The position numbers were made by a program, and so were the translations under genes. The notes below the pieces were generated by a model that worked only from the letters and a program-made list of their open reading frames with translations, was not told the DNA's origin and did no database searches. A stretch of DNA of 64,000 bases from Eunapius fragilis (taxonomy: Eukaryota > Porifera > Demospongiae > Spongillida > Spongillidae). The DNA lies in NCBI GenBank assembly GCA_963681505.1, contig OY811978.1:9519845-9583844 (forward strand), written 5' to 3'. Shown in pieces: positions 1 to 64,000 of this stretch. Position 1 is the first letter of the stretch. Each line of letters opens with the position of its first letter.

Positions 1-480
1 TAAACACGCTGCTAAACGTTATAATTACAGACTACATTTTTTTTAAAAAAGCAACAGTAAGGTCTTGTGGCCTTAGTCATGCAGGTTCAGTGAATGTGTT
101 AAACAAGTTATGTAAAACAAAAAACCAGCCCTGGCATTTTAAGAGTTAAGCCAATCCATGCTGTCTGTTTCAAAATATTTCTAAGCAACTGACTTCATAT
201 GTTGAAGGACTACAATGGATCTTACGTCAGTTATAGGAACTATAAATAGATTCGGATAGCTGCCATGGCTGATTTTTGTCCTATCCTGAAATAATTGGTA
301 CGTCCTAAAACCGTTTCAGGCAGCCTATTTTGGTCCGGCGGATTGAAACAGGCTCTGCCTGAAACGGTCCTTGGACCATTTTAGGCTGCATATAAAAGTT
401 ACGCTATCACATGCCCACACATAACCACTATCTATAACGGTATGTTCAAACAAAATCTGTTGGACAAAGACTAAGGCCCC
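1..480. repeat. Interspersed repeat 'D', copy 1
   Basis: This stretch is nearly identical to 7477-7945 and related to 23519-23757 and 35945-36190; shared landmarks include 'taaacacgctgctaaacg' and 'ggtccggcggattgaaac'. It lies as a direct repeat at both ends of segmental copy A, a layout that could reflect LTRs of an old element, but TG..CA ends and a TSD are not evident. No ORF is supported. The left end may continue beyond the window. Confidence 0.75.
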
Positions 481-495
481 AAAAACGTGTCTCAC

Positions 496-2015
<1,520 letters not shown>

Positions 2016-5000
2016 GGCCACTCCAAGTTGTAATCCTGTTTCTCATCCAACCATTATTGAATTTCAGAGCGGGCGGGCGGGTTTTCAGCATCTCGGAAAC
2101 CGTGGGTGTGGCTTATTCGGTACATTACGTATATATGCATTTTCTGACACGAAACCAATACCACAATCAACACAGAAACGAACGTAATATAACAAAACAA
2201 TGCAATGAAGTCTCAGTTATGGGAGGCTTGTTCTTGCAAACATCACACTGTGGAAGGTATTGCTGAACGGCATCCATATTTCCCATCATTGGTTCAGCAC
2301 AGTACACACATATAGCAGGATACTTTGCAAAATAGTAGAGCTTTTCAACAGGCTCTCTACATGAAATATTACGAGTGTATACATCAGCCAATTTTCCCTC
2401 CATTTCTAAATCTTGAAGTTGTGCCCCACATGTGAAAGAAAAATCAGTAAGTATTTCTTCAAGCTTTTCTCTTTCTGACGCCAACAACCTTTGTTTAGAG
2501 TACAATAACCTCTACATATTACATTCCTCACACTGTAGCATCATATCCACATTCTTTACATGCCTCAAGCTTGAAGCAAATGGAAGTGTCTTCCTACGCT
2601 TGTTTTTTTTTGTTTCAAAAATGGGCAGTAATCCACAGATGTTTTGGTTCCATATAAACTTGAGAATTGTTTATAATGTCCATCTGAATCAGGAATAGGG
2701 TCAGGTATCCACTTTAACTGACTGAATATGTCCCTTGGTAGATTAGGAGGCTTGCATATATTGCATGCTGCATCTCCACATTTCTTAACTTGGAAACTGT
2801 ACTTTCGCTCAGTACAATGAAGTGATACAAACTTTGTAAGCAGTGGTAAACCCTTTAATGATGCTTTTGTTATAGATTCCATTGATGAAATGGGTTCTAT
2901 TACATTTAACACACTCATCATTTCACCAATCATTTCTTCACTAGCTGCATTTAGAATGGTAAACTTTTCCTCTTTCAACGCAAGTCGTCCAAACAGCATA
3001 GCAAGAAGTGACTTAACATGTGAAGCACTGTCAATGGCCATTGACTTAAAATCTGCACTCTCAGTTGCCTTTTTTCTCAGATCCTTCAAACTTTTACATC
3101 GCTGAGCAGTTTTTTCAAATTCATCATCCATTTTCTCCCTCATAAGTCCCACACACTGTAAACCAAGATTCAAAGTGGACATAATCCTCTTAACAGGATT
3201 GCTCCATGAGTGACAGGGAGCTGTACGTGCAGCACACAGGAAATCGAGATCATGTAATGCTATGAGAGCTAGTTGTACTGATAGGAACGTGATACTGTGA
3301 TCAGGCCCTCCATCAGTATGACAATAATACTATCTTTTTCTCCTGCTGCAAGCTACTGAGAATAGAAGAAAGTTCAGTCATATGATGAATTGGTGATGAA
3401 GATTCAAATGCTGCATCTTTCAACATAAACCTTCCCACGATACCATGATTCTGTGATGTCTTGTGGTATATTGTTCATCAATACTACACTTGGAATCACA
3501 CTGAACTTTGTGAAGGCATGATCAGCAACATCAAAACTACTTCCCACTTTCACCATTACTCTTCTACCCCGCTCTGCTGCTGCCACAGGGAAGCCTGGCT
3601 CACCAATCTTCATTCGTTGTTTATCATCCATACAAAACATATGAGAATGTTCTCTGAATCTAATAACAAACTCTTTAACATATCGAAATATTGCTGCAGT
3701 GTAATGAGCATCTTCATGGGTTTTCTAAATTGCCTTGCCTGAACCATAAATCGAATGTTCAATCGACCAGTGTACTGTAGAACAGTCTTTGCTGTTTTGC
3801 ACTTTGGGCAAAACTGCAGTCCGATCCATTCATCACTAGGGATTAGTGTTCCGTCTGCACATCGAGCTTTGACCTGCTCTCAAAAGTCACGAATGGAAAT
3901 TGCTATTGAGAGATGAGTGACAAGTGAATGCCTTCTATCATCAGCAGCTGGCCCTACACCTTCATTAATATAAGTTACTGCCTCGTTCCAAAATGCATTG
4001 TACTTAGTCTTTTTTTCAGGATTCTTCAATTCTCGCAAATCAAAGATGGTACCAGGTTCTTTCAGGTTCCATTTCAATGAATTGCTTTACCCTTTGATCA
4101 AGTTCAGCTTCTTCTGCAGTGTTTGCTGCTGATACATCACTCGTTAGATCACAATAAAAGTAACGCAAAACTGATGGCTTTATAGAGGGTACAATTCGTC
4201 CAAACTTGGTGAACATTGCTCGACGCATTGCTCGTGTGTGAAATGTTGGTACATCATTTTCAATGAGATGAACAACTTGTTGACTATGGGAAAATGCATC
4301 TGACATACTTTCAGCTTCAGATATTTGCCAAATAAAGTGCAAATTACCCTTATTGTTTCCAGGTGTATGTGAACATAGTATAGTGGGAAATTCTAAACCA
4401 TTTTTTTTGCAAGCTTTGCAAATAATGATATCTATTTCATGGATCATCTGAACACAGATATTTAAAAACAAATATTCATATTCATTCATGTTTTTCAAAA
4501 TACTGTTTAGCTGCAAAAATAAAGGAAATACAGATCTTGTTGTAACAATGTATTTAATTTGCATAGATTCTGATATATCCCTTATAGGGATTGGCAATGT
4601 GTGATTAACTTTAACCTTTTTAACTTGACTGTCTAGATATTCTGCATACTGCAATATGCTACAAGCAAGTGACTGAACGTCACTGAAGTATTTTGACCAT
4701 GGCTCACTCTTCCAATAATTTCCTTGTAATATGTCAAACAAGGAAGATGAAATTGCATGAATTGACTGGCTGCACAAATTATTTAGATTCCTCTTTGCAT
4801 GTTTGGACTTCTCTGGTAAATTATATCCACAAAATGATTCAAACGTTGATGGAACTGGACAAAACCGTGCTGTCATTGTATCCTGATGACCATCTATAGT
4901 CCACAGGCAATTACACAAAACACTTACAAAATTTAAAGATGACTCTTCCTTACCAACCAGCTTATTAGCCTGAAGAAAGTCAACAAGGTCATTAAAGAGC

Positions 5001-5530
5001 TCATCCTTTCTATTTTTAACTAGCTCTAGCTTTTTGGGATAACATGCATTACATCTGGCTGGACTGGCCATCAGTACATCAAATGCATTTCTACAGACGG
5101 GAACGCTAGTGGTTTACGGTGCATACACACATTGTACCTTTTCTACATGGTATCAGAGAAATCCACCAAACAAGTTTGCTGCAATACGTAGTGGAACATT
5201 CAGCTCAATGTTGTCGAGTGCCTCCTTTGAACGTCCAAGAAGTGCCTCACGAAGAATCCACTCCTCAGCCGGTCCTCTACTGCCGCTTGGAAAATATTTT
5301 TGCACTGTTGATACAAAATATTGTTCAACAGTGCGTTCAGCCACATTTTCTGCCGAAATTGTCCACGGAACGACAAGACTGTTGCTAGAAACACACAAAA
5401 TGCTGCAATTGATCAATACTTCCATTTTGAAAGGTTAATTAAACTCATTACGCATGCGCAGTGGCGCGGTTTCTGAAAATCAATAGACGCGGGCGGGGGA
5501 TGAGAAACAGGATTACCACTTGGAGTGGCC
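2016..5530 (-). mobile_element. TIR DNA transposon, 3.5 kb, TSD TTA, unclassified superfamily
   Basis: The termini are 33-bp inverted repeats (2016-2048 and 5498-5530) beginning GGCCACTCCAAGT, with one mismatch. They are flanked by TTA at 2013-2015 and 5531-5533. The paralogous locus in segmental copy B has a single uninterrupted TTA (33398-33400) between the same flanks, so it is an empty site that proves the borders. The interior is one degenerate minus-strand transposase-like gene. A TTA duplication occurs in PIF/Harbinger and some Academ elements, but the protein does not obviously match the Harbinger transposases I know. Confidence 0.88.
2167..5425 (-). pseudogene. Degenerate DDE-type transposase-like gene of the 2016-5530 element
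   Basis: Open segments on the minus strand lie at 5425-5153, 5071-4040, 4077-3880, 3640-3404, about 3340-2565 and 2505-2167. They have conserved invertebrate-transposon character. A DDKQRMKIGEPG motif followed by AAERGRRV (near 3630-3550) is a candidate first catalytic Asp, and TDGGPDH (near 3330) a candidate second. The third acidic residue would be expected in the NPV-x-R-IMS motif near 3200, where Lys is found. An N-terminal CNACYPKK segment and later CxxC pairs (FCPKC, CNICKPP, CVYC, CDVCKNK) look zinc-binding. Frames shift near 4050, 3700 and 3340, and an in-frame TGA lies near 3880, more than introns alone would explain. The decay makes it unlikely to be functional. I do not recognise a named superfamily with confidence. 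Confidence 0.7.
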
Positions 5531-5788
5531 TTATCACACTTGCGTGAAGTTTTGTTTACTTACTACTACTGTTTGTAAACCTTCTATCATCGTGGTAAGA
5601 TGTGTGCAGGCGTAACACTAAACAGAATCAGCAGCTGCTTCTCTATTAACTCGCTGCGTGTTGATATTCATCAATTCGTTCTTACAATACGGCATCACGT
5701 GAGGGTTTCTATATAGTCGTTATCATGTGCCAGTACGGTACTTCGATATAAAACTGGACTGAGAAAGAGAAGAAAACCGAAAAGAAAA

Positions 5789-5971
5789 ATGAGCGGAAAT
5801 GAGGAAAAATATAATCAGCTTTCTTCGAAGGAGGGGCACGGAACAGATGAGGGCGCGACATCCGCGACTACGAAACACGTGAACACTAGAGACAGAAAGC
5901 AACGTACTAAAGGACGAGAAGATACGGATGGCGGACCTGTTGCGGCACCGCCGGTGTGCTGTTTGCTTTAA
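5789..5971 (+). CDS. Short hypothetical ORF ending in a CaaX-like CCLL motif
   Basis: A 60-codon ATG ORF. It is a hydrophilic, Lys/Arg/Thr/Gly-rich peptide beginning MSGNEEKYNQ and ending CCLL. A TATA-like stretch (cgatataaaactggac) sits about 40 bp upstream, and an A-rich leader precedes the ATG. The duplicate at 33700-33879 keeps an open frame of 59 codons with the same start, the same stop position in the alignment and the same CCLL end, despite many substitutions. A C-terminal CCLL could act as a geranylgeranylation (CaaX) signal. The product is unrecognised; it may instead be the 5' exon of a longer gene or a chance ORF in repeated DNA. Confidence 0.35.
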   Translation: MSGNEEKYNQLSSKEGHGTDEGATSATTKHVNTRDRKQRTKGREDTDGGPVAAPPVCCLL

Positions 5972-6871
5972 GAATTATTTGGAACTGTAAGAGTTATTAT
6001 GCATGCTATAGGACGAAGTAGCGCGAGATATGCGTGACGACGAAAGAAGTAGGGGAGGGGAATGCTCGTGGGTCATATGTCTGTCATATGGTATGCCGTA
6101 ATTAAAGCTGCTACCGCATGAATACGTCTTGTGGTATAGTGTAGGAGTTATCGGTTCCGTCCCCTAGAAATAACTACATCATAGATCTATGATTTCATAC
6201 ATGCAAACGTGGTAATGGATGCAGTAGTTGATTTGTCTCGTAAAGGCTGAGCGTCATGCATCAAAATTAAAATGGTAGCATGCACCTTTCATATTTGTGC
6301 TGGTCTACCTTCTGGCTTTGGTAAGGTTACGCTTGCGCTAAACGTTGGGTGGCAAAATTATTGGCGGTAACTAACAAGAATACCTTTCTCATAGCTACTA
6401 AGGTTTAGGTGAAACTGCGAACTTGGAAGGCTTTTGGATCACTAAGCCCTCTCCAGTATTAATTCTGCCGTTTGTTATTGGTATTGTTAGCGTGTGGATC
6501 GATATACGCGCTAGCAAACCTCTTTATTTGGGGTAGAGGCAGCGAAAATGGACCTAACAAAATGTTGTAGAAGGAGCATCAAAGTTGACGCCGCGTGCAA
6601 TTAAACGTATCATCAAAAATTCAGAACATGCACTGTATAACTCCAAGATGATAGTCTAGTTTCCAGTGCGTAAGGAGATATAAATATATATCGTAAACTA
6701 CCTGTTAGAACCCCCCGCCTTCCGCCCCCAACGCGAGAGGTGGGTACTTTTTAAAATCACCGTATCTCAGTAACCATGCATTTACGCCAGCTCGTATACA
6801 TTTTTTTTAGGACTATAATCATAACCCGAGGTTCCCATAACACACAGTCCTACTCATTTATCAATTCCTGC

Positions 6872-7135
6872 TTACGATGGTTTGAATTCTTCAGATACCC
6901 TAACAGGCCACCCATCTTTTGTATAATCCAGCATCTTCCCCAATACTGCATAATTTTTTGCACAACCGTGTGGCTGTAAAGGGACTAACTGTAACTGTCC
7001 CACATAAAAAATCCTTACAGCCATAGTATCCAGTAAGTCACTATCCCCCATTTTGTAGAACTCCTCCCCCCACATGCTCATCCAATGGCAACCCTAGACA
7101 AACTGTCAGCATTAGCATGGTTCAACGTGCAGGAA
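6872..7135 (-). pseudogene. Ty3/gypsy pol relic (RNase H end / pre-integrase spacer)
   Basis: The minus strand encodes the RNase H C-terminal signature HANADSLSR and then, after a 1-bp frameshift, LPLDEHVGGG, followed by DLLDTMAVRIF and GWPVRVSEE. This is the usual order between RNase H and the integrase zinc finger in metazoan gypsy elements. Related fragments lie at 35325-35570 and 22990-23060. It is broken by a frameshift and truncated on both sides. Confidence 0.75.
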
Positions 7136-7476
7136 CGATATTCAATATCACACCGACATAGACTGACAATATATTACAATGCCCAGTGCTATAAGTGTGC
7201 AGCTGCTAAAGGGGGTACCCCAGTTTTTGGACCCAAGATAGTTCCCAGCGGTTGGTGGTCAGTCATTATGTTGTGGAATTGATGTTTAAAACTGTGACTT
7301 GAATTCTTCACTCACTTATAGCCCTATGGTAGAACATCAGTTGTAAGTGCTCCATACCACATCAATGTAGGAAATGGATGGCTGCATGCAAGTGATAAAA
7401 AGGAATTACCTCCCCCTCCCTCCCTTCACATTCTGTGAAGCATTTATGTGTAGCTTAATTGCACTTAACTACCCAC

Positions 7477-7945
7477 TAAACACGCTGCTAAACGTTATAA
7501 TTACAGACTACATTTTTTTAAAGCAACAGTAAGGTCTCGTGGCCTTAGTCATGCAGATTCGGTGAATGTGTTAAACAAGTTATGTAAAACAAAAAACCAG
7601 CCCTGGCATTCAAAGAGTTAAGCCAATCCATGCTGTCTGTTTCAAAATATTTCTAAGCAACTGACTTCATATGTTGAAGGACTACAATGGATCTTACGTC
7701 AGTTATAGGAACTATAAATAGATTCGGATAGCTGCCACGGCTGATTTTGTCCTATCCTGAAATAATTGGTACGTCCTAAAACCGTTTCAGGCAGCCTATT
7801 TTGGTCCGGCGGATTGAAACAGGCTCTGCCTGAAACGGTCCTTGGACCATTTTAGGCTGCATATAAAGGTTATGCTATCACATGCCCACACATGACCACT
7901 ATCTATAACGGTATGTTCAAAATCTGTAGGACAAAGACTAAGGCA
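7477..7945. repeat. Interspersed repeat 'D', copy 2
   Basis: Near-identical direct copy of 1-480, differing by a few substitutions and small indels in A/T runs. It marks the right end of segmental copy A. It contains no coding sequence. Confidence 0.8.
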
Positions 7946-8227
7946 CTGTTCAATCACTTGTTAGTACTGAGGCTTATAAGGTTCGATCGTACTACGATCA
8001 AAACAGGTACAACCGTTAACAGACACGTGGCGTTAATGCATCGGTAAAAGTGTCTGCTGCTATCTTTTTCCAGGTGGGAAGAGCCCAGAACAGCTTTTGT
8101 GGCACGCAGGAGCAAATTAGAAATGAAATGATGGCTAATTCTCTCAAATACATATGAGTACACAAGCACCCAGGGTACAACCAGTTAAATCGCATTAATT
8201 ATTCATAGCTTCCATCGCATAGCCTCT

Positions 8228-8967
8228 ATAGACCTTATTCGACCGCAATTATGAATAAATTATTACGTGACTTGCATATGACATGATTGATTGCTTATTG
8301 AGAAAGGCGTCGCCGTTATTGAGTATGGCTGAACAATCGGGATGCGTTTAAGCAGCTTGATGCAGTCGGGAAGTCAAGCTATAATGAAAACCTTGGTATG
8401 CTAGGCATATAACAACAGATCCGTACATGACTCCAAAAGATGCTTGGGACTATACAACCCCTCTCGTTGGCCTGACGTGTCGTTTCCCGACATTACAATA
8501 CACCGAGCAAATTTAAAAAACATACATGTCTAAAGGAATGAAGCTAGCCTTACACAAACCATACTATATTAAATTAAGTGTTTTGAACGATAAGTCACTA
8601 AGTTCTTACAGGCCATTCAGAAAAAAAAACACATCTCCCAGTGCGTAGTGGTGCGCTACGTACAAATTCAGTAACACAGTACCTCTAATGTGTACACGAA
8701 GCAACGTAGCCTTACACAAAGCCTTTGTGCGCCATTTATAATAATTTGTCCCGCGTAACAGAGTTCAAAAGTCAAACAACATCGACTACTGGGAATTTTG
8801 TAATAGTTACAACCATTTTTATGACATAAAGGCATAGCAAAAAAATACAGCTTTACTTACAACAAAAACTGTCGCACAAACGAGTCGATGTCACGTGACT
8901 TAATTGGTCAATATTGTTACAAGCGCGTGACATTTATATATTCATATTGCGGTCGAATAAGGTCTAT
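8228..8967. mobile_element. Non-autonomous TIR element (740 bp)
   Basis: The inverted ends are atagaccttattcgaccgca on the left and its complement at 8948-8967. Inside both ends lies a shared subterminal block with cacgtgac/ttacgtgac. No transposase is present. The interior (about 8270-8900) is A/T-rich with no supported gene. Confidence 0.7.
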
Positions 8968-9118
8968 TGTCCTACTCTGGTCATTTTGGTCCTATATACC
9001 ACCGGACAGCCGGAAACAGTCCCAGGATACACGAGCACGTATAAGTTCTTGTTTTGGTCCGGTGGGCTATACGTAATACGCGCAGTGACGTGGCTATAGT
9101 TCTTAATTCACATATCGC

Positions 9119-9290
9119 ATGCACACACCCGCATGCACGCACCGCGCGCGCCCCAAGGCCCCAACGCACACACACACACGCGCGCACACACAGACACACA
9201 CACACAAACACACACACACGCGCGCGCACGCGCGGACACCCCTTCATACCCACACACGCGGACACTGTCACACATTCACACACATGATGT
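9119..9290. repeat. CA/CG-rich simple sequence
   Basis: An imperfect (CA)n/(CGCA)n tract. All ORFs over it are poly-His/Thr or poly-Cys/Val artefacts. Confidence 0.9.
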
Positions 9291-9296
9291 CACCGC

Positions 9297-9401
9297 TAGT
9301 CTCGTACCCAGACCCACCACGACTACAGTATAAACAACAGGTGGCACGTTTATACTGTAAGCGATAAAGCTTACGTCGTGATGGGTCTAAGTACGAGACT
9401 A
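9297..9401. mobile_element. Small MITE, TAGTCTCG family
   Basis: 105 bp with inverted termini TAGTCTCGTACCCAGACC and their near complement, and an inner hairpin (acagtataaac / gtttatactgt). The same termini occur at 12185-12286, 27009-27821 and 31505-31522, so this is a family end. Confidence 0.8.
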
Positions 9402-9487
9402 GTACACCCCGCGGTGATTTGTTTACGCAGCAGATACTGACTGCCATAGCGAAGGGAGAAAAGAGAACATGCTTGCAACACTCTGGC

Positions 9488-10224
9488 TAGCCTCGTCCCC
9501 AGGCCATCAATTAAAGTAAAAAGACTATTGTTACTATGTCTGTGCGCATGCGCTGGCCAATACCAAAAATCTGGTATTCGTATACTTAGTTCGTAACCCG
9601 TTCCGTAAATTAACTCATATCCGGTCTGCGTCGAAGCAATGGCAGAATTTCATGAAGCGCTGGCCTATTCTCTTTTGTGAACCAACAGAACCTTGTACTG
9701 AAAGCAAAGCAGGAGGAAGCACTTTTTCATTTGTACAACGGTCGAGATGTGTTCGCTTGGTTTCCTACAGGTTACGAGAAGTCGATTTGTTTCCAGATTT
9801 TGTTTGGTTTCCGAGTCTCCTGACAAACCGAACATCACATATGAGGCGGTTCGGAAGAATACCATCGAATAGGACTTCAGCTCTGTCGTCAGGGATCTGG
9901 CTGAACGCAACATCAAGGCTCGGAGGGTTGTGGTCTATTGCCAATCCCTGGGCCAATCCCTGGATATGTGTGCATCCCTTCACGCACACATGCGCGTAGC
10001 CGTGCACGAAATTATGAATTTTTGGCACGTGTGCGATGTTTTTCAGTAAATAATCTTTAACGACGCAGACCGGATATGAGTTAATTTACGGAACGGGTTA
10101 CGAACTAAGTATACGAATTATCAGATTTTTGGTATTGGCCAGCGCATGCGCACTAACATAGTGGCAATAGGTACCAGGCCGTCTTTTTTCCTAAACTTTA
10201 ATTGACGGCCTGGGGACGAGGCTA
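9488..10224. mobile_element. Non-autonomous TIR element with about 150-bp inverted arms
   Basis: The arms 9488-9633 and 10061-10224 are inverted copies ending TAGCCTCGTCCCCAGGCC. The terminal sequence resembles the TAGTCTCGTACCCAGACC family (4 differences in 18), which suggests a sister family. The middle (9634-10060) has overlapping ORFs on both strands but no recognisable domain. Confidence 0.8.
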
Positions 10225-12184
10225 ATGGCCGGAATACCCATGAAGAACCACGATCTTGTATCAACTAGCTTATAGACAAATGCAATTAAGTTTGCCATTG
10301 TGAAAGAATAAATACACGTACTTTTTTCTTTCTACTTTTCTACGTATGTGGGTTTTGTGAATTTATGCAAATAGCGTAATAGTAAGACCACCTTATGTTA
10401 TAAAATGCAAGGCACACAAACAACACATGCCCTAGAAATGTGCTAAATATAGTACTATTACATTTTCCCTTCTGATAAGACCTTTTTTCCTTGCTTTTTA
10501 CATCACCACTTGCCTTCAAATTCTATATATCACCAAGTTTCTCGTAGAGAATGTTTTTAGTTACTCAGACCTCTACTTAGTTGGTTGACTCATACATAGT
10601 TACATAGTTTTACTAGTTAAATACTTGTTTATCTTGATTTTAGCATTGCTTTGCGTAACAATTTGAAGTGATATTTATAATGTAGTTACTTGTTTCCTTG
10701 ATTTTTGTTCATAACCAAATCACTGAAATCACTGTGAATATTATATGTGTCGCTGTAGGATGCCCGTGCCGATTCGAAAACATCGTCTCGAACTTGAAGG
10801 TATTTCTCACGTCGTTTCGCTCGTTTCTTTTCCTGACGTGAAGGCATTTTGAGAAAAACAACTCCACTAACAAAAGAGGTTACACCAAACGACGATTGTC
10901 TGAAGCACCAAAGCGTTTACTCTAGTTGTTAGCTATTTATACAAACATTTTATTTGTAGATATCTAAAATTACGTCTTAGAAGTTATCTAAATATGCGTC
11001 TTACATGCACCGTATAGTCGATTGTTTACCAAAATATAACCATGGATATTAGAGGTAAGGATTACGATTAGAAATGCGCCATACATTTCAACGGAACGTC
11101 GAGCGGACAATCCTGGCAGCTGCTAATTGGTAAGTCTGACGCCTCGCCCCCCCGAAGGCTATCGTAAAGTTAACTGGAAGCACAAACAGAGAGCAGTAAA
11201 AGATAGAGCATAAATTGCAGATTACAGAGAGCTAAGAGTTATGTTTTTAGTACCTTCCTGAAGGAGTTACTAGACTTGGCGCACTTCGTCTCCATTTTGA
11301 AACTCTCAGACGCGCGCTACGCCCGAACAAAGCGGCGCAACAGTGCGGCGTTAGGATAGGCAGATAGAGCACAGTACCACAGTATAGTTTTTGCGCTGTG
11401 AATGTGTCACACTCACAGGAAATAAGTAAAAGTTTGATTTCTGACCAGGTACGAAACTCTCAGACATAGCGACTGTAGCTTTGTCGTCAAAATTACAAGA
11501 CTTGTGCATGGTTTGTAGATAGCTAGATGAATATTACGTGCCAACGGATAGTTGGTTTGCTGTCAACACGTATTATAGAGGAGATAAAAAATTATAAAGT
11601 TAAGCCTTACAAACCCGCGCTCAATTTACATTATACTCCAGTTACGCTGAATGCTTTCTCTCAATACAGAATGTGTGATAGATCTAGACACAATTAAGCC
11701 AATGTCGCACAAAACATGCATTGAAGGGACTTGTTGTGAGGATTTCAAGGGATAAAGTGGTAGTGTTTCCGGATCCCATTCTTAAGCAAACTCCACTTGA
11801 GGTACAGAGGAGTGCTACTGTTGCACATAGCCCGTAACGCTGATACTGTACTATTTCTTTAGGTATCCATTCCATTGCATGTTTTGTCTACAGCTCCAGT
11901 GTCTAGTTTAGATTGGCTTGAACGTCGTGCTGATTCACTACATCAGATTCAGCTGTAAAGGCCTGGGTACTGGAACTGCCAGGAGTGTACCTGTTGATTG
12001 GTGTTGATTGGGTTGGTTTCCAATCCCTTACCTCTAATATCCATGATATAACATCGACTATTTTATATGAAAGCGGCTCTTCCAGCCTATTCTGAAGCTA
12101 TTGGTGAAATTTTCATTGTTTAAAAGTGTTCCTATCCGAGTTATGCGTTGCCAAGGAGGAGGAGAAGGAGCCGTGTTCCGGTAC
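10225..12184. other. No gene seen; repeat fragments shared with 45360-46075
   Basis: Blocks at about 10480-10870 (tttctcgtagagaatgttttt; gtgaaggcattttga) and about 12090-12170 correspond to blocks in 45360-46075, so this is probably a decayed element of the same family. The short ORF at 11684-11875 has no support. Confidence 0.55.
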
Positions 12185-12286
12185 TAGTCTCGTACCCAGA
12201 CCTGTTTACGTAAGCCTTATCGCATTATGTACGCAACATTATAATTATGCAATAATGCTTACGTAAATAGGTCTGGGTACGAGACT
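12185..12286. mobile_element. Small MITE, TAGTCTCG family
   Basis: Inverted termini TAGTCTCGTACCCAGACC and GGTCTGGGTACGAGACT, with an inner inverted pair based on tttacgtaagc / gcttacgtaaa. 102 bp, no coding capacity. Confidence 0.8.
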
Positions 12287-12344
12287 TTTCCGGTACTAGT
12301 GAAAGTGTGGACATCTACCATTCTCAACTTATCCTTGATCGCTA

Positions 12345-12498
12345 AAGGCGTTTCTTCACTAGCAAAGGCAAACCGGATCGATCCGCATTGTGGTCAATGA
12401 ATTTAATCAGTGTATATGGATCAATGTACTCACTGATTAAATTCATTGGCCACAATGCGGATCGATCCGGTTTGCCTTTGCTAGTGAAGAAACGCCTT
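12345..12498. repeat. Fold-back hairpin (about 68-bp arms)
   Basis: An inverted repeat around a short loop at about 12413-12428. The arms start aaggcgtttcttcactagc and are identical at all but one or two positions. It could be a small fold-back element or a recent inverted duplication. No gene is seen from here to 13054. Confidence 0.85.
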
Positions 12499-13054
12499 AA
12501 GACTCAGCCTCATGCTGCCTCACTGTGCTTTTGTTCATGGTGACAAGTAACTGCACCACCATGCCTACTGGCCAGTGGTAGTTCCAGAGGGTCAGAAGCT
12601 ACATTTCCAAATAACAGGCAGAGACTCAAGATCTTAGAAGTCCCAGACCTTATCACCACTTGAAGCTCATTAGGGTCAAAATGCAAATCAAAAACCCATT
12701 GATGGTATTGCCCTTAAACAAGATCAAGCTGGCAATGAAAAACCGACAGAACATTAACTTTGTCAGCAGGAGAAACAGTATTTAAATAAAGAGTTAATTT
12801 TGTGGTCGTCATTTCTTTTTTTTTTTCTGGCACCAGATGCACGTTTCTGTCGGTTGAAGGAAGTGAATTAGACAGAAACCATGCTCCCTCCGTATGTGAT
12901 TGGTTGTACAGCAGGTGATTTGTGTACGTGGAGGTGGAGGTATATAACGTTATGTGAGCGGGAAGAAAATGAGTCTACGTTGTCAGTGCACGTGTCTGGA
13001 AACTTTACATATTACAATTGTTGTGTTCAGCAGGATGGTGTGTGTGGGTGGATT
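12499..13054. other. Intergenic, no gene seen
   Basis: Unique-looking sequence upstream of the LTR element. The ORF at 12881-13162 runs into the LTR and has no recognisable content. Confidence 0.5.
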
Positions 13055-13059
13055 GTGTT

Positions 13060-13277
13060 TGTCGTGTTTTCTCGGAAATCAGGATTTCAAATGAATAAGA
13101 TTACAGGGAATCAAAGGGCACAGTACAGGCACAACTATAAATCAGCTAACAACTACAGCTAGTGTACGCTAAAACAGAGAAAAAGAAGTGACTCAGAACA
13201 CATGGTGTAAGTGTTAAATACTCCAAATTGCGCATGTGCAAGCAAACATAATGGCTTCAGGTTACATGGTCAGAACA
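13060..13277 (-). repeat. 3' LTR of the gypsy element
   Basis: 218 bp; on the element's strand it begins TGTTCTGACC and ends CACGACA. It is one substitution from the other LTR. The element-strand purine-rich tract (ctggcagggagg) abuts it at 13278-13290. Confidence 0.95.
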
Positions 13278-13308
13278 CCTCCCTGCCAGCCTTGAAGTCC
13301 TCCAGTGA

Positions 13309-16300
13309 TCACTGAGAGGCGATATCCCCTCTAACTGAAGGGGTTTGTTGGTGGTGTTGTCTAGTTGACCTTCTTGGGTTATCTCGTGTGTACTCTCCAC
13401 CAGTGGGAAGGCGAGGATTCCGGTGCCTTTGCATGGGTTGAGCCGTAATCTTTGCTTCTTCTGAAGGAAGGAGAGGTACTTGGGTGTCAGGCATCGAGGT
13501 TGCCACCTCTATGGTTGGTGAACCTAGAAATGGTTCCATTGGGGCAGCTGATACATCACCTCCAGGGTCTGCATCTTCTTGGGTCCCGTAACGTGGACGA
13601 AGCTGCTCTATATGTCGTCTCCAAGTGCCACCACGTGGAAATACCCTCACATTGACACTGCGGGTGCCAAACACCTTAGTTACTACGGCAGGAACCCATC
13701 TAGCCTCTTTCTCTCGTCTGGGACCACAATAGAGAGCATAGCATGGTGTGCCTATCGAGTATATGGGAGTGACTCTCTCTGGAGGAACCTCTTGAGCTTG
13801 AGACTTAGTGGCTTCCCTGGCCTGCTTGCCTTGAGCAGTGTGTGCTGGAGAAGGAAGGAGAATATCAATTCTGGTCCTGATCTGACGACCATTCAGCAAT
13901 TCACTTGGAGAATAGCCCTCAGCCCGAGGTGTCCGACGATATTGCATTAGGAACTCCTGTAGCGCAGCTCGTGGTGGCAGTGATGATTTGGTGAGAGCCT
14001 GTTTGAAGGTCTGGACCAGACGTTCAGCAGCACCATTGGTGGCAGGATGGTAAGGAGCCCCTGTGAGGTGAATGATGCCTCTCTCTCGACACCAAGCCTG
14101 GAACTCCTCCGATGAGAATGAAGTTGCATTGTCCGACACAATGGTATGTGGATAGCCGAAGTGTGCGAAGTCTTGCTCTAACAACTCCGTGGTGGATTTA
14201 GTGGATGTGGAAGTGGTGGGATGAATGGAAGGATACTTGGAGTAAGCATCAATGAGGATAAGCCAATTGCTTCCCAGAAAGTTGATGGCATGGTCAACAT
14301 GCACGCGACTCCATGGTTTTTCTGGGAGCATCCAGGGGTGATTTGCTGCTTTGGGTGGCTTTTTCTGGTGTTCGGCACAAGTAGTACACCGATGGCAGAG
14401 GTCCATTATCTCAGCATCCATCCCTGGCCAATAGACTGCAGTGCGCGCTAAAGACTTCATTCGCTGCATCCCAAAATGTCCCAAATGAAGAAGTTGCAGT
14501 ACTTGGGGCCTGAGACTTGGGGGAATCACCACTCTTGATCCGTATAGAAGGCAACCATGTGTTGTGGAGAGAGAAACGGACAACTTGCGAAAAATCTCCA
14601 ATGTATCATTTTGCAAACTTCCGTTTGATACGTCCTTAGGTGGCCATCCTTCTCGCGTATAGCGCATAACATTGGCGATGAGCGGGTCCTTTGTTGACTC
14701 CTTAGCCAGTGTTCCTGGGTCAGTAGGATTTAGCTGAAGGCTGACAGTCTTGATGGTGCAGACAGTGTCCACGTCTGCATCACCTTCCTCCCCATCAAAA
14801 TTGACATCTGGCCCCACTGGAAGGCGGCTAAGAGCGTCCGCGTTGCCATGGTCCGACGTTTTCCGATACTCAATCGAATAACTGTACTGACTGAGCATCA
14901 GAGCCCAGCGAGCAAGCCTGTTAGCAGCAAGAGCCGGAGTTGCTTTTGTTGGTCCAAAAAGAGCAATCAGTGGCTTGTGGTCCGTGACCAAAATGAATGT
15001 ACGACCATAAAGAAACTGGTGGAACTTGTTCAAGGCGAAGATTATGGCCAGTGCTTCCTTCTGTATCTGACTGTATCCACGTTGTGTGCTTGTGAGGGTC
15101 TTTGAGGTATTGGCAATTGGACGTTCACTGCCATCACTGTACCTGTGGAAGAGAACTGCTCCCAAGCCCACCTCTGAAGCATCGCATGATATCCCTATGG
15201 GAAGGGAAGGATCAAAATGGACCAGAATGGTGTCAGCAGATAACAGGTCTTTGAGCTTTTGAAAAGCTGCTTGTTCCTCTCTGTCCCACTTCCATGGAAC
15301 CTCTTTCTTAGTCAGACGATGAAGTGGCTCAGTGACTGTAGCCAGGTTGGGCAGAAACTTGCCGTAGAATTGCACCGAACCAAGAAAAGAGCGGAGACCT
15401 GAAACAGATTCTGGAGGTGGCATCATCTTGACAGCATCGACTTTTGGTCCTTTAGCGATCCCCTGTTGAGAAAGGATATGTCCAAGGTACTCAACCGAAG
15501 GCTGGGCAAAGATGCATTTTTCCAGGCGGCAACGAAGACCTTTCATCTCCAGGCGTTTGAACAGAAAACGAAGGTTTTTCAGGTGTTCAGAAGCCGTGGC
15601 CCCACTGACCAAAATGTCATCTATATAGACAGCTACACCTTGGAGGTCACTGGTCAGCTGGTCCATAATTTCTTGGAAATGACCGGGTGCTGAAGTAATG
15701 CCAAAAGGGAGTCGCATCTGAAGTAGGACTCCTCGGTGGGTACTGAGTGCCAATCGCTTCTGACTCTCAGGTGCAAGCATGATTTGGTTGTAGGCATCTG
15801 CCAAATCAATCTTCGAGAAACCATAGCCACCCCCTAACTTCCGCATCAGATCCTCTGGAAGTGGCATGGGATGACGATGTGGTTCCAGTTGCTGGTTCAC
15901 AGTGACAGAGTAATCCCCACAGACTCGAAGTTTAGCTGGTTGTCCGGGAAGGCTTGGTTTGCGAATAGGGACCACGGGTGTTCCATAGTCGTTGAACTGG
16001 GTTGGAAGCCACACCCCTCTTGCAATTCCCGCATCATAGGCTTGGCAGAGGTCCTCCTGGATGGCGAAGGGAACTACACGTGGTTTGCAGAAGATGGGTT
16101 TTGTTTCAGGCTTGAACTTGACTTCCAGTTGGAAATCCTTGAGACACCCAAGTTCAGACTTGAACAGTTCTGGAAATTCCTGACAGAGTTGCCTGCATGC
16201 GTCCTGTAGGGTTGGGTCTGGTCTCAAATCATCGAAGATGGGTCGCACTGATATGGGACCTTCTTGCTTCTCTGCTGGAAGACCCAGAAGTGCAGGTATG

Positions 16301-17613
16301 TTCACGTTAAGCCTGACTATAGCACTGCGTCCCAGAAGGTTGAGTCGGGAAACTTTGGTAACAATGAAATCAACTGATTTGCCCTGGGAACTGTCCCCAC
16401 CCTGAAGTGAGACAACTGTTGTGAATGTGCCCAAGGTGGGTAGTGGTTGTCCATTCGCTACCTCGTATCGTCCTGTGACAGGTGACAGTGCAGGCTTTCC
16501 CAGATCACACCATACGTCGTTAGAGCAGAAGTTGTCCCCGGCACCTGTGTCAACCTCAAAAACGAACTGTTTTCCCTGGATTTGGACAGATTGCTGAAGT
16601 TGGGGAACTGCCTCGATGACCTTGACTGTCTGTATCCGATGGTGCTTAGAGATTGTCTTTACAGGTTGGGTCTGTCTCTGCTTCTTCATACAGACTGCTT
16701 CTAGGTGTCCTAGCTTCTTACAGTACCGACATACGGCTTCTTTGAAGGGGCAATCAACCGACTTGTGGTCTGTCTTCCCACATCGTGGACAAATCCCTTT
16801 TGGGAAGTCTGTCTCCTTGTCGTGGACTTGGTTTATAGGGTGTTCTCCGGAGTCAGGTGAAGGAGATCGTCTACTAGAATCGACCTTGCCGACAGCGCTT
16901 GCTTTCGTCCCATACACAGTCTCCTTTGCCACCTTGGCTGCCTCCTCTGTCTCCATTGCAACTGCAATTGCTTTGGCAAAGGTAAGCTCCTCCTCCTTAA
17001 ACTTGAAGAGTGCCTTCAGGACGGCTTCATTGCTGACGGAGCACATGAACCGGGTGCGCATTGCCTCGTCCAGAGGGTCTTTAATGGCCGCGAAATCGCA
17101 CGTAACAGCGTCCTGACGGATTTGAGCGGCCAACTCTTGAATTGACTCTCCCGGCTTGCGGCACATGGAGGACCAATACTTGAACCGCTCGCGAATGACG
17201 TATCGCGTTGGGTCAAATTGGCCCTTCATATATTCAACAATCTCTTCCAGCGTAAGAGCGTTGATGTCCTTAGCTGGTGACTGCTGGGAGGCGAGGTTAC
17301 TCAGAAGCTTGTAGTTCACTCTCGACTGATTCGTGAGGAAAACCTGCGCTTGTTTATCCGTAGGAATTGAGTTAGCTCCCACAAAGGTTTGGAACCTCGC
17401 CCAGTAATCGTCCCACAATTCTGCCGTTGGATCGAACGGGACAAAACTGGGAATGACAACTAACGGCGCCTTTGGGGGTTGCTCCCGATTGTCCGTGTGT
17501 CCGATAAACGCAGCGATTAGCGCCTCCGTCTGTTTTCTTCCTTCCTCCATTTGCTTCTGCTGCGCATCTATCTGCCTTTTCAGTAGCTCGATCAGTTGTG
17601 CTGTCTCTGCCAT
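13309..17613 (-). CDS. Gag-Pol polyprotein of a Ty3/gypsy retrotransposon
   Basis: A 1434-codon ORF with gag and pol fused in one frame. In order it shows an N-terminal coiled coil (residues 1-40), a capsid-like region (50-230), two CCHC zinc knuckles (C275-C288 and C295-C308), an aspartic protease active site DTGA (355-358), reverse transcriptase with KIDLADAY (601-608) and YIDDIL (663-668), and RNase H with D811, E853 and D878 ending in NADALSRLP. Integrase follows, with an HHCC finger (H1043, H1046, C1076, C1079) and a DDE triad D1107, D1161, E1197 (D-35-E spacing). A GPF-like C-terminal region comes before HIEQLRPRY. All catalytic residues are present and no stop or frameshift is seen. 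The ATG at 17613-17611 follows the primer-binding region closely. It resembles the K02A2.6-like gypsy proteins common in invertebrates. There is no env and no recognised chromodomain. Confidence 0.97.
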   Translation of the reverse strand: MAETAQLIELLKRQIDAQQKQMEEGRKQTEALIAAFIGHTDNREQPPKAPLVVIPSFVPFDPTAELWDDYWARFQTFVGANSIPTDKQAQVFLTNQSRVNYKLLSNLASQQSPAKDINALTLEEIVEYMKGQFDPTRYVIRERFKYWSSMCRKPGESIQELAAQIRQDAVTCDFAAIKDPLDEAMRTRFMCSVSNEAVLKALFKFKEEELTFAKAIAVAMETEEAAKVAKETVYGTKASAVGKVDSSRRSPSPDSGEHPINQVHDKETDFPKGICPRCGKTDHKSVDCPFKEAVCRYCKKLGHLEAVCMKKQRQTQPVKTISKHHRIQTVKVIEAVPQLQQSVQIQGKQFVFEVDTGAGDNFCSNDVWCDLGKPALSPVTGRYEVANGQPLPTLGTFTTVVSLQGGDSSQGKSVDFIVTKVSRLNLLGRSAIVRLNVNIPALLGLPAEKQEGPISVRPIFDDLRPDPTLQDACRQLCQEFPELFKSELGCLKDFQLEVKFKPETKPIFCKPRVVPFAIQEDLCQAYDAGIARGVWLPTQFNDYGTPVVPIRKPSLPGQPAKLRVCGDYSVTVNQQLEPHRHPMPLPEDLMRKLGGGYGFSKIDLADAYNQIMLAPESQKRLALSTHRGVLLQMRLPFGITSAPGHFQEIMDQLTSDLQGVAVYIDDILVSGATASEHLKNLRFLFKRLEMKGLRCRLEKCIFAQPSVEYLGHILSQQGIAKGPKVDAVKMMPPPESVSGLRSFLGSVQFYGKFLPNLATVTEPLHRLTKKEVPWKWDREEQAAFQKLKDLLSADTILVHFDPSLPIGISCDASEVGLGAVLFHRYSDGSERPIANTSKTLTSTQRGYSQIQKEALAIIFALNKFHQFLYGRTFILVTDHKPLIALFGPTKATPALAANRLARWALMLSQYSYSIEYRKTSDHGNADALSRLPVGPDVNFDGEEGDADVDTVCTIKTVSLQLNPTDPGTLAKESTKDPLIANVMRYTREGWPPKDVSNGSLQNDTLEIFRKLSVSLSTTHGCLLYGSRVVIPPSLRPQVLQLLHLGHFGMQRMKSLARTAVYWPGMDAEIMDLCHRCTTCAEHQKKPPKAANHPWMLPEKPWSRVHVDHAINFLGSNWLILIDAYSKYPSIHPTTSTSTKSTTELLEQDFAHFGYPHTIVSDNATSFSSEEFQAWCRERGIIHLTGAPYHPATNGAAERLVQTFKQALTKSSLPPRAALQEFLMQYRRTPRAEGYSPSELLNGRQIRTRIDILLPSPAHTAQGKQAREATKSQAQEVPPERVTPIYSIGTPCYALYCGPRREKEARWVPAVVTKVFGTRSVNVRVFPRGGTWRRHIEQLRPRYGTQEDADPGGDVSAAPMEPFLGSPTIEVATSMPDTQVPLLPSEEAKITAQPMQRHRNPRLPTGGEYTRDNPRRSTRQHHQQTPSVRGDIASQ

Positions 17614-17637
17614 CCTGCCGACTACGCCACAAAATCC
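17614..17637 (-). other. Probable primer-binding site / 5' leader of the gypsy element
   Basis: This 24-bp leader lies between the 5' LTR and the gag ATG and reads on the element strand ggattttgtggcgtagtcgg followed by cagg. TGGCGYAGTCGG-type sequences occur at this place in many metazoan gypsy elements as the tRNA primer site. I cannot assign the tRNA. Confidence 0.5.
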
Positions 17638-17855
17638 TGTCGTGTTTTCTCGGAAATCAGGATTTCAAATGAATAAGATTACAGGGAATCAAAGGGCACA
17701 GTACAGGCACAACTATAAATCAGCTAACAACTACAGCTAGTGTACGCTAAAACAGAGAAAAAGAAGTGACTCAGAACACGTGGTGTAAGTGTTAAATACT
17801 CCAAATTGCGCATGTGCAAGCAAACATAATGGCTTCAGGTTACATGGTCAGAACA
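17638..17855 (-). repeat. 5' LTR of the gypsy element
   Basis: 218 bp, the partner of 13060-13277. It would hold the element's promoter. I see no clear TATA box that I would defend. Confidence 0.95.
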
Positions 17856-17860
17856 GTGTT

Positions 17861-19578
17861 CAGCCGGACGGCTGCCAGATGGCTTGTGTTGTTATGGGTA
17901 TGAAATACCATTGTGTGCACTGTAGTGGCCCTAAGGGGGCAGGTAACTTCTCAGGTTGAACATGAGGCCAATTGTTCCTTAATGATCACTACCACACAGG
18001 TGAAGCTGAAGACCCTCTACCCCGGAACTGCTGTTATATTTTTGTTGTTGTCCAGAGCAGCATGTAAGGAGGTTTTTTCCTCACACAGTGAGGTTTTTTC
18101 CCCTGAGGTGGTGGGGCCCACCACCTCTGAATGAATTAGGTTCAAATCAACAATAGCTGTAGGTAGTTGGCCCCTGCTCTGAGTGTCGTCTATGTGGTGA
18201 CTATATATGTTCTACGTTCGTGGATATACATTGGATGTGGTTTGTGTTGTCTGTATGTCCTGTTCATGAGTGCTATACACTGTTATATATATTCAGCCTA
18301 GTTGGCAGTCGTGCACAGGTGACGCTGCACCAAGAGTTGTCAATATGCATGTCGTAAGGGTGGTGTACATGTACGAGGAGGGAGGATGGATTCAACATCA
18401 GTCAAGCTTGTTTTTAATTTCTCTAAAGCAGCCACAATCACCAATGTGATTAACTCCTGAAATGCAGCACACGTGTTTGAACTTCCATGTATGTAAAATA
18501 AATAAACTGCAACTGTGTAATGTTACTTGAATAAGTTATACATCCCATGCATGCACATTAGGATTGCATCCTTGGAGGAATGGGAAAATGTTAGTATGGA
18601 ATGCCACCTGCCGAGATACCTTTGAACCTTCATACCTTGCCAGATCAACCAGTGGGTCTAGTCTAGTCGCTGCTTCAGGAAGAAAATACATCTAAATATG
18701 AGTACTTAGACCACAGTTATATGTTTTGCCCAGTTTACTCCTTTCTTAAAGAATCTTTGGTAGCAATTGTCAATTGCCATACAGAAGGGCAATGCTGTTT
18801 CATACATACCTAATATGGATTAGTATAATTTTTCTGTAAGCTCTTGTATCATAATATAATCTTACAATAACAACTTTATCTAAAGCATCACAAGGGTCAC
18901 ATTAATTTAGTCTGTCATAAATGTAACATTTAGTGTTGTACTTGTGCTAACTCAGTCTAAATACAGTTTAAGTTCTTAATGAATTGAAAACATATATTAT
19001 TTTAAATATAAAACAAGTTCACTAATACATAAAGAGGATGAAATATGATAATTGTAATGTGAATACTGCAATGCCTATAGTTCATCAGGAATACAGCTCC
19101 ACCCACTGGAAGACATCACTGGGGTTGCTTGGAACAGACAGGTGTGCAAAGAGGAGGGGAAGGAGTGAGGAAGGGGGGGGGGGGGGAATGGCTAGCCATT
19201 GAAATCCAAACCCCTGAGTTGCGTATTATAACGCCGGTAAGCTTAGTGCGATAATGTTGCCATGATAATCACATGACCGTGTTTTATTTGTGCATCAAAC
19301 AGCGTACAGAAATCAGAAAGGGTTGTACACCTGGTTCAACTACAGCTGCATGAGAGATGTCTGGCCTAACACACTACCCAGTGGCAACAGCCCTCTCAAT
19401 TTATCAGCACATACAACATCCAGGGACTGGACATGTTCGTACTGCTGGCAATGAAGGCAGAATAACCTTACGAGTTGCACATGTAGTAGGGATTCGGGAT
19501 CGAACCATCTTTTTCTCCAGCCCTTATTGTTATCGCTGGTACGCTGTTATCCTTGTTCACGAGTCAACCTTGCGTGTT

Positions 19579-19590
<12 letters not shown>
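17861..19590. other. Intergenic, no gene seen
   Basis: A/T-rich single-copy-looking DNA after the LTR element. It holds only short unsupported ORFs and a G run at 19174-19187. Confidence 0.5.
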
Positions 19591-19620
<30 letters not shown>

Positions 19621-19656
19621 GGGGGGGGGGGGGGGGGGGGGGGGGAGGGGGGAGTC
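19591..19656. repeat. Poly-G tract
   Basis: About 60 bp of G interrupted by two or three A residues. Poly-Gly/poly-Pro ORFs across it are artefacts. No gene is seen from 19657 to 20390. Confidence 0.95.
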
Positions 19657-20397
19657 TGTTTTAGACAGAATCTTGCCAAAGATGGCGCGGCACGTTCACA
19701 CGTACTGCACCCGGTAATGCAGTTGGATGCATTTCTAATAAACAAACAGAAGATAGAGACAAAGTTTTCATGCAGCTTCCAACACGCATATACCTGTACC
19801 TTACAGCAGCTCTCAACTTTGTTACAACGCACTGCTAGTGATAAGACGGCCTCCCCGTTGAAACCACTTGTTCTATTTTTAGAACGCTTCCCGTGTCCCT
19901 CCGTAAAACGTGTAAATATATATATATATATAATACATAATTTCACCCGTGACACGAACTTTTTTTTAGCGTAAGCATCAAAAAGGATAATTTGGTAAAA
20001 TATAAATGAGCATAATTATGGCGGTGTTCACCTCCCATAGATATAACGTTACCACACTGTGAATATTAAGGCTAACGGTATGTACGGGTTGTGTAGAATT
20101 CCACAAATTCTGACCCTGTTAACGCGCCATACTGAGTAGGGTAGTAGTGGGTAGTCAAGGCATATGTATCTCCGTATAAGAACGTTGAAGGACAATTGAC
20201 GGATAGGCGTGCTGAAAGGACTAAGGAGCACAAGCTCAAAATGGCCGCCGCGGTTCTCAGTATACATATACACTTACATTTATCGAAGCATTTTGTGGCC
20301 TGGCTCTCTGAACAGTGAGGTATGAGTCTTTCACGAAAGGAGAAACTTAGCCTTTATTGTAGAGTCGTTTTTAGCAAAGAAGTTGAATTGTTATCAT

Positions 20398-20631
20398 GGG
20401 CGCCCCCAGCTTTACTGGAAGGGGGGGGGGGGGGGGGGGGGGGGCCAGGATAGGGCAAGGGGGCACCATTTGACAGTCGCGTATACGTTGTCCGCTTTCG
20501 GCCGATTCAACCAGTGGGGGGAAGGGGGGGGGGGGGGGGGGGGTGCTGTCCGCTTTCAGCCAATTCAGCCAGTGGCCTGGGGGTGTGCATGTATGTAAAC
20601 AAGGGGGGGGGGGGGGGGGGGGGGCGCCCCC

Positions 20632-20663
<32 letters not shown>

Positions 20664-20670
20664 CTAGGGA
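20398..20670. repeat. Cluster of G and C homopolymers, possibly a decayed TIR element
   Basis: G runs at about 20419-20444, 20526-20543 and 20604-20624 and a C run at about 20635-20664. A unit 'gtccgctttc(g/a)gcc' is repeated between them. The outer sequences gggcgcccccagc and ctagggacgct might be remnants of hAT-type ends. The G run and the following C run could form a hairpin. Confidence 0.6.
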
Positions 20671-20916
20671 CGCTTATGGTTATAGCGTCACGCGGTTATC
20701 TTAGTCAAACTAACGATACAACATACATATGTGTACCCGTCCACATATATATATATATACTGCGGACTATAAAATTCGTCCACATTGCGTAACCGATTAG
20801 CTATATATAGCGCGCGTGCGCATGTGACTGGTAGGAATAGCATACCTGTTTATTTATTAAATACACGCTGCATGCAGCAGTCATGATCAGTTGATCACTC
20901 TAATTATAAGGTCGAC

Positions 20917-21860
20917 CGCGGCAAATGACGAAAGGCGGCAACGGAGTAGCGGACAGCAAAAGCGTGTCGGAAATAGAAGCAATGAAACTACAAAGCGGTC
21001 CATCCTTCCAAAGGGACTTTTTTGTTGCTAAAGATGGCAGCAACACATGTGACAACCGGGAATCGCGACATACAACGCCGGAGAAGGACATAAAAAGACT
21101 ATCGCCCATACCACAATGCACTATTCTGTGATTGCAACAGTTTTCCACTGGTATACATCACTTGTCGTCTCCGATCCAACTATAATGATTCATTCATTGT
21201 CTCAGTCAGTTTTGAGTATGTATCCCGCCATGATGTATACACTGCTGTATATGTTCATTATTGTATTTATCAGAAGGCAATGGTTGCCCCACACACAGAG
21301 AATGTAGCTACCAAATCAATTCTTTTATAGCAAAGCTAAGCTGCGCGCGTGTGTATACATGCAAAACCGGCCCCATTACTGCACGAACTTACTAACCGCA
21401 GCATCTAATTGGTACACCTTATATGGACCCGAGCACAGGGGGGGATGTGTCTTGGTGGTTTGACTCGGGCTAGACGAGAGTCGTGGACGCACGTGTTTCG
21501 CTCCGTGGAGAAAACCGACGGTGATGTATATATTACTGTATAACCCTACATGATGCATGCGTGGGATACACAAGTAAAAAAAAACCTTTCTTTATACAAG
21601 AACGTTGGTGGCTAGTGCGGTAGATTCTAGTGTTATCTTCTGATTGCGATGAAGTGATAAGCTAGCGCGATTCATTTCCCCGCGACACGAGTTAAATTTT
21701 CTTAATGACATTCCATTGTCAGGTGTAGGTCGCTCTCCTCCGTCCTTGTTCACCACATGATCATGTGAGCCTCTGGCTACAGTATGCACAGCAGCGCGTG
21801 CTCTGTATATTACGTCATACATTCCTCCACATCAAAAGAACAACACCGCAAAGCATAAGT
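20917..21860 (+). repeat. Interspersed repeat 'R', copy 1
   Basis: The block at 20917-21130 (caatgaaactacaaagcgg, gcaacacatgtgacaacc) is shared with 31545-31760 and, inverted, with 37265-37518. The block at about 21405-21470 and the tail at about 21830-21870 (caccgcaaagcataagtcc) are shared with 31851-31930/32115-32165 and 37525-37580/37635-37690. The open frames are short and differ between copies, so I do not call a gene. Confidence 0.7.
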
Positions 21861-22029
21861 CCCCGGGAAAGTCCCATGCATACAGCGAGGGATTTTTTTT
21901 ATTGCATGCGTATTGACTGACGTAAATCACACTCCTCCCCCCCCCCACTACAGCGGGGAAAAAGAAAGAACATGCACTAGAATATAATTTCTACAACTGT
22001 CATTAATAACGTTCTGCTGGTTTACATGT

Positions 22030-23060
22030 TCTTTGCGGATACCTCCGATGAGGCAGCAATCTCTCTGTACCCTCACAAACTTGCGCTTGATCCTGCTCGA
22101 CTCTGGGATCCATCCTTAGTCAGATTTGTCCACAACAGGTTCCTGGACTTGTTACTTAGAGGAAACCTTCTGTGCCCGGACTCCTCTACCGGATCTGGTA
22201 TGTTCAGATTTGTTACACTTACACATCCACCTTTTGGGGGGTTCTGCCACATCAAAACTGAATTCAGAATTGCCCAGGAACATTTGATTTGACCTTATGC
22301 CTTTTCCACACCCTAGCAAATTGTGTTTGAATACTAAAAGACACAGGTCCTGATTACTTTACAATAAACCTTTTACACCAGGCTGGTCCCTTGCCATAAT
22401 TTCTAATCCAAACTTCCTGTCCCAAGTGGAACTCTAGCTCTTTGCTGTGAGTATTATGTTGCTCTTTCCGTGCAGACTGTTAACGTAAAAACCTGTGCTC
22501 GCACATCAGGCCTTCAGGAGATCAAGATGAGAACGTAATTCTCTCCCCACGAACAGAACACTCGGTGGCGTATATTAGTCGTAGCATTATAAGTCGACAA
22601 AAATGCCACCAATCTCGTCTCCAGACAAGGCTCATCCTGTCCGGGCTGTCATTGCCCTTTTGAAAGTCTGTACAAAATGTTCTGCAAACCCATTTGAAGC
22701 TGGATGACCTGATATGCTTCACATTATTTGATAACAGAAAAGACTCAGCAGACACAAACTGCGGGCCATTATCACTGACTATCTGTTCAGGAATTTAATA
22801 TCGGGCAAACAAATGTTTCAATATCACCACAGCTCTTGCAGTGGTGGTGCATGGCCGACATTTCAAACACCTCTGGCCATTTAGAGTGCGCATCCACAAC
22901 TTCTACTACTGTAAGCCACATTGTACCGCAAAACAGGCCAGCAAAATCAACATGCACTCTCCCCATGGTCAATCTTGCCACGCCCAAAGATGAAAGGAGC
23001 TACTCCTCCACCCACATGCTTATCCAATGGCATTTCGTTCCTGCACGTAGAACCATGCTA
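22030..23060 (-). pseudogene. Ty3/gypsy integrase relic
   Basis: Minus-strand fragments read like the integrase core of a K02A2.6-type gypsy element: RVHVDFAGLF and VVDAHSKWPEVFEMSA (22950-22840), a VSDNGP-like remnant with VSAESFLLSNNVKHIRS (22760-22700), TTxxC/RNT-like remnants, and a tail with WDRKFGLEIMA (about 22400). The finger-proximal LPLDKHVGGGVA lies at 23040-23000. Several stops and frameshifts are present. It belongs to the same old family as 6872-7135 and 35325-35570 and is unrelated in age to the intact element at 13060-17855. Confidence 0.78.
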
Positions 23061-23165
23061 ATGGTTGGCACGTAGAACCATGCTAATTGTTTGTCTATAG
23101 ACAAACCATTAGCATGGTTCTACGTATAGACAACCATTAGCATGGTTCTACGTGCAGGAACGAAT
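23036..23165. repeat. Cluster of short inverted and direct copies of one 20-bp segment
   Basis: The segment around 'gtagaaccatgctaatg' (part of the gypsy HANADSL coding stretch) occurs four times, twice in each orientation, and forms a hairpin centred near 23097. The single-copy arrangement is seen at 7100-7130 and 35555-35585. Confidence 0.8.
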
Positions 23166-23817
23166 TTCAACATCATACTGACATAGGCAGACAATAACAA
23201 TGCCAATGCAACGCTGTAAATATGCAGCTGTTAAAGGGGGTACCCCAGTTTTTGGACCCAAGATAGTTCCCAGCGGTTGGTGGTCAGTCACTTTGTTGTG
23301 GAATTGATGTTTAAAACTGTGCTTGAATTCTTCACTTACTTATAGCCCTATGTTGCAGGATGGTTGAACATCAGTTGTAAGTGCTCCATACCCACCGGGC
23401 CAATGTAGGAAATGGATGGCCGCATGCAAGTGGTAAGAAGGAATTTCCTCCCCCAGTCCCTCCCCCCACATTCCTTGAAGCATTTATGTGTAGCTTCTGC
23501 ACTTAATTACCCACTATACACGCTGCTAAACACTGCACACTACTTTTTTAAAAAGCAACAGTAAGGTCTCGTGGCCTTAGTCAGGTTCAGTGAATGTGTT
23601 ATTTGTATATCACATACTAGCAATTTTTGTAAAATAAAAAACCAGCCCTGCATGGCATTCAAAGAGTTAAGCCAATCAATACTGTCTGTTTCAAAATATT
23701 TCTAAGAAACTGATTTCATGTGTTGAAGGACTACAATGGATGCTACGTCAGTTATAGGCCGAGTGCACAAGCATATCTGATTAATTATGCCGGCGCTTAT
23801 TTTCTTCAAGTCAAATT
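23166..23817. repeat. Segmental copy C with repeat 'D'
   Basis: Colinear with 35585-36190 plus 36240-36318, and with 7130-7700. It is interrupted at 23818 by a transposon and resumes at 27845. Confidence 0.75.
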
Positions 23818-24002
23818 GGGGGGGGGGGGGGGGGGGGGGGTTATTCTGCTTGTTTTTTAAATTTCTTGTTTCTACCCCTCTGAAAATATGTACTGGGTCA
23901 CACTGAATGTGAAAATATATTTCAATGAATTTTTAACCCCTCATAACCCCCCTGTATATACCCCTTGAAGTTCGCACGTGAATATAGTTTTGCCGCGAAT
24001 TA

Positions 24003-26349
24003 ATGAAACTGAAGATGGCCGGCGTGTGTAGAATAAAATCTAGAGAGAGAAAATGCCTTGGATGTGGGGACTACTTTGAATCTGCTGACCTACCTCATGG
24101 TGTTTTGCCAACAAAAAAGACTGTAATTGAAGTTATGCTTTATCTTCTTCGTCCAAGGCGCGCGGGACAATCTAAACGGACAAGAAGCGATGCAGCTGAT
24201 CTGTTGGCGTCAGTATTGCAGGAGAATTGGATTTTTTGTAATCTCTATACAATTTCAACAAAGAACATTAAAAAGCACATTATCAAACTGCATAAAGATT
24301 TTTTGAAACTGCTTCAGACTATAGGGACGGTAGAAAAAATCAAAGTTATGATGCCAAAGTCTCAGCCTTCAATAAAGATAGTGCAATAATGTTTGACAAT
24401 GCTTGTCAAAGAAGAAAGTGTGAGAATTACTATGATGTAAGGATGACAGAAAATGAGTGGAAGTTTTTGGAAGACCAAAGAGGCAAGAGAAAAATGTATT
24501 GTCAAGACCATGTCGACACTCAATGGACCAAAACAATGACAAGGCGAAATAATGGTCTATTTGCTCTATAGAGGATGCAGCACTCTGTAAATGCTGAACA
24601 GCCAATGGCTGTGCCAGAGAGTACAGAAACTACTGAAGACACTAGTGATAGTGCAGATGAGCTGTACACACCTGTTGCAGTAGAGGATGTTGAATTTGAA
24701 AGCCCAAGAAAGAAAAAGAAGGTGATGGAAGATAAGAGTAGCAATGCTTCGAGTTCAATGCCTGAAAAGTACCAACATGTTAGGTGCAGTATTCGAAAGG
24801 TGAGACCAGAATACTATGAGGTGGTGGACAAACTGAAAAGTTGCTTTCATATGTCACAAAACCAAGCAGAAGCTGCTGTAGTTGAGACAGCAAACAAAAT
24901 GTTAGGACGAAATTGGAAATATCATGATAAAGGAGCTGAAATTGATGTAGACACTCTTCCTGACAAGAAGAATGCTAGAGGTGTTGGAAAGTGCATTAAA
25001 GCCATGGCACTGAGTGAAATAGTGAATGAGGTTGTACCCTCTGATGAACAATCTAAAATGACATATGCAAATGATGGTTCTAAAAAACAAGGGGCCGGCT
25101 CATTCACAGTGCAAGGTATTACAATTAATGGCCGGTAAGTATAGAGCTCGACCTACCATGAGCATTGCATCAGAGTCTAAAACTAACCTTGCAGACTAAC
25201 AACCTTGCAAATTCTATCAGCAGCTAGTGGAGTTGATGCAAAAGTTCTTTTTGAGAGAATTGATTTTTGTCATTTCTGATCAAACAGCACACAATATAGA
25301 TGTTGAATTGTTAGTTGCAAAAGAGTTTGGTACAGAGAAAGTACCTAATCAACTGTTTTGCAATGTTCATCCCTGCCTTATGTTCAATCGGGTGATAGTA
25401 AAGCATTGGTCCCAGCTTGAGCATGCAATTGGACATGATAAAATATATGCAAATTTTCTTGTGAATGCCACAACAGCTGCTAGTAGTGTAACAGAACAAG
25501 CTCTTGATTGCATCACTCGATTGATAAACCATTACTTTGATCATAAGCCCTGGAACAAGTCCCAGGAATTTGACATGCATATAGCCCCTAAGAAAACCTT
25601 GTCTGTTAGCTTGAAAGATGAACGGTTTAATCGTTTGCCACTTACATGTGCAGTTACACATGTGCAGTTACACTTTATCACTTTGATGATGGTGATCTTT
25701 TCTAGACAAGTTTCAGCATGTGACCAACCAATTGGCATGCATTGTAAGATGCTTTCTAGATCTTGAATTTCTTAAAGTGATGCTATGTATTGGTGCATTA
25801 TTAGGAGTGCACTTAGTAGAGCCTATTTTGATACTGACAACATCTACTGCAATGACATAATCCAAACTTATTCCTGCTTTTCAACAGCTCTATCATGACG
25901 TGCTAGAAACTGAATCCTGTTAGCTCCTAAATTTGAGCAAGGATGCATTTACATTTTCTAGGTATGCTTTGGAAATATGTAGGAGCATAGAAGCAATTTG
26001 TGAAGAGTATAAACCACAAGTTTTAAAGATACTAAAAGTTATCCTACCTGCTCTTGCAGAAGCATTTCAAAGACAGAAGGGGGAGATATTTGGGTTTGGT
26101 TCTTACAATGAAAACTCTCATAGCCTCTCAACAATGGATCAAGATAAGCTAGAAGGAGCACCAGTGCATAACCTTGATGTTGAGCGAAGCGTTGGCTTTA
26201 TAAATTATGAATTATCAAGAAGAGGATCAAAGCAGTTAAGTACCGCTTCATCAACAAAAGTTAAATATGCAGCAAGTGATTTAATTGACAATACTGTTAC
26301 AGGATCATACAAAGGATATTCCAAGGTAGCCAAATATGTAATTCCTTAG
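24003..26349 (+). pseudogene. Degenerate transposase-like gene of the 23818-27844 element
   Basis: Open segments lie at 24003-24389, 24389-24571, 24575-25138, 25227-25766 and 25933-26349. The N terminus has a Cys-pair motif (CLGCGDYF), and a later segment has CQRRKC and CQDH. A charged middle (SPRKKKKV, nuclear-localisation-like) precedes the core. The core has YANDGSKKQGAGSF (candidate first Asp), VISDQTAHNIDVELLV followed by CNVHPCLMF (candidate second Asp), and GAPVHNLDVERSVGFINYE (candidate Glu). An in-frame TAG at about 24570 and shifts near 24390, 25138 and 25640 show decay. The D…SDxxxxN…CNxHP layout resembles uncharacterised transposases abundant in cnidarians and sponges. I cannot name the superfamily. 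Confidence 0.65.
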
Positions 26350-27008
26350 TTGTGCCTCAATTGGGCTGGTAGTTGAAAGATTGTATATTGAAGTGAGATA
26401 TGCAAGAGACACATCTTTATCAATGCCAAAGAACAGTGACATTTTTAAAGTAATGAAGAATCACATAAGACTTAGTGGAGAAACATATGCTACCAATCTT
26501 AAGCTATACAATGTAGTTTCATTTGCTAATGTGACTATGCATGGATGATCTTGACAGAGCAATAGATATATTTACACAACATGATTAATGTTCAGAAATG
26601 CATTTAATACGACTTTAAAAAGTACAACAAAGAAATTTGCTTATAATACTGTTCTATGAATGATGTCTGTTCTTGTACTTCTGTGTTTCTACAATCTTTT
26701 TACTGCACTCCTGCTAATGAATATAAATGAATGAAAGATGTAAAATGAAGGCAGAATATTACTAGTAGTTGTACACATAAAAATAGTGTCATGGGTGGTA
26801 ATATACAATACACAATATGTATGTATATGTATACATTCGTATTTTGTAAAACTTCAAGGGTATAATGCACATGGGGTTACACCGGCTTAGCATAAAGAAT
26901 TAAAATACATGCTTTCCTTTGTTTCTTAATGCCCTCCATATTTTGAGAGGAGTAGAAAACAAAGTGATACCTAAACCCCCCCCTCCCCCCCCCCCCCCCC
27001 CCCCCACC

Positions 27009-27821
27009 TAGTCTCGTACCCAGACCCATATTTTCACAGCAGCGGATGGATTACATCACCGCTACGTGAAAAGTGGGTCTGGTAAAGTCCTATACTCAAT
27101 TCTGTCCAGCTTCCCCAGAATGTTGGGGAACCAATCAGATTCGAGGAATGCATACCTCTTTTATAATCGCACGTGCGATTCAATTACCGACGCAAATGGA
27201 GAGAGCAATCGAATCCGCGTGCAGACGTTTGGGATATTCGAAGTTAAAAGAAGAGCATGCAGTTACGAAGAGTAGTAGATTTGTTGAGTGGGCGCGATGC
27301 ATTTTTTAGTTTTCCAACGGGATATGGCAAGTCTTTATGTTATGCCATTCTGCCGTACTAATGATGTCAACAGCTGCTTGAGGACAGTCCCTCTATCTGA
27401 AAGATCTAGGTCATGTGCACAGAACATGTATAAGTCTGGATGATCATCGTGTCTCCATTCCATATATGGTATAGAATGTGTGAGTCTACTAACAGTCTTC
27501 ACAAGAATTCTGGGTCTTTTCTTACATTCCTTCGAGTTACCAAGTTCCTTAACTGGTACATTGTTCCTATGTCGAACAGCTTGCATATTTATACAGTCTA
27601 GACCAAATGACCTATAAGCATTTATTGAGAGCAGGTTAATGGGATATGATTGTGTACTGCTTACCTTTAAATTATTTCATGATGCGTCATTTACATTCCT
27701 CGCGACGTATTATGTAATCACTGGACAGAATTGAGTATGGGACTTTACCAGACCCACTTTTCACGTAGCGGTGATGTATTCCATCCGCTGCTGTGAAAAT
27801 ATGGGTCTGGGTACGAGACTA
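27009..27821 (+). mobile_element. TAGTCTCG-family TIR element carrying a RecQ-like fragment
   Basis: The inverted repeats 27009-27109 and 27721-27821 (101 bp) begin TAGTCTCGTACCCAGACC and differ at about two positions. The element sits inside the C tract that ends the host transposon. Its interior encodes part of a RecQ-type helicase on +. The minus-strand ORF at 27335-27586 has no recognised domain. Confidence 0.88.
27192..27358 (+). pseudogene. RecQ-like DNA helicase N-terminal fragment, frameshifted
   Basis: It reads MERAIESACRRLGYSKLKEE, then after a frameshift at about 27257 QLRRVVDLLSGRDAF and SFPTGYGKSLCYAILP. The last part is a Walker A motif in the RecQ style (PTGYGKSLCY) and the first part is the conserved helix plus 'lKeeQ' motif 0. 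Only about 55 residues remain; motifs Ia-VI are absent within the element. This looks like a helicase segment captured by, or surviving from, a larger autonomous TIR element. Confidence 0.8.
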
Positions 27822-27851
27822 CCCCCCACCCCCCACCCCCCTCCTCGAATT

Positions 27852-28095
27852 CAGACACAGCTTTATAAGTTGCAGGATAGTAGACGCATCCATTTCCAGG
27901 TACTTTCATATCTATAGTATTATACGTTGCACTGTGGTTTGTTACGTCGCGCTCTAATGAGTAAATCGTTGTATTTATGCCGGTTGCTTGCTTGCACGCA
28001 GTAATGGACCATTGCGAAGTAATAATGGCAATGCTGTTATTGGGACCTATTGTAACATTGATTAATAACGTAACCATAACAGCGTACTTATAGCC
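27852..28095 (-). other. Protein-coding-looking fragment in segmental copy C
   Basis: On the minus strand, SQWSITACKQATGINTTIY, LERDVT and KVPGNGCVYYPAT are readable. The paralogue at 36320-36540 keeps the same frame with largely matching residues. Two Cys and N-glycosylation-like sites suggest an extracellular fragment or old exon. The product is unrecognised. Confidence 0.4.
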
Positions 28096-29095
28096 AAACA
28101 AGTCAAAGATTTTTGTTCCAGCGTCCCTGATTTTTGAAGACGCTGTTTATATCTAAATATAGCGTGACGTAATGATCAAGGGAGAAATTAACCCAATTAA
28201 GTCGACACCAAAAAGCAATTGCGTGGGCATACGTGAAGCGTTAACCTTCCCTATTACGCTTAGCCTCTCCACCTTCCTACGCTAGCCTCCCCACCTTCCC
28301 TACGCTAGCTTCCCCACCTAGCCTTCCACTTTCCCTACGCTAGCCTCCCCACTGGAACTACGCTAGCCTCTCCACCTAGCCTTTCCATCTTCCCTACGCT
28401 AGCCTCCCCACCTTCCCTACGCTAACCTCCCACCTTCCCTACGCTAGCCTCCCCACCTTTCCTACGCTAGCCTTCCACCTTCCCTACGCTAGCCTCCCCA
28501 CTTTCCCTACGCTAGCCTCCCACCTTCCCTACGTTAGCCTCCCCACCTTCCCTACGCTAGCCTCCCCACTTTCCCTACGCAAGCCTCCCCACCTTCCCTA
28601 CGCTAGCCTCCCCACCTTCCCTACGCTAGCCTCCCCACCTTTCCTACGCTAGCCTTCCACCTTCCCTACGCTAGCCTCCCCACTTTCCCTACGCTAGCCT
28701 CCCCACTTTCCCTACGCTAGCCTCCCACCTTCCCTACGCTAGCATCCCCACCTTCCCTACGCTAGCCTCCCACCTTCCCTACGCTAGCCTCCCACCTTCC
28801 CTACGCTAGCCTCCCCACCTTCCCTACGCTAGCCTCTCCACCTTCCCTACGCTAGCCTCCTACTATGGGGAAGGTGGGGAGGCTAGCGTAGGGAAGGTGG
28901 GGAGGCTAGCGTAGAAAGGTGGAGAGGCTAGCGTAATAGGGAAGGTTAATCGCTTCAAGTATGCCCACGCAATTGCTTTTTGGTGTCTACTTAATTGGGT
29001 TAATTTCTCCCTTGATCATTACGTCACGCTATATTTAGATATAAACAGCGCCTTCAAAAATCAGGGACGCTGGAACAAAAATCTTTGACTTGTTT
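28096..29095. mobile_element. Fold-back element with a satellite core
   Basis: The ends aaacaagtcaaagattttt and their complement form inverted arms of about 165 bp (28096-28262 and about 28935-29095). Between them are about 30 copies of a 22-23-bp unit (ctacgctagcctccccacc + ttcc) with small variants. The last three copies (28866-28935) are in inverted orientation. There is no coding sequence. Its right end abuts the truncated left end of the next element. Confidence 0.85.
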
Positions 29096-31522
29096 CCCAG
29101 ACCGTATGGACCTAGAGATTATACAGTAGCGGCTCGCTACAGCGGTAATTATCACATTCGCTACAGCGGAAAAATAATTATATTCACCTGGTACAGAAGA
29201 AACTGTTGGTGTACTTAGCAAACGCACCTGTGGTTGACTGCTCCCCTCTCTAAATAGAATTCACTGTTTATCGTGGCTTTGCTGTTACGCAACGTTTCGT
29301 AATCCGCCCCTTTTCTACAATTTCATTTCCTACTCCGCGCCCCACCTACCAGTACAGCTTCTGTTACCTTGGTGGAGGGATGCAACCTGTTAGTTTGTCA
29401 ATGAGCACACCATTTTCTACGAGGAAGGTACAGTGTATGAAGAAGAGTGATGTCTTCATTATGCTCATGCACACCCTCATGCATTTGCAACATGTCGATG
29501 GATATGGTGATCTGCTATGGCACATGCATGTGTATAATATGATACAGATTAAATTGTTGCTGCAGCATGTCCAAAATGGGACATCTTTATATTTAGGACA
29601 GCTTTGCCAACCTTTCCTACACAGAACACAGATCAATTGCTTTTAGGTCTCTGCTTTTTTATTGGCAGATGGACGTTGCAGACAAATGTCTGTGGAGTCG
29701 GGTCAGGTGAGGCTAGCTGCTATTGGGATTAAGCTATAAAAATGATTGCAAGTCGGTAACATGTAACGCAAAAAAGTAGCCTACAATGAATTACACATGA
29801 TATGTAACCGGGCCTTAATCATGGCTCTTGAAACAGGCAACGGTTTTCTAGCTCCACTAAGGGTCCTAATGGAACGAAACCATTCGTATACTGCCCTGTC
29901 TATGGCGGGATACTTAGACTTGCTACATCTAACCTTGGCGTACAACGGTACGCTGCCAATTAATGCGCACTTTCTTTTCCGAATACTTGGGTTTTGCTGA
30001 TGCCAAATTCATCCGCAACATCCAAAGGTGGTTTACCTGCTTTTAGTTCACTCAAGACCTTCTGCTTCTCTTTCTCACTCAGAAATCGCTTCGTTTTTGA
30101 ACACTGTGCCATTCGCGATCGCTTGAAACAGGCCAGAAAAGAACGGACGAATACGATCATAAGCGGTTCGAGACCACGTTTAAAGCGAAGGTACCTGCAT
30201 GCATGTTAAAGCCTACAAAGAAGGTGAAGGTCTGGTATGTTGATTCAAAAACATAGGAGGATTTGCCTGGAATGGGCAAATTATAGAGCTACTGTTAATT
30301 ACCTTTATGCACTACCTTCGTTATTCTTACAGTTACGTAGAACTATATGCTAAGGCAACGTACATGGACTGTTACATCGAATACCGGTACAAGTGCTTTT
30401 TTTAAAGGTCAGCCCTGTGTCGATATGTAACCGGGGCCACGGCTCCCCGCTGTGTTAGTTACCCTATTTCATGCGCACTTTCAGCCTTATGCTCTGTTTC
30501 ATCACCAAGAATGTGGTTCAAGCCTGAAAAAGGGTGTTCGATTGATCATGGCAAGCATTCCACAGTTCATTATGCTTATGAGTTCCATGCTTGCATGTAA
30601 CTGAAACCATGCTTGGTCAGGTCATGAGTTTAACCACATGCAATACAAGTAGCACAGGAAGATGGAGCTAGAATGGAAGGTAAGTGGCATGGTTCACATG
30701 CGGTGTACATGTGCTAGCCTATTTTCATCCATCCACCACAAGTGGTACATGATGGATTCAAGTGATAATGGGGAGCCAGTGGTGCATGTACATGTAGAGC
30801 TATGCACAAGTGTGTATGGTTCCTACGCATACAAACCAAGCAGCATTACATGTATAGCTTAAATCCAATGGCAGCCAGCCTCACCTGACCCGACTCCACA
30901 GACATTTGTCTGCAACGTCCATCTGCCAATAAAAAAGCAGAGACCTAAAAGCAATTGATCTGTGTTCTGTGTAGGAAAGGTTGGCAAAGCTGTCCTAAAT
31001 ATAAAGTTGTCCCATTTTGGACATGCTGCAGCAACAATTTAATCTGTATCATATTATACACATGCATGTGCCGTAGCAGATCACCATATCCATCGACATG
31101 TTGCAAATGCATGAGGGTGTGCGTGAGCATAATGAAGACATCACTCGTCTTCATACACTGTACCTTCCTCGTAGAAAATGGTGTGCTCATTGACAAACTA
31201 ACAGGTTGCATCCCTCCACCAAGGTAACAGAAGCTGTACTGGTAGGTGGGGCGCGGAGTAGGAAATGAAATTGTAGAAAAGGGGCGGATTACGAAACGTT
31301 GCGTAACAGCAAAGCCACGATAAACAGTGAATTCTATTTAGAGAGGGGAGCAGTCAACCACAGGTGCGTTTGCTAAGTACACCAACAGTTTCTTCTGTAC
31401 CAGGTGAATATAATTATTTTTCCGCTGTAGCGAATGTGATAATTACCGCTGTAGCGAGCCGCTACTGTATACTGTTTACAGCGATAATCGCTTACGTCAT
31501 AGACGGTCTGGGTACGAGACTA
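29096..31522. mobile_element. Large palindromic TIR element (about 650-bp arms)
   Basis: The left arm 29096-29745 and right arm 30857-31522 are inverted near-identical copies. The right end shows the family terminus GGTCTGGGTACGAGACTA; the left end is truncated to cccagaccg at the border with the preceding element. The ORFs inside the arms (29364-29646, 30945-31227) mirror each other and have no recognised domain. The spacer at 29746-30856 differs and includes a pogo/Tigger-like HTH remnant. Confidence 0.85.
29960..30135 (-). pseudogene. Psq/CENP-B-type HTH fragment (pogo/Tigger transposase N terminus)
   Basis: The minus strand encodes KTKRFLSEKEKQKVLSELKA, then GKPPLDVADEFGISKTQVF. This is the pipsqueak-type helix-turn-helix that opens pogo/Tigger/CENP-B transposases (KR..l…eK..il..l..G…..a.efgis.sqv). 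No second HTH or DDE domain follows in any frame. It is probably a remnant of an element nested in the spacer of the palindromic element. Confidence 0.7.
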
Positions 31523-31539
31523 CCGCACAATAGCAGTAT

Positions 31540-32165
31540 AGTCAGTTATACACAAGCTCGAAAAATGACGGAAGGCAGCAACGAAGTAGCGTGCAGCAAA
31601 CGCGTGTCGGGAATAGAAGCAATGAAATTACAAAGCGGTTAAAGATGGCGGCAACACAAGTGACAACCACCGGGAATCGCGACATACGACACCGGAGAAG
31701 GACATAAAAAGACTATCACTCTTCGTGTGCCATCCTGTGATTGCAACCGCGCCTGTTTTCCCGTGGTGTTCTGTTCCGATTATTCATATAATATCGTATA
31801 TATACATTTATTTATATGTATGTTCAATTATCATATTCATTCGTTGCTCTGATTGGTACACCTTATATAAATTCGACCACAGGGGGATGTGTGCATGCAA
31901 ATTTGTTGGTGGTTTAATGGAACACAACCTCAGGCTAGACGCGGGAGTCGTGCATTTCATGCACGTTTTGCTGCCGGTGGTCACATGGATATGGTATATG
32001 ATACATGGATGCCTGCATTGCGCATGCATATAGAGGCATGCCCATCGTAGAGGTGTAGACAGAGATTATGCGGCGCTCTCTGACGTGCTCCGCGGTATTC
32101 AGGAGTACATTCTATGCACATCAAGAGAATTAGCGACACACCGCAAGAATAAGTCCCCTAACTAG
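31540..32165 (+). repeat. Interspersed repeat 'R', copy 2
   Basis: Shares 31545-31760, 31851-31930 and 32100-32165 with copies 1 and 3. Here the first block is in the same orientation as the following blocks, unlike copy 3. No gene is supported; the 31725-32033 ORF is not conserved. Confidence 0.7.
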
Positions 32166-32468
32166 GAAGACACCCTTATAGGGAAACTGTTTTAATTTTA
32201 ATTTGCATGCATTAGACGTACGTGCATGTGCAGCTAGTCATTTGACGATGATGCAACTCAGCCTCAAAACACTACACATAATAATATATACATAGCCATA
32301 ATCTTATAACATTGGTACATAGGCACATGTATAACATAATAATGCCAAAGCACATAGTACTGATAATCTGCTCCTTGTAATTTTTAGCATGCAAATCAGT
32401 ATTATTATAATGTGAGACAATAGAATATATCAGCCATTGACTCTTAGTTAATATACTAAATGTACATA

Positions 32469-32481
32469 ACACACACACACA

Positions 32482-32541
<60 letters not shown>
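32469..32541. repeat. (CA)n microsatellite
   Basis: About 36 CA units with a TA interruption, at the left border of segmental copy B; the counterpart of 497-664. Confidence 0.95.
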
Positions 32542-32545
<4 letters not shown>

Positions 32546-33699
32546 CGCACACTTTATTCCCCTACCTTTAGAAAAATGAATTAAAGCGTTCTTCATAGGC
32601 GCATGACTGAGGGCATGCAGTTGCTAGTTAATTTATTGCTCTGCGTGACAATTATAACATTGCAGCTTAATAACAACTATATACATGCAGTTCGAGGCCA
32701 TATGCAGGAAGATTAGCTTCCACAGTCGCTGATGATCAAGCTGTACACACATGTTCAGGTATATTTATTTGATCTTGCCGGTATTGCGCAGCCTACTTAA
32801 TCAAGTCGGATCACGACTCACGGCATTACAAATGTGGCTGGCAGTACTGTGTGTGAGAAAAAACATCTTTGTGTAGCCAATAAAGTATAGCATATCAGAA
32901 CCGCAACAAAGGCAAACACAAAATATACACCGAAGAAAGAATACCTTCTCACACCATTGCTCGGTGCTTACGTCGTAGCTGACGAACATTATATGCGAGG
33001 AACACACAACTACGAAGCGCGCGCGCTATTATAATTTAAAATAAAAGAGTAGTACGATGTGCGAAGGTGAGGCGATCACGTGAGCTTTGTTGAATACATC
33101 ACTTAGTACCCACATAGACGTCCGCTCGCGATGGAGCAAGGGGGGGGGGGGGGGGGGTGCCCCCCTTCCTCAAATTAATTAATATTCATAGGCAAATCAA
33201 CGTTTTGTTTTCACGTGCATCTGTATGAATTTTTCGTGAATAAATTGTATTAGTGCACCGAAAGCTTCCGCGGGGCACATCCCCCTTCTCCCCCGGCAGG
33301 GTTCTTATCTTCATTGCCCACCCCTACCCCCGGAAATAAATGAGCGGACGCCTATCAGGTACCCAGCAAAATTAAGAAGGGCACACAATTTCGCACATTA
33401 TCAAACTTGCATGCTAATGTGGCGAAGTTTTGTTTACTTATACTACTCCTGTTCGTTTTTTTTTAAACCTTCTATCATCGTATACGTAGGTAAGATGTGT
33501 GCAGGCGCAACACTAAACAGAATCAGCAGCTGCTTCTCTATTAACCCGCTGCGTGTTGTGTGCTGCATAAAAGATATTCATCTCTTCGGTTTTACAATCG
33601 GCATCACGTGAGGGTTTCAATATAGACGTCAACATATGCCAGTACGGTACTTCGATATAAAAAACTGGACTGAGAAAGATAAGAAAGCCGAAAAGAAAA

Positions 33700-33879
33700 A
33701 TGAGCGGAAATGGGGAAATATATAATCAGCATTCTTCGAAGGAGGGGCACGGAACAGATGAGGGCGTGACATCCGCGACTACGAAAGACGTGAACACTAG
33801 AGACAGAAAGCCATGTACCAAAGGACGAGACGAAACGGATGGCGGACCTGTGATGGTGGCATCGTGCTGTTTGCTTTAG
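33700..33879 (+). CDS. Short hypothetical ORF, paralogue of 5789-5971, ends CCLL
   Basis: A 59-codon ATG ORF beginning MSGNGEIYNQ and ending CCLL. The TATA-like element and A-rich leader upstream are conserved. It differs from the other copy at roughly a quarter of residues, including near the C terminus, yet stays open. The substitution pattern has not been tested for selection. It could equally be a chance ORF in duplicated DNA. The product is unrecognised. Confidence 0.3.
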   Translation: MSGNGEIYNQHSSKEGHGTDEGVTSATTKDVNTRDRKPCTKGRDETDGGPVMVASCCLL

Positions 33880-34366
33880 GAAGTAGTGGAGTTGTACAAG
33901 TTGTTATGTATGTTGTAGACGAAGTAGGGAGAAATACATGACGACGAAAGAAGTAGGGGAGGGGAAGGTCCGTGGGTAATATGTCGGTCATATGGTACAG
34001 TGTATGCCGTAATTAAAGCTGCTACATGAACACGTCTTGTGGTATAGTGTAGGAGTTATCGGTTCCGTTCCCCAGAAATAACTACACTCTATGATGTCAT
34101 GCAAACGTGGTAATGGATGCAGCAGTTGACTTGTCTCGTAAAGGCAGAGCGTCATGCATCAAAATTAAAATGGTAGCATGCACCTTTCATATCTGTGCTG
34201 GTCTACCTTCTAGCTTTGGTAAGGTTACGCTTGCGCTAAACGTTGGGTGGCAAAATTATTGGCGGTAACTAACAAGAATACCTTTCTACCGAGTATACCG
34301 AGGTTTAGATGAAACTAGGCTTGTGGAGCACTAAGCTCCCTCCAGTATTAATTTTACCGTTTGTTA

Positions 34367-34942
34367 CCGTAAGCGTCATAATTGAAGGAATGTTACAATT
34401 AAGGAATCTGTGGCTTTACGTGCAAGGGTTTTCGTAATGAAGGAAGGGCGCTGCGCGTAAATTTTCTCGAATTTCACAATTAAGGAATAGGGCATGTTTT
34501 TCTCCATGTATCCTCAAGAGCTGCCTTGAGCGTCTACAACCCATGGATCCTATCTAGCACTTGGTTTTGGCCTACATTCAATCCCCTTTGTGAATTAAAT
34601 CGTTTTTTTTTGTTGGATGTAGCCCAACCTTGGTTGGGGGGGGGGGGGGGGGGGGGGGGGGAGGGAGGGTGGGGGGGCGCCGCGTACTTTCTTCTTTACT
34701 GATGATTATATGCGGAGAAAGGTTACTAATTTGCCCCCAACCTCACCGCCACCTAAGTTGACAATACCGTAGTTATATTGAGTCGGGCATTCTCTCCAAG
34801 TGTGCGTGAATAGATTTCTAATAGCGCACACCTATTACAGCATTTTCACAATTAAGGAATCTGACCGTTTCGAAATATTCCAACGTCGCAATTAAGGAAT
34901 CGTTAAGGAATTGTGACATTCCTTAAATTATGACACTTACGG
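34367..34942. mobile_element. MITE with TA target duplication
   Basis: The ends ccgtaagcgtcataatt and aattatgacacttacgg are inverted, with one mismatch, and flanked by TA. Segmental copy A at about 6472-6490 (cgtttgttattggtatt) shows the uninterrupted target, so the borders are firm. The interior has several copies of acaattaaggaat and a G tract (about 34638-34661). A TA target suggests mobilisation by a Tc1/mariner-type transposase. No coding sequence. Confidence 0.88.
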
Positions 34943-35324
34943 TATTGGTATTGTTAGTGTATGGATCGCTGCGAAAAGGGACCTAACGAAATGTTCCACG
35001 AAGGAGCATCAACGCGTGCAATTAAACGTATAATCGAAAATTCGGGACACTGTATAACTCTCAAGATGGACAGTCTAATTTCCAGTGCGTAAGAAGGAAC
35101 ATGTAGAGGACATATAAATATATACACTGCAAACTACCTGTTAGAAACCAACCCCCCTCCTTCCCCTCCGCCCCTCCGCCCCCTCCGCCCCCAACGCGAG
35201 AGATTGAAAAAAATGGAAAATCACCGTATCTCAGTAATCATTTACGCTACCTCTTACCTGTTATTCAAACTTTAGTAGGACTAATAATAACCCGAGGTCC
35301 CCATAACACACAGCCCTCCTCATT

Positions 35325-35570
35325 TCACAATTCCTGCTTACGATGTTTGAGTTCTTCAGATACCCTAACAGGCCACCCATGTTCTAGTACCTTCCCCAAT
35401 ACTGCATCATTGGTCACACAACCGTGTGGCTGTAAAGGCACTAACTGTAACTGTCCCACATTAAAAATCCTTACAGCCATAGTATCCAGTAAGTCACTAT
35501 CCCCCTTTTGTATAACTCCTCCACCCACCTATGGCAGCCTTGACAAACTGTCAGCATTAGCATAGTTCCG
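35325..35570 (-). pseudogene. Ty3/gypsy pol relic in segmental copy B
   Basis: The minus strand reads NADSLSRL…, then GDSDLLDTMAVRIFNVGQLQ, VPLQPHG, VLEHGWPVRVSEELK, the segment between RNase H and integrase. It is the paralogue of 6872-7135 and is truncated on both sides. Confidence 0.75.
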
Positions 35571-36319
35571 CTACGTGCAGGAACGAATTTCAATATCATA
35601 CTAACATATAGGCAGACAATAACAATGCCAATGCAACGCTGTAAATGTGCAGCTGTTAAAGGGGGTATACCCCAGTTTTTGGACCCAAGACATTTCCCAG
35701 CGGTTGGTGGTCAGTCACTATATATGTTGTGGAATTGATGTTTAAAACTGTGTCTTGAATTCTCTTCACTCACTTATAGCCCTATATGTTGCAGGATGGT
35801 TGAACATCAGTTGTAAGTGCTCCATGCCCCAACAATGTATGAAATGGATGGTGCATGCAAGTGGTAAGAAGGAATTACCTCCCCTCCCTCCCCTCACATT
35901 CCTTGAAGCCGCATTTATGTGTAGCTTGCACTTAACAACCCACTATACACGCTGCTAAACATTACACACTACATTTTTTTAAAGCAACAGTAAGGTCTCG
36001 TGGCCTTAGTCAGGTTCAGTGAATGTGTTATTTGTATATCACATATTAGCAAGTTTTGAAAAATAAAAAACCAGCCCTGGCATTCAAAGAGTCAAGCCAA
36101 TCAATACTGTCCGTTTCAAAATATTTCTAAGCAACTGACTTCATGTGTTGAAGGACTACAATGGATCTTACGTCAGTTATAAGATCTATAAATAGATTAA
36201 GATATAGCTGCAAGTCGTTCCGGCCACCATGAAACGCAAGAAGACAGCTGGTATCAAGGCCGAGTGCGCAAGCATACTTGATTAATTATGCCGGCGCTTA
36301 TTTTCTTCAGTCGAATTCA

Positions 36320-36540
36320 GACATCTGTGCTCTGTGCGCAACAGCTTTATCAGTTGCAGGATAGTAGACGCATCCAATTCCAGGTACTTTCATATTTATA
36401 GTATTATACATTGCATTGAGGTCTGTTACATCGCGCTCTAATGAGTAAATCGTCGTACTTATGCCAATTGCTTGCTTGCACACGGTAATGGACCACTGCG
36501 AAGTAATAACAGTAATACAATTATTGGGACGTCACAGCTG
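36320..36540 (-). other. Protein-coding-looking fragment, paralogue of 27852-28095
   Basis: The minus strand reads SQWSITVCKQAIGISTTIY, LERDVT and KVPGIGCVYYPAT. Frame and Cys positions match the other copy. Unrecognised. Confidence 0.4.
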
Positions 36541-37259
36541 TTTGCGGCCGTCCAATACGTGGACAGTAGCCTCCTGCCCCGAAATATTGAAATGATAACG
36601 TAATGCCCTAGCAACGAGCCTTGCCAACCACCGAACTTTGAAACATTAGACAACTTGTAAACACGACAAGTTTTGTCGCCATTTAAAAGCAATACAGTGA
36701 ATTAACAACTGTTGTTCTATTTATGGCCCAAATCACATGGCTTATTTGTAGCTCATTTATATGGCACAGCTCGCGAAAAGCGAATTACTTAATTTATGAC
36801 GGACATCTCCAATTTTGAAGCGCTTTTTTATATGAGCTTCTTTCTTTTTCCTTCAGCCACCAAAAGGTTTCCTGATTCATTCAGAAACTGACCGAACGGC
36901 GCAAAGTATGCATATACAACAGATTCGTGATTTGCATGGTGAAAGAAAAAATGTGACACGTTCTGAATCACCTAGTGACATGCGTATTCTCGATAATGCT
37001 GCGTACTGACCGTCTTGGGAATTTGTCTGGCGTCCACCAGATCAGCTTGAACCAACCCCCCTTCCGATGTAAAAGTGGGATGCGCGCTTAAAGGAAACGC
37101 AATGCTGCGCTTGCGCGTATGGGATATTCTTAACTGCAATGAAAGTTTAGATGAAAGAACTATGTTTTGCACATATCTGATGTCTATGAAGAATGGATAT
37201 GGCTCGCTCAAAAAGTACCATTTTTAATGAGGTGTGGGTTAGATGTTTACGGTATTGTG
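36541..37259. other. No gene seen
   Basis: Unique-looking A/T-rich DNA with short unsupported ORFs. Confidence 0.5.
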
Positions 37260-37690
37260 CTAATTATAACAGGCGCGGTTGGAATCACAGGATGGCACAC
37301 GATGGAGCTGAGGGTGGTGGTAGTCTTTTTATGTCCTTCTCCGGCGTCGTATGTCGCGATTCCCGGTTGTCACTTGTGTTGCCGCCATCTTTAACCACAA
37401 AAGAGTCCCTTTGGAAGGATGGACCGCTTTGCAATTTCGTTGCTTCTATTCCCGACACGCGTCTGCTGTCCGTTACTCCGTTGCTGCCTTTCGTCATTTT
37501 TCGAGCTTGTATAACTGACAATGCTCTGATTGGTACACCTTATATAAATTCGAGCACAGGGGGATGTATGCATGCAAATTTGTTGGTTTGATGGAAAACA
37601 ATATCAGGCATGCCCATTGTGTATTCACGAGTACATTCTAGGCACATCAAAAGAATTAGCGGCACCGCAAAGAATAAGTCCCCGGGGAAG
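37260..37690. repeat. Interspersed repeat 'R', copy 3, with inverted first block
   Basis: 37265-37518 is the reverse complement of 31545-31760, while 37525-37690 continues in the same orientation as 31851-32165. A local inversion therefore separates this copy from copies 1 and 2. Confidence 0.75.
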
Positions 37691-37699
37691 ACCCCATAT

Positions 37700-38080
37700 C
37701 AAGAAATTGGCGGTCAAAAGGATTATGCGGTATTCGGTCGTTGCGTAATTCAATGTCCATAGAAAATGTATTGACGCATTTAGAAAACTGCAGCTTACTG
37801 CAGAACAAAATCAAATATTGACTAGGTGCTCTCGGATTTGCAATGTGGGGACTATTTGGCATTTTATAAGTAGTTTTTTGCACCTTAGGTACTTATATCC
37901 GTACGTCCACATTAATTATGTAAGGTTTCTAATGTCCATTCATTTTATCTCAATTCGTTATTCAGTCATCAATAGTTTTCCAACCAAATGATATTTTCCT
38001 TAGGTGCTAACGGATTATATGAGAGCAGTCAGTGTGCTTATTTATTATCATTTTTTCAGAGCTTAGGGTCTTCAAATCGC
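37700..38080 (+). repeat. Left member of an inverted duplication around the ISL2EU-like element
   Basis: Matches the complement of 43525-43905 over about 380 bp (for example tattttccttaggtgctaac and gaccgaataccgc complement). It lies 370 bp outside the left end of the transposon. Confidence 0.8.
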
Positions 38081-38643
38081 AATTCCGTTGAATGGTTAGT
38101 GAGATACACCCCGCATACAAGATCATCACGTGCCACTTATCGTCAGTCAGCCGTGCCCAGACCTAGATGTTTTTTGTTAAATGGCCAATAATTATTGTAA
38201 TGTACTGACTTAGCATGCATGACCACATGTAGGAGTGGCTAGGTTGCAATAATTGAGATTACTTTGTACAAAGACGGAGGTGGCGATTACACAAAGGAGT
38301 TTGCCACGAACACTTCTTGTTAGGATATTTGTTTCATGGACGAATGGCTATTTCTAACAAAGCTTCCATGGGGTACGCGGCCTTCAGGAAGAAGGGGGTC
38401 GAATTTGGTGAATAGGGTGACCTTACAATAACATACGTGCATCTTACGGCAGGGGCGGATACAGAATTTTTGAAAAGGGATGTTTACAGGTCAGACCTGC
38501 GATACGAAAAGCGGGGGGGGGGGGGGGGGGGAGGGGGGGCTATAGAGGGGTTGCACGGCTTACGTCACGACGCAATGTCACGCATTGTCATGTGACCAAT
38601 TTATATTGTAGAATTTTACATTGGGGGCAAGCGAGTATTTTGC

Positions 38644-40731
38644 GTGAATGGAATGAAGCGCGTTTCGGATTATACTCAGGGTTTGTCTTCGGTTGCTCGA
38701 GACCGATATGAATCCAAAGTACTACAAGCAGGTCTAGACACAGATCCGTACTCGATGGACGATTCCAAATGGTCTGAAACCCCAGATGTGATGCCAAATA
38801 CTAGCTGGAGTGACCTGATGCTTTACATGACCTCAACACCTAGCCCATATACCAAAGAGGAAATAAAGGCGAGTTATTTTGGTTTTGCGATTACGGTTCT
38901 CATTGCTTTTTACTGTAGGCTTGGAAAGGAATGCTTGATGGAAATAGTTTTCTTCGGGCGGGTTGGATTCATGCTTTGAATCTCCACGCGTTTGGTTCCA
39001 CGGTCATATGAAATTTTTGGTAATGGGCAATGTAAGTGCTAAGAACCTCACACCATTATAACGGCCGCATTCAGTGTAGACATTGTGTAGGTAAAGCATT
39101 CGCAGAGAATGTCGGCTTCCTCACTGAATCCATGGGTGATCATTGGAGATGAGGAGGAAGTCCTGTCAGCTCACTGCACGTGTATGGCAGGGTAAGGATG
39201 TTGGTCACATCTCCTCCATTATATACATTGTATATTTTAAATACTGATAAGGCTTGGTGAAGCTTGTAGTCATATTGCAGCTGTGCTTTCAGCGCTCGTT
39301 AATGCTTCAGAGGTGCGCTCTAATTCGGGATTAGATGCTTGTACATCTAAGCAATGTGCTTGGCTACCTGTGGCATGCAATGTAAGTCAAAGAAATGTCA
39401 TTTTTTTAATGATATAATTATTTTCTAATAAGGTTTCACCAGCTTCAGTGAAGGATATTCAATTTTACTGTCCTGGTAATAAAAAACACAGGCTATCTTT
39501 TTTTAAAAACCTGATAACATCCAGCCATCAAGGCAACACACAGACATTGATCTGCCTTCAGAATTAGAGATGGACATTTTCTACAAGGACCTTGCCAAGG
39601 CAAAAGAGAAACCTGCCATTTTGAAAATCACAAATCCCTATGCTGATAGTTTCATTCCTGTATCAACTATACCATCATTTCCAAAACCATTAGCAGATTT
39701 GTATAATCCATCCTCCTTACAAATGGATTACGTTACCCTTATTAAAGAATGTGAGGTTATATTTTCTACCCTGCAGGTTAGTCATCTCTATTTATACATT
39801 CCTTTAATGTTGACCTATCTCAATTTAGATGACTGCTGATGAAGTTGAGCAATTGGAAAAGGCAACAAGAGGTCAATCGAAAAACAAGCTCTGGATGCAG
39901 CATCGGGCAGGGCGCATAACAGCCTCCAGGTGCAAAGATGTGGTGTTGACGAATCCTGATATGCCATCACAGACCTTAATAAAAAGCATCTGTTACCCAG
40001 ATGCTTATACCTTTAGCACTGAAGCTACTAGGTAAGCACCTAACACTTGTTTTAAGTTGACAGTTACACAATCCTTATGTATAGGTGCCATTGAAATGTA
40101 TTACAAAAGTGCTACTCATACTCACAAAGAACTTTCCATCACCCTATGTGGCTTATTTGTCGATATGAAAAGTCCGTACATTGGTGCTTCACCAGATGCC
40201 ATTATTAACTGCAAATGCTGTGGAATGGGTGTTTTGGAAGTTAAATGCCCTTATACTTTTAAAAGTGGTATTCCTGAACTATTACCCCACGATTGTTTCC
40301 TAAAAAGGTGTGGTGGTAACAATAACATGTCTTTGCAGTCCAATCATGCCTACTATTATCAAGTCCAAATGCAAATCTCCATCTGTTGTGCATCTTATTG
40401 TGACTTTGTAGTATGGACACCCAATTCACTATATGTGGAAAGAATAAAAGAAGATATAGCCCTGATTGCGGATATCATGGAGCCGATAAAGCACTTCTTT
40501 GTTCATGGTTTGCTACCAGAGATCATTGGGAAGTGGTATATAAGAAAGCCAATAGCTGATTCAAAAGGAATTGTACAAGAAAGCCTTTTAGATGGAAATG
40601 AAATTGAAGACTACACAAAGCTCTGGTGTTACTGCAATGAGCCAAGCTATGGAGAAATGATAAAGTGTGATGGTAAAGAATGCAGCATTCAATGCTTTCA
40701 TTTTGACTGCCTTCGAATTAAAGCGCCCTAA
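38644..40731 (+). pseudogene. SWIM zinc finger / YqaJ exonuclease / PHD protein of the ISL2EU-like element
   Basis: A multi-exon gene with small introns. Pieces: N terminus MKRVSDYTQGLSS (38650 on), a GWI… segment near 38950-39030, then HSQRMSAS and VLSAHCTCMAG ending at 39191. Intron 39192-39251 follows, then LGEACSHIAAVLSAL to 39381 and an intron to 39432. HCTC…CSH forms a SWIM zinc site (CxC…CxH). Later exons (39570-39776, 39830-40031, 40085 on) hold the YqaJ-type nuclease with LWMQHRAGRITASRCKDV, GASPDAI and LEVKCP (catalytic D…ExK). A PHD finger follows (WCYCNEPSYGEMIKCDG … CFHFDC). An extra base near 40728 brings in TAA before the last Cys pair (WFCPSC lies in the next frame). The role in transposition is inferred; the damaged frame suggests loss of function. 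Confidence 0.8.
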
Positions 40732-40836
40732 AGGAAAGTGGTTCTGCCCTTCATGCCGCAAAAAGCCAAGGGGAAAAAAAGCAAGAAGTAACAATTATAC
40801 ACATGTATGTTTGACTATCATAATTTTTGTTTTTCA

Positions 40837-42652
40837 TCAAATCTGAGGAATCACTGAAGGAGATAGATTAATCAATGCACAACATACATGCACCAATTTA
40901 TCAATAATGGGTTCTGTGTCTTTGCTACTTTTCAATAAACTAATAGGTACAACATTCTGCAGTATAGTATACTTCTGCTTTAAAGATCCAATGACTCGTT
41001 CCACATGAATTCGAACTAGAGATAATTCCCTGCTCCAGTCCACCTCCACTTTCTCCGACTGTCTTTTTCCTCTCATGAATGGAGGAATCTTAACTTCAGC
41101 CATGACCATATTGGCATAATCATTACATGTAAAACCTCGATCGGCCACTTTCACATCTCCTACACAAATTGAAAAATCGAATTCAATGTACATGTATAAT
41201 CATCACAAACTATTCATACCTGGATTGAGAAAATCAATCAATTTTGACTGCTCAACAATCTCTGTCTGTCATGCATCCACCCACACAATCAGATACAAAG
41301 GATATTGTTCCTTGAGGTGTTATGCCCAACAGAAACTTCACTGTAGAGTGATGCTTATAATTACTCCACACTTGCGCACGTGCCAGAAGATCAGAGGGAC
41401 GTTCAATAAATACCTCGGTACAGCCGACGATAACACAGCAATTGTTAAAGAACTTCCTGAATGAAATTGGCATTGTTTTTCGGAGCGTTTCCCTGTCTGG
41501 CCACTTGATCAGATAGTGTAGTCTAGCAGCAGCAACTTCAAGGACTGCATGAAAGCATCTGGTGACAGTGGATTTGTGCACACCGAAACGGTATGCCAAG
41601 TCTTCATTGTAAAGACCAAGGCGAATTTTCATCAGGAACATCAAAACCATTGCAAATTTAGACAACTTCTTGCAGTCAGGCAAAGAAGGTGACAGCAAAT
41701 TAAGTAGTGCATTAAAAATGCACCATTCTTTGATGCCTGCACAATTTCGGCAATAATATGCAAAACATTATTGCAGCAACACAAAACCATTACCTGTATA
41801 GAATTTTAATTTTTCTTCATTCTGACAAAGAGAATGAGGGGAAAGTTGAGATACCTCTTCTACGGTATCTGTTTGGCAACCAGCATCTACTGTACTCATT
41901 CAAGCAGTCTGACACTCTACTGAGATCATGCCAATGCTAGCTTGGCATGATGCAGTATTCCTGACATGCAGTGCTGAGTAAAACAAACTCCTCCGCAAAA
42001 CTCGGAAGTGCAACAACACGCCATTAAATGACATGAGTAAGAGTTACTTGTATGATGTATATACCTTATCAGGTAAAGCTTCTCCAATGTGTTCTACTAC
42101 TTCTGGTGCTACCATTGAGTCAAGCTGATCATGATCGATTTGAGTCTCTATAGCACAAACTTATGAGTACAAAGCTAAAATTAGAATACAAAAATACCTT
42201 CTCACTATCATAATCTGTGGCATGCTGCCCAGTCTGTAGGATCGTTCCAGAACTACTAGCCCTCAATTCTGCTCTACGCTGAGATCGTTGGTAGCGATCG
42301 CGAGTTGGTAGAGTTGAACTGTATCCCAAGTTTTTGGTTGGTACCCAATCTGGATTACAGAAGTCTTCCAAAGCGGCAGGCATTCCTGAAAGAAGTACAG
42401 CACATGTAGCTTAATTTGATACTTCACAGACGTTACTACCTGATTCAAAGTGAACAGAACACACTCGATCGTGTGACGAAGGCGCCCAGTCTTTCCTTTG
42501 GATTTTGGATAGCATTCGCTTTGTCTCCGAGACGACAACTCTTTTTGCTCTTTGCTGTGCCAAAAATTTGCACAAGGTATAGGGAAGAACTTTATACTTT
42601 TGTCCTTGTCCGATCTCTTCACGCATCCGACAACACAGCAAGTTTTACCCAT
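40837..42652 (-). pseudogene. THAP-DDE transposase of the ISL2EU-like element, catalytically dead
   Basis: Minus-strand exons are about 42652-42438 (THAP zinc finger: MGKTCCVVGCVKRSDKDKSI, later DRVCSVHF), 42384-42202, about 42148-42073, about 41910-41800 (DAGCQTDTVEE) and about 41735-41222. The last of these holds the HTH LAYRFGVHKSTVTRCF and the catalytic core. Exon 41162-40837 follows, with GDVKVADRGF and VRIHVERVIGSLKQKY. In DDE_Tnp_4 proteins the first Asp lies in an 'IIDCTE' strand; here it is VIVGCTEVFIERP, Gly in place of Asp. The second Asp (ADRGF) and Glu (HVER) remain. A frameshift lies inside the THAP domain near 42575 and another near 41250. It converges with the nuclease gene, the 3' ends about 100 bp apart. 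Confidence 0.85.
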
Positions 42653-42773
42653 TATTCCATTCACGCGTAGCACACTTTTGCCCCAATACGTAATATAAAA
42701 TCACTAGGGTCACATGATTTACAATGTAACGTAAGATCACGAGATCCATGCAACCCCTCTATACGCATCAGGC

Positions 42774-42807
<34 letters not shown>
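42774..42807. repeat. Poly-G tract in the right end of the ISL2EU-like element
   Basis: About 30 G; the mirror of the G tract at 38512-38537 near the left end. Confidence 0.95.
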
Positions 42808-42902
42808 GAACTGTACGCTTCCGGCCCTGTATCCGCCCCCGTACGGTATATACTTACTCAATGGGGAAGGTAACCTCGCTTTGGGGAGAGGGGGTCGTTC
42901 AT

Positions 42903-42904
<2 letters not shown>

Positions 42905-42952
<48 letters not shown>
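42905..42952. repeat. Poly-C tract (about 47 bp)
   Basis: Uninterrupted C run just outside the transposon. The poly-Pro ORF across it is an artefact. Confidence 0.97.
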
Positions 42953-42953
<1 letters not shown>

Positions 42954-43524
42954 TCCTCCTCCCCTTCTGCTTACGCCAGGCTTCGAGACCGCGTCATGTT
43001 ACGATATAACCCCCTCGGAAGGTTGGTAATCCTATCGGTAGCCTCCAGTGTAACTAGATCCCTTCAATCGAACGGTAAAAACTTTTTGCTGTCCGTCCCC
43101 GGGTGGACATTCATGACAATAGACATTAACGCATACCATGCACATTTATTTTTAGTCTAATAGGTGTTTTCCCATCGTCGTTGTACAGTACTAGTGATGT
43201 GCCAACACATATCTAGTACTAGTGCGTGGGTGTCATCTTGCATTGACAGTGTTGCTTTTCACTGACCAATACTCATAGTGTATACACTCTTCTTGCTTAT
43301 GGTCAAAACGCTTATTGCGTCATTGTTTTGAGCAAAACAGAGGTACCATAATGTCTTGAGCACAACACTATAAACACTTGAAGCACATCAGACAAGAGTG
43401 TAACCTACCGGGCCACCATACCTACACACCATCACAGGCCATCACCTACACACTATGATGACTACACCTCACACATGTAGATACTCAATATACCCCTTTA
43501 TGTGGGGCAGATGACCTCTGATAG
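42953..43524. other. No gene seen
   Basis: Unique-looking sequence between the C tract and the inverted duplication. No supported ORF. Confidence 0.5.
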
Positions 43525-43905
43525 GGGTAGTGCGATTTGAAGACCCTATAAGCTCTGAATAAATGATGATAAATAAGTACACTGACTGCTCTCATATAAT
43601 CCGTTAGCACCTAAGGAAAATATCATTTGGTTGGGAAACTATTGATGACTGAAAAGCGAAATGAGATAAAATGAATGGACATTGCATAATTAATGTGGAA
43701 GTGCGGATATAAGTATACCTAAGGTGCAGAAATCCACTCATAAAATGCCAAATAGTCCCCACATTGCAAATCCGAGAGCACCTGGTTTTGTTCTGCAGTA
43801 AGCTGCAGTTTTCTGAATGCGTCAATACATTTCCTATGGACATTGATGACCGAATACCGCGTAATCCTTTTGACCGCCAATTTCTCGATATGAGTGACTA
43901 CGAGG
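43525..43905 (-). repeat. Right member of the inverted duplication
   Basis: Reverse complement of 37700-38080. With its partner it encloses the ISL2EU-like transposon in a 6.2-kb inverted-repeat-bounded block. Confidence 0.8.
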
Positions 43906-45214
43906 GACGCGGTCCGATTCACGTTATCCCACGTTTCAAATGGAATTCATTAACTGCTACCATGTTCCCATATTACTCGCAGCTTATGCCAGTTTCATGA
44001 CTACATTTCCGGTTCCCATACAAACATTTATCATGCATTATAATTAATTGTCTCTTGTCACTAGCTTCCCGCCAATAAGCAAACAAGTGCTTGTAATTAC
44101 TGAGTCATCGAGGCTGAAGTTATCTGCATACAGGCGAGTCCATGCATGATAGATATGGCTGTGTGTGATATCATATGTATATCCGTATAACGTCAGTAAT
44201 TTAAAAAGTGTATACATATGTACAACGGACATGCAGAAACCAACTCATTATAACGAAGTGTCTTTGTTTTCGCGCATTTAACTCCGAACCGGGTGATTTA
44301 ACTGATTTATTCTACGCTTAGTCGGATTGCCATGCTGCGGCCCAATCACGGCCTCCTTATGTATGGTTGAATAAACTTAGCGTATTGTGTTAAATCATGC
44401 ATCAGTGTATAACTGGCTTGAGCAGCAAAACCAATTTGCACCAATTTTTTTGTTTTCGGGAACGGTTTATTTTGACTTTGTAACGCAGTTGTATAGGCTA
44501 TAGCCATGACATGCAAGGGGGGTGGGGTTGGGGGGGGCGGGGGGGGGCGGGGGGCCATGGCACCACACCTCTCCTGGTTCTGGCGCCCCCCAACCCCTAT
44601 AAGTAATTTTTACTGTTGCGTTGCAATATGATTACTACATGTATAGCGATGTGTTTCTAAAGACTAACACTCATCTGAGCGTACAAATGACTATAAGATT
44701 CCAAAATCGATAAATGCCCTACCCCTTTGGCGCCCTTCGTGGGGTTGCCCCCCCCCCTCTTCGGTAAGCTCTGGGGCCGCCTATGCGTTAGTACTAACAG
44801 TCGTCACCGCACCGTACCAAATATAGAAATCGTGTTAAGACGTATAATATAAGTCATTCTAAGTGCCTGAGAGTGCCTCTCAAAACATTAATATTGTGTG
44901 TATATGCGTTGCGCATGCGCATACGCGTCTACCTGACAGGCTTCGTCCGCGTGACTCATTGGAAATGAAAGGAAATCCTCGCACATACGCTAGCATATCA
45001 TATTACTGTATAAATTATGCCCTTAATTGTACTTAAATAGCACTCCTCAATAGTACCATAATTATATGGGATCGTGGAAAAGGGACCTAGCGCATGTTTT
45101 CAAATTACTTCATATTCTTATTCTAAGAGCAACTTACGTTTCTTACGCACTGGAAATTAGTCTATCCATCATGGAATTACAGTGACCTGAAACTTAATTA
45201 AACATTTTAATTGC
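43906..45214. other. No gene seen; G-rich block at 44515-44555
   Basis: A/T-rich DNA with short unsupported ORFs. The GGGG-rich run near 44520-44555 and a C-rich run near 44745-44757 lie about 200 bp apart and may be ends of a decayed element. Confidence 0.5.
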
Positions 45215-45483
45215 AACAAGTAAAGAAAAACATTCTCTAACGAGAAAATTGGTGGGATATAGGAATTGGAGGCAATGGTGGTGTAAAAAGGAAGGGAACA
45301 AGGTTTTGGGAAAAGAAAAATCCTATATTTAGCACTTCTTTTGGTTCTGTTACATTTACATGTGCAAATATGTCTCATTTTTCTTTTCCCAAAACTTTGT
45401 TCCCTTCCTTTTTACACCACCATTGCTTCCAATTCCTATATCCCACCAACTTTCTCCGTAGTGAATGTTTTTCTTTACTTGTT
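45215..45483. repeat. Fold-back hairpin (about 110-bp arms)
   Basis: aagtaaagaaaaacattctc at the left and its complement at the right. The inner arms match closely (ggaagggaacaa, ccaatggtggtg-type blocks). The loop is about 50 bp. Confidence 0.85.
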
Positions 45484-46075
45484 TCCTCTATTTTTAATTT
45501 TATTGTCGATTATATGAATACTGGCAAGTGCTGGCAAGTTATAGTTATAGTTAGCTTCTTTAATGGGGGTACTTATACAGCCTCCCCCCCCCCCCCCCCC
45601 CCCCCCCACTTCAATTACCAGTACTGTCTCGAGCAGACACCCGCTTTTGTTCAGGATCAGTATTGTACCGAACGCGAGAGGACTCTATAACTCGTCGACC
45701 GTCTCGATTTTGGAGGTATTCCTCTCGTCATTTAGCTCGCCTCTTTTGTTGAAGTGAAGGCATTTTGACAAAAACAACTTCGCTAGCCATAAATGGTGAA
45801 CAAAACTGCTGTTATAACGCTGCACAATTCTAATTATACGTGAATGTTGCCGTGGGAACGCTTCAATATAGCAATCCGCATTACGTAATGATTACGTATG
45901 TCAGTTTCATGATATATCTGATGCCTGAAGATGACCTTCTAGGAGATTCTAAAGCGATTGGTATAATTTGCGCTCTTTTAAACCATTCCTATCCCGAGTT
46001 ATACTCACCCGAGAAGAAGAATTAGAAGACGACGACGACGACGACGACGACGGAGGAGAAGAATTGGCCTGGGGA
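45484..46075. repeat. Decayed element related to 10480-12180, ending in a GGCCTGGGGACGAGA terminus
   Basis: Blocks with gtgaaggcattttgacaaaa and cctatcccgagttat match 10830-10860 and 12130-12150. The right terminus resembles the TAGCCTCGTCCCCAGGCC family of 9488-10224. A (GAC)n run lies at 46027-46051 and a poly-C tract at 45583-45607. No gene. Confidence 0.6.
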
Positions 46076-46118
46076 CGAGAATAAACACGAGCTTTTTTTT
46101 GTTCTCTTAAAGCAAAAG

Positions 46119-46774
46119 CAGGGCCGTAGCGTCCAGTCCGGCCAGTCCGGCCATGGCCGGACCGGTTTTAGCCTAGCCAACATCCAATCTAATACTATAA
46201 TTTCCAACGGACGTACGTCCGCATAACTCATTTATATACTCGGCCTAGCGCCTGTTGGTTGCTAGGTATGTATGCGTACCTAGCAACCAATGGAATGACC
46301 ACCTCCCACAAAGGTACATAGCAACGCGTACTTAGCGACCATGCCTGCCACAAAACCTATATGCCTCTACAGGTAATAATGTCATCACATGCAGAAAGAA
46401 TAAAAGCAACGCTATTGTGGTTCACTCTCAAGTCTCATCGTACAAGCCGAGAACATGTAGTTACTATCTGACATAATATTTGTATTGCGAGGGCATGTAA
46501 TAGAGGTTGCGTAGTAACCGTATGTTAGAACAGGTGGTAGATTATATATGCAACATTGGGTAGAACAGTAAAAAAAGAGGAGCTAGGGGGTAGACCAACT
46601 GTTCATCTGGCAAATGAATAGCAAGACGAATAACAGCGAGACGAATAATCAGCCCGTGATTTTTCACGGGGCCCGACACGCTAGTAATACTATAATTTAT
46701 TAAATCCCTCATGATCTCCCACCCTCGCTCCCACCAGTGGCCGGACCGGTTTATTTATCGTGGCTACGCCCCTG
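46119..46774. mobile_element. Non-autonomous hAT-like element
   Basis: The ends CAGGGCCGTAGC and GCTACGCCCCTG are inverted with one mismatch. A second inner pair is GGCCGGACCGGTTTA (46153 and 46740). The interior has a hairpin ggttgctaggta…tacctagcaacc (46257-46290) and further tagcaac/tagcgac variants. No ORF. The 8-bp TSD is unclear. Confidence 0.6.
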
Positions 46775-47091
46775 TTAAAGAGTTTGAAGACTGGAACAAA
46801 ACATTTAAATGACCGTCTTTGCCTTCTGGTCCGATAGCAACAAAGAGCTAAAGTATCCGTTTTTTGGTACGCGAGTTATACGCGGGTCGCGTTTTGTTAA
46901 TGATTTCACGACCCGGGTCAATTCTGAACTACGGTTATAGCCTTATAGGAACTACCACCGTAGTTCCTGATAGTCAACTTTGATGCTCCTTCCTGGAAAA
47001 TCTTTGTAATACGCGCTATGTCCCTTTTCGCTGCCACGTCGTCATATATATATATATATATAATTATTCATCTATATATAACGGTGGAGTG

Positions 47092-47273
<182 letters not shown>

Positions 47274-47754
47274 ACACGTTTTTGGGGTTCAAATCCTGGT
47301 GAGGTCAATTTTTTCCCCTTCATCCTTTTTTTCCCTTCTTAGCAGGGAGTGCAATTGTATCGAAGGATGTTGTCTGTGTTGTAGTATCAACTTTTATTTG
47401 TGGGATGTTTATTTTAGCTTGCAATAAAATACGGGCACGCAATGGGCGCGCAATAGTTACGTTTTGTTACGCATTGTTATTAGTTTTTGCAGTTAGGCGT
47501 TATGATTAACGTTGGAAAATACAATTTGGCCTGAGTCGCCTGACGTAGAGTGCAATTGCTTCAAACGGGACATATACTGCAAGCAAAGCTGCAACAAGCA
47601 AACTAGTATATATATTTATATTTATATTTATATAATATACTGGACAGATCCTGTAATATATTTATTGTGCTCGGGAATTCCACGGCATGCATGCAGGGGT
47701 TTATTCATTCTGCGTGACCATCATTAAAATTTTGATAATTATTTCTTCCGTGTG

Positions 47755-48786
47755 ATGTGTTCTTTATATAACTGCGGTGTCATTCACGTCTCGTTAGCAC
47801 CTGCCAATATGACGGCAAACGGAACTGACGAAGAGTTCGATGCGGTCACTGCACTAACGGCTCTAGGAGTTATTCACGTGCTAGTGGTTGTCGTTCCGAC
47901 GCAACTTCTGGGAGCACCGATTGTTTTCATCATTCACAAGCACATGCGAAGGACAGGCATAAATCCAGTAACGCTTCTGTACCTCTACGTCACTGTTGTA
48001 TGTATGCTTGGAACTATAATTAACGGCTTTCTGTTAGACGTGTCACTCATTACCGGTAGTTCGTTTTTAGGCAATTGTACCAACTTTCCCGTCAATAAGA
48101 TTCAGCTTGTTGTATATTTCGGCTTCCATACAGCTCTAGCTATGACTGTAGGAGTCATAGCCGTTACTCAGTTCCTGACGTTGAGATATGGCAAAATTGT
48201 CAAGTCGACGTTCACGACTCTGCTATTCTCTGCCGTTGTGTTCGCCAGTTTTGGACTTAGCTGCATATTTTTCAACGGTCAGGCCATCGAGATAAGAGGA
48301 TCAGTGTGCAAGTCAAATACAAAGGCGGGCGCCACAAACGCAGGAGTTTGGACTGCTTTCGCTTATGCAATACCGCTCGCAATCACGATTTTGTTCTCCA
48401 CCCTCACGTGCACCAAAGTGAAGAACGCGGTTTCCACGCAACAGATGACCGTCGTGGCCTCGGTGGTAAAAATCAATGCCATCAACATCGCAGTTTACGT
48501 TGTCTTCCGCTTGTGCTACGTCACCATTTTTTACACGTCCGTTGGTGTGGTTAAACCTCAGGCTAAGCTGAACACATTTACAATCATAGCCCGTTACGTC
48601 AACGACCTTATCTACCCGGCTACGTTGGCATCCATCGTTCTGGTACATAAAGGACTTCGCAGTACACTTAATGCCAACTGCGGGACGTTGGCTGGATATC
48701 CGGAGCAGAGTACGCCTGATGACAGTGGCGAGCACATGAACGACTGCAATTATCTATCTACAGATAAAGCTATTCCCATGACTTGA
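47755..48786 (+). CDS. Single-exon seven-transmembrane receptor (rhodopsin-like GPCR candidate)
   Basis: An intronless ORF of 343 codons from the ATG at 47755; the ATG at 47809 (MTANGTDEEF) is an alternative start that leaves a short N terminus with NGT glycosylation potential. Seven hydrophobic segments are visible (from residue 1 of the longer form): about 38-62, 72-97, 112-137, 148-170, 199-222, 240-266 and 275-300. The third ends in LRYGK at the place of the DRY motif, and the seventh has ARYVNDLIYP, similar to N(D)PxxY. The C-terminal tail of about 45 residues is Ser/Thr/Asp-rich, as for arrestin or kinase sites. It is probably a plasma-membrane receptor; ligand and G-protein partner cannot be inferred. 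Lineage-specific single-exon 7TM receptors are common in sponges. No poly-A signal is asserted. Confidence 0.8.
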   Translation: MCSLYNCGVIHVSLAPANMTANGTDEEFDAVTALTALGVIHVLVVVVPTQLLGAPIVFIIHKHMRRTGINPVTLLYLYVTVVCMLGTIINGFLLDVSLITGSSFLGNCTNFPVNKIQLVVYFGFHTALAMTVGVIAVTQFLTLRYGKIVKSTFTTLLFSAVVFASFGLSCIFFNGQAIEIRGSVCKSNTKAGATNAGVWTAFAYAIPLAITILFSTLTCTKVKNAVSTQQMTVVASVVKINAINIAVYVVFRLCYVTIFYTSVGVVKPQAKLNTFTIIARYVNDLIYPATLASIVLVHKGLRSTLNANCGTLAGYPEQSTPDDSGEHMNDCNYLSTDKAIPMT

Positions 48787-48994
48787 CGCATGTGCATGCA
48801 AGTTTATATGTAGATTGCATGCCGTCACAGTTACTTAATTTGCGTATATATATGTATGTGCATACCAACGCTATATATTACACGTGTATATAAACAGACT
48901 ACTTTATGAAACTGCATGCATGAAACTGTATGCAGGCATGAACACGTAAATGAAATGATATTCGACCGATACGCGTGCTACTCATGCATGCTGG

Positions 48995-51870
48995 CTACAC
49001 CGTCACATCGGTTGGTTTCGATGTCCATCTTTTCATGCTCTTCTTCACCAGATGCACTGGCATTATGTATATCAGACTGGCATATGGTGACAGTGAGAAC
49101 ACTAGAGTGTGAAAAGCCGCGAACGCATCGATTGCGATATTTAAATGATCTGGATCGAGTCGACATGTTTCGGTTCCAAGTGTCTCACAGAGGAAGTAAT
49201 CATCCACATAGTCATACGTCCTGTACGTCTCCAACATGTGTACCGCAACGGTGGTGCCAAAAAGAATAATGACGTAAATGAAGACGGCCGCCAACTTCCA
49301 TTCCGGAGCACAGCACTTCGAACATCGGCGCTGCATTAGCAAAAAATTATTACTGTGTATTTAGATACCTTTAACTGCATGTGCATGTGTGCACTTGAGT
49401 ACATGTTTAGAATGTTATACAGTAGCGTTTCAGTTAATAGTATACTGTGTTATTATTATGTGGGACAGCGGCCACGACATTGAAAATGACACCGTGCGTT
49501 ATAAAATAGCCCAAAATAACCCAAAGTTAGCGTTCGGAAAATATGTAGCGATTCGATTTTAACGTGAAGCATTTTTAATCATTATTTGTACAAAAGTCTC
49601 ACAACTGCATGCATGTGGCCATGCACAGGGCATGCAAAGTTATACAGAGTTATGTGATATTCATCCGACTGAGGGGTTATGCACACAATGTATGAGAGTT
49701 TGTGTGCATGTTATGAATGGCTTACGTAATTAGAAGCCGCCACTTCCTCCTTCATCAACTTCCATGTTGTCAATCCAACGAGGGCAGCTATCGCGCCGCA
49801 CATTCCGTAGAAAGGAATGAAAGAAAAGTAAAACGTGTTGCCATCTGTGCTCTCGCTCAAGTATGCGGTGATCAAACAGGCGCAAACTGAGCAGGGTACA
49901 AGAAATGACGTCAGAAGCACGAAGGCATGGATGTAGGTCATCTTTCGCTTGTTGCCGAATACATTTTTGGAGCTGTACGGAAACCAGACACTCCAAAGCA
50001 AGATGGTCGTGTGAGCCAAAGGGAATACCACCATCAGATAAGCGAGAAATATGTTGAGGAAAGCTGTGCGGAGGTGAGCAAAAGTGCCCGGGCTGCAAAT
50101 TATATCACTGCATAATAATTTGGATTTACATTAAATGTATTTACTCTTATTCAAATATGTATGTAAATACATTTCCGCTATAGTAAATGAATTGTGTTGA
50201 TGTCACATATACCATATTTACTAACACATTTGCACCACATTGGATTAATAGTAAATCCATTATGCAAATACACTGTAAATCTAAATTATTATGCAGTGTA
50301 TAGTTTTCCAAATTCCTGCAGGACTGTATGATGCATGCATGCATGTGCGATAATAAATGTATGCATGTCTGCATATATGACAGTTGAACCTGCCTTAACG
50401 GTCGCCTCTGCATAACTAAATGATCTCACGCTATATACAGGGTTCTGAGTTGGACAGCCACCTTTTCTTTTTTACAAAGGAAGGTGACCACTTATAGAGG
50501 TTCCACTGTATAAGCAAGGTGGCGCACGTGTATGTATGGAGGCATGCCGCAAACGTGAGTATTCTAACTAACAATATTAATTAATGTGGTGCACGTGCAT
50601 TATGTATCATAGATCCACACGCATCCATGCATTGGTTCACACGCAATCTTTTCCATAGCCAAGTACACAAATAGGGTACCTCGGAACTGGCAAAGAGGAC
50701 TTGGATAGTTGTAGTTTTCAAAATAGTCTGATGTAGTGCAACAGTCCACAACATTCGTGATATAGTAAGCAACTCCGGATAACAACCAGTATATTAGAAG
50801 AATGGAGGGGAACTTTTTCCTGTATGATAAAATAAACAGAGGCTTGATATCGCATACAATTTCAAACAAGTGCCGCATTTGCGAGCAAGCTTACATGACT
50901 TTATAGTTGAAACCAGAAGTGATGAAGGCAACCATACAACCAAAAATGCCGAAGAAATACAAACCATTTGTAACTGCCTGGTTTCCATCGTTAAACACGC
51001 TGCACGTTGGCTTGCACAATCCAGATGCCACGTTATAATAGAAACGTTCAGAGCATGATGTTCTGTTTGCAAATCCAGTGGGATACTCTGAGTGGGTATA
51101 TATTGCGTATGCATGAATAGTTATTTTCAAAACTAAGCACATGCATGCATTGTGCATGCATCACGCACAAGCAGTTACATTCATGCATACTGACTATAAG
51201 AGGCTCCATATTCTTAATAATACAGGTTGCCTAGTTCTTCCAGTCAGTAAATGTTATACGTATTATAACCAATTAGGCTTAACTTGTACAATTTAGTAAT
51301 ATATGATGCCTTTTTGCCAACAAGTTCAGTGGTATACAGTGACAACCTTTACAAAGTGCGGTCACCCTCGGGCCAAATATCTATATAGCCTTTGTAAAAA
51401 GGTGACTGCCCAGCGGAGAACCGTGCATGTGTGTATAGCGTGGGATCATTTGGGGACCTATACGTTATGACGCTGCATGGTAACCGGCCAACTCCGGTGA
51501 CCGTTGAGGCAGGTTCCACTGTAATATGTCACTTGAAACAGCGCATGTTTATGCATGTGCATGCAAACACTAACCGACTCCCGTGGACGGGGTGCTGTTC
51601 AAACACATCTCGAGATCATTGAGGGAGGCATTAGATATCGATGATGTTAAACCGAAGGTACTTAAGCATATGTCTGTCATCATCACGCATCTCGTGCCAT
51701 TCTGTTGCGCAATCTGGAGTTGCTGGGCAGCGGAGACCTCTCTCAGGTACTGCAGCACCGTGGGGGACCCGTAGGAGAACAGGTCTCCTCCATCAAAGCA
51801 TAAAGTACGGTCCTTGAGGACGTCACGACAAACCACTCCTTTGTAAGGCTGCGGGCTGCACACTGCCTCC
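48995..51870 (-). CDS. Multi-exon seven-transmembrane receptor with Cys-rich ectodomain (5' end not found)
   Basis: Exons with consistent GT-AG sites and phase: 51870-51575 (Cys-rich ectodomain, CSPQPYKGVVCRDVL, DICLSTFG), 51062-50895 (TSCSERFYYNVASGLCKPTC, then TM1 GLYFFGIFGCMVAFI), 50820 to about 50633 (TM2 SILLIYWLLSGVAYYI, a Cys-rich loop, start of TM3), 50092-49726 (TM4 and TM5, then FSFIPFYGMCGAIAALVG) and 49330-48995 (TM6 KLAAVFIYVIILFG, TM7 DAFAAFHTLVFSLSPYASLI, stop). The junction from 49726 to 49330 is in phase 0 (…SNY|RRCSKCC…). The C-x-C pattern just before TM1 and the late-TM layout recall Frizzled-class or Frizzled-like receptors without a recognisable CRD, but that is inference. 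It is on the opposite strand to the 47755 receptor; the two 3' ends converge about 210 bp apart. A signal peptide and first exon are not identified. Confidence 0.7.
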
Positions 51871-52186
51871 TGCAAAGTAAACAATTTCACTTTTAATATC
51901 AAGTGTGGAGACAAAATGGACCTTATTATGTCACATAACTGACGTGCACGATATGGGGTGAGCAATATATGGTCTTAGCTTGCCACATTACTGCTATACG
52001 CGGACATGACAAAGCATGCATTAGATCCAACGCCCAACGTTGCAGTGTTACCATGTACAACAAAGGGTATCACATGTAGCTAGGCGTACATAATACAATT
52101 ATGAAATACTAAGCACATGGCTAATCTAATATAATTATATATATACATAATATGTATATATATAATTATATTAGATTGGATCCCCT

Positions 52187-52763
52187 GATTACAATATGTA
52201 CATTCAAATGATATGATTTAGGCAACCGTTTTGAAAATATATAGAACCAATGGCGGTACCTTATATATATGGAACAGTGTCTAGCAAAATCACCCTTATG
52301 ATACTTTATCAAATTTCCAGGACAAGTATAACGCTCGCATTGAAATGTATGGCTAATTATAAATTCAGTGCCTAATAACTTTATGACGGGTAGTCCAATT
52401 TAGGATGCGTAAGGACCACTTGATAGAAGCTCTTTGGAGTTCACGGAGAATGAAAATTTTTGAAACCTTGAAAAACTTTCAAGGTTTCAAAATTTTTCAT
52501 TCTCCGTGAACTCCAAAGAGCTTCTATCAAGTGGTCCTTGCGCATCCTAAATTGGACTACCCGTCATAAAGTTATTAGGCACTGAATTTATAATTAGCCA
52601 TACATTTCAATGCGAGCGTTATACTTGTCCTGGAAATTTGATAAAGTATCATAAGGGTGATTTTGCTAGACACTGTTCCATATATATAAGGTACCGCCAT
52701 TGGTTCTATATATTTTCAAAACGGTTGCCTAAATCATATCATTTGAATGTACATATTGTAATC
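52187..52763. repeat. 577-bp near-perfect palindrome
   Basis: The arms run from gattacaatatgtacattc (52187) to the complementary end at 52763, with the centre near 52475 (ccttgaaaaactttcaagg). I see one clear mismatch (gcgtaagg / gcgcaagg). No coding sequence. It could be a fold-back transposon or a recent inverted duplication. Confidence 0.95.
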
Positions 52764-54947
52764 CACCATCTCATCAACACTTACGGGTGTGCATGGACTA
52801 ATCCAACTGGATCTCTAGTTGTGTGTGTGACCCATGCATGCACCAAATGTGTGAACCTCTCCTTTTGGTGTGCGACATGTAAGCATATATTGTATGTGCA
52901 TTGCTGAAGAGATAAGGATATTATCAGTTGTCATTGCTATTGAGATCGGGATCTACGCTTCCACTACAATATGATAGTTACAGTGTAGCACGTAAAACAG
53001 GGCTTAATTGATCGGCTGCTTTAAAATTGGCTGCTCACTTAATTATGCATGCACCACGTATGCACAATTTATATATGGGGAATCCCACAAAACATATTTA
53101 CAGTGGGGACTCGCAAATGGAGACTTTTCGCACCTCGCAGATGGAGAAAATACGACCTTTATAATAACTGTCAGTTGATATACCCCTGCCGACTTCAGTA
53201 CATGTTTTCTCCATATGCGAGTCCCCCCTGTAATTTAGAGTTGGTGAAAAACCACAATCAGACACTAGATGAATTTAGTTAGACATTATATTGGTGCTGC
53301 AAGCAAAGTCCCGTGCGCGCACGTGTTTCCCGGAGTAACCTACATGCGCATATATATTATATAATATAGTCTGCAATAGTCTGCATATAGGGCCTATGTG
53401 CCTGCATGATGTAATTCACTGCAGGCTCATGCATTCAGTTTTACGGTGGTCGACGGGGGGACGGGGGAGGGAATGCTGTTATCATACATGGCTTCCTATA
53501 ACGTCATCGAAAGTCCCTAAAAGCAACCATTTTTCCTGTTGGTGTAGGCCAGGGGCGGGTGCACAAATGCGGGGAAGGGGGGGGGGGGGGGGGACCTGGA
53601 TGCTATATCAACCGCAATTGGTCTGCCATGATATATTGCAATGCTGTTTGGAAGCGCATGTATGACATTAACCGCGCCCACTGAAACTAGCTTGCTATTT
53701 ATTATGGACAAGAAAAGGCACGTGCTCTCGTAATACAGATGGCGTTTTGTCTACCCATCCTCGGACCGGTATTATGCAAAACAAAAATAAACTTTTCCCA
53801 CGCATTAGTCGACTCAGGGGTGTTAAGGCAGGTTACACCTCAATAAAGCCACTGAACAACCTAGAAAAAATGCATACTTCAGTGTCTTTTTGTACAATTA
53901 CTACTCATGCCCTGGCCAAAGTTTTGATACTTCTGAGTTATTTGATGAGTTGCAGATCAAATTCATTGCTTACATTCAATAGAAATCCAGATCGTGAAAG
54001 CCCTTTTTTTTTCATCTAAAATGTTGATTTAAGTTGTTTCTAATCGTTGGTGCTAATTTTCTTTCGCCACTACTGTAATTATGGCTTTTATAAACAAAAA
54101 ACAAGCAGAAATTTTGTAGTGTTGCTGATACTTCTTATGTTTAAGATGGCCTCATCGCGCAATGTTCAATCAAAGTCACACTATAATACTGCGCTGCTTC
54201 TCAGCCATTTAGATAGATATCCATGCATTACTGCATAAGCTATGCCGTCTGTACAGGACTTAGTGATATAAACATTTACTATTAACAGATGGCAGAAGCA
54301 ACCAACTGCAGCTTTGGGATTCTAGCCATTGCCCAAACTCTATATGTACAAAAAGGGTGTGTGAAAACACTTCCTCCAATACAATAGCGCAACATGTACA
54401 CACACAACTCACATGTGAGTTCAACACACACAAAAACAACACGAGGAAACAAGGCACAGTCCTGCACAAAACGGTATCTGTTTTTGTGCAGGACTGTACC
54501 TGTTTCCACGTGCACAGCGGAACTTTCAGTGAACAGATCGGGAAACGTGGAATGAACATCAAGTGCTTTATTTTAAAAACTGTACTGAAGTGCATAATTA
54601 AAATTAGGGCACGTCGAAACTTCTTCCAACATGCACACCGTAACATTTTATAGTTGTTTTTTAAACATTCTCTTAACCTCAATAGCCCATGACAAACAAT
54701 CCACATTAACGTTTTTACTTAATTCAATGATCTAAGCGTAATTATACACTGTTATTACTAAAACAATATTGAACTTTTTCGTGTGTCGTGTGACTACTCG
54801 TAATCTGCTACAAATTACCCTATGCTTGATGCAGTTTTACGGTAGTAAATCATGTGATAAAAGGAAGCCACCCACCAATGTATCTAAAGGACTGAATGGC
54901 CAAGGCCTAAGGATTAACAAATCCTACATATTTACGCGCGCGACTTG
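52764..54947. other. No gene seen
   Basis: A/T-rich DNA with short unsupported ORFs. It has a G tract at about 53577-53594, a small inverted pair at about 53106-53225 (gggactcgcaaatgg / ccatatgcgagtccc) and a hairpin at 54436-54505 (cacagtcctgcacaaaa and complement). Confidence 0.5.
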
Positions 54948-55167
54948 AGCCTGGTTCACAAAAGAGCCCGCGATGCGACGCGATGGTTGTCGCAGGAATA
55001 GGAAAAAAAAATTCTATTCCTGCGACGTCGCAGTGATAAACCACACCTAAACCACGCCCGATACTGGTACGTTAATATTAAGAATTGATGGCCGAGTCCA
55101 GAGCCGAGTTTTTTTTTCATTCATCGCGACGCATCGCGGGCTCTTGCATCATATTGTGAACCAGGCT
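54948..55167. mobile_element. MITE with AGCCTGGTTCACA termini
   Basis: 220 bp. The left end is agcctggttcacaaaagagc and the right end its complement (gctctt…tgtgaaccaggct). Subterminal cgcgatgcgacgcgatg / cgcgacgcatcgcg and gtcgcaggaatag / ctattcctgcgac are also inverted. No ORF. Confidence 0.85.
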
Positions 55168-55221
55168 AGCTTTAGTCCTATGCTTTATAATAAAATTACA
55201 TGATTGACAATCAATGCTTAC

Positions 55222-55533
55222 CACGTTCTGCCTGCTATAGACCAAAAAAGGGCCAAGCATCCAAGCCACAGATGATGCGATACAAATGAATATTATTGCA
55301 ACAAGCGTGCACGTTTTCCCGATCCGCACGTTTTCCTTGCTCTCATCTATTGATTCCTTCTTCATAGGCTCAAGCTGCTTTCGCTCGGTGCATAGCTTAG
55401 AGATGCCGACTTCTTTCTTCTCCATCTCTTCGTATGCCTGCGAGATCTCCAGTTCTGTAAACTCCCTCTGCTTTTCCAATGTACTGCAGCTCATGCTCAA
55501 TTTGGTTGCAATGGAATAGATTTTGCGAATTGT
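55222..55533 (-). CDS. Isolated exon: coiled coil plus one transmembrane segment
   Basis: 104 codons in phase 0 between a 3' splice site (ataacag|acaattcgc) and a 5' splice site (aacgtg|gtaagc). The first 65 residues are charged and heptad-like (TLEKQREFTELEISQAYEEM, then EKKEVGISKLCTERKQLEP), and TLVAIIFICIASSVAWMLG is a membrane span. The next MITE begins 55 bp past the exon. No neighbouring exons can be assigned, so gene identity and length are unknown. It could be a membrane-anchored coiled-coil protein or a fragment. Confidence 0.45.
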
Positions 55534-56003
55534 CTGTTATATCCCAAGGCTTAACCGCAAACAGTGTTGGCGTACAACTCATGCAAGTTATTAACACATT
55601 AATTGCAAACCGATGATGTAATATTGTAGAGTTAATTTTAACTTTTAATGTATACGTTAAGTCAACGTTTAACTCTCAAACTTAATAATACATCAACCGA
55701 TACACGATTAATGTTCCCATAAGGAGATTTCTGGTTTAGATCAATGGCCTTAACTAACTACGATAGGAGGCATTCGCTTTTTGCAGTTGTTAATTGCTGT
55801 GGACTTTTTTTGCTTAGGTGTGCACTTTTCTGTTATTCATATACGTATAAGCGACAAACTGATCACAGTTCGTTTCGTTCATCAAAGACTATTTATTTAT
55901 TTTTAAAGTGCAACCAATAATTGTGCAAACGTACAGGCAAACGTACAAGCACTTCTACACGGTACTGAAAAATATAACAACACAACACAATACACACATA
56001 CAC

Positions 56004-56053
<50 letters not shown>

Positions 56054-56093
56054 TTGCTTTGGTCCAAGCAAACACAGCAGTGCATTGAACTGC
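55534..56093. other. 3' flank of the TBC gene, no separate gene seen
   Basis: Contains a CA tract (55982-56048) and, on the minus strand, AATAAATAAATAG at about 55890-55902, a plausible poly-A signal about 190 bp after the stop codon of the TBC gene. Confidence 0.45.
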
Positions 56094-58242
56094 TCAGACT
56101 TCAGAGGCCATGACAGCTCTGGTGTAAGGGTCCAAGTTTTTATCTACACGTCGGCCTTCAAATACAAGCTTTGACTGTTCGGCAAAGAACTGGCACATCT
56201 CTGGCTCCTGTTGAATGATGAAGGCAAACTGCTCGTAGGTAATGAACCATTCAGCATGTGTGCTGCATGTCTGGATTGCTTCTGAACCAATAACCCCACC
56301 ATTGCCTGTGCCCTCAAATGCATTACTGTCAAGTACAGGGCCAGTAACAGTATCCTTCCCTTGAGGGCCAGTAATAGCATCATTCCCTTGAGGGCCTGTA
56401 ACTGCATCATTCCCTTGAGGGCCAGTAACAGTATCCTTCCCTTGAGGGCTAGTAATTGCATCATTCCCTTGAGGGTTATTAACAGTATCTTTCTCTTGAA
56501 GGCTAGTAATAGTATCGTTAGTGTGCTGAGGTGTTTCCACTGTTTCCACTACACACTGTTCAACACATGGTTTGCTCAAACAATCGCGAATACCTGACGC
56601 CAGACCTGATGATAAGTCTATGCCTGGAGCTGGTGAGGGTGTGGAGGTCACAGGTGTTGATGTGCCTTCAACCAAACCAACACTGCTTGATGATCCACCT
56701 TGTGATTGTCCACCAACTCCCACCACCAGTGCAAGGTCATCCTTGCCTTCTTCCTTATCACTAGCTGCCTCTGCTGCCCTACCTTCGTCACGATTCCTCT
56801 CACCCAGCTTGAGCATAGCATTGGCCACCAAACCCATCACATGGAACAGCTGGGGGTGGTCTGGGTACCCTTCAAGGAAAAGGAACATAGTCCTACAGAG
56901 TTCAATGTAATCTGACTGCATGGCAGGAAGAGACAAAAGATGAGGGGTGGGGCACAATTAGACCTACACACACACACACACATATATACATGTACATGTA
57001 CCCACACACATTCACACATACAGCATATCACACCTCAGTAAGGGGTAAGGGGCTGAAAGAGGTGTCCAAAGGCGACTGAGGCTGGTCTTTCCTTCCCACA
57101 CCAGTAAACAGTAGTGCTAAGGACAAGAAAGAACAGTAACCACAATTACCATGACAACCACAGCATATATGCCATCAGAATGAAACAGTAACCTCAGGAC
57201 AGAGAGCATAACTAGTACAGTGGCTGTACCTGAGTCATCTTCAGAAACATGCAAGTGGACCGGCTCTTTATCCTCAGCAGGTGCTGAATTTGAGCTTTTC
57301 CTCGCAGGCTCCACCCCCTCCACATCTTCATCTGTGCATGTTGTGTGAGCATGTTTGATGGGAGGGTGGGGGGAGGGAGGGAAACAATGGTATACTGTAC
57401 ATATAAGCATGTACTGTAAGTTTCCTTTCAACAGCACAATCTTCATTGCCATTCAACTCTACTTATCCCTACTTATCCCTCCATAACTCTATTTATCCCC
57501 CACCCAGTTCTATTTATTCCCCCCACCCAGCTCTACACATGTATTTTAACCTGTGTCCGAGTCACTTGATGGCATAGAGACTACACTGCAAGTGGTTGCC
57601 ATAGCAGCAGGCAGTGGTGAGGAAACCCTGCTGGTAAGCTTGGAACAATGGAGGCTGAAGAGAAGCTTGAGCCTCTCCTGGAGTGTGGCTCTGGTCATGA
57701 CAAAAAAGGCCTTTGAAAAAACACTGAAGTTCATCTGTTTAAGGTTCTCTGTATCTGTGAGCTGGTAAGCATGTGGGGAGATGAGGTAGATGGTGTGGGG
57801 AGGAGGGAAATGGTGAGCATGTGGGGAAGAGGGAGATGAGGTACATGTTAGGAGGTAGATGGACAGAAGAAAAAGGTGCTCTTTGATCCATTGAGATAAT
57901 GTACGTGTACCATCATTACACACACACCTGCACACACATACACACACCTGCACACACACACCTGCACACACACACACACCTGCACACACATACACACACC
58001 TGCACCACACCTGCACACACACCTGCACACACACACACCATGCGCACACACACGCACACACACGCACACACACACACACATGCACACACACGCCACGCAT
58101 GCACACACGCGCACACACACACCACGCACACACACACATGCACACACACACACACGCACACACACACCACGCAAACACACACGCACACAACACATGCACG
58201 CACACACACACACACATGCACACACACACCACGCACACACAT

Positions 58243-58303
<61 letters not shown>

Positions 58304-59751
58304 GCAAACACGGAGCTGGATGAGCGTGCACACATGCGGGTTGATTAGCATGAGAAACTAACCCTGAACAACCGTTTGGCCATGAGGTTAGAGTGATCCC
58401 CCAGTCCCCATGGAGACAAACACTTGAACAGCATCACAAAGCGTTGCTGATCAATGGTGGGCTCCAGACGTCCGTACGAAGTGGCCACCATCTGGAAGTT
58501 TGTCTTCCTCCCCCAAAACACAGCCTGCCTATGGCCCTCCTAAAATGGCACAGAGGAGACAACACACATGAGATCACATCTGAGCAGACTGGTGTAGCCA
58601 TTGCATGTGACATCTGATGCGTACATACATGCACACGTATACAGAGGAGTTCCTTATTTCAGCCGATTTAAAAACACATTACAGCGGGGATATGTGTGTG
58701 TCAAGAGACACATGCTGAGTGTGTACATACTGCCATGAAGGATGGAGGGGAGGAGAGAGGGGGGAGGGGATAGCAGAGTCCACTGTTACCAAGGCGATTG
58801 GGAAGAGGGGTGGGAGGATGGGGGCGGGAGAAAGAGGGGCACAGTATACAGATCACGCACACAAGGTACATGTGTACCTCAAACCACTTGTACAAGGTCT
58901 CCATCTCCTTGCGAGAAAATTTGCTATGCTCCAGACAGGCTCTAAGCACAGTTCTCTTGTTATTGTTGATGATGTTCTGTGGGGATAGTAGATGGTGGAG
59001 TGAAAGGATGTGATGAGGGTGGTGGAGATGAGAGGATGTGATGGTGAGGGTGGTGGAGATGAGAGGATGTGATGGTGAGGGTGGTGGAGATGAGAGGATG
59101 TGATGGTGAGGGTGGTGGAGATAAGAGGATGTGATGGTGAGGGTGGTGGAGATGGGAGAATGTGATGGTGAGGGTGGTGGAGATGAGAGAATGTGATGGT
59201 GAGGTGGAAAAGGGGATGTGATGAGGGTGGTGGAGATGGGAGGATGTGACGGTGAGGGTGGTGGAGATGGGAAGATGTGATGGTGAGGGTGGAAAAGGGG
59301 GATGTGATGAGGGTGGTGGAGATGGGAGGATGTGATGGTGAGGGTGGTGGAGATAGGAGGACGTGAGGGTGATGGAGACAGGATGTAATGTGAGGGTGGG
59401 GGAAATGAGAGGATGTGAGTGAGGGTGGGGGAGATGGAAGGATGTGGTGGAGGTGACACAAAAATGAAACACTGCTCATAGGTACAAACTTTTAAGGTTT
59501 TCCCTAACCACAATATAGTGCCTATGTGTACACAACTGACCTATAGCTGATGATACTACACACAACTGACCTAGCCGATAATAAATGCTAAATGTATGTG
59601 TATGTGTGTGCACGTGTGGGTAGGGTATGTACATTTTGTGCATGTGTGTATGTGGGTATGAGGTACGAGAGTATGCGTATATGCGCATGCATACAAATTA
59701 GAAATGGAAGTCACAATGGCACACACAAACATACACACATACACACATACA

Positions 59752-59804
<53 letters not shown>

Positions 59805-62341
59805 GTCCTACTTCCAGACGTGCTACATTCCTCATCTTTTCAATGGCATCATTGGTGATGAATCCGAAGGACTCATAAGCTTGCTTAATAACATCCATGA
59901 TATCCATGTTAGAAGGACTCTGATGAGTAGAGGGGAAACATGTTAGTGTTAGAGGGACTCTGATGAGTAGAGGGGAAACATGTTAGTGTTAGAGGGACTC
60001 TGATGAGTAGAGGGGAAACATGTTAGTGTTAGAGGGACTCTGATGAGTAGAGGGGAAACATGTTAGTGTTAGAGGGACTCTGATGAGTAGAGGGGAAACA
60101 TGTTAGTGTTAGAGGGACTCTGATGAGTAGAGGGGAAACATGTTAGTGTTAGAGGGACTCTGATGAGTAGAGGGGAAACATGTTAGTGTTAGAGGGACTC
60201 TGATGAGTAGAGGGGAAACATGTTAGTGTTAGAGGGACTCTGATGAGTAGAGGGGAAACATGTTAGTGTTAGAGGGACTCTGATGAGTAGAGGGGAAACA
60301 TGTTAGTGTTAGAGGGACTCTGATGAGTAGAGGGGAAACATGTTAGTGTTAGAGGGACTCTGATGAGTAGAGGGGAAACATGTTAGTGTTAGAGGGACTC
60401 TGATGAGTAGAGGGGAAACATGTTAGTGTTAGAGGGACTCTGATGAGTAGAGGGGAAACATGTTAGTGTTAGAGGGACTCTGATGAGTAGAGGGGAAACA
60501 TGTTAGTGTTAGAGGGACTCTGATGAGTAGAGGGGAAACATGTTAGTGTTAGAGGGACTCTGATGAGTAGAGGGGAAACATGTTAGTGTTAGAGGGACTC
60601 TGATGAGTAGAGGGGAAACATGTTAGTGTTAGAGGGACTCTGATGAGTAGAGGGGAAACATGTTAGTGTTAGAGGGACTCTGATGAGTAGAGGGGAAACA
60701 TGTTAGTGTTAGAGGGACTCTGATGAGTAGAGGGGAAACATGTTAGTGTTAGAGGGACTCTTGATGACATAACACTGTTATAGAAGCCATAAAAGTTCAC
60801 TTCTGTTAACTTTACGGGCAGCAATGAAGACATCACAGTATTTGATATCAGGTTAGGTTTGGTTTTGTAAATTCAATGCTGACAATGTTCATTTGTTGTG
60901 CAGTGTAGGATGACAGCAATCAAATAATGCAATCATGTAGAAATAATTACTGATATAATTGTAACCCAGTTGCCCAGTAGAGATTGCATGTGCCTAACCA
61001 GTGAATAGTTAGGCACATGCACGTACTAACTATTCACTGGTTAGGCACAAGCACGTGCTAACTATTCACTGGTTAGGCACATGCACGTGCTAACTATTCA
61101 CTGGTTAGGCACAAGCACGTGCTAACTATTCACTGGTTAGGCACATGCACGTGCTAACTATTCACTGGTTAGGCACAAGCATGTGCTAACTATTCACTGG
61201 TTAGGCACATGCACGTACTAACTATTCACTGGTTAGGCACATGCACGTACTAACTATTCACTGGTTAGGCACATGCACGTGCTAACTATTCACTGGTTAG
61301 GCACACACGTGCTAACTATTCACTGGTTAGGCACATGCACATATTAACTATTCACTGGTTAGGAAGATGCATGTGCTAACTATTCACTGGTTAGGCACAT
61401 GCACGTGCTAACTATTCACTGGTTAGGCACAAGCACGTGCTAACTATTCACTGATTAGGCACGCTTATGTACTAACTATTCACTGGTTAGGCACATGCAA
61501 GTACTAACTATTCACTGGTTAGGCACATGCACGTGCTAACTATTCACTGGTTAGGCACAAGCACGTGCTAACTATTCACTGGTTAGGCACATGCAAGTAC
61601 TAACTATTCACTGGTTAGGCACATGCACATGCTAACTATTCACTGGTTAGGCACACACGTGCTAATGGTTAGGCACATGCATGTACTAACTATTCACTGG
61701 TTAGGCACAAGCACGTGCTAACTATTCACTGGTTAGGCACAAGCACGTGCTAACTATTCACTGGTTAGGCACAAGCACGTGCTAACTATTCACTGATTAG
61801 GCACGCTTATGTACTAACTATTCACTGGTTAGGCACATGCAAGTACTAACTATTCACTGGTTAGGCACATGCACGTGCTAACTATTCACTGGTTAGGCAC
61901 AAGCACGTACTAACTATTCACTGGTTAGGCACATGCACATGCTAACTATTCACTGGTTAGGCACACACGTGCTAATGGTTAGGCACATGCATGTACTAAC
62001 TATTCACTGGTTAGGCACAAGCACGTGCTAACTATTCACTGGTTAGGCACAAGCACGTGCTAACTATTCACTGGTTAGGCACAAGCACGTGCTAACTATT
62101 CACTGGTTAGGCACAAGCACGTGCTAACTATTCACTGGTTAGGCACAAGCACGTGCTAACTATTCACTGGTTAGGCACATCTTATGTTTGCTCACAGCAT
62201 ACATGAACAGTGCTCACATCCCATGTGTACATTGCAGTACCCGTCCACATAACTCCCTAGGTACCTACATACTCACTATCTAATTGCGTACATCTGCTCA
62301 GCACAGCCTGCCCACACACACATTCACACATGCACACACAT

Positions 62342-62419
<78 letters not shown>

Positions 62420-64000
62420 TGCCTCTATCTTCATCACGCATAATGCGTTCAGGCTTCTTTCCAAGGCTGGATAGGAACCTGTTGAGCACTGCTATGGCCT
62501 CTGCCTCGTCCTCCAGAGAGAGTACCTGGTGCTCTATAGACTTCAAGATGGAGAGAGCTACCTGAAAGAGTGCCTATGGAGGGGAAGGGAGAGGGAGGGA
62601 GGGGAGGGAGGGGAGGGAGGGAGGGGGAGGGAGGGAGGAAGGGAGGGGAAGGGTGAAGAAATGAGGGAGGGAGAGGGAGGGGAGGATGAAGGGATGAGGG
62701 AGGGAAGGAGACGAGGGAGTGGAGGGAAGGAAAGAGAGGGAGAGAAGGAGGAACGTTGGGAGGGATATGTGAGGTGAGCATTACATAGGGCTAATACCCC
62801 AAACATGCCCAAATCCTTCCATGCTAGGGAGTTGTACCTTGGGTCCATCAATGAAGACACAGTCTATGATAATGAGAGCCACCTTGTGGTCGAGCACAGA
62901 GAAGAACAGTGTGAGGAACCAGCTTAGGGAGATCATGGAGAGTATCTGCAGCCTGTCCTTGAGTAGTTTGTAGAGCTCAGGGAGGTGCTTCTCTGTCAGG
63001 CGCTCAAACACCACTGTGGAGGCAACCAATGCACATGTGGCAGCAAAAGGTAATCTGTGTGCTTGTATACATGTTCATGTACATGTATACATACATGTAC
63101 ACATCATACATGTATGTGTACATGTATGTGTACATGTATGTGTATACGTGTACATGCACATGTACATGTACACATATACATACATGTACACATGTACATA
63201 TACATGTACACGTACACATACACGTACATGTGTACAAGCACACACACATACACGTACACATGTACAAATCTGGGGACACATGCTGACCTTGGTCAATCTG
63301 GGGACACATGCTGACCTTGGTCAATCTGGGGACACACGCTGACCTTGGTCAGTCTGGGGACACACGCTGACCTTGGTCAATCTGTGCACCAACAACTTTA
63401 GTGTTGTAGTACTCCACCAGGACACGTTCACAGATGGCAGACAGGAGCCAAAATGTCTCCTCTTCTGAAGCATACACCAGCAGCACTGAGGCAACTATAT
63501 TCATGGCTTGACAGTATCCTATAAAAGGTGTGCAATAATAAGGTATAAGAACATGACATGTACATGTAGTACTGTACGTGACTGGTACCACACACTAACT
63601 GGTACCACACACCTATGGATGATGGTAACACACACCTATGGATGATGGTACCACACACCTATGGATGATGGTACCACACACCTACATGGGTGATGGTACC
63701 ACACACCTATGGATGATGGTAACACACACCTATGGATGATGGTAACACACACCTATGGATGATGGTACCACACACTAACTGGTAACACACACCTATGGAT
63801 GATGGTACCACACACCTATGGATGATGGTAACACACACCTATGGATGATGGTAACACACACCTATGGATGATGGTAACACACACCTATGGATGATGGTAA
63901 CACACACCTATGGATGATGGTACCACACACCTATGGATGATGGTAACACACACACACCTATGGATGATGGTAACACACACTCACCTATGGATGATGGTAA
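56094..64000 (-). CDS. TBC1D8/TBC1D9-type Rab GTPase-activating protein, C-terminal eleven exons
   Basis: Exons with GT-AG sites and consistent phases: 64000-63985 (partial), 63518-63372, 63013-62838, 62561-62418, 59919-59803, 58976-58878, 58539-58363, 57761-57551, 57331-57230, 57116-57034 and 56915-56094 (stop). The TBC domain reads [17 protein letters not shown] (the YxQ glutamine finger), [19 protein letters not shown], then [30 protein letters not shown] and [13 protein letters not shown]. It is followed by the TBC1D9-specific helical region (SYESFG-like, [17 protein letters not shown]) and a degenerate EF-hand region ([19 protein letters not shown]) lacking the calcium-ligand pattern. 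The last exon has a repeated Pro-Gln-Gly linker and ends in [17 protein letters not shown], as in the family. The Arg finger and GRAM domains must lie beyond the window. The predicted role is GTP hydrolysis on Rab GTPases in membrane traffic. Confidence 0.9.
56338..56520 (-). repeat. 33-bp coding minisatellite in the last TBC exon
   Basis: The exon encodes about five tandem variants of an 11-residue unit ([22 protein letters not shown] and similar). The frame is kept because the unit is a multiple of three. It lies in a linker between the EF-hand-like region and the conserved C terminus. Confidence 0.9.
57919..58301. repeat. Intronic CA-rich microsatellite
   Basis: An imperfect (CA)n tract with cacacctgcacac units, in the intron between exons 58363 and 57761. 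The ORFs across it are artefacts. Confidence 0.95.
58985..59455. repeat. Intronic 31-33-bp minisatellite next to exon 58976
   Basis: About 13 variants of gagggtggtggagatgaga + ggatgtgatggt. On the transcribed strand it is pyrimidine-rich (CACCACCCTCACC), which may extend the polypyrimidine tract before the exon. Confidence 0.9.
59725..59802. repeat. Intronic (CA)n microsatellite abutting a 5' splice site
   Basis: The donor of exon 59919-59803 is GTGTGTG; the GT repeat begins at the splice site itself. Confidence 0.95.
59920..60762 (-). repeat. 40-bp minisatellite, about 20 near-perfect copies, containing a 3' splice site
   Basis: The unit on the transcribed strand is TTTCCCCTCTACTCATCAG followed by agtccctctaacactaacatg. 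The first part equals the polypyrimidine tract and CAG acceptor of exon 59919, and the following bases match the exon start (agtccttctaacatgg). Copies are essentially identical from 59939 to 60762. Confidence 0.97.
60986..62180. repeat. 32-bp minisatellite, about 37 copies
   Basis: The unit is ctaactattcactggttag + gcacaagcacgtg with atg/aag and cgt/tgt variants. The array opens with a perfect 13-bp inverted pair (gcatgtgcctaac…gttaggcacatgc). It lies in the 59920-62417 intron. Confidence 0.97.
62312..62417. repeat. Intronic (CA)n abutting the donor of exon 62561-62418
   Basis: As at 59803, the GT repeat on the transcribed strand begins at the 5' splice site (aat|gtgtgtg). Confidence 0.95.
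62577..62765. repeat. Purine-rich GGGA tract in intron
   Basis: About 190 bp of GGGAGGGA-type purine sequence on +; on the transcribed strand it is a very long polypyrimidine tract just upstream of the 3' splice site of exon 62561. Confidence 0.9.
63060..63268. repeat. ACATGT-rich simple repeat in intron
   Basis: Alternating cacatgtacatgtatg units. Overlapping ORFs are artefacts. Confidence 0.9.
63269..63380 (-). repeat. 28-bp tandem repeat, four copies, containing a 5' splice site
   Basis: The unit on the transcribed strand is ttgaccaag|gtcagc followed by gtgtgtccccaga. The real donor of exon 63518-63372 (caag|gtcagc) is the first copy; three more copies follow in the intron. Confidence 0.93.
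63604..63984 (-). repeat. 23-bp tandem repeat, about 16 copies, containing a 5' splice-site-like junction
   Basis: The unit on the transcribed strand is taccatcatccatag|gtgtgtg. The inferred donor of the upstream exon at 63985 is the same catccatag followed by GTGAGT; the array copies carry GTGTGT instead. Confidence 0.9.

Follow-up and report, generated by a model that had tools for sequence, protein, structure and literature searches.

Tandem repeats that cross exon–intron boundaries have been described in a small number of genes. In the parts of the amphioxus reports consulted here, tandem minisatellite-like units termed mirages extend across exon–intron boundaries at the 5' or the 3' ends of exons (PMC3087553), and occur in the genes for Adh3 and the globins BflGb6 and BflGb9 (PMC3087553) as well as TnC and PGBD5 (PMC3902484). 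The units measure 10-72 bp in Adh3 and 150-160 bp in the globins, and two haplotypes of BflGb6 differ in having 6 and 3 units (PMC3087553). Inner units are homogenised while those at the edges are not, and RT-PCR suggests that regular splicing is undisturbed (PMC3087553, PMC3902484). According to the sections consulted of three further reports, a tandem duplication across an intron–exon boundary gave rise to a new intron in the RdRp gene of potato (PMC4974935), internal tandem repeats at exon–intron boundaries of human segmental-duplication genes are described as a source of novel introns and alternative transcripts (PMC2812944), and tandem alternative splice sites place acceptors 2-12 nt apart (PMC2878309). 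Here we describe an array of this general kind in a sponge gene.

The window analysed is a stretch of 64,000 nucleotides (C8:9519845-9583844) from the genome of Eunapius fragilis (219 Mb, 24 contigs). Judging from its predicted protein, the host gene on the minus strand is TBC1D9-like. The joined exons match the RabGAP-TBC domain with an E value of 5.6e-30, the match covering residues 1-125 of 291, and they resemble a partial TBC1 domain family member 9 from Geodia barretti (57% identity over 84% of the query) and Em0006g1402a (53% identity over 64% of the query), a name which we take to denote the sponge Ephydatia muelleri. The exon of interest (59803..59919, minus strand, 117 nt) starts in phase 0 with the codons AGT CCT TCT AAC ATG and encodes 39 residues that align with TBC1D9-type proteins. 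Protein homology and phase place its start at 59919, with the junction CATCAG/AGTCC. The upstream exon (62418..62573, minus strand), identified by homology and frame, ends in RDEDRGN and terminates at AAT/GT, also in phase 0. The intron between them (59920..62417, minus strand) thus has the donor AAT/GT and the acceptor CAG/AGT. Tandem-repeat analysis indicated that the donor of the upstream exon is supplied by a (GT)n tract (62313..62417, minus strand), and that of the 117-nt exon by a (GT)n-rich repeat (59720..59802, minus strand) beginning where the exon ends, at 59803. Since both donors sit at the starts of (GT)n tracts, donor choice is ambiguous for these two exons too. Elsewhere in the open frame of the gene, a 27-bp repeat (56337-56516, 6.7 copies) codes for 9-residue repeats such as GPQGNDAIT.

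A reading made from the sequence only had proposed that the 3' splice site in front of this exon is amplified in tandem. TRF called a repeat of period 40 with 21.5 copies and 99% matches at 59907-60767, and cutting the minus strand in register between 59921 and 60760 gave 21 blocks, all 21 letter-identical in this one assembly. Each unit consists of the intron 3' end (CTAAC, pyrimidines and CAG) and the first 13 bases of the exon with one change, the exon start AGTCCTTCTAACA appearing in the unit as AGTCCCTCTAACA. Read along the minus strand, the order is AGTCCCTCTAACA, then CTAACATG, the pyrimidine tract and CATCAG. The amplification of a complete 3' splice site together with an exon start was thereby confirmed, as was the identity of the units. 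The estimate of about 20 copies becomes 21, and the array, which had been given as 59803..60762, shrinks to 59921..60760, because the former span includes the exon itself. The acceptors of the array define first exon bases at 59919 + 40k, with k from 0 to 20. The edges depart from the inner units, by one base on the exon side and by CATCAAG at 60759 on the upstream side. At least 24 exact matches to the motif AGTCCCTCTAACAY were found in the 219-Mb genome, 21 in the array and 3 at C8:8.2 Mb; a control with the reversed pattern gave 0 matches genome-wide. Among the units, 0 differences in 800 compared sites bound the divergence at about 0.4%, a value that gives no date because homogenisation would have the same effect. 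The array looks either young or homogenised.

The strength of the repeated acceptors was then scored with a matrix built from 29 hand-picked acceptors of the same genome, a small set. The focal acceptor is middling, ranking 19th of 29. Between 62390 and 59919, 170 AGs were scored, and the 21 acceptors of the array, at 5.92 each, occupy the top 21 places; the next scores 5.51, and CATCAAG at the upstream edge -3.47. A CTRAY motif at -50 to -15 was present in only one of the 29 acceptors, namely the focal one. As the exon start holds CTAAC, each copy brings along both an acceptor and a branch-point-like motif for the next copy. Each copy also reads CAGAG, which provides a second, weaker AG 2 nt further on.

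The sequence-only reading had further supposed that every third copy keeps the frame. With the canonical donor, however, the full frame is obtained from only 1 of the 21 acceptors, the exon-proximal one at 59919, and a TAA lies within 51 nt of any of the 20 upstream acceptors. Copies 2-20 lead to one common 16-residue tail, from which that of copy 1 departs at the final residue. The truncation falls after the stretch matched by the RabGAP-TBC domain. Use of the proximal acceptor would give an exon of 117 nt and use of the upstream copies exons of 157 to 917 nt. For copies 1, 2 and 20, the three that were measured, 106, 146 and 866 nt separate the stop from the end of the exon. mRNAs with such early stops are predicted by the usual rule to decay, and taking into account these distances, decay of decoy-joined mRNA would be expected. 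We also tested 8 donor positions in the (GT)n of the upstream exon. The frame was kept with the proximal copy only for donors at +0, +6 and +12 nt, with copy 1 only at +2, +8 and +14 nt, and with no copy at +4 and +10 nt.

Two further arrays, both on the donor side, were identified in the same gene (minus strand). A 28-bp array of 4.2 copies (63267..63384), seen by TRF and in the sequence, opens the intron after exon 63372-63518; its unit comprises 13 exon bases and the donor GT of this exon, and each unit also carries CCCCAG before the 13 exon bases. A 23-bp array detected by TRF (63600..64000, continuing to 64683 beyond the window; 45.6 copies in all) fills most of the 1169-nt intron 63519-64687, after the exon ending at 64688. 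It contains 41 CATAG/GT, the true donor among them, and of 42 AG/GT donors tested in this intron, 2 keep the frame. At the protein level, the only level compared, the ORF P0034 of a close relative does not, after these two exons, read like repeats of this sort.

How common repeated junctions are was examined in other TBC genes of the genome; the kinase family was dropped as a comparison set, since its search yielded no loci and mostly uninterrupted domains. The search listed 33 TBC-domain matches, 2 of them in the focal gene, and 21 of the other 31, at 14 loci, were examined. Junctions were picked by eye (21 acceptors and 22 donors, 43 in total) and counted as positive when the junction 24-mer recurred at 19 or more of 24 positions. 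None of the 43 was repeated, compared with 4 of 16 picked junctions in the focal gene, one of which is plain (GT)n. Setting that one aside, 3/16 against 0/43 gives a Fisher p of 0.017 with unequal searched lengths (161-408 vs 408 nt); when the search is held to 160 nt, the 23-bp array no longer counts, leaving 2/16 and p = 0.07. Two near-identical TBC genes on contig C13, about 60 kb apart (L074 and L075/L076), entered the set, so that the 43 junctions are not all independent. The contrast between the focal gene and the other TBC genes is thus suggestive only, and given 0/43 in the latter, the repeated acceptor is not general in this genome. At four of the loci (L077, L083, L084 and L086), the pyrimidine tracts ahead of acceptors are themselves CT-rich tandem repeats.

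Upstream of the array, the intron continues with a core (60761..61007, minus strand) and a 32-bp minisatellite (61008..62180, minus strand; TRF, 37.3 copies, 89% matches). In a genome search the core was present in at least 2 copies, here and at C8:8200281-8200511 (89%), and a further short array of the 32-bp unit was noted on contig C9 (L071 4948-5092). The second core belongs to L009, a locus 1.38 Mb away on the same chromosome, where the 32-bp array, the core and three units (37, 29 and 42 bp) recur as a partial copy that stops 4 bases into the exon start. What comes after the 32-bp array at L009 is CCCTCTAACAC, reverse-complementary to a segment of the unit as read on that strand, and we considered a mobile element with inverted ends. 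This was rejected since the sequence from CAC onward resembles the terminus of a high-copy repeat, leaving 8 bases to chance: among the 54 matches listed for the flank (5761-5800), 36 lie elsewhere in the genome and cover its outer part only, mostly query positions 1-40. The relative provides a second comparison. Its ORF P0036 (87 residues) differs from the window by 2 residues in the 39-residue exon, and reads as a repeated exon start in which 9 residues recur in frame. The relative seems to carry the same acceptor in tandem on a stop-free unit of 27 bp, the unit length and the CAGs being deduced from protein; this hints at a change of the array between relatives. Ahead of its repeats, the ORF reads unlike the core. 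The array probably grew from a unit of 27-29 bp; in the simplest story, an ancestral unit of this length (15 exon and 12-14 intron bases) would have been followed by a 40-bp unit that spread to 21 copies.

We propose, with a probability of about 80%, that the array is a mirage-type minisatellite read as intron, in which the proximal acceptor gives the full protein and the other 20 are decoys. A short stretch over the intron 3' end and the exon start would have been duplicated in tandem and amplified via replication slippage or unequal exchange. The array would be treated as intron, the acceptor at 59919 leading to the full protein and any of the 20 decoys to translation ending after 16 residues. 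Only the proximal acceptor adjoins the exon body, and it is likely that splicing mostly takes this copy by exon definition, any leakage being removed as nonsense mRNA. One could instead regard the array as a regulated platform on which use of upstream copies yields one truncated TBC protein or decayed mRNA, copy number tuning the ratio. The tail shared by copies 2-20, from which copy 1 departs in the last residue, and its position after the RabGAP-TBC-matched stretch would suit such a role. We nevertheless consider this improbable: the relative differs in unit length and, it would follow, in the effect on the reading frame, and amphioxus mirages are reported, in the portions available, without disturbance of regular splicing (PMC3087553, PMC3902484).

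Copying between the two loci on chromosome 8 may have run in either direction, so that a copied or mobile segment (32-bp array, core and units) could have brought the array in, taking the place of the intron 3' end and supplying the first bases of the exon. The partial copy of the whole arrangement, which breaks off after 4 bases of the exon start, speaks for such an origin, as do the unlike stretch before the relative's repeats and the location of the residues SPSN within a variable linker. Yet matches number at least 2 for the core and the unit motif occurs at at least 2 places, neither inverted ends nor a target duplication was found, and the repeat of the relative has no core adjoining, which makes units and core separable; we regard this origin as doubtful. 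It is very improbable that the assembly is in error and the real array far smaller or larger. Identical units are hard to count, but an array of 840 bp is small by long-read standards and the ORF of the relative repeats the same exon start.

Under the proposed reading, a single intron offers 21 acceptors whose local sequence is identical; this removes sequence strength as a variable, and the locus would be a natural test of position, exon definition and transcription order in the choice of a 3' splice site. In cis-competition experiments, such acceptor duplications were made by hand. There is also a slight chance that the array acts as a splicing switch tuned by copy number. Since any of the 20 decoys leads to practically one truncated product, array length would then set the full-length output and leave the alternative product unchanged, while the in-frame 9-residue unit of the relative would add peptide repeats instead.

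The array was compared with several known classes. Recursive splice sites carry AG/GT, which restores a donor after splicing, and here all 21 copies read CAG/AGTCC instead. Introner-like mobile introns, from which the array also differs, are present as many dispersed copies; at least 2 matches to the core, the motif at at least 2 places and the 32-bp unit at a third were found. As in NAGNAG tandem sites, judged from the part consulted, several acceptors stand close before one exon (PMC8055015), but the spacing is 40 nt rather than 2-12 nt, which sets the array apart from that class, and it is repeated 20 times through array growth. The human boundary repeats likewise involve minisatellite expansion with units of about 30 bp, and in the passages seen their mean is about 4 units (PMC2812944). 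In the potato RdRp gene, as far as the report was seen, the duplicated stretch likewise extends from the branch site over the tract and 3' splice site into exon bases; there a single duplication produced a new intron, whereas the sponge has a long array inside one intron (PMC4974935). The literature searched, of partial coverage, yielded no sponge case of such arrays. By its structural features, the array is to be filed as a mirage minisatellite. Like the amphioxus mirages, as far as their reports were consulted, it spans the boundary with a unit made of intron end and exon bases, its inner units are identical (21/21) and its edges deviate, and either exon end is affected in the gene, by the acceptor array and by the 23-bp and 28-bp donor arrays. 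The differences are the sponge host, the 40-bp units, the 21 identical copies and the three boundaries in one gene. The kind of repeat is therefore one already described in amphioxus, and what is new is the sponge host, the additional pair of arrays at donors of this gene, and the ORF of a close relative in which a 9-residue unit recurs in frame. This would extend mirages from amphioxus to a sponge and suggests that the class is wider and has been overlooked, or else that such arrays arose independently.
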